64,000 nucleotides of DNA from positions 4,030,001-4,094,000 of the forward strand of contig NZ_JACHMM010000001.1 in NCBI RefSeq assembly GCF_014204975.1, given 5' to 3'. Below the pieces are notes generated by a model. That model ran no database searches. It saw nothing but the letters and a program-made list of their open reading frames with translations, and was not told the DNA's origin. The translations under genes were made by a program, and so were the position numbers. Below, in pieces: positions 1 to 64,000 of the stretch (the first letter of the stretch is position 1; every line of letters begins with the position of its first letter). This stretch comes from Jiangella mangrovi (lineage in GTDB: Bacteria; Actinomycetota; Actinomycetes; Jiangellales; Jiangellaceae).

Positions 1-549
1 GGCGGCGGCGATGTCGCGGCCCACCTCGGCCTCGGTGCGGCCGGCCCGGAGCCACTCGCCGACCCGGGCGTGCACGCGGTCGATGGCGGCGCCGGCCTCG
101 CGCAGCGCCTCGACCTCGGCCGCGGACTTGCGCATGCGCAGCTCGGCCAGCACCGCACCCGCGGCCACCTGCTGGACGCCGGGCATGGCGGCGCGGAACC
201 GCAGCGCCTTCTCGGCCCACATCTGGTCGTCGAGCCCGACCCGTCGGGCGTCCGGCAGCAGCGCGGCGGCGAGGGCGACGGCGTCGTCCGTCTCGTCCCA
301 CGGCAGGATGTCGAGGGCCAGCTTCCCGGCGCCGGACGCGACGGCGGCCGGCTCCTCCAGCCCGGGCACCACCAGTGACGCCGTCCCGTCGGCCGGCAGC
401 ACCAGGCAGGTGAGCCGCTCGAGCGGCTTCGCGTCGTAGCCGGTGAGGTAGCGCAGGCCCGCGCCGGGCGTGATGAGCAGGGCGTCGAGGCCCGCGGCGG
501 CAGCGGCGGCACGGGCGCGGACGAGGCGGTCGTCGAGGTCGGCGGTCAC
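1..549 (-). CDS. M24-family Xaa-Pro peptidase, N-terminal part (cut by window edge)
   Basis: The frame is open from a GTG at 549 to the window edge and gives 183 residues. It begins VTADLDDRLVRARAAAA and contains DALLITPGAGLRYLTGYD, typical of the creatinase/prolidase N-terminal domain that precedes the M24 pita-bread metallopeptidase domain. Near the edge, LRMRKSAAEVEALREA marks the linker helix entering the catalytic domain. The metal ligands would lie outside the window, so activity cannot be judged. Known members remove N-terminal residues before proline or act on dipeptides in the cytoplasm. It is the gene after the GPP34 gene on the same strand, 29 bp away, so cotranscription is possible. 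Confidence 0.85.
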   Translation of the reverse strand, partial: MTADLDDRLVRARAAAAAAGLDALLITPGAGLRYLTGYDAKPLERLTCLVLPADGTASLVVPGLEEPAAVASGAGKLALDILPWDETDDAVALAAALLPDARRVGLDDQMWAEKALRFRAAMPGVQQVAAGAVLAELRMRKSAAEVEALREAGAAIDRVHARVGEWLRAGRTEAEVGRDIAAA

Positions 550-578
550 GCCTCGCACCCTATCGACCGGCGCCCCGC

Positions 579-1256
579 TCAGCTCCCGCCGGCGGCCGCC
601 GCGGTGCTGGCACCGACGATGGCCGCCGTCACCGCGGCCTGCACCTCCTGGACCGCCCGCTTGACCGCGTCGGCCGCCCAGGCGCCCTCGGAGATCTCCT
701 TGGCGCGCCGTTTGACGGCCCGCCGGTCGTCGGACGGCACGACCTTGTTGACGCCGTCGACGGCGAGCAGCAGCGACACCAGCGCCGCCGTACGCGGGTC
801 GGGCTCGAGCCCGGTGACCAGCACGTCGTGCAGCCGCTGACGGACTCCGGCCTCGTGCGTGGCGTCGGCGGCCGGCCAGCGGGTGGTCGGGAAGATGCCG
901 AGCACCCTGCCCTCCTCCTCGCGCAGTAGCCCGCGGTCGGCCAGACGGCGCAGCAGCCGGTCGCGCGTGCCCTTGCGCAGCTGGCCGAGCACGTTCTTCG
1001 GCTTCTTGCCCTCGTCGTCGGACAGCTCGGTCAGCGCGTGGTCGAGGACGTCGTCGCCGACGGGGCTCGCGTCGCGCACGACCAGGCGGTCGCGCTTGAC
1101 CGCCTCGCCCTCGCCGGCCACGTCGACCTTCCCGAGCATGGACAGTTCGAGCAGCAGAGCGCCGGCGAGCGAGTACTCGAGGCGTGTGCCGTCGAAGGTC
1201 GCTTTGCCCGATTCGTCGTCATAACTCAGCAGCAGGAGGTCCTCGGCGATCAGCAC
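579..1256 (-). CDS. GPP34 (GOLPH3/VPS74-like) family protein
   Basis: The 225-residue protein starts VLIAEDLLLLSYDDESGK at a GTG. The opening LIAEDLLLL and the helical body (LEYSLAGALLLELSMLGKV, RLLRRLADRGLLREE, then alternating helices) match the bacterial GPP34 family, named for the eukaryotic Golgi phosphoprotein that binds phosphoinositides. The bacterial role is poorly known; these proteins are common in actinomycetes. A longer reading of this frame reaches 1715 but runs antisense through the sortase gene and is rejected. The gene starts 39 bp from the divergent sortase start, so the two share a very short promoter region. Confidence 0.8.
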   Translation of the reverse strand: MLIAEDLLLLSYDDESGKATFDGTRLEYSLAGALLLELSMLGKVDVAGEGEAVKRDRLVVRDASPVGDDVLDHALTELSDDEGKKPKNVLGQLRKGTRDRLLRRLADRGLLREEEGRVLGIFPTTRWPAADATHEAGVRQRLHDVLVTGLEPDPRTAALVSLLLAVDGVNKVVPSDDRRAVKRRAKEISEGAWAADAVKRAVQEVQAAVTAAIVGASTAAAAGGS

Positions 1257-1295
1257 GCTCTCGACTCTAGCCGCGTTCCTATTAGGGTCGTGGGT

Positions 1296-2000
1296 ATGCC
1301 ACGACACGCGCAGCAGCGCGTCAGCACCAGGCCGCGCCGCAGTGCTTGGGCCGTCGTCATCGGCGGCATCGGCGAGATCCTCCTCACCGCCGGCGTCCTC
1401 GTCCTGCTCTTCGTCGTCTACGTCATCTGGGGCACCGGCATCCAGACCGCCCAGGCGCAGGACGCGCTCGAGGACGAGCTGGGCCAGCAGTGGGGCCAGC
1501 TCGACCCCGGCACGCCGCCGCCCGACCCCGACGAACTGGCCGACGGCGACGCGTACGGCGTCCTGCGCATCCCCCGCTTCGGCGACGACTGGGAGTTCAC
1601 CGTCGTCCAGGGCGTCCTCGCCGACGACCTCGCCCGCGGGCCCGGCCACTACCCCGGCACCGCCAACCCCGGCGAGGTGGGCAACGTCGGCATCGCCGCG
1701 CACCGCTCGGGCCACCTGTCCCCGTTCGCCGACTTCCCGGACCTGCGGGTGGGCGACACCATCGAGCTCGAGATGGCCGACGGCACCTACGTCTACCAGC
1801 TCGACTCCGCCCCCGACGGCGACAGCGACGGCAACAAGATCGACATCAACGACGTCTGGGTGGTCGACCCCGTCCCCGGCGAGCCGAGCGACACCGAGCC
1901 GACGGAGCGGCGCATCACGCTGACCACCTGCTGGCCGCGGTTCGGCTCGTCACACCGCATGTACGCCACCGGCACCCTGGTCAGCGGCCCGACCGGCTGA
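1296..2000 (+). CDS. Class E sortase
   Basis: The 234-residue protein has a basic N-terminus, one membrane segment at about residues 18-46 and an extracytoplasmic sortase barrel. His136 in GIAAHRSGHL, Cys212 in TLTTCWPR and Arg221 are the expected catalytic triad. Class E enzymes join LAXTG-type surface proteins to the cell wall in actinomycetes. The ATG at 1296 was chosen; an in-frame GTG at 1290 adds two residues. I see no LAXTG substrate gene in the window, so this would act in trans. The 39-bp gap to the divergent GPP34 gene must hold both promoters. Confidence 0.9.
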   Translation: MPRHAQQRVSTRPRRSAWAVVIGGIGEILLTAGVLVLLFVVYVIWGTGIQTAQAQDALEDELGQQWGQLDPGTPPPDPDELADGDAYGVLRIPRFGDDWEFTVVQGVLADDLARGPGHYPGTANPGEVGNVGIAAHRSGHLSPFADFPDLRVGDTIELEMADGTYVYQLDSAPDGDSDGNKIDINDVWVVDPVPGEPSDTEPTERRITLTTCWPRFGSSHRMYATGTLVSGPTG

Positions 2001-2032
2001 CCCGCCTCCCGCACCGCCGGCGCGCACCCTGT

Positions 2033-4246
2033 TCAGCGGCCCGACGGGGTGACCTCGGGCTCGGGCTCGAGGTGCGGCAGCAGGCGGTCCAGCCAGTGCG
2101 GCAGCCACCAGCACCGGTCCCCCAGCAGGAACATCGCCGACGGCACCACCAGCAGCCGGATGATCGTCGCGTCGATGAGGACACTGAAGCCGAGCCCGAC
2201 CGCCAGCATCTTGATGACCACGTCGTCGGACACCACGAAGGCGAAGAACACGCACATCATGATCAGCGCGGCCGACGTGATGACGCGCGCCGTCACCGCG
2301 AGGCCGGTCGTGACGCTGCCGTGGTTCTCGCGCGTCTTCAGCCAGGCCTCCCGGACCCGCGACAGCAGGAAGACCTCGTAGTCCATCGAGAGGCCGAACA
2401 CGATCGCGAACATGATCATCGGCACGTACGACTCGATCGGCACCTCCTGGTCGACGCCGAGCCAGGACGAGCCCCAGCCCCACTGGAAGACGGCGACGAC
2501 CACGCCGTAGGCGGCGGCGATGGAGAGCAGGTTGAGCAGGGCGGCCTTGAGCGCGAGCACCGGGCTGCGGAACGAGAGCAGCAGCACGACGAACGCCGCC
2601 AGCACCACGATCGCGATGATCTCGGGCAGCCGCTCGGCCACCAGGTCGCGGAAGTCCAGCTGGGCCGCCGTCATCCCGGTGACGTACGACGTCGTGGTCG
2701 TGCCGGCCAGCACCGGGGCGATGGTGTCGTCGCGCAAGGTGTGCAGCAGGTCGTCGGTGGCCTCGTCCTGCGGGCGGGTGGTGGGCGTCACCGTCGACAC
2801 GATGAGATCGCCGTCCTGGCTGGGCGTGAAGTCGCTGACCGAGGCCACACCGTCGGTGTCGCTGATCGCCGACGACAGGTCCGCCGCGATCGTCGTCGGG
2901 TCGTCGCCGGAGCCGACCTCCGCGACGACGGTGAACTGGCCGTTGACGCCCGCCCCGAAGCCGGACGCGATGGCGTCGTAGGCCTCGCGCGTGGTGCTCC
3001 CCTCGGCCGAGGCGCCGTCGTCGACGTGCCCGAGCTGCATCGACAGCGTCGGGATGGCCAGTACGCAGGCGATCCCGACACCGAGGAGCAGGTAGCGCCA
3101 CGGGTGCCGGTCCAGCGCGAGCGCGTAGCGCCGCCAGGTCGACGCGGAGCCGTCGCCGGACTCCTCCGCGACCGGCGTGCGCACCCTCAGCTTGTCGATC
3201 CGCCGTCCCAGCGCGCCGAGCAGCGCCGGCACCAGGGTGACGGCGGCGATTCCGGCGACGACGACGGCGACCGCGGCGGCCAGCCCGAGCTTGCCGATGA
3301 AGCCGATCCGCGTCGCCCACAGCCCGGACAGCGCGATCACCACCGTCGACGCCGCGATCAGCACCGACCGGCCGCTGCTGCCGACCGTCTGGCCGGCCGC
3401 CGTCACCGGGTCGGTGCCGTCGATCAATCGCTGCCGGTGCCGCGTCGTCAGGAACAGCGCGTAGTCGATCCCGACGCCCAGCCCGAGCATGACGGCCAGC
3501 GTCGGCGACGCCGTCCCGAAGTCGACCCCGGCCGCGATCAGCCCGAGCACGCTCAGCGCCGTCAGCACCCCGACGACCGACGAGGCGATCGGCAGCAGCG
3601 CGGCGGCCACGCTGCCGAACGCGACCAGCAGCACGACGATCGCGACCCCGATCCCGATCGACTCGGACAGCCGGTCGTTCGGCGCCGGCTCGGCCGCCTG
3701 GCCCAGCGCGCCGGTGTAGTCGACGTCCACGCCGGCGGCGCGGGCCGGGTCCGTCGCGGTGTCCATGGCGTCGACGAAATCGTCCCCGAACGCGCCGGGG
3801 TTGCCGTCGAACTGGACGGTGACGTAACCGACGGTGCCGTCCGGGGCCGTGACCAGGTCCGACACGGTGAGGACGTGGTCGACGGACTCGACGTCGGTGA
3901 CCGCCCGCTGGATGTCCTCCGGCTGCGACGTCAGGCCGGCGTCGTCGGTGAACACCAGGCGCGCGGAGTACGAGCTCGCGGTGACGCCGTGGTCGACGAG
4001 CAGGTCGCTGCCCTGCCCGGACTCGGTGTCCGGCAGGGTGAAGTCGTCGCTGTAGACGCCGCCCCAGATCCGGTCGGCGGCGACGGTGCCGACCAGCACG
4101 ACCAGCCAGACCGCGATGACGACCCAGTGGTGACGGGCGCAGCTGCGGCCCAGGCGCTCCAACGCCCCCGACTCCAGCGCCGGCTCCCCCGGTTCCTCCG
4201 GCTTCGCCGGCTCCACCCTGATGTGCCGCCCCGTCGAATCCGCCAT
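2033..4246 (-). CDS. MMPL-family RND transporter
   Basis: The 737-residue protein has two repeats of membrane segments, each after a large extracytoplasmic loop, as usual for MMPL/RND proteins. Hallmarks are LGLGVGIDYALFLTTRHRQR in the first half and FGLSMDYEVFLLSRVRE in the second; the acidic residues in GIDYALF and SMDYEVF belong to the proton relay. Family members export lipids, siderophores or drugs using the proton gradient. The ATG at 4246 has a G-rich ribosome site just before it; a longer frame to 4300 has no clear support. No lipid-synthesis genes lie nearby, so the substrate is unknown. Confidence 0.9.
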   Translation of the reverse strand: MADSTGRHIRVEPAKPEEPGEPALESGALERLGRSCARHHWVVIAVWLVVLVGTVAADRIWGGVYSDDFTLPDTESGQGSDLLVDHGVTASSYSARLVFTDDAGLTSQPEDIQRAVTDVESVDHVLTVSDLVTAPDGTVGYVTVQFDGNPGAFGDDFVDAMDTATDPARAAGVDVDYTGALGQAAEPAPNDRLSESIGIGVAIVVLLVAFGSVAAALLPIASSVVGVLTALSVLGLIAAGVDFGTASPTLAVMLGLGVGIDYALFLTTRHRQRLIDGTDPVTAAGQTVGSSGRSVLIAASTVVIALSGLWATRIGFIGKLGLAAAVAVVVAGIAAVTLVPALLGALGRRIDKLRVRTPVAEESGDGSASTWRRYALALDRHPWRYLLLGVGIACVLAIPTLSMQLGHVDDGASAEGSTTREAYDAIASGFGAGVNGQFTVVAEVGSGDDPTTIAADLSSAISDTDGVASVSDFTPSQDGDLIVSTVTPTTRPQDEATDDLLHTLRDDTIAPVLAGTTTTSYVTGMTAAQLDFRDLVAERLPEIIAIVVLAAFVVLLLSFRSPVLALKAALLNLLSIAAAYGVVVAVFQWGWGSSWLGVDQEVPIESYVPMIMFAIVFGLSMDYEVFLLSRVREAWLKTRENHGSVTTGLAVTARVITSAALIMMCVFFAFVVSDDVVIKMLAVGLGFSVLIDATIIRLLVVPSAMFLLGDRCWWLPHWLDRLLPHLEPEPEVTPSGR

Positions 4247-4338
4247 CGTGGCCCCCCGGCGTCTCCTTGCGAACGTAGGAGCGGCACCCAGGTGAGTCAA
4301 CGGACCTTCGGCCCTAACCCGCCAGTACGCTGGCGGGC

Positions 4339-5268
4339 ATGCCCGGGACCGAGAACCGCCTGATGCTCCTCGACACCGCCTCGCTGTACTTCCGCGCCTT
4401 CTTCGGCGTTCCCGAATCGATCAAGGCGCCCGACGGCACGCCGGTCAACGCCGTGCGCGGGCTGCTCGACTTCATCGCCCGGCTGACGACCGACCGCCAG
4501 CCGGGCCGGCTGGTGGCCTGCCTCGACGCCGACTGGCGGCCGCAGTTCCGGGTCGACCTGCTGCCGTCGTACAAGGCGCACCGGCTGGCCAACGCCGCGC
4601 GCAACATCGAGGAGGTGCCGGCGGCGCTGCAGGCACAGCTGCCGATCATCGAGGACGTGCTGACGGCGCTGGGCATCGCGCACTTCGGCGTCAAGGGCTT
4701 CGAGGCCGACGACGTCATCGGTACCCTCGCGACGGCCGACGCCGGCCCCGTCGACGTCGTCACCGGCGACCGCGACCTGTTCCAGCTGGTCGACGACGAC
4801 CGCGGCGTGCGCATCCTCTACACCGCCCGCGGCGTCGGCCGGCACGAGGTGGTCGACGAGACCGTCGTGACCACGAAGTACGGTATCCCGGGCCGCTCGT
4901 ACGCCGACTTCGCGACGCTGCGCGGCGACCCCAGCGACGGCCTGCCGGGCGTCGCCGGCGTCGGCGACAAGACCGCCGGCACCCTGATCACCCGGTTCGG
5001 CAGCATCGACGGGCTGTTGGCCGCCGTCGACGACCCCGAGGCGGAGCTGTCGCCGACGCTGCGCCGCAAGATCGCCGACGCCCGCGACTACCTGGCCGTC
5101 GCGCCCACCGTCGTCGAGGTCCGCCACGACGTCCCGCTGCCCGACTACGACGACACCCTGCCCGTGGCGCCGGCCGACCCCGAGGCGCTGGTCGAGCTGG
5201 CGAACCGGTGGGGCCTCGACTCCTCGCTGAACCGGGTGCTCAACGCGTTCAACCCGGCCCCGGCGTAG
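4339..5268 (+). CDS. 5'-3' exonuclease, FEN/Pol I N-terminal-domain type
   Basis: The 309-residue protein is a stand-alone version of the DNA polymerase I 5' nuclease domain. It shows the PIN-like acidic motifs LMLLDTASLYFRAFFG, ACLDADWRPQFR, FEADDVIGTLA and VVTGDRDLFQLV, then the helix-3-turn-helix DNA-binding motif GLPGVAGVGDKTAGTL. Such proteins cut flaps or RNA primers and can back up Pol I. The start is an ATG 92 bp from the divergent MMPL gene. Length is normal for actinomycete single-domain homologues. Confidence 0.92.
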   Translation: MPGTENRLMLLDTASLYFRAFFGVPESIKAPDGTPVNAVRGLLDFIARLTTDRQPGRLVACLDADWRPQFRVDLLPSYKAHRLANAARNIEEVPAALQAQLPIIEDVLTALGIAHFGVKGFEADDVIGTLATADAGPVDVVTGDRDLFQLVDDDRGVRILYTARGVGRHEVVDETVVTTKYGIPGRSYADFATLRGDPSDGLPGVAGVGDKTAGTLITRFGSIDGLLAAVDDPEAELSPTLRRKIADARDYLAVAPTVVEVRHDVPLPDYDDTLPVAPADPEALVELANRWGLDSSLNRVLNAFNPAPA

Positions 5269-5436
5269 CCGCCGAGGCCCACCGGCCTCGTCGCGGCGGC
5301 CGTGCCGGTCCGACGGCCAGGAACATCGCGACCCGGGCGACCTCGTCGCCACCCATGGCGATGCGCTGCTCCCGCCCGAGATGGACGTGACCCACCGCGC
5401 TCCGAGCACTCTGTGAGTCATGCCACAGGCCGGTCC

Positions 5437-5471
5437 TGTCAGCAATCGGGGCGTCGTTCCGCTCAACTCAC
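5437..5471 (+). promoter_or_regulatory. Candidate ECF promoter, copy 1 (before MFS gene)
   Basis: A 35-bp block opens with TGTCAG at 5437 and ends with CCGCTCAACTCAC directly before the MFS start codon. The same block in the same spacing lies before the FAD oxidoreductase gene (7055-7089). TGTCA resembles the -35 motif reported for ECF41 sigma factors, and a sigma factor of that type is encoded two genes downstream. CGCTCA at 5460 lies 17 bp after TGTCAG and could be the -10 element. If so, the MFS transcript would be nearly leaderless. The 168 bp between the exonuclease gene and this block hold no gene I can identify. Confidence 0.5.
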
Positions 5472-7034
5472 ATGAGCACGAACCCCCTACACGTGGCACC
5501 CGCTGACGGGACCGGCCCAGGCGCACCGGACGCGCGTCAGCTGCGCACGATCCTGATCGCCGTCTCGATCGCGCTCATGGCCGTCATCGCGTCAGTGTCA
5601 GGGCTGAACGTCGCCCAGACGAAGATGGCCGTCGACTTCGACATCGCACAGAACACCGTCCTGTGGATCATCAACATCTACACCCTCACCCTGTGCGCGC
5701 TTCTGCTGCCGCTCGGCGCGATCGGCGACCGGCTGGGCCGCAAGCCGATGCTGGTCGCCGGGCTGGTCGTCTTCGGCGTCTCGAGCGTTGTCGGGGCCCT
5801 GGCGCCGAACGCAGAGATGATGCTCGCCTCGCGTCTGGTCAGCGGTATCGGCGCCGCGGTGATCATGCCCATCACGCTGGCCGTCATCACCTCGACCTTC
5901 CCCGAAGAGCAGCGCGGAAAGGCGATCGGCGTGTGGACCGGCGTCGCCGGAGGCGGCGGCATCCTGGGCATGTTCCTCTCCGCCTTCCTCGTCGACGTCG
6001 CCGACTGGCGCTGGTTGTTCGCCCTGCCCGTGGCGCTGATCGTCGTGGCCCTGGCCATGACGCTGACGTCGGTGCCCAACTCGCACGAGCGCCCCGCCCA
6101 CTCCTTCGACACCGTCGGCGCACTGGTCTCCATCGTCGCCGTGGTCGGCCTCACCTTCTGCCTGCAGGAGGGACCTGAGCGCGGCTGGACCGAACCCGCG
6201 ACGCTCATCAGCCTCGTCGTCGGCATCGTCGCCACGGTCGGCTTCGTGGCCTGGGAACTGCGCCGCCGGGACGCCTCGCTGCTGGACGTGCGCCTGTTCC
6301 GGGCGCGCGGTTTGTCCGGCGGCTCGATCACGCTGCTCGTGGCCTTCGGTGTCCAGGCGGGCATCTTCGTCGTGCTCTTCCCGTTCTTCCAGGCCGTGTT
6401 CGGCTGGTCAGGGCTGTTGTCCGCGGCGGCGCTGATGCCCATGGCCGTCACGATGATGGTGGCCACCAGCCTGGCCCCCAAGATGGTCGTGCGGATCGGT
6501 CCCGGCCCGACCATGAGTGCGGGCATCGCGCTGACCGGCGTCAGCCTGGCGCTCATGGCCATGTTCGTCTCCGTCAACGGCGGTTACCTCTCGCTCCTGC
6601 CCGGCATCCTGGTCATGGGCATCGGCATGGGCCTATCCATGGTGCCCTCCACCGAGGCCATCACCCTCTCCCTGCCGCACGAGAAGCAAGGCGTCGCCTC
6701 CGCCCTCAACGACGTCACCCGCGAATTCGGCACCGCACTCGGCGTCGCCATGATCGGTGCGGTCCTGACGACCGGTTACCGCGACTCGATGGACGACCGG
6801 CTGGAGGGCGTTCCCCAGGAGACCGCCGACATCGCACGGGAAGGCGTCGCCACCGCCGTCGAGGTCTCGGGCAGCGCGGGCTCGCACGCGCAGCAGGTGC
6901 TCGACGCCGCCCAGCAGTCCTACGTCGACGGATGGCAGCAGTCCATGTGGACAGGCTTCGCCGTCATGGGCGTGTTGTTCGTCTACATCGCCTTCCGCGG
7001 TCCGAAGAACGCCGCCCGCACCCCCGCGGTGTGA
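5472..7034 (+). CDS. DHA2-type MFS drug transporter (EmrB/QacA-like)
   Basis: The 520-residue protein has about 14 membrane segments, as in the DHA2 branch. Markers are the first-loop motif GAIGDRLGRKPML, the opening segment VSIALMAVIASVSGLNVAQ, and TWVxxxN-like WIINIYTLT. Members exchange protons for cationic drugs or metabolites. The ATG at 5472 touches the end of the candidate promoter block and has no Shine-Dalgarno sequence, consistent with a leaderless message. The next two genes are an FAD oxidoreductase and an ECF41-type sigma factor; with the shared promoter motif, this suggests an inducible detoxification or stress regulon. The substrate is not visible. Confidence 0.9.
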   Translation: MSTNPLHVAPADGTGPGAPDARQLRTILIAVSIALMAVIASVSGLNVAQTKMAVDFDIAQNTVLWIINIYTLTLCALLLPLGAIGDRLGRKPMLVAGLVVFGVSSVVGALAPNAEMMLASRLVSGIGAAVIMPITLAVITSTFPEEQRGKAIGVWTGVAGGGGILGMFLSAFLVDVADWRWLFALPVALIVVALAMTLTSVPNSHERPAHSFDTVGALVSIVAVVGLTFCLQEGPERGWTEPATLISLVVGIVATVGFVAWELRRRDASLLDVRLFRARGLSGGSITLLVAFGVQAGIFVVLFPFFQAVFGWSGLLSAAALMPMAVTMMVATSLAPKMVVRIGPGPTMSAGIALTGVSLALMAMFVSVNGGYLSLLPGILVMGIGMGLSMVPSTEAITLSLPHEKQGVASALNDVTREFGTALGVAMIGAVLTTGYRDSMDDRLEGVPQETADIAREGVATAVEVSGSAGSHAQQVLDAAQQSYVDGWQQSMWTGFAVMGVLFVYIAFRGPKNAARTPAV

Positions 7035-7054
7035 CGCACGCCACATGCGGCCGC

Positions 7055-7089
7055 TGTCAGGAATCATGCCGCTGTCCCGCTCAACTCAC
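7055..7089 (+). promoter_or_regulatory. Candidate ECF promoter, copy 2 (before FAD oxidoreductase gene)
   Basis: The block starts TGTCAGGAATC and ends CCGCTCAACTCAC, with the same 35-bp length as copy 1 at 5437. Similarity extends about 17 bp upstream (GCCACA in both). The two genes served are otherwise unrelated, so conservation of this stretch between coding regions points to a common regulator, most simply the ECF41-type sigma factor encoded at 8336. Confidence 0.5.
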
Positions 7090-7119
7090 GAAGGCCGAAC
7101 GAACCGACAGGAGCATCGC

Positions 7120-8319
7120 ATGAAGCACCGCATCGTCGTTCTCGGCGCGGGCGATGCCGGGGCCTACGTTGCCGGGAACCTGGCCCGCCGGCTGTCACCG
7201 GAGGACACCGAGATCACCGTGGTCAACGCGGCGCCGGACTTCGTCCAGCGGCAGCGGCTGAACCAGCTGGCAGCAGGCCGGGAGGTCGCCGCCCCGCCGC
7301 TCACCGAGGTCTTCGACGGCACGGAGATCCGGCTGCGCCTCGCCCGGGTCACCGCCATCGACCCCGAGCGCCGGGTCGTCGCGGTGGCCGACGGCGACGG
7401 CGGCGGCGAGATCGGCTACGACACGCTCGTGTATGCGCTCGGCAGCCACATCGCCGACCACGCCGTCACCGGGGCGGCCGAGCACGCCTTCGACGTCGCC
7501 AGCCGGCCGTCGGCGCTGCGCCTGCGCGAGCACCTGGACGGCCTCGACGGCCGCGGGCGCGGGCGGGTGCTGGTCGTCGGCGACGGGCTGACCGGCATCG
7601 AGACCGCCACCGAGATCGCCGAGGCCCGGCCCGAGCTCTCGGTCTCGCTGCTCGCCCGCGGCGAGCTGGCTGTCCGGCTTGCCCCTGGCGCCCGCGACCA
7701 CCTGCGCCGGGCCTGCGACCGGCTGCGCATCACCGTGCTCGAGCACACCGACGTCGACGCCGTCGAGGCCACACAGGTGCAGTGCGCCAACGGCACCGTC
7801 CTGGCCTCCGACGCGACCGTGTGGACGGCCGGATTCGCAGTCAGCCCCATCGCCGCCGCGAGCGGGCTAGAGGTCACCGACAACGGTCAGATCCTCGTCG
7901 ACCGCACCATGCGGTCGGTCTCACACCCGGACGTCTACGCCGTCGGCGACAGCGTCTACACCATCGGCGAGAACGGCCGGCAGCTGCCCATGAACTGCGG
8001 TTCGGCCGGCTTCACCGGCCGGCAGGCCATCGAGGCGATCGTGGGGCGCCTGACCGGCCGCAAGATCGCACACGTCAAGCTGGTGTACTGGTACAACGCC
8101 ATCAGCCTCGGACGCCGCGACGGGATCCTGCAGCTGATCGACGGTTCGGCGCAGGCCAGGCGGAGGTTCGTGCGCGGCCGGAAGGCCGTGCGGATCAAGT
8201 CCGGCGTCCAGTGGGGTGCGCTGCAGGGCACCATGCACCCGTCGGCTTTCGGCCGGCCCAGGCGTCGGCGCCGTCTTGCTGCCGTCCCGGCCGACTCCGC
8301 CCGGACGACGGCCGGGTAA
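7120..8319 (+). CDS. FAD-dependent NAD(P)H oxidoreductase, NDH-2-like
   Basis: The 399-residue protein opens with a Rossmann motif (HRIVVLGAGDAGAYVAGNLARR), has a second NAD-binding motif in RVLVVGDGLTGIETATEIAE, and the FAD site HPDVYAVGDSVYTIGENGRQ. This is the pyridine nucleotide-disulfide oxidoreductase fold of type II NADH dehydrogenases and relatives. The ATG at 7120 follows an AGGAG site; an upstream in-frame ATG would overlap the promoter block. In ECF41 loci the sigma gene usually sits beside an oxidoreductase, epimerase or decarboxylase gene that is its target; this gene fits the oxidoreductase role. The electron acceptor is unknown. Confidence 0.88.
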   Translation: MKHRIVVLGAGDAGAYVAGNLARRLSPEDTEITVVNAAPDFVQRQRLNQLAAGREVAAPPLTEVFDGTEIRLRLARVTAIDPERRVVAVADGDGGGEIGYDTLVYALGSHIADHAVTGAAEHAFDVASRPSALRLREHLDGLDGRGRGRVLVVGDGLTGIETATEIAEARPELSVSLLARGELAVRLAPGARDHLRRACDRLRITVLEHTDVDAVEATQVQCANGTVLASDATVWTAGFAVSPIAAASGLEVTDNGQILVDRTMRSVSHPDVYAVGDSVYTIGENGRQLPMNCGSAGFTGRQAIEAIVGRLTGRKIAHVKLVYWYNAISLGRRDGILQLIDGSAQARRRFVRGRKAVRIKSGVQWGALQGTMHPSAFGRPRRRRRLAAVPADSARTTAG

Positions 8320-8335
8320 ATCTAGGGTGGTCCAC

Positions 8336-9289
8336 GTGGACAGCGCTGCCGCCGATCGCTTCGACGCCGGTCGGTTCGAGGCCAGCCGCCACCGGCTGGC
8401 CTCGCTGGCGTACCGGATGCTGGGATCCGCCGCCGACGCCGAGGACGCCGTCCAGGACGCGTTCTTGCACTGGCAAGGCGTTGACCGGCAGCGCATCCAG
8501 GTCCCGGAGGCGTGGCTGACCAAGGTCGTCACCAACCTGTGCCTCGACCGGCTCCGCTCGGCGCAGGCCCGCCGCGAACGCACGGCCGGCGCGTGGCTGC
8601 CCGAGCCACTGCTGGAGGGCGATCCGATGCTCGGCCCGGCCGGAACCTACGAGCAGCGAGAGTCGGTGTCGCTGGCCGTACTGACGCTGATGGAGCGGCT
8701 ATCACCCCCCGAACGGGCCGTCTACCTGCTGCGCGAGGCGTTCTCCTACGGCCACGCCGAGATCGCCGAGATCCTTGACATCACCGAGTCGGCCAGTCAA
8801 CAGCACCTGCACCGCGCCCGGCGTCGCGTCACCGCGTCGCGACCCCGCGGCGGCGAGGTCGACCCGGCGGCGGCCCGCAGGATCGTCGAGGAGTTCTTCA
8901 CCGCCGCCGCCTCGGGCCGCACCGAACCACTGGTGGCGCTGCTCACCGACGACGCGACGGCGGTCTCCGACGGCGCCGGCCTGACCGAGACGCTGCTGCG
9001 CTACGACACCCCGCAGCGCATCGCCGCCATCGCCCGGGCCGGTTTCGCACCCACCCCCGCGAAGCGGCGATTCGCCGGCGGCACGCCCGCCGTCCACTAC
9101 GCGCTCGTCAACGGTTCCCCCGCCATCCTCTTCGTGCTCGGCGACCAGGTCGTCGGCGCGGTGGCGTTCGACCTCACCGGCGGCAGGATCGCCGCCGTCT
9201 GCGGGGTCGCCGCGCCCGACCGCCTCACCCGCCTCGCCGACGCCTGGCGGCGGCACGAGCCGGGCCCGCCACTCGTCACCGAGTGGTGA
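8336..9289 (+). CDS. ECF41-type RNA polymerase sigma factor with SnoaL-like C-terminus (SigJ-like)
   Basis: The 317-residue protein has sigma region 2 (about residues 15-80, with SAADAEDAVQDAFLHW) and region 4 (about 120-168, RLSPPERAVYLLREAFSYGH). A SnoaL-like extension follows from about residue 175. ECF41 proteins have no separate anti-sigma factor; the extension modulates activity through DGGGK and NPDKL motifs. Here these read DGAGL (about 212) and APDRL (293-297), so both are degenerate. The GTG at 8336 follows AGGGTGG. The gene lies 16 bp after the oxidoreductase gene, so the two are probably cotranscribed, giving positive autoregulation if the promoter assignment is right. Confidence 0.9.
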   Translation: MDSAAADRFDAGRFEASRHRLASLAYRMLGSAADAEDAVQDAFLHWQGVDRQRIQVPEAWLTKVVTNLCLDRLRSAQARRERTAGAWLPEPLLEGDPMLGPAGTYEQRESVSLAVLTLMERLSPPERAVYLLREAFSYGHAEIAEILDITESASQQHLHRARRRVTASRPRGGEVDPAAARRIVEEFFTAAASGRTEPLVALLTDDATAVSDGAGLTETLLRYDTPQRIAAIARAGFAPTPAKRRFAGGTPAVHYALVNGSPAILFVLGDQVVGAVAFDLTGGRIAAVCGVAAPDRLTRLADAWRRHEPGPPLVTEW

Positions 9290-9394
9290 GCTGGGACGGC
9301 GCCGGCTTGGCGGCCCCGACCTCGGGGTCGAGGCCGGCCCAGACGTCGCCCGGGTGTCGCCTGCCGTTCGCCCGGCGTCGGTAGCGTCCTGATC

Positions 9395-9748
9395 ATGCGC
9401 ACCGCTCTCCTGGCAACGGCCGCACTGGTCGCCCTCGCGACAGGCTGCTCCGGGTCCGACGACGACGCCGCCGGCTGCGACTTCGACACCGAGGAGTGGG
9501 CCGGCCTCGACGCCACCGATGACGACCAGGGCGCCCGCAAGGGCGAGCTGGCGGACATGGTCGTCGACTGCGGGCTGCTCGACGACGCCACCCGCGCCGA
9601 GACCGCCGAGCTGCTCGGCGAGGGCGGCGCTACCGACGCCACCAGCTGGGAGTACATGACCCAGCCGACGATGATCGACTTCGAGGTGCTGGTGGTCGAC
9701 TTCGGCCCCGACGACACCGTCACCCGGGTCTACTTCAGCCAGACCTGA
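9395..9748 (+). CDS. Small secreted lipoprotein, function unknown
   Basis: The 117-residue protein has a short signal peptide and lipobox (MRTALLATAALVALATGC), so the mature part should be lipid-anchored outside the membrane at Cys19. The rest is acidic, with two further cysteines (Cys29 and Cys53) that might pair. I do not recognise a family. It ends 36 bp before the DUF385-hemerythrin gene on the same strand. The stretch 9290-9394 before it holds no convincing gene. Confidence 0.7.
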   Translation: MRTALLATAALVALATGCSGSDDDAAGCDFDTEEWAGLDATDDDQGARKGELADMVVDCGLLDDATRAETAELLGEGGATDATSWEYMTQPTMIDFEVLVVDFGPDDTVTRVYFSQT

Positions 9749-9783
9749 CGGTTAGGGTCGAGGGCGACCCTCCGGAGGACACG

Positions 9784-10626
9784 ATCACCGACTACACCCA
9801 GCAGATCGTCGACGAGTTCCGCGCGAACCGCGGCCGCGTCGGCGGGCCGTTCGAGGGAGCCCGGCTGCTCCTGCTCACCACCACCGGCGCCCGCACCGGC
9901 GCCGCGCGCACCGTCCCCGTCGGCTACCTGCCCGACGGCGACGGGAAGGTCGTCGTCATCGGGTCGGCCGGCGGTTCGCCACGGCACCCGGCCTGGTTCC
10001 ACAACCTCGTCGCCCAGCCGCGCGTGCACGTCGAGGACGGCCTGTTCGCCTACGACGCCGACGCCGCCGTCCTCACCGGGGCGGAGCGCGACGCCGTCTT
10101 CGCCCGCGCCGTCGAGGCCGATCCCGGCTGGGCCGGCTACGAGGAGCGCTCCGGCCGCAGGCTGCCCGTCGTCGTGCTGACCCCGGTCCCCGGGCCGCCC
10201 GGCGGTCCGGGCATCGACTCCCCCGGCGCGTTCCTGACGACGGTGCAAGAGGCGTTCCGCCGCGAGCTGGCGCTGGTCCGCGCCGAGGTCGCCGCCGCCG
10301 GCCCACGGCTCGGCGCGCAGCTGCGGCTGAACTGCCTCAGCGCCTGCCAGGGCCTGCACTTCCACCACACCGGCGAGGACACCGCCATCTTCCCGGCCAT
10401 CGAGCGGGCCCGGCCCGACCTCGCGGACGTGCTGGCGCGGCTGCGGGCCGAGCACGGCACCGTCGCGACCCTGATCGAGCGGCTCGAGGCGGCGATCCGG
10501 GGCGACGACGGCGACAGCCCCGGTCCCGCCGTGCTCGCCGACGTCGACGCGCTGATCGAGCAGCTCGAGGCGCACCTGGACTGGGAGGAGCAGCAGCTCG
10601 TCCCCGTCCTCGACGCGCTCTTCTAG
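9784..10626 (+). CDS. DUF385 nitroreductase/quinone reductase-like protein fused to a hemerythrin domain; no standard start
   Basis: The reading frame starts ITDYTQQIVDEFRANRGRVG, as expected for the deazaflavin-dependent (DUF385) family, and continues through GARTGAARTVPVGYL and PAWFHNLVAQPRVHVE. After a proline-rich linker at about residue 140, a hemerythrin-like four-helix domain follows with HFHHTGED, AEHGT and HLDWEEQQL, the expected iron-ligand pattern. No ATG, GTG or TTG fits the conserved N-terminus. A good site (GGAGG, 9774-9778) precedes an ATC at 9784 by 5 bases, and ACG at 9781 could be a mutated ATG. The first in-frame GTG (10024) would remove most of the DUF385 domain. About 280 residues. 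Likely a redox protein; the cofactor is inferred. Confidence 0.75.
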   Translation: MTDYTQQIVDEFRANRGRVGGPFEGARLLLLTTTGARTGAARTVPVGYLPDGDGKVVVIGSAGGSPRHPAWFHNLVAQPRVHVEDGLFAYDADAAVLTGAERDAVFARAVEADPGWAGYEERSGRRLPVVVLTPVPGPPGGPGIDSPGAFLTTVQEAFRRELALVRAEVAAAGPRLGAQLRLNCLSACQGLHFHHTGEDTAIFPAIERARPDLADVLARLRAEHGTVATLIERLEAAIRGDDGDSPGPAVLADVDALIEQLEAHLDWEEQQLVPVLDALF

Positions 10627-10636
10627 CTCCTGCAAT

Positions 10637-10774
10637 GGGCACCTATACCCACCACCAGGACGGCTGGATGGGTACGGTGCCGGGAGGGAGTTTCCCTCGC
10701 TATGGCGAGGAAAACTCCCTCCTGACGCGGCGCGAAGGTCGAGTTGCTGCTGTTCTAGCGGTAGTAACTCGACC
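10637..10774. repeat. Three tandem hairpins between convergent genes
   Basis: The 266-bp gap between two convergent genes holds three inverted repeats in a row. The first has arms 10638-10651 and 10669-10681. The second has 18-bp arms with one mismatch at 10683-10700 and 10705-10722 and a 4-base loop. The third has 16-bp arms at 10737-10752 and 10759-10774. In the second the mismatch would be a G-U pair only in leftward RNA; in the third, three mismatches become G-U pairs only in rightward RNA. No T-run follows any of them. They may be terminators for the two facing transcripts or a REP-like cluster. I see nothing in 10775-10892. Confidence 0.7.
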
Positions 10775-10892
10775 CCGACGGCGTCAGTCGACCCACCCAG
10801 CAGCCTGAGCTCGATGTTGCCGCGCGGCAGCGCACGACGCAGCCGGCTGAGGTGAAGTGGTGCGTAGAGGTGCTAGTTGCGGACTGGTGGCG

Positions 10893-11909
10893 TCAGTTCT
10901 CGGACGTGGCGGCGGCCAGGATGGCGGCCTCGACCTCGGGGTCGAGGCCGACCGCCGGCCGGTCCGGGCGCTGCGGCGCGACGCCGCCGACCGACCGCAG
11001 CCAGGCCCAGGTGTCGGCGACGGTCTCCTCGACCGGGCGCGGCGCCAGCCCGGCGGCCAGCGCCCGCGACACGTCGGCGGAGTGCAGCCCGAGCGAGTCG
11101 TACTCGTGCCCCGGCGGGATCCAGACCGGCAGGTCGTTCCACGGCACCACCCCGGCCGCGAGAATGACCGAGGGGTCGACCCAGCGCAGCGTCGCCGCCC
11201 CGCCGGTGACGGCGACGACGGACGAGAGCAGCGCGCCCATGGTCGTGTGGCCGGGCGTGCTGACGGCGTTGAACACGCCACCCGTCCCGGCCGCGACCGA
11301 CGACACCAGCCAGGACGCCAGGTCGCGGGCATCGATGTACTGGATCGGCAGGTCCGCCGGTCCGGGCGCCAGCATGGGGCCTCCGAGGGCGGCCCGGCCC
11401 AGCCACCACGGCAGCCGACCGATGTCCTCGTACGGGCCGAGGATCAGCCCGGCCCGGGCGATCAGCGCGTGCTCGCCGAACGCCTCGAGGGCGGCCAGCT
11501 CGGCGCCGGCCTTCTGCTGACCGTAGTCACCGTCCTCGGCATCGGGCGACGACTCCACCGCCGGCCAGGACTCGTCGGCCCCGGGCGGCACCGGCGGCGC
11601 GTACACCGACCGGCTGGACACGTACGCGTAGGTCCCGACCCGCCCGGCCAGCGCCGCGGCGCTGTCGCGGACCGCTCGCGGGATGCCGGACCAGGTGTCG
11701 ACGACGGCGTCCCACTCGCGCCCGTCGCCCAGCACCGACAGCGACGACGGGTCGAGCCGGTCGCCGCGCAGCACCTCGACGCCGTCGGCGACCGCTCCCC
11801 CGGCTCGCCAGCCGCGGTTGAACGTCGTCACCTCCCAGCCGCGCGCCACCGCGTCGTCGACCACCGCACGTCCGACGAACCCCGACCCGCCCAGCACCAG
11901 CAACCGCAC
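10893..11909 (-). CDS. NAD-dependent epimerase/dehydratase-family reductase
   Basis: The 338-residue protein starts VRLLVLGGSGFVGRAVVDDA, an extended-SDR Rossmann motif (GxxGxxG). YVSSRSVYAPP contains the catalytic-region Ser/Tyr context, and GDYGQQKAGAELA supplies the YxxxK motif. The C-terminal part (LPIQYIDARDLASWLV) resembles atypical or isoflavone-reductase-like members, so the substrate is uncertain. The GTG at 11909 follows GGGAGG. It is the last gene of the leftward pafB-tat-helY run, 16 bp after the helicase stop. Confidence 0.85.
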   Translation of the reverse strand: MRLLVLGGSGFVGRAVVDDAVARGWEVTTFNRGWRAGGAVADGVEVLRGDRLDPSSLSVLGDGREWDAVVDTWSGIPRAVRDSAAALAGRVGTYAYVSSRSVYAPPVPPGADESWPAVESSPDAEDGDYGQQKAGAELAALEAFGEHALIARAGLILGPYEDIGRLPWWLGRAALGGPMLAPGPADLPIQYIDARDLASWLVSSVAAGTGGVFNAVSTPGHTTMGALLSSVVAVTGGAATLRWVDPSVILAAGVVPWNDLPVWIPPGHEYDSLGLHSADVSRALAAGLAPRPVEETVADTWAWLRSVGGVAPQRPDRPAVGLDPEVEAAILAAATSEN

Positions 11910-11925
11910 AGAACCTCCCACGAAC

Positions 11926-14691
11926 TCAGGCCGACAGCGTCGCGTACGCCACCACGCCGCGCCGAAGCGCCCCGGACGCCAGCCGTGCCGTCTCGCGCAG
12001 CGGCGTGCCGGACGCGGCGTCGGCGATCTGGTCCAGCAGGTCGAGCAGCTGGCGCACCGCCCGGACGAAGTCGCCCGCGGCCAGCTCGGCGTCGCGCAGC
12101 ACGACGTCGAGGCGGTGCCCGCTGGCCCAGCGCCAGGCGGCGTGTGTGAACCCGAGGTCGGGCTCGCGCAGGAAGTCCAGCCGGTGGGTGGACTCGACGT
12201 GGTCGAGGTCGCCCCAGAGCCGCACCATCTCGCCCAGGACGTCGCGCACTGGGCCGGGGGGCAGCCGCGGCGGGACGGCGTCGTCGGGCTGGCGCGACTC
12301 GTAGGTGAGCGCGGCGACCGCGCCAGCCAGCTCCGCGGGGTCGAGGCCGGCCCACACGTCGCGGCGGATGCACTCGGCGGCCAGCAGGTCCAGCTCGCCG
12401 TAGAGCCGCGCCAGCCGCCGCCCCGACGGCGTGACGGTGTCGCCGGACAGGTAGTCGAGGTCCTCGAGCACCCGGCACACCCGGTCGAACTGGCGGGCGA
12501 CGGTGTTGGTGCGCGACTCGACGCGGCGCTGCAGCTGCTCGACCTCGCGCCTGAGCCGCAGCCAGCGCTCGGACCAGCGGGCGTGCTCCTCGCGGTCGGG
12601 GCAGCGGTGGCACGGGTGGTCGCGCAGCTCGCGCCGCAGCCGGGCCAGTTCCTCGTCGTCGGCCGCGGCAGACCGGCCGCGCCGCTTGCCGTGGAACTGC
12701 CGGGGACCGTCGTCGGGCGCCTTGGCCCGCAGCGACGCGGCGAGGTCACGCCGCGAGGCCGGGACCCGCGGGTTGAACGACTTCGGGATGCGCAGCCTCG
12801 CCAGTGGCTCGACGGCGTCCGGGAAGTCGATCAGCGACAGCCGGCGGACCTGACGGCCCTCGGTGAGCACCGTCGGGCGCGGGCCGTCGCCGCCGTGGGG
12901 TCCGCCGCCGGGCATGCCGGGGTCGAGGATGACGGCGAGGCCGGCGAACTTCCCGGTGGGCACCCGGATGACGTCGCCCGGTTTCAGTTTCTCGAGTGCC
13001 GCGGACGACGCCGCCCGCCGCTGCGCCGTCCCCTCGCGGGCCAGCCGCGTCTCGCGGTCCTTGATCGCCTGCCGCAGCCCGGCGTACTCCTCGAAGTCGC
13101 CCTTGTCGCAGGTCATGGCCTCGTGGTAGCCGGTCAGCGCTTCTTCGGCGCGGCGCAGCTGCCGGGCCAGCCCGACGACGGCGCGGTCGGCCTGGAACTG
13201 TGCGAACGACGACTCGAGGATCTCGCGCGCCGCGGTGCGCCCGACGCTGTCGACCAGGTTGACGGCCATGTTGTACGACGGCCGGAACGACGAGTTCAGC
13301 GGGAACGTCCGCGTCGAGGCCAGCCCGGCGAGCGCCGCGGGGTCGAACCCGGGCTGCCACAGCACGACGGCGTGTCCCTCGATGTCGATGCCGCGCCGCC
13401 CGGCCCGCCCTGTGAGCTGCGTGAACTCCCCCGGCGTGACGTCGGCGTGGGTCTCGCCGTTCCACTTGACCAGCCGCTCCAGCACGACGGTGCGGGCCGG
13501 CATGTTGATGCCCAGGGCCAGCGTCTCGGTGGCGAAGACGGCGCGGATGAGGCCGCGGACGAACAGCTCCTCGACGACCTCCTTGAAGGTCGGCAGCATG
13601 CCCGCGTGGTGCGCCGCGACGCCCCGCTCGAGCCCTTCGGACCACTCGTGGAAGCCCAGGACGTGCAGGTCCTCCTCGGGGATGCCGGTGGTGCGCTCCT
13701 CGATGAGCGCGCGGATCTCGGTCTGCTCCTCGGGCGAGGTCAGCCGGACGCCCGCGCTCAGGCACTGCTGCACCGCCGCCTCGCAGCCGGCCCGGCTGAA
13801 CACGAACACGATGGCCGGCAGCAGCCCGGCCGCGTCCAGCTTCTCGAGCACCTCGACCCGGCCCGGCGTGTACGTGCCGCGCGGACGGCGTGGCGGTCGC
13901 CCGCCGCGGCCCGCACGTCCGCCGGGCCGGGAGCTCCGGAAATCGTCACGCCCGGCCCGCACCAGCTCCGGGCTGACCACCTTGCGGCCCCGGCCGTCGC
14001 CGTCGCCGTCGCCCTGCGCGAACAGGTCGAACAGCCGCGGGCCCACCAGCACGTGCTGCCACAGCGGGACCGGGCGCTTCTCCTCGACGACGACGTCGGT
14101 GTCGCCGCGGACGGTGGTGAGCCAGTCGCCGAACTCCTCGGCGTTGGAGACGGTGGCCGAGAGCGAGATGACGCTCACGGACTCCGGGAGGTTGATGATC
14201 ACTTCCTCCCAAACGGCGCCGCGGAACCGGTCGGCGAGATAGTGCACCTCGTCCATGACGACATAGCTCAGCCCGTTGAGCGTCGGCGAGCCCGCGTAGA
14301 GCATGTTCCGCAGCACCTCGGTGGTCATGACGACCACCGGCGCCTCACCGTTCACGGTGTTGTCACCGGTGAGAAGGCCGACCTTGTCCTCACCGTGGCG
14401 GTCGACGAGGTCGTGGTACTTCTGGTTCGACAGTGCCTTGATGGGCGCGGTGTAGAAGCACTTGCGGCCCTCGGCCAGCGCCAGGTGCACGGCGAACTCG
14501 CCGACCAGCGTCTTGCCCGCCCCTGTGGGCGCCGCGACCAGCACGCCGCGGCCGGCCTCGACGCTGCGGCAGGCGCGCAGCTGGAAGTCGTCGAACTCGA
14601 ACCCGTAGTCGGCCTGGAACCGCCGTAGATGCGGGGACGGATCGCGTTGCCGCTGATGCGCTGCCGCGTACCGTTCCGCCGGCGAACTCAT
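11926..14691 (-). CDS. helY: HelY-type DEVH-box RNA helicase (Ski2/Mtr4-like)
   Basis: The 921-residue protein has Walker A at residues 53-61 (AAPTGAGKT), a DEVH box at 147-150, SATVSN motif III and QLTGRAGRRG motif VI, then a long C-terminal helical and arch-like region (GDVIRVPTGKFAGLAVILDPG). This is the Ski2-like architecture. In mycobacteria helY lies beside tatC, tatA, pafC and pafB, and the same order is seen here. A role in RNA turnover is inferred from eukaryotic relatives. The ATG at 14691 overlaps the diacylglycerol kinase stop by 4 bp (ATGA), so the two are translationally coupled. Confidence 0.92.
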   Translation of the reverse strand: MSSPAERYAAAHQRQRDPSPHLRRFQADYGFEFDDFQLRACRSVEAGRGVLVAAPTGAGKTLVGEFAVHLALAEGRKCFYTAPIKALSNQKYHDLVDRHGEDKVGLLTGDNTVNGEAPVVVMTTEVLRNMLYAGSPTLNGLSYVVMDEVHYLADRFRGAVWEEVIINLPESVSVISLSATVSNAEEFGDWLTTVRGDTDVVVEEKRPVPLWQHVLVGPRLFDLFAQGDGDGDGRGRKVVSPELVRAGRDDFRSSRPGGRAGRGGRPPRRPRGTYTPGRVEVLEKLDAAGLLPAIVFVFSRAGCEAAVQQCLSAGVRLTSPEEQTEIRALIEERTTGIPEEDLHVLGFHEWSEGLERGVAAHHAGMLPTFKEVVEELFVRGLIRAVFATETLALGINMPARTVVLERLVKWNGETHADVTPGEFTQLTGRAGRRGIDIEGHAVVLWQPGFDPAALAGLASTRTFPLNSSFRPSYNMAVNLVDSVGRTAAREILESSFAQFQADRAVVGLARQLRRAEEALTGYHEAMTCDKGDFEEYAGLRQAIKDRETRLAREGTAQRRAASSAALEKLKPGDVIRVPTGKFAGLAVILDPGMPGGGPHGGDGPRPTVLTEGRQVRRLSLIDFPDAVEPLARLRIPKSFNPRVPASRRDLAASLRAKAPDDGPRQFHGKRRGRSAAADDEELARLRRELRDHPCHRCPDREEHARWSERWLRLRREVEQLQRRVESRTNTVARQFDRVCRVLEDLDYLSGDTVTPSGRRLARLYGELDLLAAECIRRDVWAGLDPAELAGAVAALTYESRQPDDAVPPRLPPGPVRDVLGEMVRLWGDLDHVESTHRLDFLREPDLGFTHAAWRWASGHRLDVVLRDAELAAGDFVRAVRQLLDLLDQIADAASGTPLRETARLASGALRRGVVAYATLSA

Positions 14692-15602
14692 GGGTCCAAC
14701 GGTATCCCGGCCGCCGGCGCGTACACCCGCTGGGCGCGCGGGACCACGTCGAAGGTGCGCGGCAGCGGGCCGAGCCGCTCGCCGTCGACGTAGGCCGTGA
14801 TGCCCGGTGCGTCCAGCTTGACCCGCCGTGCCCGGTGCACCGTCACGAACGGGTACACCGTGTGGGTGCCGTGCTTGACCCGGCGGAACGCGCGGACCAG
14901 CGTCAGCCGGCTCACCGGGGCCACCACGACGACGTCGAACACGCCGTCGTCGAGCTCCGCGCCGGGCGTGATGCGCAGTCCGCCGCCGTAGGACGCGATG
15001 TTGCCGACGGCGACCAGCATGGCCTCGAGGTCGAGCACCTCGCCGTCGAGCTCGAGGTGGTACGGGATCGGTGTGAAGACGCCCAGCTCGGCGAACGTGG
15101 CGAGGTCGTAGCGGCGCGGTCCCTTGGGCCAGCGCATGCGGTTGACGCGGTCGTTGACCTTCGCGTCGAACCCCGCGGCGACGACGCCGGCGAACCACTG
15201 GCCGTCGGTGCGGCCGAGATCGATCTCGCGCACGTGACCGGCGACGACGGTGTCCGCGGCGGCCTCGGGGTCGCCCAGCGGCAGGCCGAGGGCGCGGGCG
15301 AAGTCGTTGCCGGTGCCGGCCGGGACGACGCCGAACGGGGTGCCGGACCCGGCGACCGCCTGCAGGCCCAGGTGGACCATGCCGTCGCCGCCCACGACGA
15401 CGAGCGCGCACACGCCGTCCTCGACGCTCTCGCGTGCGAGGTCGGCCGCCTCGCGCACGTCGCGGCCCGCCAGGGTGCGCACCGCCAGGCCGGCCTCGGT
15501 CAACCGCTGTGCGGCACGTCGGCCGGCCCGGGCACCACGCCCACGGCCGGCCGACGGGTTGATCAGAAGGGCGAGTTCATCGCCGGCGGCGGCGGTCGTC
15601 AT
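14688..15602 (-). CDS. Diacylglycerol/lipid kinase family protein
   Basis: The 304-residue protein shows the lipid kinase motif VVVGGDGMVHLGLQAV (GGDG at 71-74), PAGTGNDFARALGLP, and a C-terminal YVDGERLGPLP element typical of YegS/DgkB-like enzymes. Members phosphorylate diacylglycerol or sphingoid-like lipids at the membrane face. Its start lies inside the tatC 3' end (26-bp overlap), and its stop overlaps the helicase start, so it belongs to the same operon. Confidence 0.9.
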   Translation of the reverse strand: MTTAAAGDELALLINPSAGRGRGARAGRRAAQRLTEAGLAVRTLAGRDVREAADLARESVEDGVCALVVVGGDGMVHLGLQAVAGSGTPFGVVPAGTGNDFARALGLPLGDPEAAADTVVAGHVREIDLGRTDGQWFAGVVAAGFDAKVNDRVNRMRWPKGPRRYDLATFAELGVFTPIPYHLELDGEVLDLEAMLVAVGNIASYGGGLRITPGAELDDGVFDVVVVAPVSRLTLVRAFRRVKHGTHTVYPFVTVHRARRVKLDAPGITAYVDGERLGPLPRTFDVVPRAQRVYAPAAGIPLDP

Positions 15603-16458
15603 CGTCGTCGATACGGCCCAGCTGGTCGAGCACGTCGTCGGGGGTGGCCTCGTCGTCGGCCAGCCCTGACCCGGCGGTGCGGTCGCGGCGCTTGTCCATG
15701 ACGCGGCAGACCAGCACCGCCACCTCGAACAGCAGCCACATGGGGACGGCCAGCACCATCAGCGAGAGCGGGTCGCCGGTCGGGGTGGCGACGGCGCCGA
15801 AGGCGAAGATGCCGACGATGACCCAGCGCCGGGCCGCGCCCAGCGTCTCGTGGCGCAGCACGCCGACGGCGTTGAGCAGCACGACGAAGATGGGCAGCAG
15901 GAAACCGATGCCGAAGACCAGCACCAGCCGGATCGAGAAGCTGAGGTAGCTGTTGAAGTCGACGAGCATGGACGTGTCGCCGGGCGCGAAGTTCTGCATG
16001 AACACCATCGCGCGCGGCATCAGCCACATGGCCAGCACGACGCCGAGGCCGAACATCGGCACCGCCGCGCCGAGGACGGCCAGCACCCACTTCTTCTCGT
16101 TGCGGTACAGAGCGGGGGTGACGAACGCCCACAGCTGGTAGATCCAGACCGGCGCGGCGAACACGATGCCGGTGAGCATCGCGATGCGCAGCGGCACCGT
16201 CAGCGGGTCGAGCATCTCGCGGAAGTTCAGGTCGGCATTGCGGCCGGTCTGCTCCGCCGCTTCGACGAACGGGTCGACGAGGAAGTCGAAGATGCGCTCG
16301 CGGAAGACGAAGCCGAGAATGCCGAACGCGACCACTGCGAGCGCCGACCAGACCAGCCGGTTGCGCAGCTCGCGCAGGTGTTCGGTGAGGGTCATGCGGC
16401 CCTCGGGGTCACGCTCCGGCTTGGAGCCCTTGCCCCGACGGCCGATCACGGTCGCCAC
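15577..16458 (-). CDS. tatC: Sec-independent protein translocase TatC
   Basis: The 293-residue protein has six membrane segments and the conserved N-terminal HLRELRNRLVWSALAV, which binds twin-arginine signal peptides. TatC with TatA forms the Tat receptor and pore for folded proteins. The basic, polar N-terminal extension and an acidic, arginine-rich tail (DDDDDRRRRR) lie in the cytoplasm. It follows tatA by 19 bp. No tatB is seen nearby, which is normal for actinomycetes with tatB elsewhere or a two-component system. Confidence 0.96.
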   Translation of the reverse strand: MATVIGRRGKGSKPERDPEGRMTLTEHLRELRNRLVWSALAVVAFGILGFVFRERIFDFLVDPFVEAAEQTGRNADLNFREMLDPLTVPLRIAMLTGIVFAAPVWIYQLWAFVTPALYRNEKKWVLAVLGAAVPMFGLGVVLAMWLMPRAMVFMQNFAPGDTSMLVDFNSYLSFSIRLVLVFGIGFLLPIFVVLLNAVGVLRHETLGAARRWVIVGIFAFGAVATPTGDPLSLMVLAVPMWLLFEVAVLVCRVMDKRRDRTAGSGLADDEATPDDVLDQLGRIDDDDDRRRRR

Positions 16459-16477
16459 GTCGGATCAGCGACGCGGA

Positions 16478-16771
16478 TCAGGCGTCGCGGCGCGGCTGGT
16501 CGTCGGCCCGCTGGGCCGGCTGCTGCTGCTGCTGCGGTGCCGTCGGCTGCTCGACCGCGCGCTGCACGGGCTGCTGCGCCTGCGGGGCGGAGCCCTCGCC
16601 GGTGAGGTCGTCGCGCTTGTCGTCCTTGTTGATCAGACCCTCGGTCTCGGACTTGAAGATCTTCAGCGAGCGACCCAGCCCACGCGCGGCATCCGGCAGC
16701 CGCTTGGCCCCGAACAGCAAGAACACGATGGCCAAGACGATGACGAGTTGCCAGGTGCCGATGCTACCCAT
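16478..16771 (-). CDS. tatA: Sec-independent translocase TatA
   Basis: The 97-residue protein has one N-terminal membrane helix ([18 protein letters not shown]), the [17 protein letters not shown] hinge with its amphipathic helix, and a hydrophilic tail rich in glutamine and proline. This is standard TatA. It precedes tatC on the same strand and follows the small membrane protein gene by 84 bp. Confidence 0.96.
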
Positions 16772-16855
16772 GGTCGACCTCTTCCTGACGGGGACGTCCC
16801 GTCGATGGTACCCGCCGCGCTCGACGGACCTGGCATGCCGGTCGCGTGCCGGGGA

Positions 16856-17029
16856 CTACTTCAACCTTGATCCTACGGTTTCGTCAAGGTCGTCTTGCAG
16901 AGCGTTCATCTCGCGCCCCAGCGTCCCGAGCTTGCGGATCAGCACCCAGGCCGCCCGCACGAGCAGCACGATGGCCAGGACCAGCGCGAGGGCGAGAACG
17001 ACGAACAACCAGACGGCGAGCGCGGACAT
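16856..17029 (-). CDS. Small single-pass membrane protein
   Basis: A 57-residue frame starts at ATG 17029 with MSALAVWLFVVLALALVLA, continues as one long hydrophobic helix (about residues 3-33), and ends with a charged helical tail (REMNALQDDLDETVGSRLK) that may form a coiled coil. A frame extending to 17248 only adds sequence antisense to pafC. It lies between pafC (11 bp upstream) and tatA. The position and composition support a real small gene, but the function is unknown. Confidence 0.65.
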   Translation of the reverse strand: MSALAVWLFVVLALALVLAIVLLVRAAWVLIRKLGTLGREMNALQDDLDETVGSRLK

Positions 17030-17040
17030 GAGATATGACC

Positions 17041-18105
17041 CTACCGTTCGCCGTACGCGGACAGGGCCTCGCGAGCGGCCGCGGTGACCTCGGCGGACAG
17101 GTCGGCGGGGGCGACGACGCGGCCGGTGGTGCCCAGCCGCAGCGCGAGGCGTCGCACCCACTCGCGGTCGCGGGCGCGCAGCCGCAGCCGCAGTTCGTTG
17201 CCGGGCAGCTCCTCGCTGGACTCGTACGGGTAGTAGTCGGCCACCCACCGGCCGGCCGGAGTGAGGTCGAATGTCACCAACTCGTCATCCGGGGACGGCT
17301 GGAACAGGGCGCCGTCGAGGTCGCGCGGGCGCGCCTGGCTGGGCACCTCGGCCGGGACGTCGAGCTCCTTGACGTCGAGCACGCGGTCGAGGCGGAACAG
17401 CCGCACCGACTCGGCCCGGTGACACCAGCCCTCGAGGTACAGCCGGCCGTCGACCACGACCAGCCGCATGGGGTCGACGTCGCGCTCGGTGGCCTCGTCG
17501 CGGGCGGGCACCCAGTAGGACAGGTGCAGGCGGTTCTTGCTGTCCAGCGCGCCGCGGACGGTGGCGGCGACATCGGCCACGGCGTCGCCGTCGACCTGCA
17601 CCTGCACGGCCGCGGCCTGCTGGGCTGCCTCGCCGGCGGCGTTCTCGAGCTTGGTGATGGCCCGCTCGACGGCGCCGCGCTCGAACGAGCCGGGCACCGA
17701 CGCCAGCGTGCGCAGCGCGACGATGAGCGCCACCGCCTCGTCGGTGCGCAGCCGCAGCGGCCGGGCGAGGTAGTCGGCGTTCGAGACGCTGATGATGCCC
17801 TCGCCCTCGACCGCCTCCATGTCGACCTCGATGTAGTCGCCCATCTGCAGGCCGGGCAGGCCGGAGAACCAGAGCACCTGCAGGTCGCGGATGACCTGCC
17901 GCTCGCTGACGCCGAACAGCGACGCCACCTCGGAGACCTTGGCGCTGGGGTGCGACCGCAGGTACGGCAGCATGGAGAGCAGCCGCGTGACCTGCGCCTG
18001 GGCGCTGTCGGCCCGGCGGACCGGGGCGGTGGCCTTGGTGGCCGTCCGCTTCCGGGTGGTCTTCTTCGCGGCGGCCTTCCGCACCGGCTTCGCCGGAGTG
18101 GTCAC
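17041..18105 (-). CDS. pafC: PafC, WYL-domain transcription factor
   Basis: The 354-residue protein begins at a GTG with a lysine/arginine-rich tail. An HTH domain follows (VSEVASLFGVSERQVIRDLQ), then a WYL domain (LYLEGWCHRAESVRLFRLDR) and a WCX C-terminal domain. In mycobacteria PafB and PafC form a heterodimer that activates DNA-repair genes after damage, independently of LexA. The lysine-rich N-terminal extension (about 30 residues) is longer than needed for the fold. The start overlaps the pafB stop by 4 bp (GTGA). Confidence 0.93.
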   Translation of the reverse strand: MTTPAKPVRKAAAKKTTRKRTATKATAPVRRADSAQAQVTRLLSMLPYLRSHPSAKVSEVASLFGVSERQVIRDLQVLWFSGLPGLQMGDYIEVDMEAVEGEGIISVSNADYLARPLRLRTDEAVALIVALRTLASVPGSFERGAVERAITKLENAAGEAAQQAAAVQVQVDGDAVADVAATVRGALDSKNRLHLSYWVPARDEATERDVDPMRLVVVDGRLYLEGWCHRAESVRLFRLDRVLDVKELDVPAEVPSQARPRDLDGALFQPSPDDELVTFDLTPAGRWVADYYPYESSEELPGNELRLRLRARDREWVRRLALRLGTTGRVVAPADLSAEVTAAAREALSAYGER

Positions 18106-19076
18106 GCCGGCACCCCCACGATGGCCCGCAGCCGCTCGACGACGGCGTCGCGCAGCTCGACCGGCTCGGCGGCGACGACGTCGGCGCCGTGGCTGACCAG
18201 CTCTTCGGCCAGCGCCTGGTTGCTCGTGTAGGGCACCGTCACCTCGTCCCATCCGGTGGTCGCGTCCGTCGCTACGAACGTAGCGCGCCGGCGCAGGCCG
18301 TGCCCGCTGCCGTGCCGGACCCGGACGAGGGCGTGCAGGATGGGCGACCGCTCCGGCGGCGCGAGCGACGCGGCGGCCATGCGCACGGTGTCGGGCGAGG
18401 GGACCTCGTAGCTGCCGGGGTCGCCGTCGGGCCGGACGTCGCCGACGATGCGCGACATGCGGAACATCCGGGCGGCCTCGCGGTCGGTGTCCTGGCCCAC
18501 CACGTACCAGCGGCCGTGCCAGGACAGCACGCTCCACGGCTGCAGGTGGCGCAGCAGGGGCTCGGAGGTGGAGCTCTTGCGGTGCTCGAAGGCCACCGGG
18601 CGGCGGTCGCGGACGGCCTCCCAGAGCGGCCAGAACGCCGGCTCCTCTCCCCCGACCCGCGGCTCGACGGCGCCCAGCGACCGGGTGTCGGCCTCGACGC
18701 CGACCGCCTGCAGCTTGAGCACGGCGTTGCTGGAGGCCTCGGAGAGGTAGGTGTGCTGCCAGACCCGCGCGGCCAGCCCGACGACGGCGGCCTCGTCGGG
18801 CTCGAGGCGGATCTCGGGCAGCTCGAACTCGTGGCGGAGGATGCGGTAGCCGGGCTCCTCGTCGCCGAGCGGGTCGAAGCCGCCGGTCTCGATGGGGATG
18901 CCGACCTCGCGCAGCTCCTCCTTGTCGCGCTCGAACATTCGCTCGAAGGCGTCGTCGCTCTGGTCGCCGTAGCCGCCCACGACCTCGCGAATCCGGCTCT
19001 TCGGCACGTATCCGCGCGCAACGAGCAAACAGATGAGCAGATTCATCAGCCGCTCGCTCTTGGCCGCCTGCGACAC
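18102..19076 (-). CDS. pafB: PafB, WYL-domain transcription factor
   Basis: The 324-residue protein starts VSQAAKSERLMNLLICLLVA at GTG 19076, preceded by a G-rich ribosome site. An upstream TTG at 19115 is less likely. The N-terminal winged HTH (YVPKSRIREVVGGYGDQSDDAFERMFERD) is followed by a WYL domain (WHGRWYVVGQDTDREAARMFRMSRI). It partners PafC in the DNA-damage response. It is the first gene of the long leftward operon and shares a 55-bp divergent promoter region with the DUF3866 gene. Confidence 0.93.
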   Translation of the reverse strand: MSQAAKSERLMNLLICLLVARGYVPKSRIREVVGGYGDQSDDAFERMFERDKEELREVGIPIETGGFDPLGDEEPGYRILRHEFELPEIRLEPDEAAVVGLAARVWQHTYLSEASSNAVLKLQAVGVEADTRSLGAVEPRVGGEEPAFWPLWEAVRDRRPVAFEHRKSSTSEPLLRHLQPWSVLSWHGRWYVVGQDTDREAARMFRMSRIVGDVRPDGDPGSYEVPSPDTVRMAAASLAPPERSPILHALVRVRHGSGHGLRRRATFVATDATTGWDEVTVPYTSNQALAEELVSHGADVVAAEPVELRDAVVERLRAIVGVPA

Positions 19077-19103
19077 GCCAACCCCCAATCCCCTTGCCAG
19101 CGC

Positions 19104-19126
19104 GAGACTAGCCAATAGCTAGTCTC
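19104..19126. promoter_or_regulatory. Palindromic operator candidate between pafB and DUF3866 gene
   Basis: The arms GAGACTAGC (19104-19112) and GCTAGTCTC (19118-19126) form a perfect inverted repeat around CAATA. It fills the middle of the 55-bp divergent intergenic region, so a protein bound here could control both directions. Its right edge is 5 bp from the DUF3866 GTG start. Confidence 0.45.
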
Positions 19127-19131
19127 AACGC

Positions 19132-20220
19132 GTGATCCGCTGGCGAAACGGTGTTGTCAAAACAGTAGACGGCTCCTGGGCCGGAGCCACGCAGCTGCGT
19201 GTCGAGGTCGACGGGCAGCTGGTGCGCGCCCTCGCGTACGACGAGCTGGTCGGCCGGCCCCGTCCGGGCGAGATCGTCGTGCTCAACACCACGGCGCTGG
19301 CCATGGGCCTGGGCACCGGCGGCTTCGCCATGGTCGTGGCCGTCCCCAACCAGCTGCCGCCCGACCCCGCGCCCGGCCCCGGGCACCTGGTCAAGGCCCG
19401 CTACACCCCGCTGCAGGCCACCGTCCTGGGCGTCGACGAGCAGGACTCCGACTGGCACGAGGTGCTCCGCGAGGCCGACGACCTCACCGGCCTGCCGGTG
19501 GTGACGGCCGACCTGCACTCGGCGCTGCCGGCGATCCTGGCCGGGCTGACGACGTCGGCCGCGTTCCCGGGCGAGGTGAAGGTCGCCTACGTCATGACCG
19601 ACGGCGGTGCGCTGCCGCTCTGGTTCAGCAAGTCCGTGGCGACGCTGCGCGAGGCCGGCTGGCTGGCCGGCACCATCACCGTCGGGCAGGCCTTCGGCGG
19701 CGACCTCGAGGCCGTCACGCTGCACACGGGCCTGCTGGCCGCCAAGCACGTCCTCGAGGCCGACGTCGCCGTCGTCGCCCAGGGGCCGGGCAACCTGGGC
19801 ACCGGCACCAAGTGGGGCTTCTCCGGGGTGGCCTGCGGCGAGGCCGTCAACGCCGCCGTCGTGCTGGGCGGGCGTCCCGTGGCGTCGCTGCGGGTCAGCT
19901 CGGCCGACCCCCGGGCCCGCCACCACGGCGTGTCCCACCACAGCCTGACGGCGTACGGCAAGGTCGCGCTGGCCCCGGCCGACGTCGTCGTGCCCGACCT
20001 GCCCGGCGAGTTCGGCGAGAAGGTCCGCACCCAGGCCGCCCGGCTGGACCACCGCCACAACCTGGTCACCGTGCCGGTCGACGGGCTCGAGGAGGCACTG
20101 GCCGGGTCGCCGGTGCCGCTGTCGACCATGGGCCGCGGCCTCGACGACGACGCGGCCTACTTCCTGGCCGCGGCCGCCGCTGGCAAGCACGCCGGTGCGC
20201 TGCTGAAGCACGACGGCTGA
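19132..20220 (+). CDS. DUF3866 family protein
   Basis: The 362-residue protein starts VIRWRNGVVKTVDGSWAGA at a GTG. Its sequence, with a conserved centre (YVMTDGGALPLWFSKSVATL, then VAVVAQGPGNLGTGTKWGFSG) and RHHGVSHHSL, matches the actinobacterial DUF3866 family, whose function is unknown. Two histidine-rich stretches could bind a metal, but that is only inference. It is soluble, has no signal peptide, and is transcribed away from pafB. Confidence 0.85.
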   Translation: MIRWRNGVVKTVDGSWAGATQLRVEVDGQLVRALAYDELVGRPRPGEIVVLNTTALAMGLGTGGFAMVVAVPNQLPPDPAPGPGHLVKARYTPLQATVLGVDEQDSDWHEVLREADDLTGLPVVTADLHSALPAILAGLTTSAAFPGEVKVAYVMTDGGALPLWFSKSVATLREAGWLAGTITVGQAFGGDLEAVTLHTGLLAAKHVLEADVAVVAQGPGNLGTGTKWGFSGVACGEAVNAAVVLGGRPVASLRVSSADPRARHHGVSHHSLTAYGKVALAPADVVVPDLPGEFGEKVRTQAARLDHRHNLVTVPVDGLEEALAGSPVPLSTMGRGLDDDAAYFLAAAAAGKHAGALLKHDG

Positions 20221-20241
20221 CGGCGGCGGGCGTCCGCCGTC
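20219..20241. terminator. Bidirectional terminator-like hairpin
   Basis: The arms GACGGCGG (20219-20226) and CCGCCGTC (20234-20241) flank a 7-base loop between the convergent DUF3866 gene and the membrane-protein gene. The hairpin begins inside the DUF3866 stop codon. No T-run follows, as usual in high-GC actinomycetes. Confidence 0.55.
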
Positions 20242-20254
20242 AGCCGTCGGCGGG

Positions 20255-21382
20255 TCAGGGAGTCGGCGTCGACGTCCCGTTCTGCTCCGGGGTCGACCCC
20301 GAGGTCGACTCCGGGGTCTCGGACTGCTCGACCTCGGGCACGGCGCCGGCCAGTCTCGGGTCGTCGGCCGGCACCGGGCCGACTGTGGCGGCAACCTCCA
20401 GCGGGTCCAGGTCACCGGTGACGGTGAGCGAGGCTGCCACGCCCGCCGCAGGCACCCACACCACCGTGTCCGTGCCCCGCAGGACCGCCGGCCGGCCGCC
20501 GAGGTCGACGATCCGGTCGCCGGTCAGTCCCCAGGCGAAGATGTCGCCCGCCGTCGTCACGACGCTGAGGTGCCCCTGGGCGCCGCTGACGCTCCAGTCG
20601 TACTGGGTCGACCGCGCGGGACCGGGCTTGCCGACGTGCTCGATACCGGCCTGCTCCGGCCACGCCCCCAGGTCGACGGCGCCGTCCTTCAGGGTGACCG
20701 CGGCGGCGAGGTCCGCCAGCTCGGCGTCGGTGAAGCCGTCCGCGTCGACCTGCAGCTGCTGTCCGTCCGGCAGCAGCCAGGCGAGGTCACGCCGGCCCGC
20801 CTCGCCGTCCTCGGGCCCCGGCACCAGCGTGCCCGGCGCGGTCCCGGCCGGCACCACGTCGGCCGGCTCCGGGCCGAACACGGCGGCCAGCCGCACGATC
20901 ACGCCGTCGGCGTCCACGTCGGCCAGACTCAGCTCCCCGTCGACATGACAGGGGCCGGTCTCCATCCGCGGCCGGACCTCCTGGACGTCCAGCCCGCTGT
21001 CGTCGGGCCAGAGCAGCCGCACCTCGTCCGGCACCTCCTCGGGAGTGAGGAGGTAGCCGTAGCCGGGCAGGTCCTCGCAGTCCTCGCCGACGCCGGTCGC
21101 CAGGCCCGTCGGCACCGACGTCGCCGGCACCGACGTGGCCGGCTCCGACGTCGCCGGCTGTCGTGCCGCCGTCCCCGCGCCGGGCCCGCCGCCGAGGAAC
21201 GGCAGCACGCCGCCGGCCACGGCCGCCGCCGTCAGGACCGAGGCCGCGCCCACCTGCACGCGGTGCCGGCGCAGCCGCCGCCGGCCGCCGTCGCGGGCCC
21301 GCCGCAGGACGTCGCCGTCCGGGTCCAGGCCGCTCGTCGCGGCCGTCAGGGCGGCGCGCAGGGTGTTCTCGTCGCTGGTCAT
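20255..21382 (-). CDS. Membrane-anchored protein paired with an ECF sigma factor
   Basis: The 375-residue protein has a cytoplasmic N-terminus with charged helices (residues 1-40, RRARDGGRRRLRRHR), one membrane segment at about 42-66, and a large extracytoplasmic part. A proline/threonine linker contains repeats of PATSVPATSVPTG, and the tail is again Pro/Ser/Thr-rich. The start overlaps the sigma gene stop (ATGA), so it is coupled to that gene. The position suggests an anti-sigma factor or sensor, but I see no zinc-binding HxxxCxxC motif, so the anti-sigma role is inference. Confidence 0.7.
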   Translation of the reverse strand: MTSDENTLRAALTAATSGLDPDGDVLRRARDGGRRRLRRHRVQVGAASVLTAAAVAGGVLPFLGGGPGAGTAARQPATSEPATSVPATSVPTGLATGVGEDCEDLPGYGYLLTPEEVPDEVRLLWPDDSGLDVQEVRPRMETGPCHVDGELSLADVDADGVIVRLAAVFGPEPADVVPAGTAPGTLVPGPEDGEAGRRDLAWLLPDGQQLQVDADGFTDAELADLAAAVTLKDGAVDLGAWPEQAGIEHVGKPGPARSTQYDWSVSGAQGHLSVVTTAGDIFAWGLTGDRIVDLGGRPAVLRGTDTVVWVPAAGVAASLTVTGDLDPLEVAATVGPVPADDPRLAGAVPEVEQSETPESTSGSTPEQNGTSTPTP

Positions 21383-21894
21383 GACCGTGCCTCCGGGGTG
21401 AGATGGGTGTCGTCGAGGGCGGGCAGCACCGTCCGCAGCCGGGCCAGGGCGCGCGCCGTCTGGCTCTTCACGGTGCCGACGGAGCAGCCCATGGCGGCCG
21501 CGGTGTCGGCCTCCGAGAGGTCGGCGAAGTACCGCAGCACCACGACCGCCCGCTGCCGCGCGGTCAGCGTCCGCAGCGCCGCCACGATGACGGCACGCTC
21601 GTGGAAGGCGGTGACGGCATCGGCGCGATGGTCCGGCCGGTCGTGCTCGAGGCCCAACGCGGCCTCCTTGGGCCGCCGCGACCGCGTCCGCCAGCGGTTC
21701 ATCGCCTGCCGGGTCAGCACCCGGTGCGCGTACGCCGCCGGATCGGCGACCCGCGGCCAGGCCACGTACAGCCGCTCGTAGACGTCCTGCACCAGGTCCT
21801 CGGCCAGGCCGCGGTCACCGGTCAGCAGGTACGCCGAGCGGAGCAGCCGGGCGGACCACCCGGCCACGAACTCGTCGAATCCGTCGTTGCGCAC
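21379..21894 (-). CDS. SigE-family ECF RNA polymerase sigma factor
   Basis: The 171-residue protein shows region 2 (LLRSAYLLTGDRGLAEDLVQDVYERLY) and region 4 (LTARQRAVVVLRYFADLSEADTAAAMGCSVGTVKSQTARALARL), the pattern of the actinobacterial SigE/SACE-type ECF group. The GTG at 21894 follows GGAGG. The downstream membrane protein overlaps its stop codon and is the likely partner. No target promoter can be named from the window. Confidence 0.9.
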   Translation of the reverse strand: MRNDGFDEFVAGWSARLLRSAYLLTGDRGLAEDLVQDVYERLYVAWPRVADPAAYAHRVLTRQAMNRWRTRSRRPKEAALGLEHDRPDHRADAVTAFHERAVIVAALRTLTARQRAVVVLRYFADLSEADTAAAMGCSVGTVKSQTARALARLRTVLPALDDTHLTPEARS

Positions 21895-21939
21895 ACCCCT
21901 CCAGACACCGTCCCGCGCCGGAAGGTTGCCGGAACGCGC

Positions 21940-21973
21940 GAACTCCCGCCACCCGGGAGGGTGACGGGAGTTC
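21940..21973 (-). terminator. Terminator-like hairpin after the FKBP genes
   Basis: The arms GAACTCCCG (21940-21948) and CGGGAGTTC (21965-21973) lie 21 bp beyond the FKBP stop in the direction of transcription. It separates the FKBP genes from the sigma gene that follows on the same strand. Confidence 0.5.
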
Positions 21974-21993
21974 GGGACGTGCCGCGGTGGTGA

Positions 21994-22359
21994 CTACTTC
22001 ACGGCGAGCAGGTCGATGACGAAGATCAGCGTCTTGCCGGACAACCGATGGCCGCCGCCGGCCGGCCCGTAGGCCTGCGCCGGCGGGACGACGAGCTGAC
22101 GGCGTCCGCCCACCTTCATGCCGGGGATGCCGTCCTGCCAGCCCTGGATCAGGCCCTGCAGCGGGAACTCGATGGGCTTCCCGCGGTCCCACGACGCGTC
22201 GAACTGCTCGCCGGACTCGAACTCGACGCCCAGGTAGTGCACGAGGACGGTCGCGCCCGGGGTGGCCTCGTCACCGTCGCCGACCGTGATGTCGGTGATC
22301 TGCAGGTCCGCCGGCGGCTCGCCGCCGACGAAGTCGATCTCGGGTCGTTCCAGCTGCAT
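21994..22359 (-). CDS. FKBP-type peptidyl-prolyl isomerase
   Basis: The 121-residue cytoplasmic protein is a single FKBP domain: ATVLVHYLGVEFESGEQFDAS, PLQGLIQGWQDGIPGMKVGG and LVVPPAQAYGP are the canonical motifs, and LIFVIDLLAVK closes the barrel. It catalyses cis-trans isomerisation of X-Pro bonds and can act as a chaperone. The start codon overlaps the lipoprotein stop (TGATG), so the two FKBP genes are coupled. Confidence 0.95.
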   Translation of the reverse strand: MQLERPEIDFVGGEPPADLQITDITVGDGDEATPGATVLVHYLGVEFESGEQFDASWDRGKPIEFPLQGLIQGWQDGIPGMKVGGRRQLVVPPAQAYGPAGGGHRLSGKTLIFVIDLLAVK

Positions 22360-23498
22360 CAGTAGCTCCCAATGACGTCGATGACCAGCACGAGCGGGGT
22401 GCCCTCGGTGCCGTCGGGGGCGGCGTTGTCGGCGGCCGAGATGCGGCTGACGACACGGCTGCCCACGGTGGCGCCGGTGAGCGCGTCGGCCAGGCCGGGG
22501 ATGCCGGCCAGCTGCTCCGCGGCCAGCGTCAGGGGCGCCTGGCCCTCGTCCCAGGTGGTGATGACCTCGGCGCCGTCCGGGTAGGACGCCTGGACCATGT
22601 TGACCACCAGGTTGGCGCCGACCTCGTCGCCCTCGCCGGTGATGACCAGCGTGGAGTCGGACGTCTCCGGCGGCGTGGCCTCGGCGAAGTCGATGGTCGG
22701 GGCGGCGCCCTCCTCGCCGTCGGTGACGGTGGGCAGGCCCTCGGGCAGGTCGGTGACGGCCTCGCCGGACGCGTGCGCGGCGGGGTCGATGGAGTCGACG
22801 ATCTCGACCACGAAGACCAGCGTGTCGTTCTGCAGGTCGTGGCCCTCCTGAGCCCCGTAGCCCTGGTCCGGCGGGATCGACAGCAGGACGCGCGAGCCGA
22901 CGGCCTGGCCCGTGAGGCCTTCCTTCCAGCCCTCGATGACCTGGTTCAGCGAGAAGCTGGCCGCCGCGCCACGGTCGTAGGAGTTGTCGAAGACGTAGGG
23001 CTCGGCGTCGCCGGAGTCCTCGCCGGAGCCGGAGTCGTCCGTGGCGTCGGCGCTGGCCTCGTCGTCGGGCGTGCTGGCACCGCCGACATCGCCCTCGGCC
23101 GGCGTCTCGCCCTCAGCGGGCGTCTCGGCGGGCGTCTCGGCCGGCGGCTCGACGGGCTGCTCGCCCTCCGGGGGCGCCTCGCCCTCGGCCGGCGGCTCGA
23201 CGGGGGCCTCGGCGGCGGGGGGCCGCGGAGCCCAGGTCTGACCCAGGTAGTTCGCCACGACGACGTCGTTCTCGCCGACCTCGCGCCCGTCGCCCTCGTC
23301 GAGGACCTCGATCTCGAGGCTCTCGGGCGGGTCCTCGTCGGGGATGGTGAGCGTCGGCTTCTCGCCCGGCGCGCCGGAGACCTCGACGCCCAGCTCGGTC
23401 GACGCGGTGGAGTCGCCGTCGCCGTCGTCGCCACCGCAGGCGGAGAGCGCCAGTGCGGACGACACGATCAGAGCGGCCAGAGCCTGTCTTCTGCGCAC
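22359..23498 (-). CDS. Secreted FKBP lipoprotein with two domains and a large acidic insertion
   Basis: The 379-residue protein has a lipoprotein signal peptide with Cys21 (ALALSACGG). The first FKBP domain (about residues 60-235) has its normal strands (VVVANYLGQTW, then FDNSYDRGAAASFSLNQVIEGWKEGL and LLSIPPDQGYG). A roughly 78-residue low-complexity stretch of Pro, Glu, Ala, Asp and Ser sits between residues 91 and 168, inside the loop that is normally only a few residues. A second, divergent FKBP-like half follows (about 265-379) without the full active-site motifs. The protein should act in protein folding outside the membrane. It follows pafA by 112 bp on the same strand. Confidence 0.9.
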   Translation of the reverse strand: MRRRQALAALIVSSALALSACGGDDGDGDSTASTELGVEVSGAPGEKPTLTIPDEDPPESLEIEVLDEGDGREVGENDVVVANYLGQTWAPRPPAAEAPVEPPAEGEAPPEGEQPVEPPAETPAETPAEGETPAEGDVGGASTPDDEASADATDDSGSGEDSGDAEPYVFDNSYDRGAAASFSLNQVIEGWKEGLTGQAVGSRVLLSIPPDQGYGAQEGHDLQNDTLVFVVEIVDSIDPAAHASGEAVTDLPEGLPTVTDGEEGAAPTIDFAEATPPETSDSTLVITGEGDEVGANLVVNMVQASYPDGAEVITTWDEGQAPLTLAAEQLAGIPGLADALTGATVGSRVVSRISAADNAAPDGTEGTPLVLVIDVIGSY

Positions 23499-23610
23499 GG
23501 TGAACTAGTCCTTCATCTCTTCGCGGGCTGTCTGGAGTTCCGTTCGAAACGGCAACCCTAGGCGCTGCACCTGAGAAGTACCTGAACGGGCTGCGGCTGG
23601 CAGCTTACGC

Positions 23611-24972
23611 TCACATGCCCTCGATCAGGCGAGCCACCCTCTCGTCCACCGAGCGGAACGGGTCCTTGCACAGCACCGTCCGCTGCGCCTGGTCGTTGAG
23701 CTTCAGGTGCACCCAGTCGACGGTGAAGTCGCGGCGGCGCTCCTGGGCCCGCTTGATGAACTCGCCGCGCAGCTTCGCCCGCGTGGTCTGCGGCGGCACG
23801 GACTTGGCCTCGAAGATCTCGACGTCGCGCGCGACCCGCCGCACCTGCCCGCGCTTCTCGAGCAGGTAGTACAGGCCGCGGCCGCGGTGGATGTCGTGGT
23901 AGGCGAGGTCGAGCTGCGCCACCCGCGGGTGCGTCAGCGTCATGTTGTGCTTCGCGCGGTACCGCTCGATGAGCCGGTACTTGGTGACCCAGTCGATCTC
24001 GCCCTCGACCAGCGAGAGGTCGGCGGAGTCGATGGCCTTGATGGTCCGCTCCCACAGCTCGAGCACCCGCTGCACGGCCGGGGTGGCCAGCTCGCGGCGC
24101 TCGACGAAGTCGCGGGCCTTGGTGAAGTACTCCTCCTGGATCTCCAGCGCCGACGCCTCACGGCCCCCGGCCAGCCGGACCTTGCGGCGGCCCGTGAGGT
24201 CGTGGCTGATCTCGCGGATGGCCCTGATGGGGTTCTCGAGCGTCATGTCGCGCAGCCCGACGCCGGCCTCGATCATGCGCAGCACGAGGTCCGTGGCGCC
24301 GACCTTGAGCAGCGTGGTGCACTCGTTCATGTTGGAGTCACCGACGATGACGTGCAGCCGGCGGTAGCGCTCGGCGTCGGCGTGCGGCTCGTCGCGGGTG
24401 TTGATGATGGGACGGCTGCGCGTGGTGGCGCTGGAGACGCCCTCCCAGATGTGCTCGGCGCGCTGGCTGACGGCGAACACCGCGCCCCGCGGGGTCTGCA
24501 GCACCTTGCCGGCGCCGCAGATGATCTGCCGGGTGACCAGGAACGGAATGAGGACGTCGGCCAGCCGGGAGAACTCGCCGTGCCGCCCCACCAGGTAGTT
24601 CTCGTGGCAGCCGTAGGAGTTGCCGGCGGAGTCGGTGTTGTTCTTGAACAGGTAGACGTCGCCGGCGATGCCCTCTTCGGCCAGCCGCTTCTCGGCGTCG
24701 ACCAGCAGGCCCTCGAGGACGCGCTCGCCGGCCTTGTCGTGGGTGACGAGGTCGATGATGCTGTCGCACTCGGGCGTGGCGTACTCGGGGTGGCTGCCGA
24801 CGTCGAGGTAGAGCCGCGCCCCGTTGGACAGGAAGACGTTGCTGCTGCGGCCCCAGGTGACGACCCGCCGGAACAGGTAACGGGCGACCTCGTCGGGCGA
24901 GAGTCGCCGCTGCCCGCGGAACGTGCAGGTGACGCCGTACTCGTTCTCGAGTCCGAAGATGCGGCGATCCAT
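23611..24972 (-). CDS. pafA: PafA, Pup-protein ligase
   Basis: The 453-residue protein starts [18 protein letters not shown]; the GLENEYG motif carries the metal-binding and catalytic glutamates of the Pup ligase/glutamine synthetase-like fold. [20 protein letters not shown] and [20 protein letters not shown] are family hallmarks. PafA activates the C-terminal Glu of Pup with ATP and joins it to a lysine of the target. The ATG at 24972 matches known PafA starts; the longer frame to 25089 is rejected. It follows prcA by 133 bp on the same strand. Confidence 0.97.
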
Positions 24973-25105
24973 GGCAATCCATCCTCTACGTGTCGGACCT
25001 TGCACGGCAGAGTCCGCTCTCCGTCCGCAGTGCACTCCCGACCGACGACTCGCAGGAGCCTCCGGCCCCCGGTCGTCGCCGGTGTGCAAGGCCCTTCACA
25101 GGAGC

Positions 25106-25846
25106 CTAGTCGCCCGAGTCCTCGGAACCGGCCTGTGCGGAGGTCTCGGAACCGCCACGGTCGAGCAACGAGTCCAGGACCGGGCCGCTGAGCCGCCGGA
25201 ACGTGCGCCGCGGCCGCTCGCGATCGAGCACCGCGACCTCGAGCGACGACGGCGCCAGCTGCCGCGGCTCGTCGGTGTCGCGGCCCAGGGCGTCGACCGC
25301 CAGGCGCAGCGAGCCCTCGAGCGACGAGCCCGGCGTGAAGTGCTCGGCGACGTAGCGCCCGACCTGCTCGGCGGCGCCGCCCATGACGGAGTAACCGCTG
25401 TCGGCGGCCACCGAGCCGTCGTAGGTGATGCGGTAGATCTGGTCGGTCTCGAGTGTCTGGCCGACCTCGGCGACGACCAGCTCGACCTCGTACGGCTTCG
25501 GGTCCTGGGTGAAGATGGTGCCCAGGGTCTGCGCGTAGACGTTGGCCAGCGCCCGCCCGGACACGTCGACGCGGTCGTAGGAGTATCCGCGCAGGTCGGC
25601 CAGCCGCACGCCGGCCTGGCGGAGGTTCTCGAACTCGTTGTACTTGCCGACCGCGGCGAACGCGATGCGGTCGTAGATCTCGCTGATCTTGTGCAGCGAC
25701 GGGGACGGGCTCTCGGCGGCGAACAGGATGCCGCCCGCGTACTGGATCACGATGACCGAACGGCCCCGGGCGATGCCCTTGCGGGCGTAGTCGGCCCGGT
25801 CCTTCATGATCTGCTCGGGCGAGACGTATCCGAACTGCATCGACAC
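25106..25846 (-). CDS. prcA: Proteasome subunit alpha
   Basis: The 246-residue protein starts [22 protein letters not shown]-like, after a GTG at 25846 (ATG at 25840 is an alternative). The alpha motifs [39 protein letters not shown] and [14 protein letters not shown] are clear. It lacks the N-terminal catalytic threonine, as alpha subunits do, and forms the gated outer rings. It lies 47 bp after prcB and has a GGAGAGGA ribosome site. Confidence 0.97.
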
Positions 25847-25893
25847 CGACTGGTCCTCTCCTGCGGGCTGTGGTGGTGAGTGGGGGCTGCGGG

Positions 25894-26730
25894 TCAGCGC
25901 ACCGGCGCGATGGGGCCGTCGGGCCGGACGTTGCGGCCGGCGACGACCTCTTCGACGATCTGGGCGACCGCCTGCTCGTCGCGCTGCCGGAAGCCGGCCT
26001 CGTCGACCACCGCCACGATGGGGTAGATGTGCCGCTGCAGGTCGGGACCGCCGGTCGCGGAGTCGTCGTCGGCGGCGTCGTACAGCGCCTGCACCGTGAT
26101 GGCGATGGCGTCGTCGACCGCGAGGTCGTCGCGGTACAGCTTCTTCAGCGCACCGCGGGCGAACACCGAGCCGGAGCCGACCGAGAAGAACTGGTGCTCC
26201 TCGTACCGGCCGCCGGTGACGTCGTAGGAGAAGATGCGGCCCTGGCCGGAGCCCTGGTCGTAGCCGGCGAAGAGCGGCACCACGGCCAGCCCCTGCATGG
26301 CCATGCCGAGGTTGCCGCGGATCATGTGCGAGAGCCGGTTGGCCTTGCCCTCGAGCGAGAGCACGGTGCCCTCGATCTTCTCGTAATGTTCCAACTCGAG
26401 CTGGAACAACCGGATGAGCTCGAGGCCCAGGCCGGCCGCGCCGGCCATGCCGACCGCGGAGTACTCGTCGGCCTGGAAGACCTTCTGGATGTCGCGCTGG
26501 GCGATCATGTTGCCCATGGTGGCCCGCCGGTCGCCGGCCATGACCACGCCGCCCGGGAACGTCGTGGCCACCAGCGTGGTGGCGTGCGGCGTCAGCCCGC
26601 CGAGGTCGCCGGCCGGCACGCGGTTCCCCGGCAGCAGCTCGGGCGAGTGCTGCCGCAGGAACTCGGTGAACGACGACGTCCCCGGGTTCAGGAACTCCGC
26701 CGGCAGGCTGCCGATGCGCGACACATCCAC
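25894..26730 (-). CDS. prcB: Proteasome subunit beta
   Basis: The 278-residue precursor has a roughly 50-residue propeptide ([19 protein letters not shown]) cut before Thr51 in [14 protein letters not shown], by alignment with characterised PrcB; Thr51 is the catalytic nucleophile. [16 protein letters not shown] and [14 protein letters not shown] are conserved. The beta rings form the proteolytic chamber. The GTG start touches the pup stop codon, so the ribosome site lies inside the end of pup. Confidence 0.97.
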
Positions 26731-26940
26731 TTACTCTCCACCCTTCTGCACGAACGACCGGACGAAGTCCTCGGCGTTCTCCTCCAGCACCTCGTCGATC
26801 TCATCGAGAATGGAGTCGACGTCGTCGTCGATCTTGTCCTGCCGCTCCTTGAGCTCTTCGCTCGACTCGGTCGCCGCGGTGTCCTCGACGTCCTCGTTCT
26901 TCCGCGGCTGCTTGTGACCGCCGGTTGTCTCACGCGCCAT
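26731..26940 (-). CDS. pup: Prokaryotic ubiquitin-like protein Pup
   Basis: The 69-residue protein is hydrophilic and mostly disordered, with the conserved C-terminal helix region ([20 protein letters not shown]) and tail [11 protein letters not shown]. The last residue is Glu, so it is ready for PafA without Dop deamidation (mycobacterial Pup ends in Gln). The ATG at 26940 has a GGAGG site; an upstream frame to 26955 adds five residues and is less likely. Pup tags proteins for the Mpa/ARC-proteasome. Confidence 0.97.
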
Positions 26941-27088
26941 CTCGCCAACCTCCACCTGGTCGCCTTGAGAACGACCCTATCCAGAGGTGGTGACATCTTG
27001 CCGCCCCGGGACACCGGATCGGGGCAGAGATTTTCCACTTACGCCGACAGCGCAACCCCCGCCGCAGGTCGCGAGCGGGGTCGCCGGG

Positions 27089-28600
27089 TCAGCGGGAGGT
27101 GAGGCGTCCGACGAGGTCGCCCGCGGTGTCGCACTGGTCGAGGAGGTCGCCGACGTGCGCCTTGGTGCCGCGGGTGGGGTCGAGCGTCGGAACCCGCTGC
27201 AGCGCCTCGCGCCCGGGCAGGTCGAAGATCACGGAGTCCCACGAGGCGGCCGCGATGGACTCGGCGTACTTGTCCAGGCACCGGCCGCGGAAGTAGGCCC
27301 GGGTGTCCTCGGGCGGCAGGTGGACGGCGTCGTCGATCTGCTGGTCGGTGACGACGCGCTGCATGCGGCCCTTGGCGACGAGGCGTCGATAGAGGCCGCG
27401 CTCGGGCCGGATGTCTGCGTACTGCAGGTCGATGAGGTGCAGCTTCGGGTGCGACCAGTCCATGCCGTCGCGGTCGCGGTACTGCTGCAGCAGCGACAGC
27501 TTGGCCACCCAGTCGAGCTGGTCGGACAGCGACATGGGGTCGGTGGCCAGCGCGTGCAGCGTGGCCTCCCAGCGGGCCAGGACGTCGGCCGTGACGGGGT
27601 CGACGTCGGCGCCGTAGCGGTCCTCGACGAACTTGCGGGCCTGCTCGGCGTACTCGGTCTGGAGCTGGACGGCGGTCAGCTTGCGGCCGTCGGCGAGCTC
27701 GACCTGGTGCGCGAGCGTGGGGTCGTGCGAGATCTCGTGCAGGGCGCCCACGGGCCGCGACACCGCGAGGTCACCGCCGAGGAAGCCGTCCTCGATCATG
27801 GCCAGTACGAGCGCCGTCGTGCCGAGCTTGAGGTACGTCGAGATCTCGGACAGGTTGGCGTCGCCGATGATGACGTGGAGCCGGCGGTACCGCTCGGGGT
27901 CGGCGTGCGGCTCGTCGCGGGTGTTGATGATGGGGCGCTTGAGGGTGGTCTCGAGGCCGACCTCGACCTCGAAGTAGTCGGCGCGCTGCGAGATCTGGAA
28001 TCCGTGGCCGCTGCCGTCCTGGCCGATGCCGACCCGCCCCGCGCCCGTCACGACCTGGCGCGACACGAAGAACGGGATGAGGTGGCGGACGATGTCGGCG
28101 AACGGCGTGCTGCGGTTCATCAGGTAGTTCTCGTGGCAGCCGTACGACGCGCCCTTGTTGTCGGTGTTGTTCTTGTACAGCTGGATGGGCTGCGCGCCGG
28201 GCAGCCGGCCGGCCCAGGTGGCCGCGACGCCCATGATGGCCTCGCCGGCCTTGTCCCAGATGACGGCGTCGCGCGGCGACGTGACCTCGGGCGAGGAGTA
28301 CTCCGGGTGCGCGTGGTCGACGTAGAGCCGGGCGCCGTTGGTGAGGATGAGGTTGGCCAGCCCGATCTCCTCGTCGGTGAGCTGGCTGGGGTCGGCTCCC
28401 CCACGCGAGAGCTCGAACCCGCGGGCGTCGCGCAGCGGGTTCTCCTCTTCGAAGTCCCAGCGGGCCCGGCGCGCGTGCGCACGCTGCGCGGCGTAGCCGT
28501 TGACCACCTGCGACGACGCCAACATGGAGTTGGCGGCAGGGTTGCTGGGCACCGAGATGCCGTATTCGGTCTCGATTCCCATGATGCGCCGGGCACTCAT
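27089..28600 (-). CDS. dop: Dop, depupylase/Pup deamidase
   Basis: The 503-residue protein starts [18 protein letters not shown]. It shares the PafA fold ([40 protein letters not shown]) but has the Dop-specific loop ([13 protein letters not shown], then [17 protein letters not shown]). Because this genome's Pup already ends in Glu, Dop should act mainly to remove Pup from tagged proteins. It is the first gene of the dop-pup-prcB-prcA run; 148 bp separate it from pup. Confidence 0.97.
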
Positions 28601-28648
28601 GCATCGAGCCTACGGCAGCAACCGCCGTCCACCACGCGCGGCGGACCG

Positions 28649-29206
28649 TCAGGCGAGCACCAGTCGCAGGACCGGCCGCTCGGGCGAGCGCCGCGCGACC
28701 TCGGTGAACCCGGCCCGCAGGAACGTCGGTGCGTATCCGGTGCTGGTCGACGACGGCGACACGGTGCCGTCCAGAGGGTAGGCCTCGACGGCGGGCGCCC
28801 CGGCCGCGCGAGCATGGTCGACGGCGGCCTCGACCAGCGCCGACGTGACGCCGCGCCTGCGGTGGGTCTTGCGGACGTAGAAGCAGGTGATCGCCCAGAC
28901 GGGGACGTCGTCGACCCGCCGCAGCCGCCAGGGCCGGTCGAGCGCCGGGACGGCGTCGCGGGGCGTCAGCTGGCACCAGCCGACCGCGGTGTCCCCGGAC
29001 AGGGCCAGCAGCCCGGGCGGCGGACCGGCCGCCACCACCGCCCGGAAATCGTCGTGGTTCGCCGACGGCGGCCGCTTCCGGTACTCCGGGCCGAGGCGCC
29101 ACGCCATGCACCAGCAACGCGCCGCCGGTCCCCCGCTGTCGGCCATGAGCTCCTCGAACGCCGGCCACAGCGCCTCGGTCAGCGGCTCGACCCGCAGCTC
29201 GGCCAC
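28649..29206 (-). CDS. GNAT-family N-acetyltransferase
   Basis: The 185-residue protein starts VAELRVEPLTEALWPAFEEL at GTG 29206. The acetyl-CoA site is visible as VWAITCFYVRKTHRRRGVTSALVEAAVDHA (motif A, RRRGV), and the C-terminal YAPTFLRAGFTEVAR is typical. A Cys-Trp-Cys-Met stretch near residue 32 is seen in a GNAT subgroup of unknown substrate. It starts 8 bp after the Gfo/Idh gene stop and lies 48 bp before dop. Confidence 0.85.
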   Translation of the reverse strand: MAELRVEPLTEALWPAFEELMADSGGPAARCWCMAWRLGPEYRKRPPSANHDDFRAVVAAGPPPGLLALSGDTAVGWCQLTPRDAVPALDRPWRLRRVDDVPVWAITCFYVRKTHRRRGVTSALVEAAVDHARAAGAPAVEAYPLDGTVSPSSTSTGYAPTFLRAGFTEVARRSPERPVLRLVLA

Positions 29207-29213
29207 GGTCCGG

Positions 29214-30230
29214 TCACCCCAGCGGCGCCGGATCCGGATACCGGACGCCGAGCCCGGCCAGCGCCTGGTCGAGGATGTCGGCGATCTCGACGGTGTCCGT
29301 GAGCGGCATCTCGGGGCACTCGGTGCGGCCCTCGCGGACCGCCTGGGCGACGGCGCGCAGCATGGGCACGTAGCCGCGGCCCTCCTTCTCCCACTCGAAC
29401 GTCTGCGTCTCCTCGACGCCGCGGCCGGGAGCGTGCACGAGCCGCATGCTGGTGGCGGCGTGGAACCGCGGTGGCACCTCGATGCGCCCCGTGGTGCCCA
29501 TGACCAGCGCGGCTCCGGGGATCGGCGACACCAGCGACGCGTCGAGGTGCGCGCGGACGCCGTCGGGCCAGGTGAGGAGGAGCCCGGCCTCGTTGTCGAC
29601 GCCCTGCTCGTTGAGCGTGCCGGTGACGGTGAGCGCCGTCGGCCGGCCGAGCAGCATCTGCGCGAACGCGACCGGATAGATGCCGACGTCGAGCAGCACG
29701 CCGCCGCCCAGCGCCGGGTCCCACAGCCGGTCGCTGCGGTCCGTCGGCGCGACGAAGCCGAGGTCGGCCGACACCGCACGGACGTCGCCGATGGCGCCGT
29801 CGGCCACGAGCTGACGCAGCTGCACGACGAGCGGGTTGAACCGCGTCCACATGGCTTCCATGCAGAACACGCCGCGCTCGCGGGCGAGGCCGGCCAGCCG
29901 CGTCGTCTCGGCCAGTGACGTGGTGAACGCCTTCTCGCACAGCACCGCCTTGCCCGCGTCGAGGGCCAGTTCGACGACGGGGGCGTGCTGCGCGTGCGGG
30001 GTGGCGATGTAGACGACGTCGACGGCGGGGTCGTCGACCAGGGCGCGGACGTCGTCGTGGGCCGACGTGGCGGCGTCGCCGAACTCGCGGGCGAACGCCC
30101 CGGCGCGGTCCAGCTTCCGCGAGCTGACCGCGGCGAGCCGGCTGTGCTCGAGCCCGCGCAGGTCGTCGGCGATGTTGTGGGCGATGTTGCCGGTGGCGAC
30201 GACGCCCCAGCCGATGGTCCGCTCGGTCAT
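29214..30230 (-). CDS. Gfo/Idh/MocA-family oxidoreductase
   Basis: The 338-residue protein has an N-terminal NAD(P)-binding fold (TIGWGVVATGNIAHNIADDL), the family motif LDAGKAVLCEKAFTTS with its EK pair, and a C-terminal alpha/beta domain (PALGGGVLLDVGIYPVAFAQ). Members oxidise or reduce sugars, inositols or trans-dihydrodiols. No sugar pathway surrounds it, so the substrate is open. It sits between arc and dop on the same strand and looks unrelated to pupylation. Confidence 0.9.
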   Translation of the reverse strand: MTERTIGWGVVATGNIAHNIADDLRGLEHSRLAAVSSRKLDRAGAFAREFGDAATSAHDDVRALVDDPAVDVVYIATPHAQHAPVVELALDAGKAVLCEKAFTTSLAETTRLAGLARERGVFCMEAMWTRFNPLVVQLRQLVADGAIGDVRAVSADLGFVAPTDRSDRLWDPALGGGVLLDVGIYPVAFAQMLLGRPTALTVTGTLNEQGVDNEAGLLLTWPDGVRAHLDASLVSPIPGAALVMGTTGRIEVPPRFHAATSMRLVHAPGRGVEETQTFEWEKEGRGYVPMLRAVAQAVREGRTECPEMPLTDTVEIADILDQALAGLGVRYPDPAPLG

Positions 30231-30270
30231 GCCCGGAACCCTACGCGGACCCGGACCGGCCCCGGAACGG

Positions 30271-30307
30271 CGAGGCGCCGCCCCGCTGGTCGCGGGACGG
30301 CGCCTCG
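30271..30307 (-). terminator. Terminator-like hairpin after arc
   Basis: Perfect 10-bp arms CGAGGCGCCG (30271-30280) and CGGCGCCTCG (30298-30307) with a 17-base loop lie 16 bp beyond the arc stop in its direction of transcription. It separates arc from the Gfo/Idh gene. Confidence 0.6.
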
Positions 30308-30322
30308 TGCGGCCTCTGGGTA

Positions 30323-32008
30323 TCAGAGGTACTGGCCGGTGTTCGCCACCGTGTCGATGGAGCGGCCGGCCTCGTTGCCCTGCTTGCCGGAGATGAGCGT
30401 CCGGATGTAGACGATGCGCTCGCCCTTCTTGCCGGAGATGCGGGCCCAGTCGTCGGGGTTGGTGGTGTTCGGGAGGTCCTCGTTCTCCTTGAACTCGTCG
30501 AAGCACGCGGTGAGCAGGTGCTGCACCCGCAGGCCCTTGGAGCCGGAGTCGAGGAGGTCCTTGATCGCCATCTTCTTCGCGCGGTCGACGATGTTCTGGA
30601 TCATTGCGCCGGAGTTGAAGTCGCGGAAGTACAGGACCTCTTTGTCGCCGTTGGCGTACGTGACCTCGAGGAAGCGGTTCTCCTCGGACTCGGAGTACAT
30701 CTTCTCGACCGAGCGCTGGATCATGGCCGACGTGGTGGCCGCCGGGTCGCCGCCGTGCTCGGCGAGGTCGTCGGCGTGCAGCGGCAGGGTGGTCGTGAGG
30801 TACTTGCTGAAGATGTCGCGGGCCGCCTCGGCGTCGGGCCGCTCGATCTTGATCTTCACGTCCAGCCGGCCGGGCCGCAGGATGGCCGGGTCGATCATGT
30901 CCTCGCGGTTCGAGGCGCCGATGACGATGACGTTCTCGAGGCTCTCGACACCGTCGATCTCGCTCAGCAGCTGCGGGACGATGGTGTTCTCGACGTCCGA
31001 CGAGACGCCCGAGCCGCGGGTGCGGAACAGGGAGTCCATCTCGTCGAAGAACACGATGACCGGCGTGCCCTCGCTGGCCTTCTCTCGCGCCCGCTGGAAG
31101 ACCAGGCGGATGTGCCGCTCGGTCTCGCCGACGTACTTGTTCAGCAGCTCGGGGCCCTTGATGTTGAGGAAGTACGACTTGTGCTCGGACATCCCCTTGA
31201 GCTTCGCGATCTGCTTGGCCAGCGAGTTGGCGACGGCCTTGGCGATCAGCGTCTTGCCGCACCCGGGCGGGCCGTAGAGCAGGACGCCCTTGGGCGGGCG
31301 CAGCTCGTGCTCGCGGAACAGGTCGGCGTGCAGGAACGGCAGCTCGACGGCGTCGCGGATCTGGTCGATCTGCCGCGACAGCCCGCCGATGTCGGAGTAG
31401 TCGATGTCCGGGACCTCTTCGAGGATGAGCTCCTCGACCTCGGACTTCGGGACGCGCTCGTAGACGAACCCGGCGCGCGGCTCGAGCAGCAGGGAGTCGC
31501 CTACCCGCATGCCGGAGTCGAGCAGCGGCGAGGCGATGCGCACCACGCGCTCTTCGTCGGTGTGGCCGATGACCAGGGCGCGGTCGCCGTCGGCGAGCAG
31601 CTCCTTGAGCATGACGACCTCGCCGACCTGCTCGTACTCGAGCGCCCGCACCACGTTGAGCGCCTCGTTGAGCATGACCTCCTGCCCCGGCCGGAGCCCG
31701 TCGAGCTCCACGTCGGGGCTCACCGCGACCCGGAGCTTGCGGCCGCCGGTGAAGACGTCGACCGTGCCGTCGTCGTACTTGGAGAGGAACGTGCCGAAAC
31801 CGGACGGTGGCTGGGCCAGCCGGTCGATCTCCTCCTTCAGCGCGACGATCTGGTCGCGCGCCTCGCGGAGGGTGGCTGCCAGCCGCTCGTTCTGGGCGTT
31901 CACCGATGCCAGTCGGGCTTCGAGGAAGGCCACCTCGCCGGCCATGTCGGACGGCTCGCGCCCGGACCCGCGACGGCCGTGATCGAAGCCATCGTCGTAC
32001 GACGCCAT
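30323..32008 (-). CDS. arc: Proteasomal ATPase ARC/Mpa
   Basis: The 561-residue protein has an N-terminal coiled coil (about residues 21-66, [20 protein letters not shown]), which binds Pup. Two OB-fold regions (about 70-185) and an AAA+ domain follow, with Walker A at 246-253 (GPPGCGKT) and Walker B at 318-323 (IVFFDE). The last residues GQYL are the signature that docks into the alpha ring and opens the gate. The hexamer unfolds pupylated proteins into PrcAB. Confidence 0.97.
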
Positions 32009-32133
32009 CTCGCACCTCCTCGTAAGGGGGTCGTCTATAGCCAGACCTTACAGTCGCCGGGCCGGAACGCCACGCAAGAGATCAGCTAGTGACCAGATGT
32101 TGACTTCCGGTCCGGCGAGTGTGGAAATCTCGT

Positions 32134-33272
<1,139 letters not shown>

Positions 33273-33360
33273 ACGTGGTGGGCGACCCAGAAAGCACCCC
33301 CGAAATCCCACATCGTGGGACCCCAAGCAGGCCCAGCGACCCGCACCCGTCGCCAGACTC

Positions 33361-33510
33361 CCCCCGTCCCCCTGATAGCTGCCCGTTCTTAGGCCGCGGG
33401 GACCCGGGTCAAGTCGAAGCCCCGGAAGCCACAGCGGCAAGCAACCCCAGAGGGCGCCGACTTGAGGCGGGTCCCCGCGGCTAAGACAATGGGCAGCAGG
33501 GGGACGGGGG
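33361..33510. repeat. Large imperfect inverted repeat, about 53 bp arms
   Basis: The left arm (33361-33416) and right arm (33458-33510) match as complements over nearly their whole length, with a 4-base insertion and a few small differences, and enclose a 41-base loop. Identical blocks include CCCCCGTCCCCCTG, CCGCGGGGACCC and TCAAGTCG. It lies 35 bp beyond the M50 protease stop and about 290 bp before trmI. The 33067-33545 gap has no gene I can support. It may be a strong terminator, a structured RNA or a degenerate mobile palindrome. Confidence 0.65.
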
Positions 33511-33545
33511 AACCCAGCGCAACCACACGAACCCGGGAGAAGACC

Positions 33546-34658
33546 TCAGCGGGCAGCCAACGCGTGGTCGACGTCGGAGCTGACGAGCACGCCGTAGACC
33601 CGGCCCTGCGCGTCGACCACCAGGTACTCCGAGGCCGGCGTGTCGCGCATGGCCTTGAGCAGCGCCTCGCCGGTGACGTCGAGGGCCAGCACCATGCCCT
33701 GCTGCAGCGACCGCGCGGACTGGCCGATGGCGACCCACGGGCGGCGCTGCTCGGGGATGGCGGCGACGGCGGCCTCCTTGACCAGGCCCGTCGGCCGGCC
33801 GGCGCTGTCGACGATGACCAGGGAGGTGACGTTGGCCTCGCGCGCCTGCCGCAACGCCTCGGAGACCGGGAGGTCGGCGGCGACGGGGGCGGCCCGGCGG
33901 GCGAGGGTGCGGGTGTCGAGTCGTGGCAGCCGGGCCCGCATGCGCCCGACGGCGAGGGCCTGGGACGCGCCGGACCAGAGCAGGGCGGCGACCAGGCCGG
34001 CCCAGACGATGGTGAGGAGGTCGGGCCGGGCACCGTCGAGGGCGAACGGCATCAGCAGCACCAGGCCGGCGAGCACCTGGCCGGAGCGGGCGGCGACGAC
34101 GGTGCCGCGGTGCTCGTCGCCGGTGATGCGCCAGACGGCGGCGCGCAGCATGTGGCCGCCGTCGAGCGGGAGGCCGGGCAGCACGTTGAAGACGCCCACG
34201 AGGAGGTTGGCGACGGTCAGCATCCAGACCAGGAAGCCGGGCACGCCGTCGTCGACGACCTGGTAGGCGAGCAGGCCGAGCCCGCCCAGCGCCAGCGACA
34301 GCGCCGGCCCGGCGGCAGAGACGACGAGGTCGCGGCCCGGCGTGGGCGCGTCGCGCTCGATCTCGGTGTGGCCGCCGAGGAAGTGCAGCGTGACGCCGCG
34401 CACCGGCAGCCCCAGCCGTAGCGCCGTCAGCGCATGACCGAGCTCGTGCACGAACACCGACGCGTAGAGCAGGACGGCGAACAGGAACGCGAGTCCGTAG
34501 GCCTCGACGTCGGAGAGCTCCGGCAGCTGGCGGAGCACGGTGTCGTGGCCCCAGGCGGTGATGAGGGCGGCGACCAGGAACCAGGTGGGGCTGATGTACA
34601 CCGGGATGCCCGCGATGCGCCCGAGACTCAGCTGCCGACCCCGACCCGTTGCCATCAT
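33546..34658 (-). CDS. Site-2 protease family (M50) with CBS domains
   Basis: The 370-residue protein has six or so membrane segments. The zinc site is HELGH at 71-75 with the third ligand in NVLPGLPLDGGH (Asp166). The C-terminal half (about 245-370) holds two CBS motifs (VTSLVIVDSAGRPTGLVKE and YLVVDAQGRVYGVLVSSDVD), which bind nucleotides and may set activity. Such rhomboid-independent intramembrane proteases cut anti-sigma factors or signal peptides. The start is one of two adjacent ATG codons. The CBS fusion is common in this M50B subgroup. Confidence 0.93.
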   Translation of the reverse strand: MMATGRGRQLSLGRIAGIPVYISPTWFLVAALITAWGHDTVLRQLPELSDVEAYGLAFLFAVLLYASVFVHELGHALTALRLGLPVRGVTLHFLGGHTEIERDAPTPGRDLVVSAAGPALSLALGGLGLLAYQVVDDGVPGFLVWMLTVANLLVGVFNVLPGLPLDGGHMLRAAVWRITGDEHRGTVVAARSGQVLAGLVLLMPFALDGARPDLLTIVWAGLVAALLWSGASQALAVGRMRARLPRLDTRTLARRAAPVAADLPVSEALRQAREANVTSLVIVDSAGRPTGLVKEAAVAAIPEQRRPWVAIGQSARSLQQGMVLALDVTGEALLKAMRDTPASEYLVVDAQGRVYGVLVSSDVDHALAAR

Positions 34659-34730
34659 CCAAGGCTACGTGGCGGCACCCCCGGCGTGGGCGGTCCCACT
34701 CTGTCGGAGGTGTGATCTACAGTCACGAAC

Positions 34731-35633
34731 ATGACGATCCGCACGCGCGCCGACCTCGGGGACGACCCCGCGGCCCCGCGCGTGCCGAGCCTGTCGCCGT
34801 CGCGCGCGGCCGATTTCATGACGTGCCCGCTGCTCTACCGCTTCCGCACCATCGACCGGCTGCCCGAGCCGCCCAGCTCCGAGGCCACCCGCGGCACCGT
34901 CGTGCACAGCGTGCTCGAGCACCTCTACGACCTCCCGGCCGGCGAGCGCACCCCGAGCCGCGCGACGGGGTTGGTGCGGCCCGCGTGGGACGAGCTGCTC
35001 GAGGCCGAGCCCGCGGTCGCCGAGCTGTTCGCCGACGACGAGGACGGCTCGGCCCTCGCCGACTGGCTGGCCAGCGCCGAGCAGCTGGTCGAGAAGTACT
35101 TCACGCTCGAGGACCCCGGCCGCCTCGAGCCGGCCGAGCGCGAGCTGTACGTCGAGACCACGCTCGACTCCGGGCTGCGGCTGCGCGGCTACGTCGACCG
35201 TCTCGACCGTGCCGAGGCCACCGGCGACCTCCGCGTCGTCGACTACAAGACCGGCAAGGCGCCGCGGGCCGGGTTCGAGCAGCGGGCCATGTTCCAGATG
35301 CGGTTCTACGCGCTCGTGCTCTGGCGGCTGCACGGGCGGGTGCCGCGGCTGCTGCAGCTCATCTACCTCGGCAGCGGCGAGCTGCTGCGCTACGAGCCCG
35401 ACGAGGCCGACCTCCGCGCCACCGAGCGCAAGCTGGCGGCGCTGTGGGCGGCCATCGAGCGCGCCACCGAGTCCGGCGACTGGCGGGCCAGCCCCAGCCG
35501 GCTCTGCGACTGGTGCTCCCACCAGGCGCTCTGCCCGGCCTACGGCGGCACCCCGCCCCCGCTGCCCGCCACCGTCGCCACAGCCGACGACGACGAGGCC
35601 CCGTCTCCCCGCACCTCCCCGGTCGACGCCTGA
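34731..35633 (+). CDS. RecB-family PD-(D/E)XK nuclease with probable Fe-S cluster
   Basis: The 300-residue protein carries a RecB-like nuclease core: GTVVHSVLEHLYDL, then GYVDRLDRAE and VVDYKTGKAP, the D...DYKTG catalytic motif. Cys32 in FMTCPLLYRF and the C-terminal CDWCSHQALCP give four cysteines in the pattern that binds a 4Fe-4S cluster in AddB and Cas4. The protein has no helicase part. It is a DNA-processing exonuclease by family. It is divergent from the M50 gene over 72 bp. No CRISPR genes are near, so it is not a Cas4. Confidence 0.9.
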   Translation: MTIRTRADLGDDPAAPRVPSLSPSRAADFMTCPLLYRFRTIDRLPEPPSSEATRGTVVHSVLEHLYDLPAGERTPSRATGLVRPAWDELLEAEPAVAELFADDEDGSALADWLASAEQLVEKYFTLEDPGRLEPAERELYVETTLDSGLRLRGYVDRLDRAEATGDLRVVDYKTGKAPRAGFEQRAMFQMRFYALVLWRLHGRVPRLLQLIYLGSGELLRYEPDEADLRATERKLAALWAAIERATESGDWRASPSRLCDWCSHQALCPAYGGTPPPLPATVATADDDEAPSPRTSPVDA

Positions 35634-35640
35634 CGCCCGC

Positions 35641-35656
35641 CCGGCGGCGCCGCCGG
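35641..35656. terminator. GC palindrome between convergent genes
   Basis: A perfect 16-bp palindrome (CCGGCGGCGCCGCCGG) fills the 25-bp gap between the convergent RecB-like and HAAS genes. It probably serves as a bidirectional terminator, though the lack of a loop makes a stable hairpin less certain. Confidence 0.4.
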
Positions 35657-35658
35657 CG

Positions 35659-36171
35659 CTACAGCATCGCGGCGAGCCCGGCGCAGGCGGCGAGCACGAC
35701 GGCGTAACCGGCCAGCACGACGGGCGCGAACCAGCGCTGCGACGGGTCGACCGGGCGGCCGGTCCGCGGGTCGCGCACCACGCGGGCCCGGACGGCCAGC
35801 AGCACGATGCCCAGCACCGCGCCGAGCAGGCCGAGCGCCAGCGTGAGCCAGGCCGGCATCCCCAGCGCGGTCTCGTCGCCGCGGACCACGGCCATGATGC
35901 CGAGCACGCTGACCGCGCCGACCAACCCGCCCATGAGCGCGTGCCCGGCGTTGCGGGTCCGCCGCTCGCGCTCGGACAGGCCGCGGACGCCGTCGCCGAT
36001 GACGCGGGCGTAGTCGGCCGGTGCGCCGAAGGCCTCGCGCGGGTCCTCGCCGGTCTCGGCGACGTGGCTGTCGACCTCGGCCAGGACCTCGCCGATGCGG
36101 TCGGCGTCGACGTCGCGCAGGCGCAGGGCGGTGAGCAGCTCGCGCCGGTACTTCTCGGTGTCGGTGATCAT
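35659..36171 (-). CDS. HAAS-domain membrane protein (DUF1700-like)
   Basis: The 170-residue protein starts MITDTEKYRRELLTALRLRD, a HAAS (HAAS signalling) domain of about 60 residues that often senses or binds partners of PadR systems. Four membrane segments follow. The start overlaps the PadR stop (ATGA). PadR-HAAS pairs in Gram-positives often regulate a membrane or transport target; here no third gene follows. Confidence 0.8.
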   Translation of the reverse strand: MITDTEKYRRELLTALRLRDVDADRIGEVLAEVDSHVAETGEDPREAFGAPADYARVIGDGVRGLSERERRTRNAGHALMGGLVGAVSVLGIMAVVRGDETALGMPAWLTLALGLLGAVLGIVLLAVRARVVRDPRTGRPVDPSQRWFAPVVLAGYAVVLAACAGLAAML

Positions 36172-36509
36172 GCGTCGGCCTTTCTGGTCAGCAGTCCGTG
36201 GGTGGTCGCGGCGAAGGCGGCCCAGCGCTCGGAGCGCTCGGCCAGCGCGGCCCGGCCGGCGGGCGTGGCGGTGAAGTACTTCCGCCCCGGCCCGCCGTCG
36301 CCCTCGCGCCACGACGACGTCACCAGCCCGTCGTCCTCGAGGCGGCCGAGGATCGGGTACAGCGTGCCGCCCTTGACCGTGCCGAAGCCGGCGTCGTCGA
36401 GCCGCCGGGCGATGACGTAGCCGTAGGTCTCCTCGTCGGCCACGACGCTCAGGACGCTGAGCGGCAGCACCGCCCGCATCCACTCGGCGGGCCATCTCTC
36501 GTCGGGCAT
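36168..36509 (-). CDS. PadR-family transcriptional regulator
   Basis: The 113-residue protein has the PadR winged helix (LPLSVLSVVADEETYGYVIARRL, GGTLYPILGRLEDDGLVTSSW) and the wing GPGRKYFTATPAGR. PadR dimers usually repress their own operon and release DNA on ligand binding. A candidate operator overlaps its start region. The neighbour on the other strand is the histidine kinase, 113 bp away. Confidence 0.93.
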   Translation of the reverse strand: MPDERWPAEWMRAVLPLSVLSVVADEETYGYVIARRLDDAGFGTVKGGTLYPILGRLEDDGLVTSSWREGDGGPGRKYFTATPAGRAALAERSERWAAFAATTHGLLTRKADA

Positions 36510-36511
36510 GG

Positions 36512-36532
36512 CTAGACAGTAACGCTACCTAG
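36512..36532. promoter_or_regulatory. Candidate PadR operator
   Basis: CTAG half-sites at both ends of a 21-bp stretch, with partly complementary centres, lie directly before the padR start codon. PadR proteins commonly bind imperfect palindromes at their own promoter. The symmetry is weak, so this is tentative. Confidence 0.35.
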
Positions 36533-36622
36533 TCAGGCTCGCAACCTAGCCTGCTGGTGGAGGCCACAGCTCCACGTCGAGGACGAGTTGCGGGCGGTGT
36601 AGTGCGGCCTACCGTTGATCGT

Positions 36623-37852
36623 GTGACGACGGCGCGCGCCAAGCTCTTCCCCCGCATCGAGCCGTGGCTGCTGGACGCGTCCCTCACGATCGTCCTGTCG
36701 GTCACGGCGGTGGTCGCGCTGTTCGTCTACACCGACCCCAGCGGCGTCGAGTACGCCGACGCCGATGCGCTGGGCATCGCGCTGGTGCTGGTCATCACGG
36801 TCCCCCTGATCGCGCGCCGCAAGCACCCGGTCGCCGTCGGGCTGATCACCGCGGCCGGGCTGGCCGCCTTCACCGCCGTCGACTACGCCATGCCCACGGC
36901 GGCCGTGGTGGCGCTGATCGCCATCTACACGGCGGCCAACTACGGCGGGCTGGCGGCGTCGTTGCTGGTCGCGGGCGCCCAGGTCGCGGCGTCGGCCGCC
37001 TACGCCGTCGTCAGCGTCGACCGCCACCCCGATCTCAGCATGGACCTCGGGGCCAACATCATCATCAGCTGCCTGCTCATCCTTGGCGCGTGGGGCATCG
37101 GGCGGGCGGTGCGCAGCCGGCGCCTCTACACCGCCGAGCTCGAGGACCGCGCCCGCCGGCTCGAGCGCGCCCACGACGTCGAGGTGCGGGCCGCCATCGC
37201 CGAGGAGCGCTCCCGCATCGCCCGCGAACTGCACGACGTCGTCGCCCACCACGTGTCGGTCATGACGGTGCAGGCGGCCGGCGCACGCCGGTCCCTGCGC
37301 CGCGACGTCGACCGCACCGCCGACGCCCTGCAGGCCATCGAGGACGTCGGCCGGTCGGCGCTGCAGGAGATGCGCCGGGTCGTCGGCGTCCTGCGCACCC
37401 CCGACGGCGACGACCGCGGCGCCCAGCCGGCCACGCTGGCGCCGCAACCCGGCCTCGGCGACCTCGAGCTGCTGGCCGAGCAGATGCGCGACGCCGGGCT
37501 GCCCGTCGACATCCGCGTCGAGGGCGAGCCGGGCGCCGTCCCCGTCGGCGTCGACCTCGCCGCCTTCCGGGTCATCCAGGAGGCGCTCACCAACACGATC
37601 AAGCACGCGGGACCGTCGGCCGCCACCGTCCACGTCCAGTACCTCCCGTCGGAGGTGCACGTCGAGGTGAGCGACGACGGCCACGGCGTGGCGGCCGCAC
37701 TCGAGGGGCGACGCCCTGGACACGGCCTGCTCGGCATGCGCGAGCGGGTGGCCCTCTATGGTGGAACCCTCGCGGCCGGACCGCGCCGCGGCGGCGGCTA
37801 CGAGGTGCGGGCGAAGATCCCGTACGACAGTAACGGAGCGATGTCACGATGA
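36623..37852 (+). CDS. NarL/LiaS-type sensor histidine kinase
   Basis: The 409-residue protein starts VTTARAKLFPRIEPWLL at GTG 36623. It has about five membrane helices (residues 17-162) and little extracellular sequence. The HisKA_3 box is ERSRIARELHDVVAHHVSVM with His204, and the ATPase domain has NTIKHAG, VSDDGHG and GHGLLGMRERV. It autophosphorylates and passes phosphate to the response regulator whose start overlaps its stop (ATGA). Small-loop kinases beside an ABC exporter often sense cell-envelope stress or antibiotics. Confidence 0.93.
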   Translation: MTTARAKLFPRIEPWLLDASLTIVLSVTAVVALFVYTDPSGVEYADADALGIALVLVITVPLIARRKHPVAVGLITAAGLAAFTAVDYAMPTAAVVALIAIYTAANYGGLAASLLVAGAQVAASAAYAVVSVDRHPDLSMDLGANIIISCLLILGAWGIGRAVRSRRLYTAELEDRARRLERAHDVEVRAAIAEERSRIARELHDVVAHHVSVMTVQAAGARRSLRRDVDRTADALQAIEDVGRSALQEMRRVVGVLRTPDGDDRGAQPATLAPQPGLGDLELLAEQMRDAGLPVDIRVEGEPGAVPVGVDLAAFRVIQEALTNTIKHAGPSAATVHVQYLPSEVHVEVSDDGHGVAAALEGRRPGHGLLGMRERVALYGGTLAAGPRRGGGYEVRAKIPYDSNGAMSR

Positions 37853-38529
37853 CGGCCCAGCCCATCCGGGTCCTGCTGGTGGACGACCAGCCGCTGCTGC
37901 GCACCGGATTCCGCATGATCCTCGAGGCCGAGTCCGACATCGCGGTCGTCGGCGAGTCCGGCGACGGCGAGCAGGCGGTCGCCGACGCGCGGGCCCTGCA
38001 GCCCGACGTCGTCCTCATGGACATCCGCATGCCGCGGGTCGACGGCGTCCAGGCCACCCGGCAGATCACCGGCGCCGCCCGCGAGACCGCCCCGCGCGTC
38101 CTCGTGCTCACCACCTTCGACCTCGACGAGTACGTCGTCGAGGCGCTGCGGGCCGGCGCCAGCGGCTTCCTCCTCAAGGACGTGCCCGCGGAGGACCTGG
38201 TGACGGCCATCCGCACGGTGTCGCGCGGTGACGCCGTCGTCGCCCCCAGCATCACCCGCCGGCTGCTCGACATGTTCGCGAGCCGCTTCCCCGCCACCGA
38301 CTCCCCCACGCCGGCCAACCTCGCGCACCTCACCGACCGCGAGCGCGAGGTGCTCACTCTGGTGGCGCGCGGCTACTCCAACGCCGAGATCGCCGCCGAG
38401 CTCGTCGTCAGCGAGACGACGGTGAAGACCCACGTCGGCAACGTGCTGACGAAGCTGAGCCTGCGCGACCGCGTCCAGGCCGCCGTCTACGCCTATGAGA
38501 GCGGCCTGGTCCAGCCCGGCGCGCTCTGA
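37849..38529 (+). CDS. NarL/FixJ-family response regulator
   Basis: The 226-residue protein has a receiver domain with Asp58 as the phosphorylation site (VVLMDIRMPRVDG) and Lys near 110 (GFLLKDVPAED), then a LuxR-type HTH (LTDREREVLTLVARGYSNAEI, VSETTVKTHVGNVL). It is coupled to the kinase gene. The next gene, 174 bp downstream, starts an ABC exporter, the likely target. Confidence 0.95.
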   Translation: MTAQPIRVLLVDDQPLLRTGFRMILEAESDIAVVGESGDGEQAVADARALQPDVVLMDIRMPRVDGVQATRQITGAARETAPRVLVLTTFDLDEYVVEALRAGASGFLLKDVPAEDLVTAIRTVSRGDAVVAPSITRRLLDMFASRFPATDSPTPANLAHLTDREREVLTLVARGYSNAEIAAELVVSETTVKTHVGNVLTKLSLRDRVQAAVYAYESGLVQPGAL

Positions 38530-38661
38530 GCAGCCGGGCTGAGCACGCCCGCCGAGGCGGGGCGTACGCCCGCAGGACGGGCAGATCCACCCTCCTACTC
38601 CTCACGGTGGAGCCGACAGACCGTGCCGTTCGCCGATCATCCCGGCGCCGCCGGCCCATAG

Positions 38662-38679
38662 CGTGGAACACGATCCACG
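38662..38679. promoter_or_regulatory. Inverted repeat before the ABC exporter
   Basis: The arms CGTGGA and TCCACG flank ACACGA about 25 bp before the ABC ATPase start. NarL-type regulators bind short inverted repeats, so this could be the site for the adjacent response regulator. Short and common motif; tentative. Confidence 0.25.
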
Positions 38680-38703
38680 AACCAGCTGACGAGGAGCGCA
38701 CCG

Positions 38704-39465
38704 GTGACGACGGAACCCAGCTCGCCGAGCACGGCGGCCCGCGCCGTTGACCTGACCAAGATCTATGGCAAGGACGACACCCAGGTGGTGGCTCTGGGCG
38801 GGGTGACGGTGGAGTTCACCGCCGGCGCGTACACCGCCATCATGGGCCCTTCCGGCTCCGGCAAGTCCACGCTCATGCACTGCATGGCCGCGCTGGACTC
38901 GTCGACGTCGGGGCAGGTGTACGTCGGCGACACGGAGCTGAGCAAGCTCAACGACAAGGAGCTCACCCGCCTGCGCCGCGACAAGATCGGCTTCATCTTC
39001 CAGGCGTTCAACCTGATCCCGACGCTGACGGCGCGCGAGAACATCACGCTGCCTCTCGACATCGCCGGCCGCGACGTCGACAAGGAGTGGTTCGACACCG
39101 TCATCTCGACCGTCGGCCTGGCCGACCGGCTCAGCCACAAGCCCAACCAGCTCTCCGGCGGCCAGCAGCAGCGGGTGGCGTGCGCCCGGGCGCTGGTCAG
39201 CAAGCCCGAGATCATCTTCGCCGACGAGCCCACCGGCAACCTCGACTCGCGGTCCGGCACCGAGGTGCTCTCGTTCCTGCGCCGGTCGGTCCGCGAGTTC
39301 GGCCAGACCATCGTCATGGTCACGCACGACCCCAACGCCGCCGCCTACTCCGACCGGGTGCTGTTCCTCGCCGACGGCCAGATCGTCGACGAGATGACCG
39401 ACCCGACGGCCGAGAAGGTGCTGGAGCGCATGAAGGGCTTCGACGCCGTGGGGCAGCAGGCATGA
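38704..39465 (+). CDS. ABC transporter ATPase, MacB/LolD-type
   Basis: The 253-residue protein has Walker A at 48-56 (GPSGSGKST), the signature [15 protein letters not shown], Walker [14 protein letters not shown] and the H-loop [28 protein letters not shown] is typical of MacB-type exporters. The GTG start follows a GAGGAG site. It powers the FtsX-like permease encoded next, with a 4-bp ATGA overlap. Confidence 0.96.
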
Positions 39466-42014
39466 TCCGCGCGACCCTCAAGAGCCTGGCCGCCCGCAAG
39501 CTGCGGCTGGCCATGAGCGCGTTCGCCATCGTGCTCGGTGTGGCGTTCGTGGCCGGCTCGTACGTGTTCACCGACACCATCGACCGGACCTTCGACGACA
39601 TCTTCGGCGGCCTGTCCTCCGACGTCGTCGTGCGCCCGGACCTGCCGGGCGAGACCGACATCTTCACCATGCCCACCGGCACCACCACGACCATCCCGTC
39701 GGACCTGGTCGACGACGTCGCCGCCCTGCCCGGCGTCGAGCGCGCCGACGGCGAGATCGAGAACCAGAGCTTCTTCGTCCTGGACAGCGACGGCGACGTC
39801 ATGACCACCCCGGGCGCCCCCGGCATCGCCGTCAACTGGCACGACGGCCCCGCGGCCGACGGCGACCCGGTGCTGCGCCTGGTCGACGGCGACCTGCCGG
39901 CCGGCCCGGGCGAGGTCGCGCTCGACGACCGCACGTTCGAGCGGTCCGGGTACCAGATCGGCGACGAGGTGAGCTTCGTCAGCACCGGCGACCAGCCCCG
40001 GCTCACCGCGGAGCTCGTCGGCGTCGTCCGGTTCGGCGAGGGCGGCAGCCTGGCCGGCGCCAGCCTGTCGGTCTTCGAGACCCGCTACGCGCAGGAGCTC
40101 TTCGTCGGCGGCGACGACGCCTACAACCGCATCTCGGTCACGGCGGCCGACGGCGCGAGCTCCGAGGACGTGCGCGACGAGATCAGCGCGATGCTGCCCG
40201 GCGACTTCGAGGCGCTGACCGGCGCCGAGGTCGACGAGGAGACGGCGTCGGCCATCGAGGAGGGCCTCGGCTTCTTCAACACGTTCCTGCTGGTGTTCGC
40301 CGCGATCGCGCTGTTCGTCGGCGTGTTCCTCATCCTCAACACGTTCTCGATCCTGGTGGCGCAGCGCTCGCAGGAGATGGCGCTGTTCCGGGCGCTCGGC
40401 GCCGGACGGCGGCAGGTGACGCGGTCGGTGCTGCTCGAGGCGTTCGTCGTCGGCGTCGTCGGCTCCACCCTGGGCCTGCTGCTCGGGCTGGGTGTCGCGC
40501 AGCTGCTCAAGACGGTGTTCGGCGCGTTCGGGCTGGAGCTGGCCGGCGGCCTCGTGCTGCTGCCGCGGACGGTCATCGTCGCCTACGTCGTGGGCATCGT
40601 GGTGACCATGATCGCCGCGTACGTGCCGGCCCGGCGCGCCTCGCGGGTCCCGCCGGTGGCGGCCATGCGCGACGACGTCGCCACCACGGAGTCGTCGCGG
40701 CGCTGGCACCTGTGGATCGGCGGCGCGTTGACCCTGCTCGGAGCGGTCGCCATGGCCACCGGCCTGTTCGCCGACGTCGACGACGCCGCGCTGATGGTCG
40801 GCGCCGGCATCTTCGCGGTCTTCATCGGTGTGGCGCTGCTGGCGCCGGTGCTGGCGAGCCCGGTGCTCCGCGTCGTCGCCGGCTGGTACCCCAGGGCGTT
40901 CGGCACCGTCGGCCGGCTGGCCCGAGAGAACGCGCTGCGCAACCCGCGCCGCACGGCGGCCACGGCGTCGGCGCTGATGATCGGCATGGCGCTGGTCACG
41001 GCCATCTCCATCATCGGCGCCTCGGCCAACGCGACCATCGACCGCGCCCTCGACGACGGCGTCCGCGCACAGTTCGTCGTGTCCAACGCCGTCGGGCAGC
41101 CGTTCTCGCCGACCATCGCACAGGAGGCGAGCCAGGTCGACGGCGTCGACGAGGTCGTCCCGGTGCGGATGTCCGGCGGGCTGGTCGACGGCGACCAGAC
41201 CTTCCTGCAGGCGTTCGACCCGGTCGCCTACGGCCGCGCCGCCGACCTGCCGATGGTCGAGGGCAGCGACGACCTCAGCGGCGGCGGGTTCCTCATCGGC
41301 GAGCAGCAGGCGGAGTCCGAGGGCCTCGCCGTCGGCGACACCGTCCGGCTGCAGCTGCCCGGCTCCGACGAGGAGATCGAGCTGGTCGGCATCTACGGCC
41401 AGTCGCCGCTGCTGTCCGGCGGCATCATCGTCAGCACGCAGACGCTCGAGGACGGCGCGGTGCCGGCGCTGGACTCGCTGCTCTACGTCCTGGCCGACGA
41501 CGGCGCCGACCTCGCCACCGTCCACGAGGGCCTGGACCAGGTGACGGCGGACATCCCGACGGTCACCGTCCAGGACCAGGAGGAGTACAAGGACTCCTCG
41601 CGCGACCAGGTGAACCAGCTGCTGTTCCTGGTCTACGCGCTGCTCGGGCTGGCCGTGCTCATCGCGGTCCTCGGCATCGTCAACACGCTGGCACTGTCGG
41701 TCATGGAGCGCACCCGCGAGGTCGGGCTGCTGCGGGCGGTCGGCCTGAGCCGGCGCCAGCTGCGGCGCACCATCCGGCTCGAGTCGATCGCCATCGCCGT
41801 CCTGGGCGCGGTGCTGGGCGTCGCGCTCGGCCTGCTGTTCGGGGTGTCGCTGCAGCGGGCCATCGCCGACGACGGGCTGGACCAGCTCGCGATCCCCGGC
41901 GGCCAGCTGATCGTGTTCGTCGTCCTGGCCGCGGTCATCGGCGTGCTGGCCGCCGTCTGGCCGGCCCGCCGAGCGGCGAAGCTCGACGTCCTGCGGGCGA
42001 TCACGACGGAGTAG
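39462..42014 (+). CDS. FtsX-like ABC permease (MacB-type exporter)
   Basis: The 850-residue protein has two FtsX/MacB_PCD halves: an N-terminal membrane helix, a large extracytoplasmic domain (about residues 45-265) and three helices, repeated. The helix motif LVFAAIALFVGVFLILNTFSILVAQRSQEMALFRALGA and its repeat IVNTLALSVMERTREVGLLRAVGL are the family signature. With the ATPase it likely exports a peptide, lipid or antibiotic in response to the neighbouring two-component system. Confidence 0.94.
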   Translation: MIRATLKSLAARKLRLAMSAFAIVLGVAFVAGSYVFTDTIDRTFDDIFGGLSSDVVVRPDLPGETDIFTMPTGTTTTIPSDLVDDVAALPGVERADGEIENQSFFVLDSDGDVMTTPGAPGIAVNWHDGPAADGDPVLRLVDGDLPAGPGEVALDDRTFERSGYQIGDEVSFVSTGDQPRLTAELVGVVRFGEGGSLAGASLSVFETRYAQELFVGGDDAYNRISVTAADGASSEDVRDEISAMLPGDFEALTGAEVDEETASAIEEGLGFFNTFLLVFAAIALFVGVFLILNTFSILVAQRSQEMALFRALGAGRRQVTRSVLLEAFVVGVVGSTLGLLLGLGVAQLLKTVFGAFGLELAGGLVLLPRTVIVAYVVGIVVTMIAAYVPARRASRVPPVAAMRDDVATTESSRRWHLWIGGALTLLGAVAMATGLFADVDDAALMVGAGIFAVFIGVALLAPVLASPVLRVVAGWYPRAFGTVGRLARENALRNPRRTAATASALMIGMALVTAISIIGASANATIDRALDDGVRAQFVVSNAVGQPFSPTIAQEASQVDGVDEVVPVRMSGGLVDGDQTFLQAFDPVAYGRAADLPMVEGSDDLSGGGFLIGEQQAESEGLAVGDTVRLQLPGSDEEIELVGIYGQSPLLSGGIIVSTQTLEDGAVPALDSLLYVLADDGADLATVHEGLDQVTADIPTVTVQDQEEYKDSSRDQVNQLLFLVYALLGLAVLIAVLGIVNTLALSVMERTREVGLLRAVGLSRRQLRRTIRLESIAIAVLGAVLGVALGLLFGVSLQRAIADDGLDQLAIPGGQLIVFVVLAAVIGVLAAVWPARRAAKLDVLRAITTE

Positions 42015-42031
42015 CCCGCGGGACCGAGACC

Positions 42032-42066
42032 GGGAGCCGCCACCCCGTGCCCGGGTGGCGGCTCCC
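42032..42066. terminator. Bidirectional terminator
   Basis: Perfect 14-bp arms GGGAGCCGCCACCC (42032-42045) and its complement (42053-42066) with a 7-base loop lie between the convergent permease and OppF-type genes. The right arm is followed by CCCTCGTCTC. This is the strongest plain terminator in the window. Confidence 0.8.
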
Positions 42067-42074
42067 CCCTCGTC

Positions 42075-43196
42075 TCAGGTCGCCGGCGCGGGATTCGGGT
42101 CGGGCTCCGGGTCCGGCTGCTGATCGGGGTCGACGACGGCGCTCGCGGCGGGGCGGATCCGCCCGGCCTCGATGTCCTCGGCCCAGTGGCAGGCGACGCG
42201 GTGCGCGTCGGCGTGGCCGGCCACCGTCCGCAGCGCCGGTCGCTCGTCGGCGCAGCGGGTGGGCTGGCGGAACGGGCAGCGGGTGTGGAACCGGCAGCCC
42301 GTGGGCGGGTCAGCCGGCGAGGGCAGGTCGCCCTGCAGCAGGATCCGCTGCCGGGTGTCCTCGACCTCGGGGTCCGGGATCGGGACCGCCGACATCAGCG
42401 CCTTCGTGTACGGGTGCAGCGGCGTCGCGTACAGGTCGTCCGACGGCGCCTGCTCGACCAACCCGCCCAGGTACATGACGGCGACGACGTCGGCGATGTG
42501 CCGGACGACGGCGAGGTCGTGCGCGATGACCAGGTAGGTCAACCCGAGGCGGTCCTGGAGCTCCTCGAGCAGGTTCACCACCTGAGCCTGGATGGACACG
42601 TCGAGCGCCGACACCGGCTCGTCGGCCACGATGAGCTGCGGCTCCAGCGCGATGGCCCGGGCGATGCCGATGCGCTGGCGCTGGCCGCCGGAGAACTCGT
42701 GCGGGTACCGGTTCGCCGCCGAGGCGGGCAGGCCGACCAGGTTCAGCAGCTCGCGCACGCGGGCGCGGTGGTCGCCGCCGATGCCGTGCGCCCGCAGCGG
42801 CTCACTCAGCACGGACTGCACGTTCTGCCGCGGGTCGAGACTGGCCATGGGGTCCTGGAAGACCATCTGCATCTGCCGGCGCATGCGGCGCAGCTCTTCG
42901 CCCGCGAGCGAGCGCACGTCGACGTCGCCGAAGGTGACGGTGCCGGCGGTGGGCTCGACGAGGCGCAGGATGGCCCGGCCGAGGGTCGACTTGCCGCAGC
43001 CGGACTCCCCCACCAGGCCGACGGTGGCGCCCCGCGGGATGTCGAGGTCGACGCCGTCGACGGCCTTGACGGACCCGACCTGGCGCTCGACGACGATGCC
43101 GGACTTGATCGGGAAGTGCACCTCGAGCCCGCGCACGGACAGCAGGTTCTCGACCGAGGCACGCTTCTCCGCCGAGGGCGGGGATGTCTGGCTCAT
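42075..43196 (-). CDS. Oligopeptide ABC transporter ATPase, OppF/DppF-type
   Basis: The 373-residue protein has Walker [21 protein letters not shown], signature [16 protein letters not shown] and Walker [19 protein letters not shown]. The C-terminal oligo_HPY region has [15 protein letters not shown], with cysteines that bind a 4Fe-4S cluster in homologues. The tail is Pro/Asp-rich. It is the last gene of the importer operon; its start overlaps the OppD-type stop. Confidence 0.95.
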
Positions 43197-44197
43197 GCGG
43201 GCACCTCCTCGGTCTGCTCCAGCGGGTTCAGGCAGCGCAGTGACCGTCCGCCCAGCGACTCCAGCCGCGGTGGGCCGTCGAGGCAGGCGGCCAGCCGGTT
43301 CGGGCATCGCGGCGCGAACGCGCAGCCCTTCTCCCAGTGCAGCACATCGGTGGGCGAGCCCGGGATCGGGTGCAGTGGGGTGCCGCGGGGCGCGTCGAGC
43401 CGGGGCACCGACGCCAGCAGCCCGCCGGTGTAGGGGTGCCGGGGCTCGGCGAACAGCTCGCGCCGTCCGGCCGACTCGACGACGCGCCCGGAGTACATGA
43501 CGTGGACGGTGTCGCACAGCCCGGCGACGACACCGAGGTCGTGGGTGATCATCACCAGCGACGCACCGGTGTCCTGGACCAGCTCCTTGAGCAGCTCGAT
43601 GATCTGCGCCTGGATGGTGACGTCGAGCGCTGTCGTCGGCTCGTCGGCGATGAGCAGCCGCGGCTTGCAGGCCAGCGCCATGGCGATGAGCGCGCGCTGG
43701 CGCATGCCGCCGGAGAGCTGGTGCGGGTACTCCTTGAGCCGGCGGTTCGGGTCCGGGATGCCGACACGGAAGAGCAGGTCCTCGGCCGCGGCCCGCGCCG
43801 CCTCGCCCTTGAGGTCCTGATGGCGCTCCAGCACCTCGGTGACCTGGATGCCGATGGGCACCACCGGGTTCAGTGACGACATCGGGTCCTGGAAGACCAT
43901 GGCGACGTCGCGGCCGCGGATGTCGCGCATGCGGTCGCGCGGCAGCGTCAGCAGGTCGTCGGTGTCGTAGAGCACCTGCCCGCCCACCTGCACGCCGCGC
44001 TTCGGCAGCAGCCCCATGACCGCCAGCGACGTCACCGACTTGCCGGACCCGGACTCCCCCACCAGGCCGACGGTCTCGCCCGGCCGGACGGTGAACGAGA
44101 CGCCGTCGACCGCCCGCACCGACGGCCCGCCCTTGCGGGTGAAGGTGACCGTCAGGTCGCGGACGTCGAGCAGGGGTTCGGAGCCTGTCACACTCAC
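43193..44197 (-). CDS. Oligopeptide ABC transporter ATPase, OppD/DppD-type
   Basis: The 334-residue protein starts [23 protein letters not shown] (GTG 44197; GTG 44191 is possible). Walker A is [20 protein letters not shown], the signature [16 protein letters not shown], and the C-terminal region has [17 protein letters not shown], the cysteine motif of this family. It pairs with the OppF-type ATPase. Its start overlaps the DppC-type stop (GTGA). Confidence 0.95.
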
Positions 44198-45108
44198 CGC
44201 CTGTACTTGGGGTCGATGGCCTCGCGCAGCCGCTCGCCGAGCATGGTGAAGCCCAGAGCGGCGATGACGATCGCGATGCCGGGGAAGAACGCCAGGTGCG
44301 GCGCGGAGGCCAGGTAGCGCTGGGTGTCGGCGAGCATGCGGCCCCACTCGGGGACCCGCGGGTCGGCACTGCCCAGGCCGAGGAACGAGAGCCCGGCGGC
44401 CTCGATGATCGCCGTCGCCAGCGTCAGCGTCGCCTGGACGATGACCGGCGAGATCGAGTTCGGCAGGATGTGGCCGAACACGATCGGCCGCCGCCGCACC
44501 CCGATCGACACGGCTGCCATGACGTAGTCGGACCCGCGCTGGGCCAGCATCTGGCCGCGGAGCAGCCGGGCGAACACCGGCACGTTGATGATCGCGATGG
44601 CGATCATCACCGACCAGAAGCTGGCGCCCAGCAGCGCGGCGATGGCGATGGCCATGAGCAGGCCGGGGATGGACAGCATGATGTCGACGATCCGCATGAT
44701 GACGGCGTCGACCTTGCCGCCGAACGCGCCGGCGAGGGTGCCCAGGATCAGGCCTCCGGCCATGCCGAACAACGTCGCCACGACGCCCACCAGCAGCGAC
44801 TGCCGTGCGCCGTAGACGACCCGGCTGAACTCGTCGCGGCCGGAGGCGTCCAGGCCGAACCAGTGCTCCGCGGACGGGCCGGGGATGTTCGTGGGCGTGA
44901 TCATCCCGCGGCCGGGCTGGGCGTCGGGCGCGTACGGCGCGATCAGCGGGGCGAAGATCGCGACCAGCACGAAGAAGCCGATCATGGCGAACCCGACGAG
45001 GGCGACGGGGTCGCGGCGCAGCCGCTTCCACGCCTCCTTGCGCAGGTTGCCGCCGGCCGGCTCGACCGGTTCGGACTCGGTGGTCGCCTCGATCTCGGAC
45101 AGGCTCAT
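44194..45108 (-). CDS. Dipeptide/oligopeptide ABC permease, DppC-type
   Basis: The 304-residue protein has an N-terminal cytoplasmic helix ([23 protein letters not shown]), six membrane segments and the EAA-type loop ([24 protein letters not shown]). This is the second permease of the importer. It is 4 bp from the DppB-type gene. Confidence 0.95.
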
Positions 45109-45112
45109 GCGA

Positions 45113-46117
45113 TCACCTCACCCGTACTCGTGGGTCGATCAGCCCGTACGACAGGTCGACCAGCAGGTTCACGACGACGTACATCGCCGCGATCACCAGG
45201 ATGAACCCCTGCAGGACGGCGTAGTCCCGCACGGTGATCGCCTCATAGATGAACCGGCCGACGCCGTCGAAGGCGAACACCGTCTCGGTCAGGATGGCGC
45301 CGGAGAACAGCAACCCGGCCGACAGCCCGATGACGGTCGCCACCGGCAGCAGCGCGTTGCGCAGCACGTGCCGGCGGGTGATCGTCCGCTCGTACAGGCC
45401 CTTCGCCTCGGCCGTGCGCACGTAGTCCTCGTTCACGACGTCGAGCACGCTGGCCCGGGTGATGCGGACGATGATGGCCAGCGGGATGGCGCCCAGCGCG
45501 ATGGCCGGCAGCACCAGGTGCATGATCGCGTCCCAGCTGGCCTCGAGGTTGCCGGTGATGATGCCGTCGAGCACGTACAGGCCGGTGGGATGCTCCGCGT
45601 CGATGCGCGGGTCGTCCCGGCCCTGGGTCGGGAACCAGCCCAGCTTGACGCTGAACACGTACTTGAGGATGTAGGCCAGGAAGAACACCGGCACGGCGAC
45701 GCCCAGCAGCGAGCCCGACACCGACAGGTTGTCCAGCCAGCTGCCGTACTTCTTCGCCGCGAAGTAGCCCAGCGGGATACCGATGCCGACCGCGAAGATC
45801 AGCGCGGCCGTCGCCAACTCGAAGGTGGCCGGGAAGGTCCGCATCATCTCCTCGGTCACCGGCCGGTTGGTGTTGGCGCTGTTGCCGAAGTCGAGTCGCA
45901 CCGCCGCGGAGAGGAACTTCCAGTACTGGACGTACCAGGGCTCGTTGAGCCCGTAGAGCTCCTCGATGCGGGCGACGGACTCGGCGGTCGCACGCTCCCC
46001 CAGGAGGGCCTGGGCCGGCCCTCCCGGAAGCGCGCGCAACCACACGAACAACAGCAACGACAGCCCGAGCAGGATCGGGACGAGCAGCAGGAGCCGCCGT
46101 ACGGCGAACTTGAGCAT
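45113..46117 (-). CDS. Dipeptide/oligopeptide ABC permease, DppB-type
   Basis: The 334-residue protein starts MLKFAVRRLLLLVPILLGLS, has six membrane segments and the EAA loop (TAEAKGLYERTITRRHVLRNALLP). It forms the channel with the DppC-type subunit. Eight bp separate it from the binding-protein gene. Confidence 0.95.
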   Translation of the reverse strand: MLKFAVRRLLLLVPILLGLSLLLFVWLRALPGGPAQALLGERATAESVARIEELYGLNEPWYVQYWKFLSAAVRLDFGNSANTNRPVTEEMMRTFPATFELATAALIFAVGIGIPLGYFAAKKYGSWLDNLSVSGSLLGVAVPVFFLAYILKYVFSVKLGWFPTQGRDDPRIDAEHPTGLYVLDGIITGNLEASWDAIMHLVLPAIALGAIPLAIIVRITRASVLDVVNEDYVRTAEAKGLYERTITRRHVLRNALLPVATVIGLSAGLLFSGAILTETVFAFDGVGRFIYEAITVRDYAVLQGFILVIAAMYVVVNLLVDLSYGLIDPRVRVR

Positions 46118-46125
46118 CTAGACCG

Positions 46126-47796
46126 TCAATCGACCGTGACCGTGGAGAAGCTCTCGTTCGACAACGGGTCGGGCACGAAGCCGGACACGCCCTCACGGAA
46201 GGCGATGGCCGGTTCGCTGTGGACGTAGGGGATGCCCGGCACGAAGTCCATGATCAGGCGGTTGGCCTCCTGGTACAGCGCGGCCCGCGCCTCCTGGTCG
46301 GTCTCCTGCTCGGCCTCGTCGAGCTTGGCGAAGATCTCCGGGTTGTCGAAGCTGCCGAACTGCGGGTTGACGTCCTGGAAGAACGTGCCGATGAAGTTGT
46401 CCGGGTCACCGAAGTCGCCGTTCCAGCCCAGCAGGAACATCGGCGTGCCGCCGGTCTGGGTGGCGTCGAGGTAGTCCGGGTTCCAGGGCGCCGTGTGCGG
46501 CTCGACGGTGAAGCCGACGGCCTCGAGGTCGGTCGTCATGAGCTCCCAGTTGGCCTGGGCGTTGGGCATGTACGGCCGGGTGACGTCGGTCGGGTACCAG
46601 AACGGCAGCGTCAGGTCGGTGACGCCGGACTGCGCGATCAGGTCGCGGGCGAGGTCCGGGTCGTAGTCGTACGTCGTGACGTCGTCGGCCCAGCCGAACA
46701 GCTCCGGCGGCATGAACTGCGTCGCCTTGACCGCACCCTCCGGGTAGTTGGTCCGGATGATGTTGTCGAAGTCGATCGCGTGCGCTATGGCCTGCCGGAT
46801 CTGCAGGTTGTCGAACGGCGGGACGTTCTGCTGGAACCCGATGTAGGCGACGTTGAACGCCGGTCGGCGCAGGATCTGGAAGCCGCCGGTCTCGAGCAGC
46901 TCGACGTCGGCCGGGTCGACCAGGTCGTAGCCGTCGATCTCGCCGTTCTCCAGGGCCTGCCGGCGGGCCGGGCCGTCCGGGATGACGGTGAAGATCAGCT
47001 CGTCGACCTGCGCGGGCTCGTCCCAGTAGTCCTCGTACGCCGACAGCCGCACCTCGCTGCCGCGCTCCCACGACTCGAACTGGAACGGGCCGGTGCCGAC
47101 GGGGTGCTCGTAGCCGAAGGTCCCGTCGAACGACGGCGCCTCGCCGGTGCCGCTGACGGCGTCGGCCTCGAACTCCTGCAGAGCGGCCGGGCTGGCGATG
47201 GTGAACGCGGGCATGGCCAGCGCGGACAGGAACGCCGAGGACGGACGCGACAGTGTGATGACCGCGGTGCGCTCGTCGGTGGCCTCGCAGCCGCTGTAGA
47301 GGCTCTCGCCCATGGCGGGGTCCTCGTTGGCCGCGAAGCCGCCCATGACGGTGCCCCAGTAGTAGGAGACCGCGGGGCTCTGCAGGACGCCGGTGAAGTT
47401 GTACCAGCGCTCGAAGTTGAAGCAGACGGCCTCGGCGTCCAGCGCCTCGCCGTCGTGGAAGGTCACGCCCTCGCGCAGCGTGAACGTCCAGGTCAGGCCG
47501 TCGTCGCTGGCTTCCCACGACTCGGCCAGGGCCGGCTCGATCTCGGTGCCGCCCTCTTCGCTGCGGACCAAGCCCTCGAAGACCTGATTGATCACCCGAG
47601 TGGACTCGCCGTCGCTGACCAGCGCGCCGTCCATGATCACGGGATCGGCCGAACCGGCGAAGACGAGCGTGCCGCCACCGCCGTCGCCACCCTCGGCGGA
47701 GCCGTCGTCGTCTCCGCCACAGGCCGTGAGTCCCAGGGCCAGGGTACCGGCCACGGCTCCCGCGGCCAGCCTGCGGTTCAGGCTCATGCCACGCAT
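46126..47796 (-). CDS. Peptide ABC transporter substrate-binding lipoprotein
   Basis: The 556-residue protein has a lipoprotein signal peptide ending LALGLTAC (Cys26), then an SBP_bac_5 fold (FEGLVRSEEGGTEIEPALAESWEASDDGLTWTFTLREGV; RQAIAHAIDFDNII). It captures peptides or other compounds outside the cell. The ATG at 47796 has GAGG six bases before it. First gene of the five-gene importer operon, preceded by a 23-bp palindrome. Confidence 0.95.
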   Translation of the reverse strand: MRGMSLNRRLAAGAVAGTLALGLTACGGDDDGSAEGGDGGGGTLVFAGSADPVIMDGALVSDGESTRVINQVFEGLVRSEEGGTEIEPALAESWEASDDGLTWTFTLREGVTFHDGEALDAEAVCFNFERWYNFTGVLQSPAVSYYWGTVMGGFAANEDPAMGESLYSGCEATDERTAVITLSRPSSAFLSALAMPAFTIASPAALQEFEADAVSGTGEAPSFDGTFGYEHPVGTGPFQFESWERGSEVRLSAYEDYWDEPAQVDELIFTVIPDGPARRQALENGEIDGYDLVDPADVELLETGGFQILRRPAFNVAYIGFQQNVPPFDNLQIRQAIAHAIDFDNIIRTNYPEGAVKATQFMPPELFGWADDVTTYDYDPDLARDLIAQSGVTDLTLPFWYPTDVTRPYMPNAQANWELMTTDLEAVGFTVEPHTAPWNPDYLDATQTGGTPMFLLGWNGDFGDPDNFIGTFFQDVNPQFGSFDNPEIFAKLDEAEQETDQEARAALYQEANRLIMDFVPGIPYVHSEPAIAFREGVSGFVPDPLSNESFSTVTVD

Positions 47797-47906
47797 GTCA
47801 CACCTCACACACTCGACTGCCGGGCGGTGTTCCCGACCGGTTGGCCTGTGACAGTACTTCGTGAGGGTGTGATGGACAGTCACCGAGTTGTCAGGATGAC
47901 ATCGCG

Positions 47907-47929
47907 ATTTCGCAACATTGTTGCGAAAT
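47907..47929. promoter_or_regulatory. Strong operator palindrome before the peptide importer operon
   Basis: The arm ATTTCGCAACA and its exact complement flank a single T, giving a 23-bp palindrome 110 bp before the binding-protein start. Its A+T-rich flanks contrast with the surrounding sequence. A homodimeric repressor is the simplest ligand; I cannot name it. No regulator gene lies beside it. Confidence 0.6.
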
Positions 47930-47955
47930 ACGTCATGTGAAATGACTGTGTGACA

Positions 47956-48642
47956 TTACACCGGGTCTAGGGCCGAATCGTCGAACAACGCGAGGAGATC
48001 GGCGGCCCGCACGCCGGCCATCGAGTCGATGACGACGAGGCCCGGCTCGGGCACCGCGGCGACCGCGTTCGGGATCGACAGCACCAGCGCCCCGGCCGCG
48101 AGCCCGGCCGCCGCCCCGCGCGGCGAGTCCTCGATGACGACGCACCCGGCCGGGTCGACGCCGAGCTCGCCGGCCGCCGTCAGGTACGGCTCCGGGTGCG
48201 GCTTGCCGTTCGTCACCTCGTCGCCGGTGACGACGGCGCCGAACAGCCCGGCAGGCAGCTGGGCGACGACGGCCTCGGCCAGGTTCCGGTACGACATGGT
48301 CACCAGGGCCTGCGGCACGCCCAGCTCGCGCAGCTCGCCCAGCAGCTCGAACACGCCCGGCTGCCAGGTGACGCCGTCGGCGATCCCCTTCAGCACCTCG
48401 CCGACCATGTGCTCGACGATCTGCTCCGGCGTCATCGGGATGGAGCCGCGCTCGCGGATGAAGGCGGCCGCTTCGAGCAGGTCGCTGCCCACCAGGGACA
48501 GGCTGTCGGCGTGGGTCCAGGTGCCGCCGTGGCGCAGCACGAGCGCCTCCTCGGCGCCCATCCACAGGGGTTCGGTGTCGACGATGGTGCCGTCCATGTC
48601 CCAGAGGACCGCGGCGGGAAGTGGCGGAGTCACGTACTCCAT
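47956..48642 (-). CDS. HAD-superfamily phosphatase (beta-phosphoglucomutase-like)
   Basis: The 228-residue protein has HAD motif I AAVLWDMDGTIVDTEPLW, motif II VTMSYRN, motif III Lys in TNGKPHPEPYL and motif IV VVIEDSPRGAAAG. It is a cap-type-1 phosphatase or mutase with unknown substrate. The ATG at 48642 was chosen over a GTG nine bases later. In some actinomycetes a HAD phosphatase lies near metH and mshC. Confidence 0.92.
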   Translation of the reverse strand: MEYVTPPLPAAVLWDMDGTIVDTEPLWMGAEEALVLRHGGTWTHADSLSLVGSDLLEAAAFIRERGSIPMTPEQIVEHMVGEVLKGIADGVTWQPGVFELLGELRELGVPQALVTMSYRNLAEAVVAQLPAGLFGAVVTGDEVTNGKPHPEPYLTAAGELGVDPAGCVVIEDSPRGAAAGLAAGALVLSIPNAVAAVPEPGLVVIDSMAGVRAADLLALFDDSALDPV

Positions 48643-48804
48643 GGTCCCATGCCGCGGTCCCCGGTGATCCGGCCGTCGCGCTTGACGGATGGGCATCGAG
48701 CGGGAAGCGTGGGGACTGCGGCCATCGCGATGCCCTGACAACAGGAAACCCACACACCGAAGAACGGACGCGCTGCTGCGCGCCCACCGGAGGTGCACGC
48801 CACC

Positions 48805-49125
48805 ATGCTCATGCTCACCGACAACGCCGCAGCGGTCATCCGCAACATCGAGGGCCGCGAGGACCTCCCCATGGGGACCGGAATGCGCATCGCCGCCAAC
48901 CCCGAGGGCGGACTCGACCTCGAGCTGCGGCCCTCGCCCGAAGAGGGCGACCAGGTCCTCGACGACGCCGGCGCCCGCCTGTTCCTCGACGCCGACGCCG
49001 CCATCATGCTCGACGACAAGGCGCTGGACGCCTCCGTCGACCCCGCCGGCTCCATCCGGTTCGCCGTCACCGATCAGATCGACGGCCGGCCCGGGTCCGG
49101 CGACATGCCCGGCATGCCGGGCTGA
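48805..49125 (+). CDS. HesB/IscA-like protein lacking cysteines
   Basis: The 106-residue protein starts MLMLTDNAAAVIRNIEGRED, followed by GMRIAANPEGGLDLELRPSPEEGDQVL, which fits the HesB/IscA fold. No cysteine is present anywhere, so it cannot bind a cluster in the usual way; this subgroup is common in actinomycetes and sometimes labelled adhesin. The ATG at 48805 is 11 bases from GGAGG; GTG 48793 lies inside that site. It ends in a GDMPGMPG tail. Confidence 0.75.
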   Translation: MLMLTDNAAAVIRNIEGREDLPMGTGMRIAANPEGGLDLELRPSPEEGDQVLDDAGARLFLDADAAIMLDDKALDASVDPAGSIRFAVTDQIDGRPGSGDMPGMPG

Positions 49126-49205
49126 CCCCAGGCTTCCGCCCGCGGCCCGCCGCCCCTGTCCCCCTTCCGGCGGCGGGCGCGGGCGGGATACCCGTTCACC
49201 CGAGC

Positions 49206-49416
49206 GAGTCGCGCCCGCGCCGCCCGCGCGAGGAGGGACTTTCACCCGCCATGACAGGGACAACCTGTTTCGCGAGCGCAGAAAGTTGATGATCATGGAG
49301 AAGGTCGGGTCAACAGCGCCTCGGAAGCCGACCTACTCCATGATCAACAGTCAGTGGCCGGCGAAACCCGACCCCGCCACCCTTCGCTCGAGTCGCGCCC
49401 CGCACCGCCCGCGCGA
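49206..49416. repeat. Hairpin bracketed by near-identical 26-bp direct repeats at the metH 3' end
   Basis: The hairpin arms (49290-49308 and 49328-49346) contain TGATCATGGAG and its complement, and enclose a 19-base loop; the left arm has an extra GAT. Direct repeats at 49206-49231 and 49390-49416 differ by one insertion and one substitution. The second copy ends one base before the metH stop codon. The stretch 49126-49416 has no gene. Confidence 0.5.
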
Positions 49417-52896
<3,480 letters not shown>

Positions 52897-52933
52897 GACA
52901 GACTATGGCGGGCGGACCTGGCGACAAGCTGAA

Positions 52934-52948
52934 GTCCGCCATGCGGAC
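52934..52948 (-). promoter_or_regulatory. Short palindrome before metH
   Basis: GTCCGC and GCGGAC flank CAT, 38-52 bases upstream of the metH start codon. It may be an operator or a small hairpin in the leader. A role in methionine or cobalamin control is only possible, not shown. Confidence 0.35.
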
Positions 52949-53061
52949 AAATCGTCTCTGATTTTGGGACGAGCCTCCGCGAGCCAATCGGCGCGCGGAG
53001 CCGTAGGGTTGGTCAGAGGGACGACGGGGTTGTGACCCTTCCAGTCAGGGAGACGTGCGTG

Positions 53062-53895
53062 ATGGAGATCGATGGGGCGCCGCAGCTGCGCAATCCTGTC
53101 CTGATCGCGGCATTCGAGGGGTGGAACGACGCCGGCGAGGCGGCCACCGCCGGGGTCGAGCATCTCGAGCGGGTGTGGAACGGCGAGTCGGTCGCTGCCC
53201 TCGACCCCGACGAGTACTACGACTTCCAGGTCAACCGCCCGCTCGTGAGCGTCGACGAGGACGCCGTCCGCAGCATCGAGTGGCCCACCACCCGGCTGTC
53301 CGTGGCGAGCCTCGACGACCGCGACATCGTGCTGCTGCGCGGCATCGAGCCGAACATGCGCTGGCGCGCGTTCTGCGCCGAGCTGCTCTCCGTGGCCGCA
53401 GACCTCGGCTGCGAGCAGGTCATCACGCTCGGTGCGCTGCTGGCCGACGTCCCGCACACCCGGCCGGTGCCCGTCACCGTCTCGGCGAGCGACCCCGACC
53501 AGGCCGAGCGCCTCGGCCTCGAGCCGTCGCGCTACGAGGGCCCCACCGGCATCGTCGGGGTGTTCCAGGACGCCGCCACCAAGGCCGGGCTCGACTCCGT
53601 GTCGCTGTGGGCGGCCGTGCCGCACTACGTGGCCCAGTCCCCCTGCCCCAAGGCGACGCTCGTCCTGCTGCAGCGGGTCGAGGACCACCTCGGCCTGCCG
53701 ATCCCCATGGGCGACCTCGCCGAGCAGGCCGAGGCCTGGCAGCACGGCGTCGACGAGCTGGCCGAAGAGGACTCCGACGTCGCCGAGTACGTCCGCCGCC
53801 TCGAAGAGGCCCGCGACACCGTCGACCTCCCCGAGGCCTCCGGCGAGCACATCGCCCGCGAGTTCGAGCGCTACCTCCGCCGCCGCGACACCTGA
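53062..53895 (+). CDS. PAC2-family protein
   Basis: The 277-residue protein starts MEIDGAPQLRNPVLIAAFEG, the PAC2 opening (AFEGWNDAGEAA). The fold is also shared by archaeal and eukaryotic proteasome assembly chaperones, and mycobacterial homologues lie near metH. LGALLADVPHTRPVPVTV is a family hallmark. GTG 53059 is an alternative start. Given the Pup-proteasome in the same window, a chaperone role is tempting but unproven. Confidence 0.88.
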   Translation: MEIDGAPQLRNPVLIAAFEGWNDAGEAATAGVEHLERVWNGESVAALDPDEYYDFQVNRPLVSVDEDAVRSIEWPTTRLSVASLDDRDIVLLRGIEPNMRWRAFCAELLSVAADLGCEQVITLGALLADVPHTRPVPVTVSASDPDQAERLGLEPSRYEGPTGIVGVFQDAATKAGLDSVSLWAAVPHYVAQSPCPKATLVLLQRVEDHLGLPIPMGDLAEQAEAWQHGVDELAEEDSDVAEYVRRLEEARDTVDLPEASGEHIAREFERYLRRRDT

Positions 53896-53911
53896 CGGTC
53901 TCCCCGTCCGG

Positions 53912-53966
53912 AATGATCACGTTCACCACCCGATTCCCTGCCACACGAGGCCTGCAGACCTCGTGA
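53912..53966 (+). repeat. Left 55-bp inverted repeat
   Basis: It begins 17 bp after the PAC2 stop and is an exact complement of 55099-55153. The internal palindrome spans about 53944-53966. A partial extra copy of the core, CCTCGTGATGCG, follows at 53979-53990, 20 bp after the first. Confidence 0.9.
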
Positions 53967-54104
53967 TGCGCCAGTAGCCCTCGTGATGCGGGTGGCCGGC
54001 CGACCGCCAGCAGGTTGTCCACAGCTCGCGGCGGGAGCCCGAGTCGTCCACATTTCGCGTCTAGGCCGTGGCACTCGGCCTCGGAGCCGGGAAGTGTCGC
54101 TGGC

Positions 54105-55064
54105 ATGGACGAGACGCTCAGCTTCCTCGCGAGCCAGCAGCACGGCGTTGTCACCCGGGCCCAGGCGCTCGCGGCGGGATTGAACGACGACGAGATCGCG
54201 CGCCGCCTGGCGAACGGCCAGTGGGTGACCGTTCGCCGGGGTGCCTACTCCGATCGACGGTCCTGGGCGGCCAAGGACGACCTCGAGAGGCATCGGGCGC
54301 TCTGCCACGCCGTGGTTCTGCAGCTCGCCAAGCCGGTCGTGATCTGTCACGTCTCCGCGGCCGTCGTCGCCGGCCTGCGCGTCTGGGACGTCGACCTCAA
54401 CCGCGTGCACGTCTGGCGGTCGGACCTCCGTTCGCCGCGGATCGAGGGCGGCGTCCATCACCACACCGGCTCGCTCGCCGAAGCCGATGTGATGGAGGTC
54501 GACGGCATTCCCGTCACCGGCTACGCCCGGACCGCCATCGACGTCGCGCGGACGGAAGGCTTCGAGTCCGCGGTGGTCACGGCCGACGACGCGCTGGCGC
54601 ACCTGGGAACGAAGAACGAGCCGTTGCTGACCGTGCTCGACACCATGCGCGACTGGCGTGGAGCCCGCGCGGCCGGCCGTGTCGTGGAGTTCGCGGACGC
54701 ACGCTCCGAGAGTGTTGGCGAGTCGCGGCACCGGGTCCAACTCGAGCGCATCGGACTGCCCAGACCTGAGCTCCAGGTCCGCATGCCCGGCCCGGACGGC
54801 TCCGCGGACCGGGTCGACTTCTACTTCGCCGACCAGGCGACCGTGGGCGAGTTCGACGGGCGGATGAAGTATGAGGTGCTGCTCCGTCCCGGCGAGACGG
54901 CCCAGGACGCGATCTGGCGGGAGAAGACCCGCGAGGACCGACTGCGCGAGCGCGGTCTGCAGGTGGTCCGCACCGTCTGGGCCGACCTGTACCGGGACGA
55001 GGCCGTCGCTGGTCGATACCTCGAGGCCTTCGCCAGGAACCGTCGCCCCGTCGTCGTCGCGTGA
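54105..55064 (+). CDS. AbiEi-type winged helix fused to PD-(D/E)XK-like (DUF559/Vsr-like) domain
   Basis: The 319-residue protein starts MDETLSFLASQQHGVVTRAQ at ATG 54105. Residues 5-50 match the AbiEi antitoxin N-terminal domain (ALAAGLNDDEIARRLANGQW). Residues 200-319 look like a restriction-endonuclease fold: SESVGES (Glu206), DRVDFYF (Asp238) and VGEFDGRMKY (Glu249, Asp251, Lys255), then REDRLRERGLQVVRTVWADL. Such proteins are common in actinomycetes, often as orphans, and are labelled type IV antitoxins by the N-terminal domain alone. No AbiEii toxin is adjacent. The gene is enclosed by inverted repeats, so it may be a mobile or selfish gene, or the enzyme that acts on them. Confidence 0.85.
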   Translation: MDETLSFLASQQHGVVTRAQALAAGLNDDEIARRLANGQWVTVRRGAYSDRRSWAAKDDLERHRALCHAVVLQLAKPVVICHVSAAVVAGLRVWDVDLNRVHVWRSDLRSPRIEGGVHHHTGSLAEADVMEVDGIPVTGYARTAIDVARTEGFESAVVTADDALAHLGTKNEPLLTVLDTMRDWRGARAAGRVVEFADARSESVGESRHRVQLERIGLPRPELQVRMPGPDGSADRVDFYFADQATVGEFDGRMKYEVLLRPGETAQDAIWREKTREDRLRERGLQVVRTVWADLYRDEAVAGRYLEAFARNRRPVVVA

Positions 55065-55098
55065 GGGGCGCGATCACATCACGAGGACTGCGCGTGCG

Positions 55099-55153
55099 TC
55101 ACGAGGTCTGCAGGCCTCGTGTGGCAGGGAATCGGGTGGTGAACGTGATCATT
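55099..55153 (-). repeat. Right 55-bp inverted repeat
   Basis: This exact complement of 53912-53966 overlaps the mshC 3' end. The TGA stop of mshC (55149-55151) and most of its last lysine codon lie inside the repeat's TGATCA end. Confidence 0.9.
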
Positions 55154-56357
55154 TCGAGAGGGAGATGCCGAGGAGGGCGTCGACGAGTGCGGTGATGAGG
55201 GCCGGGGCGTCGGGGTCGTTGCCGGCGGTGGCGGCCCAGCGGTCGATCGCGGCCAGCGCGCCCGGGGAGTCGAGGTCGTCGGCCAGGCGCTCGCGGACCT
55301 CGGCGAGCACCGGCTCGGCCGGCGCGCCCGCACCGGACGACACCGCGGCCCGCCAGCGCGCCAGCCGGTCCTGCGCCGCCGTCAGCACGTCCTCGGACCA
55401 CTCGCGGTCGCCTCGGTAATGGCTGGAGAGCAGCGCCAGCCGCACGGCCGCGGCCTCGACGCCGTCGGCGCGCAGACGGTGGACGAAGACGAGGTTGCCG
55501 AGCGACTTCGACATCTTCTCGCCGTCGAGGCCCACCATGCCGGCGTGCGAGTACAGGCCCGCGAACGCGCCCGCCACGACGTGGGCGTGCGCCGCGGACA
55601 TCTCGTGGTGCGGGAAGGCGAGGTCGCTGCCGCCGCCCTGCACGTCGAACGGCACGCCGAGGTACTCCATGGCGATGGCCGCGCACTCGACGTGCCAGCC
55701 GGGCCGGCCGGGGCCGAACGGGCTGTCCCACGACGGCTCCCCCGGGCGCGCCTTGAGCCAGACGAGCGGGTCGAGCGGGTCCTTCTTGCCCGGGCGGTCG
55801 GGGTCGCCGCCGCGCTCGGCGAACAGGGCGCGCATCTCGGCCTCGGACAGCCGCGCCACCGAGCCGAACGCCGGGTCGGAGCGCACGGAGAAGTAGAGGT
55901 CGCCGTCGAGCTCGTAGACCGACCCCTCCATGCGCGCGATCAGCCGGGTGATCAGCGGGATCGCCTCGACGGCGCCGACGTACGACGACGGCGGCAGCAC
56001 CCGCAGCCAGGCCATGTCCTCGGTGAACAGCCGCGTCTCGGCGTCGGCGAGCTCGCGCCAGTCCTGGCCGGTCGCCGTGGCCCGCTCGAGCAGCGGGTCG
56101 TCGACGTCGGTGATGTTCTGGACGTAGCGGACGTCGAGCCCGGCGTCGCGCCAGGCTCGGTTGAGCAGGTCGAACGCGAGGTACGTGGCGGCGTGCCCCA
56201 GGTGCGTCGCGTCGTACGGCGTGATGCCGCAGACGTACATCGTCGCCACCTGCTCCGGCTCGACGGGGCGGACGGCGCCCGCCGCGGTGTCGTGCAGGCG
56301 GACGGGCAGTCCACGCCCGGGAAGGGCGGGCACGTCGGGGGCAGACCAGGCTCGCAT
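55149..56357 (-). CDS. mshC: MshC, cysteine:glucosaminyl-inositol ligase (mycothiol synthesis)
   Basis: The 402-residue protein is a class I tRNA synthetase-like enzyme: [20 protein letters not shown] (zinc Cys and HLGH motif), [28 protein letters not shown] and the [11 protein letters not shown] loop. It joins cysteine to glucosaminyl-inositol with ATP. It resembles CysS but has the MshC-type N-terminus ([20 protein letters not shown]). The C-terminus ends LLGISLSK; its stop codon is supplied by the inverted repeat. Confidence 0.96.
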
Positions 56358-56378
56358 GATGACGCTCAGCCTAAATGC

Positions 56379-57185
56379 TCAGAAGACGGGCCATGGAACC
56401 GGCATCCGCCCCTCGGGACTCGGCATCGTCCCGCGGGTGAGCAACGCGTCGATCCGCTCGGCCGTCGCCGCGACCTCGTCGGCGTCGAGCAGCGCGCCCA
56501 GCGTCGCGCCCAGGTCGCCGTCGACCAGCTCGCGCAGCCGCACCAACGACGCCCGCTCGTCGTCGCTGAGGGCCGACCCGGCCCATCCCCACAGGACGGT
56601 CCGCAGCTTCGGGTCGACGTTGAAGCAGACGCCGTGGTCGACGCCGACCACATCGGCGACCGACGGCGCCACCGTCCGGTCACCCACCAGCACGTGCCCG
56701 CCCTTGCGGTCGGCGTTGTTGACGACGGCGTCGAAGATCGCCAGCCGCCGCAGCCCGGGGTCGTCGGCGTGCACCAGCACGACGGGTGAGCCGTCGCCGT
56801 CGACCGCCTCGAGGATGGGCAGCCAGGCGCCGACGGGCGCTGAGGCCGGGATGACGTCCACCTGGCCCGCGCCCAGCGACGCCGTCCCCTGCTCCATCCA
56901 GGCCTGGCACATGCCCTCGCCGAACGGCCCGTCGGGGCGCAGCACCGTGGGCGGGACGAGATGCCAGCCGGCCGCGGCCGACACCTCGTACGCCGCCGCC
57001 TCGCGGGCGGCCAGCGTGCCGTCCGGGAAATCCCAGAGCGGCTGCTCGCCGCCGACGGGCTTGTAGACGCACCGCACCGACGTGTCGCCGTGCGTCACCC
57101 GCCCGAGCAGCGTGAGGTTCGACGCGACGACCAGCCTGCCCTCGACGGTCAGCTCGCCCTCACGGAGCAGGCTCAGCAGGTCCAC
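56379..57185 (-). CDS. SCO1664-family protein
   Basis: The 268-residue protein starts VDLLSLLREGELTVEGRLVV at GTG 57185. It contains the phosphoinositide-kinase-like motif FDAVVNNADRKGGHVL and GVDHGVCFNVDPKLRTVLWGW, typical of this actinobacterial family next to mshC. The biochemical role is unknown; the motif suggests a phosphotransferase. It starts 5 bp after the DUF3090 stop. The longer frame to 57269 is antisense-like extension. Confidence 0.85.
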   Translation of the reverse strand: MDLLSLLREGELTVEGRLVVASNLTLLGRVTHGDTSVRCVYKPVGGEQPLWDFPDGTLAAREAAAYEVSAAAGWHLVPPTVLRPDGPFGEGMCQAWMEQGTASLGAGQVDVIPASAPVGAWLPILEAVDGDGSPVVLVHADDPGLRRLAIFDAVVNNADRKGGHVLVGDRTVAPSVADVVGVDHGVCFNVDPKLRTVLWGWAGSALSDDERASLVRLRELVDGDLGATLGALLDADEVAATAERIDALLTRGTMPSPEGRMPVPWPVF

Positions 57186-57190
57186 GGCGG

Positions 57191-57751
57191 TCAGTCCCGC
57201 CGCCGGTAGCCGTTCTGCCGGGGGCAGACGTGCCCGGCCGGGTCGAGCGGCAGGCTGCACAGCGGGCACGGCGGGCGCCCGGCGGCGACGACGGCCTGCG
57301 CGCGCTTGACGAAGGCACGTGCCGCAGGCCCGGACAGCCGTACGACCATGACGTCGCGGTCGGTCTCGTCGGGGTCGTCCGGCGGCTCGCTGTCATCGTC
57401 GACGACGGCGTAGGCGGCGACCTCGACGTGCTCGTCCTCGCCGTCCCACTTGAGCGTCATGGAGCCGACGCGGAACTCCTCGACGATGGGCTGCTCGAGC
57501 GGGTCGAGGTCCTCGAGCTCGGCCGGCGCTACGGCGGGGACGGAGGTCAGCCCGCCCGCCCGGCGCAGGATCTCGTCGAGCATGTCGTCGACCCGGTCGG
57601 CGAGCACCGACACCTGCTCCTTCTCGAGCAGGACGCTGATCAGCTTGGTGTCGTCGCGGGCCTGGAGGAAGAAGGATCGCTCGCCCGGACGCCCGACCGT
57701 TCCGGCGATGAAACGTTCGGGCTCGTCGAATCGGTACACCTGCGCGGCCAC
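57191..57751 (-). CDS. DUF3090 family protein
   Basis: The 186-residue protein starts VAAQVYRFDEPERFIAGTVG at a GTG and ends with a probable zinc knuckle, PPCPLCSLPLDPAGHVCPRQNGY. The acidic centre is FRVGSMTLKWDGEDEHVEVAAYAV. DUF3090 proteins occur with SCO1664 and MSMEG_4193 families in actinomycetes; their function is unknown. Confidence 0.88.
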   Translation of the reverse strand: MAAQVYRFDEPERFIAGTVGRPGERSFFLQARDDTKLISVLLEKEQVSVLADRVDDMLDEILRRAGGLTSVPAVAPAELEDLDPLEQPIVEEFRVGSMTLKWDGEDEHVEVAAYAVVDDDSEPPDDPDETDRDVMVVRLSGPAARAFVKRAQAVVAAGRPPCPLCSLPLDPAGHVCPRQNGYRRRD

Positions 57752-57789
57752 CCGGAAAGCCTATCTCGCACGCCGTCGAGACCGATGAT

Positions 57790-58500
57790 CTACTCGGCCG
57801 CGTCGCCCGCTCCCCCGCCGACGACGGCGTCGGTGCGGCTCGCGCGGCGCTTGCGGCGGGCCGGCGACCGGAGGAACCCCAGGTCGCCGCCGAGGTCGTT
57901 CATGCGCAGGACGAACGGACGGCGCTCGGTGTACGACACGACCGACACCGAGCACGGGTCGATGACGAGGCGCTGGAACTGGTCGAGGTGCATCCCCAGC
58001 GCGTCGGCCAGGACCGCCTTGATGACGTCGGCGTGCGAGACCGCGAACCAGACCGCGCCCGGGCCGTGCCGGTCGGCCAGCTCGGCGTCGCGGCGGCGGA
58101 CGGCGTCGACGGCGCGCTGCTGGACGGCGCGCATCGCCTCGCCACCCGGGAAGACGACGCCGGACGGGTGCTCCTGGACGACCTTCCAGAGTTTCTCGCG
58201 GCGCAGGTCGGCCAGCGGCTTGCCGGTCCAGTCGCCGTAGTCGCACTCGACGAGGCCGTCGTCGGTGATGACGTGCGTTGCGGGTTCGCGACCAGCCGCG
58301 ATGGCCGACGCGGTCTGCATACACCGCTCCAGCGGGCTGCTGACGAGGGCGGCCGGCTCGACCCGCGCGAGCCGCTCGGCCAGCGCCGCGGCGCCCGCGA
58401 TCCCGGCGTCGTCGAGCCCGACCCCGGGGCTGCGACCGGCCAGCACCCCGGAGACGTTGGCGGTGGTCCGGCCGTGGCGCACCAAGACGACTGTCGGCAA
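57790..58500 (-). CDS. MSMEG_4193-family phosphomutase-like protein
   Basis: The 236-residue protein starts LPTVVLVRHGRTTANVSG at TTG 58500 with a GAAGGAG site. The histidine phosphatase motif RHGRT and the second catalytic His in FAVSHADVIKAVLAD are present. The MSMEG_4193 family is proposed to be linked to F420 metabolism from its distribution, but this is unproven. It belongs to the mshC-neighbour cluster. Confidence 0.9.
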   Translation of the reverse strand: MPTVVLVRHGRTTANVSGVLAGRSPGVGLDDAGIAGAAALAERLARVEPAALVSSPLERCMQTASAIAAGREPATHVITDDGLVECDYGDWTGKPLADLRREKLWKVVQEHPSGVVFPGGEAMRAVQQRAVDAVRRRDAELADRHGPGAVWFAVSHADVIKAVLADALGMHLDQFQRLVIDPCSVSVVSYTERRPFVLRMNDLGGDLGFLRSPARRKRRASRTDAVVGGGAGDAAE

Positions 58501-58728
58501 TGCCTGCTCCTTCGTGTCCTGGTCCGAGCCTACGGAACCTGAGAATCCGGTGAACATCTGGCCGCTTTGTTCCGATTCATGGTGGTCGAGACTTACATTG
58601 ACTCTGCCTAGAGGGTCGCGCGCGTCCCCGAAATGGGCTATCAAGGCTTCAGACAAACGTCTTCGTCGCCGGGACCGTTCGGCCCATGGGGCCTCAGCGC
58701 GTCGGGCACGGGAGGAGACCAGACGCGG

Positions 58729-60084
58729 ATGCGGTGCCTCAGACGTCGCCACCTGGCGGCCATCGCGGCCACGGCCGGGCTGGCGCTGGCCGCCGGCGTG
58801 CCCGCTGGTGTGCCCGCCGGCGCCGAGCCCGCGACACCGCCGCCGGCCACGCAGCCGCCGGTCCACCCGCCCACCGAGGGCGCGCCCACCGGGACGCCCG
58901 ACGTGCCGCCGGGCACCGTCCCGCCGCCGCCGGTCGAGGCGCCACCGACGACGTCGGACCCCGACGAGGCGTACAACCAGGGTCTCGAGGGCGCCCAGAC
59001 GGTCGCCGTCGCCGAGGCGCAGCGGCTGCTGGCGCAGGTCATGGCCGACCTCGGCGCAGCGCAGCAGGTGTTCGCCGAGGCCTCCGCAGCCGCCGACGAC
59101 GCCCGCGCCAACGACGTCCACGCGCGCCAGCAGCTCGAGATCGCCACCCAGGCCGTCGCCCGCACACAGCGCGAGATCGACGACCTCGACGCGCAGACCG
59201 AGGCGACCCGCAACACCATCGGCACCATCGCCCGCGAGGCGTACCAGGGCAACAACCTCGCCGCGCTCGGCGTGGTGCTGGGTGCCGAGACGCCCGACGA
59301 CCTCGCCGCGCGCTACATGGGCATGCGCACGCTGCTGCGCACGGCCGACGGCGCCCTCGGCGAGATGGCCGCCACGCAGGCCGAGCTCTCCAATGCCCAC
59401 GCCCGCCTCGAGGGTCAGCGGCTGCAGCGCGAGCAGCTCGCCGACCAGGCCGGTCTGTCGCTCGCCGCGCTCGAGACCTCCGAGGCGGCGGCGCTCGCGG
59501 CCCGGCAGGTCGTCGACAACACGCAGACCCTGGTCGACGCCGCGCTGCAGTCCGCCGCCGACGCCCGGCTGCAGGACTACCAGCGCTACATGGAGCTGCT
59601 GCAGCAGTCGACCGAGGTCGACGACCTGCTGGCCACGGTGAACTACGGCCCCGGCTACGGCACCGGCACGTTCATCCGCCCCGGCACCGGCCCGACGACG
59701 TCGGAGTACGGCCCGCGCCTGCACCCGATCCTCGGCTACGTGAAGATCCACACCGGCCTCGACTTCGGCCGCGGCGACGGACGCATCTACGCCGCCGACG
59801 CCGGCACCGTCATCGAGGCGCGCTGGAACAACGCCTACGGCAACATGGTCATCGTCGACCACGGCGTGGTGGGCGGCCAGCGGCTCACCACCATGTACGC
59901 GCACCAGGCCGACCTCATGGTCGTGCCGGGTCAGCGGGTCGAGAAGGGCCAGTACATCGGCAACATCGGCTCGACGGGTTACTCCACCGGCCCGCACCTG
60001 CACTTCGAGGTCCGCCTCGACGGCCAGCACACCGACCCGTGGCCGTGGGTCGCCAGCGCCCCGCTCCCCGGCGGCGCCTCCTAG
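58729..60084 (+). CDS. Secreted M23-family peptidoglycan peptidase
   Basis: The 451-residue protein has a signal peptide (RHLAAIAATAGLALAAGVPAG), a proline-rich linker, two long coiled-coil segments (about residues 90-310) and a C-terminal M23 domain. The metal ligands are visible in HTGLDFGRG, the MYAHQADL segment and GPHLHFEV. It should cut peptidoglycan cross-links outside the membrane, with the coiled coil as a regulator. The ATG at 58729 follows GGGAGGAG; an upstream ATG (58633) would put extra residues before the signal peptide. The 228-bp divergent gap shows no riboswitch I recognise. Confidence 0.92.
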   Translation: MRCLRRRHLAAIAATAGLALAAGVPAGVPAGAEPATPPPATQPPVHPPTEGAPTGTPDVPPGTVPPPPVEAPPTTSDPDEAYNQGLEGAQTVAVAEAQRLLAQVMADLGAAQQVFAEASAAADDARANDVHARQQLEIATQAVARTQREIDDLDAQTEATRNTIGTIAREAYQGNNLAALGVVLGAETPDDLAARYMGMRTLLRTADGALGEMAATQAELSNAHARLEGQRLQREQLADQAGLSLAALETSEAAALAARQVVDNTQTLVDAALQSAADARLQDYQRYMELLQQSTEVDDLLATVNYGPGYGTGTFIRPGTGPTTSEYGPRLHPILGYVKIHTGLDFGRGDGRIYAADAGTVIEARWNNAYGNMVIVDHGVVGGQRLTTMYAHQADLMVVPGQRVEKGQYIGNIGSTGYSTGPHLHFEVRLDGQHTDPWPWVASAPLPGGAS

Positions 60085-60103
60085 CCCCGGGGCTCCGCGT
60101 CCA

Positions 60104-60311
60104 GGATGGTTGAGGGATGACTGTCGCCCAGGCAACACCGATCCCTCAACCATGAACGTGTCCGGGCGATGGTTGGCGGATTACTGGCGCCCTGACCCCA
60201 CCAATCCGCCAACCATCCCGGGCTCCGGGCGGCGGTGACGAAGGCTCGCGGGCCGGGTCTCGGATGGTTGAGGGATGACTGTCGCCCAGGCAACACCGAT
60301 CCCTCAACCAT
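60104..60311. repeat. Three tandem hairpins, two identical and one with changed but matching arms
   Basis: Units 1 (60106-60153) and 3 (60264-60311) have perfect 13-bp arms ATGGTTGAGGGAT and a 22-base loop, and 52 bp around them are identical. Unit 2 (60168-60217) has 15-bp perfect arms GATGGTTGGCGGATT and a different loop. The arms differ from unit 1 at positions that remain paired in both. They fill the gap between the convergent M23 and phosphotransferase genes. No T-runs follow. Confidence 0.8.
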
Positions 60312-60361
60312 GAGCTCGCGGACCGTGCCCCGGATGGGCGAGTCAACTCACGAACACCGCG

Positions 60362-61246
60362 TCAGACGACGCCGGCGTCGGCGAGCACGCGGTCCAGGGC
60401 GTTGCGACCGGCCGGTCCCCAGGTCGGCTTACCGCCGGGCAGCCCCTGGTCACCGGCCCGGCCGACGCCGATCAGGCCGAGTGAGGCGCGCACGGCCCAA
60501 CCGCGCGCCCGCCGGATCGTGGCGTCGTCGGCGCCGCCGTAGGCCTCGAAGAACCGCGCGGCAGACCCCGCGGGCAGCAGCGTCCACGCCGCGGCCAGGT
60601 CCGTGGCCGGGTCGCCGGCACAGAGCTCACCGAAGTCGATCACCCCGGCCAGCATCCCGCCGTCGACGGTGACGTTCGCCGGGTGCAGGTCCCCGTGCAG
60701 CCAGGTCCGCGGGCCTGCCCAGGCGGGCGCCGTCACGGCGTCCTCCCATACGGCGAGGGCCGCCTCGGCCAGGGACGGCGGCAGCAGCGCCGGGAGGCCC
60801 TGCTCGACCCCGTCGGCGACCACCGCCAGAGGGACGCCGCGCTCCGGGTTCGACGGCGCCTCCGAGGGCGCCGGCCCGTGCAGGGCGCGCAGGAACCCGG
60901 CCAACGCCTCGGCCGCGTCGTCGCCGCGGGTGACGGGGGCACGGTCGGCGGGCTCGCCGTCGACCCAGGTCGTGACGGTCCAGGGCTGCGGGAAGCGCGC
61001 GGACGGCTCCCCCAGCCGCAGTGGCACTGGGACGGGCAGCGGCAGCCGCGGGGCGAGCTCCGGCACCCACCGGTACTCCTTGCGCAGCAGCGACGGCGCG
61101 CGCTCGGTGCACGGGACGCGTACGGCCAGGGTGTCACCGAGGCGCCAGAGCTCGTTGTCCCAGCCCTTCGCCGCCGGCCGCAGCGGCAGGTCCGCCAGAT
61201 CGGGGTGCTGCTCGCGCAGCAGCGTCCGCAGCAGGACGCCGTCCAT
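60362..61246 (-). CDS. Aminoglycoside phosphotransferase (APH)-family kinase
   Basis: The 294-residue protein has the APH motifs TWLHGDLHPANVTVDGG (catalytic HGDLHPAN) and GVIDFGELCAGDPATDLAAAW (metal-binding DFG-like). Family members phosphorylate antibiotics or small metabolites; the substrate cannot be assigned. The ATG at 61246 overlaps the uppP stop (TGATG); an ATG at 61258 is possible but lacks a ribosome site. Confidence 0.9.
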   Translation of the reverse strand: MDGVLLRTLLREQHPDLADLPLRPAAKGWDNELWRLGDTLAVRVPCTERAPSLLRKEYRWVPELAPRLPLPVPVPLRLGEPSARFPQPWTVTTWVDGEPADRAPVTRGDDAAEALAGFLRALHGPAPSEAPSNPERGVPLAVVADGVEQGLPALLPPSLAEAALAVWEDAVTAPAWAGPRTWLHGDLHPANVTVDGGMLAGVIDFGELCAGDPATDLAAAWTLLPAGSAARFFEAYGGADDATIRRARGWAVRASLGLIGVGRAGDQGLPGGKPTWGPAGRNALDRVLADAGVV

Positions 61247-62100
61247 CACGCGCTCCATGTCCCGGTCGCCAGCATCGCGAACGTGAACAGGCCGAGCGCG
61301 ATGCGGTAGATGATGAACGGCGCGAACGACCGCTTCTCCAGCCACGCCATCAGCCAGGCGATGACGCCGAGCCCGACGAGGAACGCGATGACCGTCGCGA
61401 GGATCGTCGGCCCGACGCCGAGGACCGACCCCTCCTCCATGGCGCCCGGCCACTCGAAGATGCCCGACCCGAGCACCGCCGGGATCGCCAGCAGGAACGC
61501 GAACCGGGCCGCCGCCGCGCGGTCGAGTCCGAGGAACAGCCCCATGCTGATCGACGCGCCCGACCGCGACACACCGGGGATCAGCGCCATCGCCTGCGCG
61601 AACCCGATGGCGACGGCGTCGCGATAGTTCAGGTCGGCGACGGTGCGCTCCTTGCGCCCGACGCGGTCGGCGATGCCCAGGATGACGCCGAGCACCACGA
61701 GCGTCGTCGCGATGATCCACAGGGAGCGGAAGTCGTCGCGGATGACGTCCTGCAGCACGTACCCGAGGAGGCCGATGGGGATGGTCCCGATGATCACGAA
61801 CCAGCCCATGCGGGCGTCCTGGGGATCGTAGGTGGCTCGACGGCGCCGCCCGCGGGACTCGCCGCCCCGGCCGTTCGCCAGCGACCGGAACCACGCCGTG
61901 ACGATGCGGCCGATGTCGCGGGCGAAGTAGAGGATGACGGCGGACTCGGTGCCGATCTGCGTGACGGCGGTGAACGCGGCGCCGGGGTCCTCCCAGCCGA
62001 ACAGCTCGGGGTAGATGCGCAGGTGGGCGCTGGACGAGATCGGCAGGAACTCCGTCAGCCCCTGCAGCACGCCCAGGACGGCGGCCTGGAACCACTCCAT
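61246..62100 (-). CDS. uppP: Undecaprenyl-diphosphate phosphatase
   Basis: The 284-residue BacA-type enzyme shows LQGLTEFLPISSSAHL and PGVSRSGASISMGL, the two conserved active-site motifs, and about eight membrane helices. It recycles undecaprenyl pyrophosphate for peptidoglycan synthesis. A charged cytoplasmic loop (RGGESRGRRRRATYDPQDAR) replaces the usual short loop. Confidence 0.95.
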   Translation of the reverse strand: MEWFQAAVLGVLQGLTEFLPISSSAHLRIYPELFGWEDPGAAFTAVTQIGTESAVILYFARDIGRIVTAWFRSLANGRGGESRGRRRRATYDPQDARMGWFVIIGTIPIGLLGYVLQDVIRDDFRSLWIIATTLVVLGVILGIADRVGRKERTVADLNYRDAVAIGFAQAMALIPGVSRSGASISMGLFLGLDRAAAARFAFLLAIPAVLGSGIFEWPGAMEEGSVLGVGPTILATVIAFLVGLGVIAWLMAWLEKRSFAPFIIYRIALGLFTFAMLATGTWSA

Positions 62101-62130
62101 GTGATGCGTCGACTCCCCTGAGAGACGTGG

Positions 62131-63180
62131 TCAGGTTGCCAGGCCGGCGGCGTCGAGCGCCTCGGCGACGGTGCGCAGCGCGGCGATGCGCTCTTCGAGC
62201 GGCCCTGCGTGCACCGCCACGGACAACGTCGTCACCCCGGACTCAGCGTAGGCGTGCAGACGGTCGCGGATGCGCTCGGGCGGCCCGATGAGCGCCGTGC
62301 GGTCGACGAACTCGAGCGGGACGGCGGCAGCGGCCTCGCGGTGCTTGCGCTCGAGGAAGAGGTCCTGGACGGTGCGCGCGGCGTCGCCGAAGCCCATGCG
62401 GACGGCGAGGGCGTTGTAGAAGTTCTGCTGCCTGCTGCCCATGCCGCCGAGGTACAGCGCGGAGTAGGCCCGGACGGGGGCCGCGCAGGCTTCGAGGTCG
62501 GCGCCGACCGACACCGGCACCGTCGGGACCACGTCGAATCCGTCCATGGTCCGGCCCGCGGCTGCACGCCCGGCCGCCAGCAGGTCCAGCGACTCGCCCG
62601 AATGCTCCGGCGCGAAGAAGATGCCCAGCCAGCCGTCCGCGATCTCGCCGGTCAGTGTCAGGTTCTTGGGCCCGATGGACGCCAGGTACACCGGGATCGA
62701 CGGCCGCGCGGGGTGCACCGTCAGCTGCAGGGCCTTGCCCGGGCCGTCCGGCAGCGGCAGCCGCCAGTGCTCGCCGTCGTACGCCAGTCGTTGCCGCGAG
62801 AGCGCCAGCCGCACGATGTCGACGTACTCGCGCGTGCGTTCCAGGGGCCGCGAGAACCGGACGCCGTGCCAGCCCTCGGAGACCTGCGGGCCGGACACGC
62901 CCAGCCCCAGCCGGAACCGTCCGCCCGACAGGCTGTCGAGCGTGGCCGCCGTCATGGCCGTCGCCGCCGGGGTGCGGGCCGGGATCTGCATGACGGCGCT
63001 GCCGACGTCGACGCGGGACGTCTGCGCGGCGACCCAGGCGAGCACCGTCGGCGCGTCGGACCCGTAGGCCTCGGCGGCCCACACGACGGAGTAGCCGAGC
63101 TCGTCGGCCTCCCTGGCCAGAGCCAGGTTCAGGTGGTTGTCGCCACCGCCCCAGTAGCCCAGGTTGAGCCCGAGCCGCAT
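62131..63180 (-). CDS. F420-dependent LLM-class oxidoreductase
   Basis: The 349-residue protein starts MRLGLNLGYWGGGDNHLNLA. Its TIM barrel (LGYSVVWAAEAYGSDAPTVL, GRFRLGLGVSGPQVSEGWHG) fits luciferase-like monooxygenases of the F420-dependent group. The substrate is unknown. It lies 30 bp before uppP on the same strand and near the MSMEG_4193 gene, a common actinomycete arrangement. Confidence 0.9.
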   Translation of the reverse strand: MRLGLNLGYWGGGDNHLNLALAREADELGYSVVWAAEAYGSDAPTVLAWVAAQTSRVDVGSAVMQIPARTPAATAMTAATLDSLSGGRFRLGLGVSGPQVSEGWHGVRFSRPLERTREYVDIVRLALSRQRLAYDGEHWRLPLPDGPGKALQLTVHPARPSIPVYLASIGPKNLTLTGEIADGWLGIFFAPEHSGESLDLLAAGRAAAGRTMDGFDVVPTVPVSVGADLEACAAPVRAYSALYLGGMGSRQQNFYNALAVRMGFGDAARTVQDLFLERKHREAAAAVPLEFVDRTALIGPPERIRDRLHAYAESGVTTLSVAVHAGPLEERIAALRTVAEALDAAGLAT

Positions 63181-63267
63181 GCGTCACCTCCCGCGAGACA
63201 CTCCGGGGGACTCTACCTGTCGGCGGTCCTCGCCCCGAGTCCGTGCCCCACCCGGTAGCCTCGCCGC

Positions 63268-64000
63268 GTGGAACAGCGACGACTCGGTGGAAGCGGGCTG
63301 TACGTCTCGCGCCTGGCGCTCGGCACCATGACGTGGGGGCGCGACACCGACCAGCACGACGCGCGGGAGCAGCTGAAGCTGTTCGCCGACGCGGGCGGCA
63401 CACTGGTCGACACGGCCGCGTCCTACGGCAACGGCGAGAGCGAGAAGCTCATCGGCGCCTTGCTCGACAGCGCGGTCCCGCGCGACAGCCTGCTCATCGC
63501 CACCAAGGCAGGCACCTCGCGGCCGGCCGGGCAGCGCGTCGTCGACGTGTCCCGCAAGGGCCTGCTCGACCAGCTCGACGACTCCCTCGACCGCCTCGAC
63601 CTCGACTACGTCGACCTCTGGCAGGTGCACACCTGGAGCGACGCGGCGCCCATGGATGAGACGCTCGGGGCGCTGGAGCACGCCGTCACCTCCGGCCGGG
63701 CCCGCTACGCCGGCGTGTCCAACTACACCGGCTGGCAGACCGCCGCTGCCGCCGTCCACCAGCGTGCGGTCGCGGGCGCTCAGGCGCCGCTGGTCTCCAC
63801 CCAGGTCGAGTACTCACTGCTCGAGCGCGGTGTCGAGCGCGAGGTGCTGCCCGCGGCCTCGCGGCTCGGGCTCGGCGTGCTGGCGTGGTCGCCGCTGGGA
63901 CGCGGCGTGCTGACCGGCAAGTACCGCACCGGCACGCCGGCGAACTCCCGCGCCGCGACGACGCACTTCGCGTCGTTCGTGGACAAGTATCTGGACGGCC
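63268..64000 (+). CDS. Aldo/keto reductase, N-terminal part (cut by window edge)
   Basis: The frame starts VEQRRLGGSGLYVSRLALGT at GTG 63268 and runs to the edge (244 residues). Aldo/keto reductase motifs are GGTLVDTAASYGNGESEKL (catalytic Asp and Tyr), IATKAG (Lys) and DLWQVHTW (His). It uses NADPH to reduce carbonyls. The NADPH-binding C-terminal loops are outside the window. It is divergent from the LLM gene over 87 bp. Confidence 0.9.
   Translation, partial: MEQRRLGGSGLYVSRLALGTMTWGRDTDQHDAREQLKLFADAGGTLVDTAASYGNGESEKLIGALLDSAVPRDSLLIATKAGTSRPAGQRVVDVSRKGLLDQLDDSLDRLDLDYVDLWQVHTWSDAAPMDETLGALEHAVTSGRARYAGVSNYTGWQTAAAAVHQRAVAGAQAPLVSTQVEYSLLERGVEREVLPAASRLGLGVLAWSPLGRGVLTGKYRTGTPANSRAATTHFASFVDKYLDG

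Follow-up and report, generated by a model that had tools for sequence, protein, structure and literature searches.

REP palindromes are common bacterial repeats. The type tagged by GTAG has a dedicated enzyme, RAYT, and the CGTC-tagged type is stated in PMC3733652 to have none. Two such palindromes set as an inverted pair with their heads facing outward form the arrangement called a REPIN, as described in PMC3116915. PMC8266576 reports no evidence that the tnpA-REP gene is mobile.

Here we describe a locus of Jiangella mangrovi in which inverted palindromic repeats bracket a gene of another kind, termed NUC below. The window referred to throughout is the whole stretch of 64,000 nucleotides that was analysed. 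As far as comparison of sequences can take it, the best reading of the locus is that of a REPtron-like system whose enzyme would be a protein with an AbiEi winged helix and a part of the DUF559/PD-(D/E)XK type, and in many related bacteria the gene and its repeat pair appear to share both their movements and their evolution.

The repeat-bounded locus

An earlier note, made from the letters of this DNA alone, described two exact 55-bp inverted repeats enclosing a single gene, and this description proved exact in its coordinates: the longest perfect run is 55 bp, and one gene lies inside (Table 1). The extended arms are 80 nt long, 91% complementary and 1088 nt apart, and the palindrome CACGAGG...CCTCGTG is present within each of them, as the note had also said. 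The satellite copies that it placed in both arms hold for the left arm, which has CCTCGTGATG at 53959 and again at 53979, and for part of the right arm, where one inverted copy begins at 55077; the remaining corresponding place on that side reads CCTCGTGACG instead. A scan of four neighbouring genes (PAC2, mshC, metH and an SCO1664-family gene) agreed with the placement of the gene between PAC2 and mshC. The stop codon of mshC, TGA (the complement of 55149-55151), is supplied by the head of the right REP unit. Between 53000 and 56500 no Rfam covariance model matched at E up to 1, and a reading of the window repeats as a known structured-RNA family was rejected on that ground.

Table 1. Features of the repeat-bounded gene and its neighbours, in window coordinates
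Feature	Position	Strand	Remarks
Left REP unit	53909..53988	+	head AATGATCACGTTCA, imperfect palindrome, tail CCTCGTGATG; first arm of the inverted pair
55-bp perfect repeat, left copy	53912..53966	+	
DnaA-box-like motif TTGTCCACA	54015..54023	+	begins 90 bp upstream of the NUC start codon
Second DnaA-box-like motif TCGTCCACA, one mismatch	54044..54052	+	begins 61 bp upstream of the NUC start codon
NUC gene, 319 aa	54105..55064	+	AbiEi_4 winged helix at residues 4-48; C-terminal part with R236, D238, E249, D251, K255
Right REP unit, inverted	55077..55156	-	head TGATCA
55-bp perfect repeat, inverted copy	55099..55153	-	
PAC2-family gene	53032..53895	+	left neighbour, outside the unit
mshC	55149..56357	-	right neighbour, outside the unit

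Ahead of NUC stand motifs of the type TTRTCCACA, which we take to be DnaA-box-like. With up to one mismatch allowed on either strand, such a motif lies within 200 bp upstream of 58 of 71 NUC homologs and paralogs (29 of them exact), compared with 0/197 other genes in the homolog loci and 4/302 and 25/810 in Jiangella stretches; seven of the 15 NUC orthologs have two copies 29-32 bp apart. These motifs suggest that the control of NUC may be tied to replication.

The NUC protein

Residues 4-48 of NUC match the Pfam family AbiEi_4 (E 3.5e-10), and ten PADLOC AbiEi profiles match the protein at E up to 1, their best stretches finishing by residue 214 of 319. Farther along, R236, D238, E249, D251 and K255 are invariant across 14 aligned homologs, and the D...ExD...K-type residues of this C-terminal part are presumably a motif of the DUF559/PD-(D/E)XK type. 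A Pfam search for a PD-(D/E)XK or DUF559 domain gave no match in the window protein; DUF559 was matched in one of 14 relatives (E 0.033), and the paralog L013, at 26.2 bits (E 7.7e-6), clears the DUF559 cut-off of 20.6 bits. The domain plan given earlier, an AbiEi winged helix joined to a PD-(D/E)XK domain with its acidic and lysine residues in place, is upheld for the winged helix and for the residues, and its second domain has no Pfam match in the window protein; the putative PD-(D/E)XK part rests on motif conservation and on the DUF559 matches in relatives. A NUC profile found no match among PDB sequences up to E 1, and an AlphaFold2 model built from three sequences was poor (mean pLDDT 44.6). 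With dN/dS of 0.12-0.23 in nine pairs, NUC is judged to be a single-copy gene under purifying selection.

Orthologs and their flanking repeats

NUC orthologs occur once each in 15 of the 22 family genomes, 53-100% identical and with E below 1e-93, and the next match follows at 1e-30. A model of the repeat matches both sides of the gene in 14 of these 15 genomes and one side in G018; the match is weak around the NUC gene of G012 (14 bits), and one arm of the unit in G021 is shortened. At 23 paralog loci the same model found nothing at E 0.1. Matches to Y1_Tnp (PF01797) were found in 0/22 family genomes by a search that was positive in 5 of 14 control genomes. The proposal of a REPtron layout built around an unrelated protein is supported.

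PAC2 and mshC enclose the unit in the window genome (G000), in G011, G001, G005, G007 and G002, and also in G016 and G018 of a sister genus; in G006 it adjoins mshC on a contig that ends before PAC2. Neither gene stands beside it in G008, G012, G014, G015, G019 and G021, that is, in G008 and five genomes of other genera, which carry the repeat-gene-repeat unit elsewhere.

Homologs from other actinobacterial families were compared by a flank score, the inverted similarity of the 450 bp before and the 450 bp after each gene, with a threshold of 50 that was set while the scores were in view and then left unchanged; the window gene scores 127. At E 1e-45, NUC is matched in 48 of 393 genomes of the class, which were drawn from a larger class with at most five candidates scored per genome, and 15 of the 48 belong to this family. 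Of 44 distant loci listed, 33 were examined, L300 and L301 being duplicates of L281 and L273 and counted once. The earlier note had proposed a test of whether homologous AbiEi-DUF559 genes are flanked by similar repeats; 25 of these 33 (36-48% identical to NUC) have inverted flanks scoring at least 50, with sequences of their own that differ from the repeat described here. Eight fall below 50, including two at 43-44 that count as misses; L297 stands at exactly 50, and L286, at 60, scores 31 once the flanks are cut to 350 bp. Controls in the loci of the distant homologs reached 50 in 0/480 windows and 0/187 other genes. A head resembling TTGATCACGTTCAG or TTGACCACGT recurs in several of the distant flanks, with different palindromes. 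Dispersal of flank repeats beyond the family was examined in one genus, where the repeat of G256 has 59 matches in its own genome, both strands counted, and 24 in the congener G168.

Among the weaker paralogs, 20 of 23 are without inverted flanks, which are present in 1/14 family paralogs and 2/9 paralogs of the window genome. In the window genome the DUF559 paralog L013 (3751163-3752339) is flanked on both sides by a second palindrome (GATCATGGAGAAGGTCGGCTC...), likewise dispersed (79 matches in that genome), which also marks the close paralog L014. L014 too lies between inverted flanks (score 68), and the end of the gene overlaps one arm. Yet another palindromic inverted flank, scoring 80, was seen at L259, a paralog in G019 that lies outside the ortholog group. 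The flank label is clustered on the protein tree, with 10 changes against 23 in shuffles when labels are set at a cut of 45 on flanks of 350 bp (L014 is then labelled 'no' despite its 68 with the wider flanks), and several gains or losses are implied. One scan of viral contigs turned up no further relatives of NUC and 50,697 phage records held no match; plasmids gave matches in 5 of 72,556 records, at under 34% identity.

The dispersed repeat family

The window genome, 7.16 Mb in one contig, has 68 matches to the whole locus when both strands are counted, a few of them to the gene instead of the arms, and the arm matches fall at 26 sites. With its repeat as query, matches were found in at least 13 of 40 genomes, its own included, and all such counts, which come from a capped number of scored candidates, are lower bounds: G008 scores 0 in this search, though its NUC flanks carry repeats. 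The 17-base head pattern recurs, among the matches listed, on many Jiangella contigs, and the remainder may be chance.

Most of the close pairs, defined as repeat units <300 bp apart among the repeat loci fetched from three genomes, are outward-headed: 27 of 28 in all, with 14/14 in G000, 10/10 in G011 and 3/4 in G001. The spacer of the doublets in G000 is mostly 35-41 bp. Single units also occur, 13 in G000 (beside 14 doublets), two in G011 and four in G001.

Repeat numbers in Jiangella are at least 5-35 in seven genomes with an intact NUC, compared with 0-3 in five without it (rank test p 0.0025, kinship ignored). The repeat of G019 finds 79 matches in G019, 79 in G021, 57 in G015 and 37 in G012, all of which bear NUC; among genomes without the gene it finds none in G017 and 23 in G020, the latter being an exception (completeness 93%). 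All these co-occurrence counts come from related genomes and are hence not independent.

A conserved head, ATGA.CA.GT in its invariant and near-invariant columns, runs through 28 units; GTAG is absent from the palindrome foot and confined to the loop of some units. In an 18-pair hairpin drawn for the 28 NUC-flanking units, 75.0% of cells are paired, compared with 66.6% in shuffles and at most 47.9% in slid versions. Double changes affect 14 of the 18 pairs, against 9.7 in shuffles, and 55 cells against 24.4; the number of pair types, 31 against 27.8, is in no clear excess. RNAalifold by itself predicted only 7 of these pairs on the 28 units (-0.25 kcal/mol). The two units of the window fold no better than shuffles (z -0.14 and -0.83), and two units from other genera fold strongly (z -7.3 and -6.3).

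TGATCA, which reads as a stop codon on either strand, is present in most heads, and this could render insertion behind a gene harmless. In 28 of 67 units a long frame ends inside the head or no more than 80 bp ahead of it, and in 10 of the 67, mshC in the window included, the head supplies the stop codon of the neighbour, both counts being given without a control set.

In the PAC2-mshC gap of G009 (L100), PAC2 is followed by a palindrome-like stretch of another kind, CATGATCATCAACG...GGTTGATGATCATG. Stretches resembling it, of the form GGTTGATGATCAT, adjoin several repeats of G000.

Movement, inversion and repeat type

Comparison of the PAC2-mshC interval, proposed earlier as a check, shows another coding stretch in place of NUC in G003, G008, G009 and G010. 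Repeats unique to the locus and a gene fixed between PAC2 and mshC, the outcome named beforehand as arguing for a static local structure, did not occur: the repeats are dispersed, and the gene is not confined to that interval. The short coding stretch that replaces the unit in these four genomes resembles, to the eye, a GNAT acetyltransferase.

In G008 homology to relatives stops within a few bases of both repeat heads, which delimits a head-to-head unit of 1.08 kb. The left flank of this unit is matched in 11 other Jiangella genomes. In eight of them both flanks are found at a single place with no unit between them, 12, 48 or 54 bp apart in three relatives and separated by another stretch of 372-785 bp in five; in the remaining three, only the left flank was found. 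A doublet of G000 (L029 3325-3497) is absent in G010, where the 204-bp stretch that holds it is missing and the flanks abut. Neither the one doublet site nor the one unit junction inspected showed a target-site duplication, the flanks differing between genomes.

The orientation of NUC at the PAC2-mshC locus also varies, being rightward in G000 and G002 and leftward in G011, G001, G006, G007, G005, G016 and G018, and in intact loci the opposite orientation means that the whole interval is mirrored. Since the sister pairs G000/G011 and G002/G007 of the protein tree each include both orientations, at least two flips are needed.

Across 15 genomes the distance between repeats follows the distance between NUC proteins when mshC distance is removed (partial r 0.65, permutation p 0.0002), and given NUC it shows no such relation to mshC, or species, distance (-0.02, p 0.55). 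Physical linkage could partly cause this correlation, and dispersed repeats away from NUC were therefore sampled, 400 kb each, in G007 and G002. The best match was to the NUC-flank type of G002/G007 for 11 of 13 dispersed repeats in G007 and 13 of 14 in G002, although the mshC of G007 is nearer that of G001 (0.12) than that of G002 (0.21). In the two genomes tested, the dispersed repeats follow NUC type, not species. G010, which is without NUC, has 0 repeat sites in 400 kb.

The NUC proteins of G002 and G007 group with other genera in the tree despite their position at the Jiangella PAC2-mshC locus. Taken with the dispersed repeats of the same type, this foreign grouping suggests that in these two genomes the cassette may have been replaced together with its repeat population.

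Interpretation and alternatives

The locus is probably that member of a mobile family of palindromes which carries the enzyme, with the order REP - NUC - inverted REP, in which NUC most likely recognises and cuts its cognate palindrome and copying follows. The winged helix of NUC would sit on the repeat head and the nuclease domain on the hairpin. Once the palindrome had been cut, repair or replication would copy the short doublet (a REPIN of about 195 bp, with no gene) to new places and, rarely, the whole 1.1-kb unit. New copies would often land just behind genes, where the TGATCA head is a stop codon on either strand, and recombination between the two arms would flip the gene. We infer that NUC binds and cleaves the repeats as a nuclease acting on hairpins, and that it, instead of another enzyme, does the copying.

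A wider proposal is held more tentatively and seems possible rather than probable. The large actinobacterial group labelled 'AbiEi antitoxin / DUF559' may contain dedicated REP enzymes, with nuclease-palindrome pairs particular to each lineage; NUC would use a PD-(D/E)XK-based route, independent of RAYT, to copy and spread both itself and the doublets, and the DnaA-box-like sites would couple the process to replication.

A rather unlikely alternative is that NUC guards or controls the hairpins, binding or processing REP cruciforms in the nucleoid, in repair or in the control of transcription, so that REPs are tolerated solely in its presence and are spread by another enzyme or by replication error. 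Co-occurrence and cognate matching would be explained equally well in this way, the upstream DnaA-box-like motifs would fit a control tied to replication, and PMC12907096 attributes an SOS response of Caulobacter cells without a cytosine methylase to a DUF559-containing Vsr-like protein. Left unexplained, however, are the repeats that bound NUC in nearly all orthologs, beside different genes across genera, and the head-to-head unit in G008.

Less probable still is that NUC is a selfish, homing-like passenger which once entered a doublet and spreads through cleavage of alleles that have the repeat, followed by recombinational copying; the repeats would then be older than the gene and independent of it. 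The two arms of one locus are closer to each other (mean distance 0.146 over 13 loci) than to the flanks of the nearest other genome (0.233), and the NUC of G002 and G007, placed with other genera and yet found at the Jiangella locus, is in keeping with such an entry. Against it, flanks differ strongly between lineages and yet each brackets its own NUC homolog, and the dispersed repeats follow NUC type in both genomes tested.

It is very improbable that the palindromes simply serve as bidirectional terminators at the ends of genes and bracket NUC by chance. The units do lie often just behind open frames (the counts over 67 units given above, which have no control set), but only one of 286 genes in repeat-rich Jiangella loci reaches a flank score of 50, and this gene is the NUC ortholog of G011 (L062); the terminator reading was rejected on these gene controls, and the Rfam search also speaks against it. 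Least credible of all is an antitoxin of a type IV toxin-antitoxin system (AbiEi), as the Pfam and PADLOC names would have it, since the best PADLOC stretches end by residue 214, the C-terminal third carries the invariant D238, E249, D251 and K255, and no AbiEii-type nucleotidyltransferase toxin was found among the four scanned neighbours, which supports the earlier doubt that the label is misleading.

Returning to NUC as the enzyme of the palindromes, such a role, if true, would make it a second, unrelated palindrome-tied protein family, in actinobacteria, and thereby an independent origin of REP spread. It would also assign a role to a group of genes labelled as antitoxins and offer a testable pair, the protein and its cognate hairpin. 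Should activity on the repeats fail, the finding reduces to an unexplained association.

Comparison with known systems

The likeness to REPtrons (RAYT/TnpA-REP), as PMC3116915 and PMC8266576 present them, begins with a single-copy gene beside inverted palindromes and extends to many dispersed copies, mostly inverted doublets, and to a gene type that matches the repeat type. Unlike REPtrons, there is no match to a Y1/HUH gene in the 22 family genomes and no GTAG at the palindrome foot, the conserved head being of another sequence. Since the Y1 enzyme and the GTAG tag are the two defining features of a REPtron, the system is not filed as one. The whole NUC unit occupies different places in different genomes, which also sets it apart from tnpA-REP as portrayed in PMC8266576.

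Like REPINs, the dispersed copies are often inverted REP doublets forming a unit, nearly all close pairs being outward-headed and one site being empty in G010. With the CGTC-tagged REPs of PMC3733652, whose main text is without the word Actinobacteria, they share dispersed inverted palindrome dimers for which no transposase was found; the difference is that a dedicated gene is found here. A MITE and its parent insertion sequence offer another parallel, a short inverted-repeat element together with a longer version that bears a gene, but NUC was not recognised as a member of any transposase family, the junctions inspected show no target-site duplication, and each genome with NUC has one ortholog. 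In domain make-up the nearest relatives are DUF559 or Vsr-like PD-(D/E)XK proteins and AbiEi-domain proteins, L013 passing the DUF559 cut-off. In searches of open PMC papers, preprints excluded, nothing was found that connects REPs with proteins of the DUF559 or AbiEi kind.
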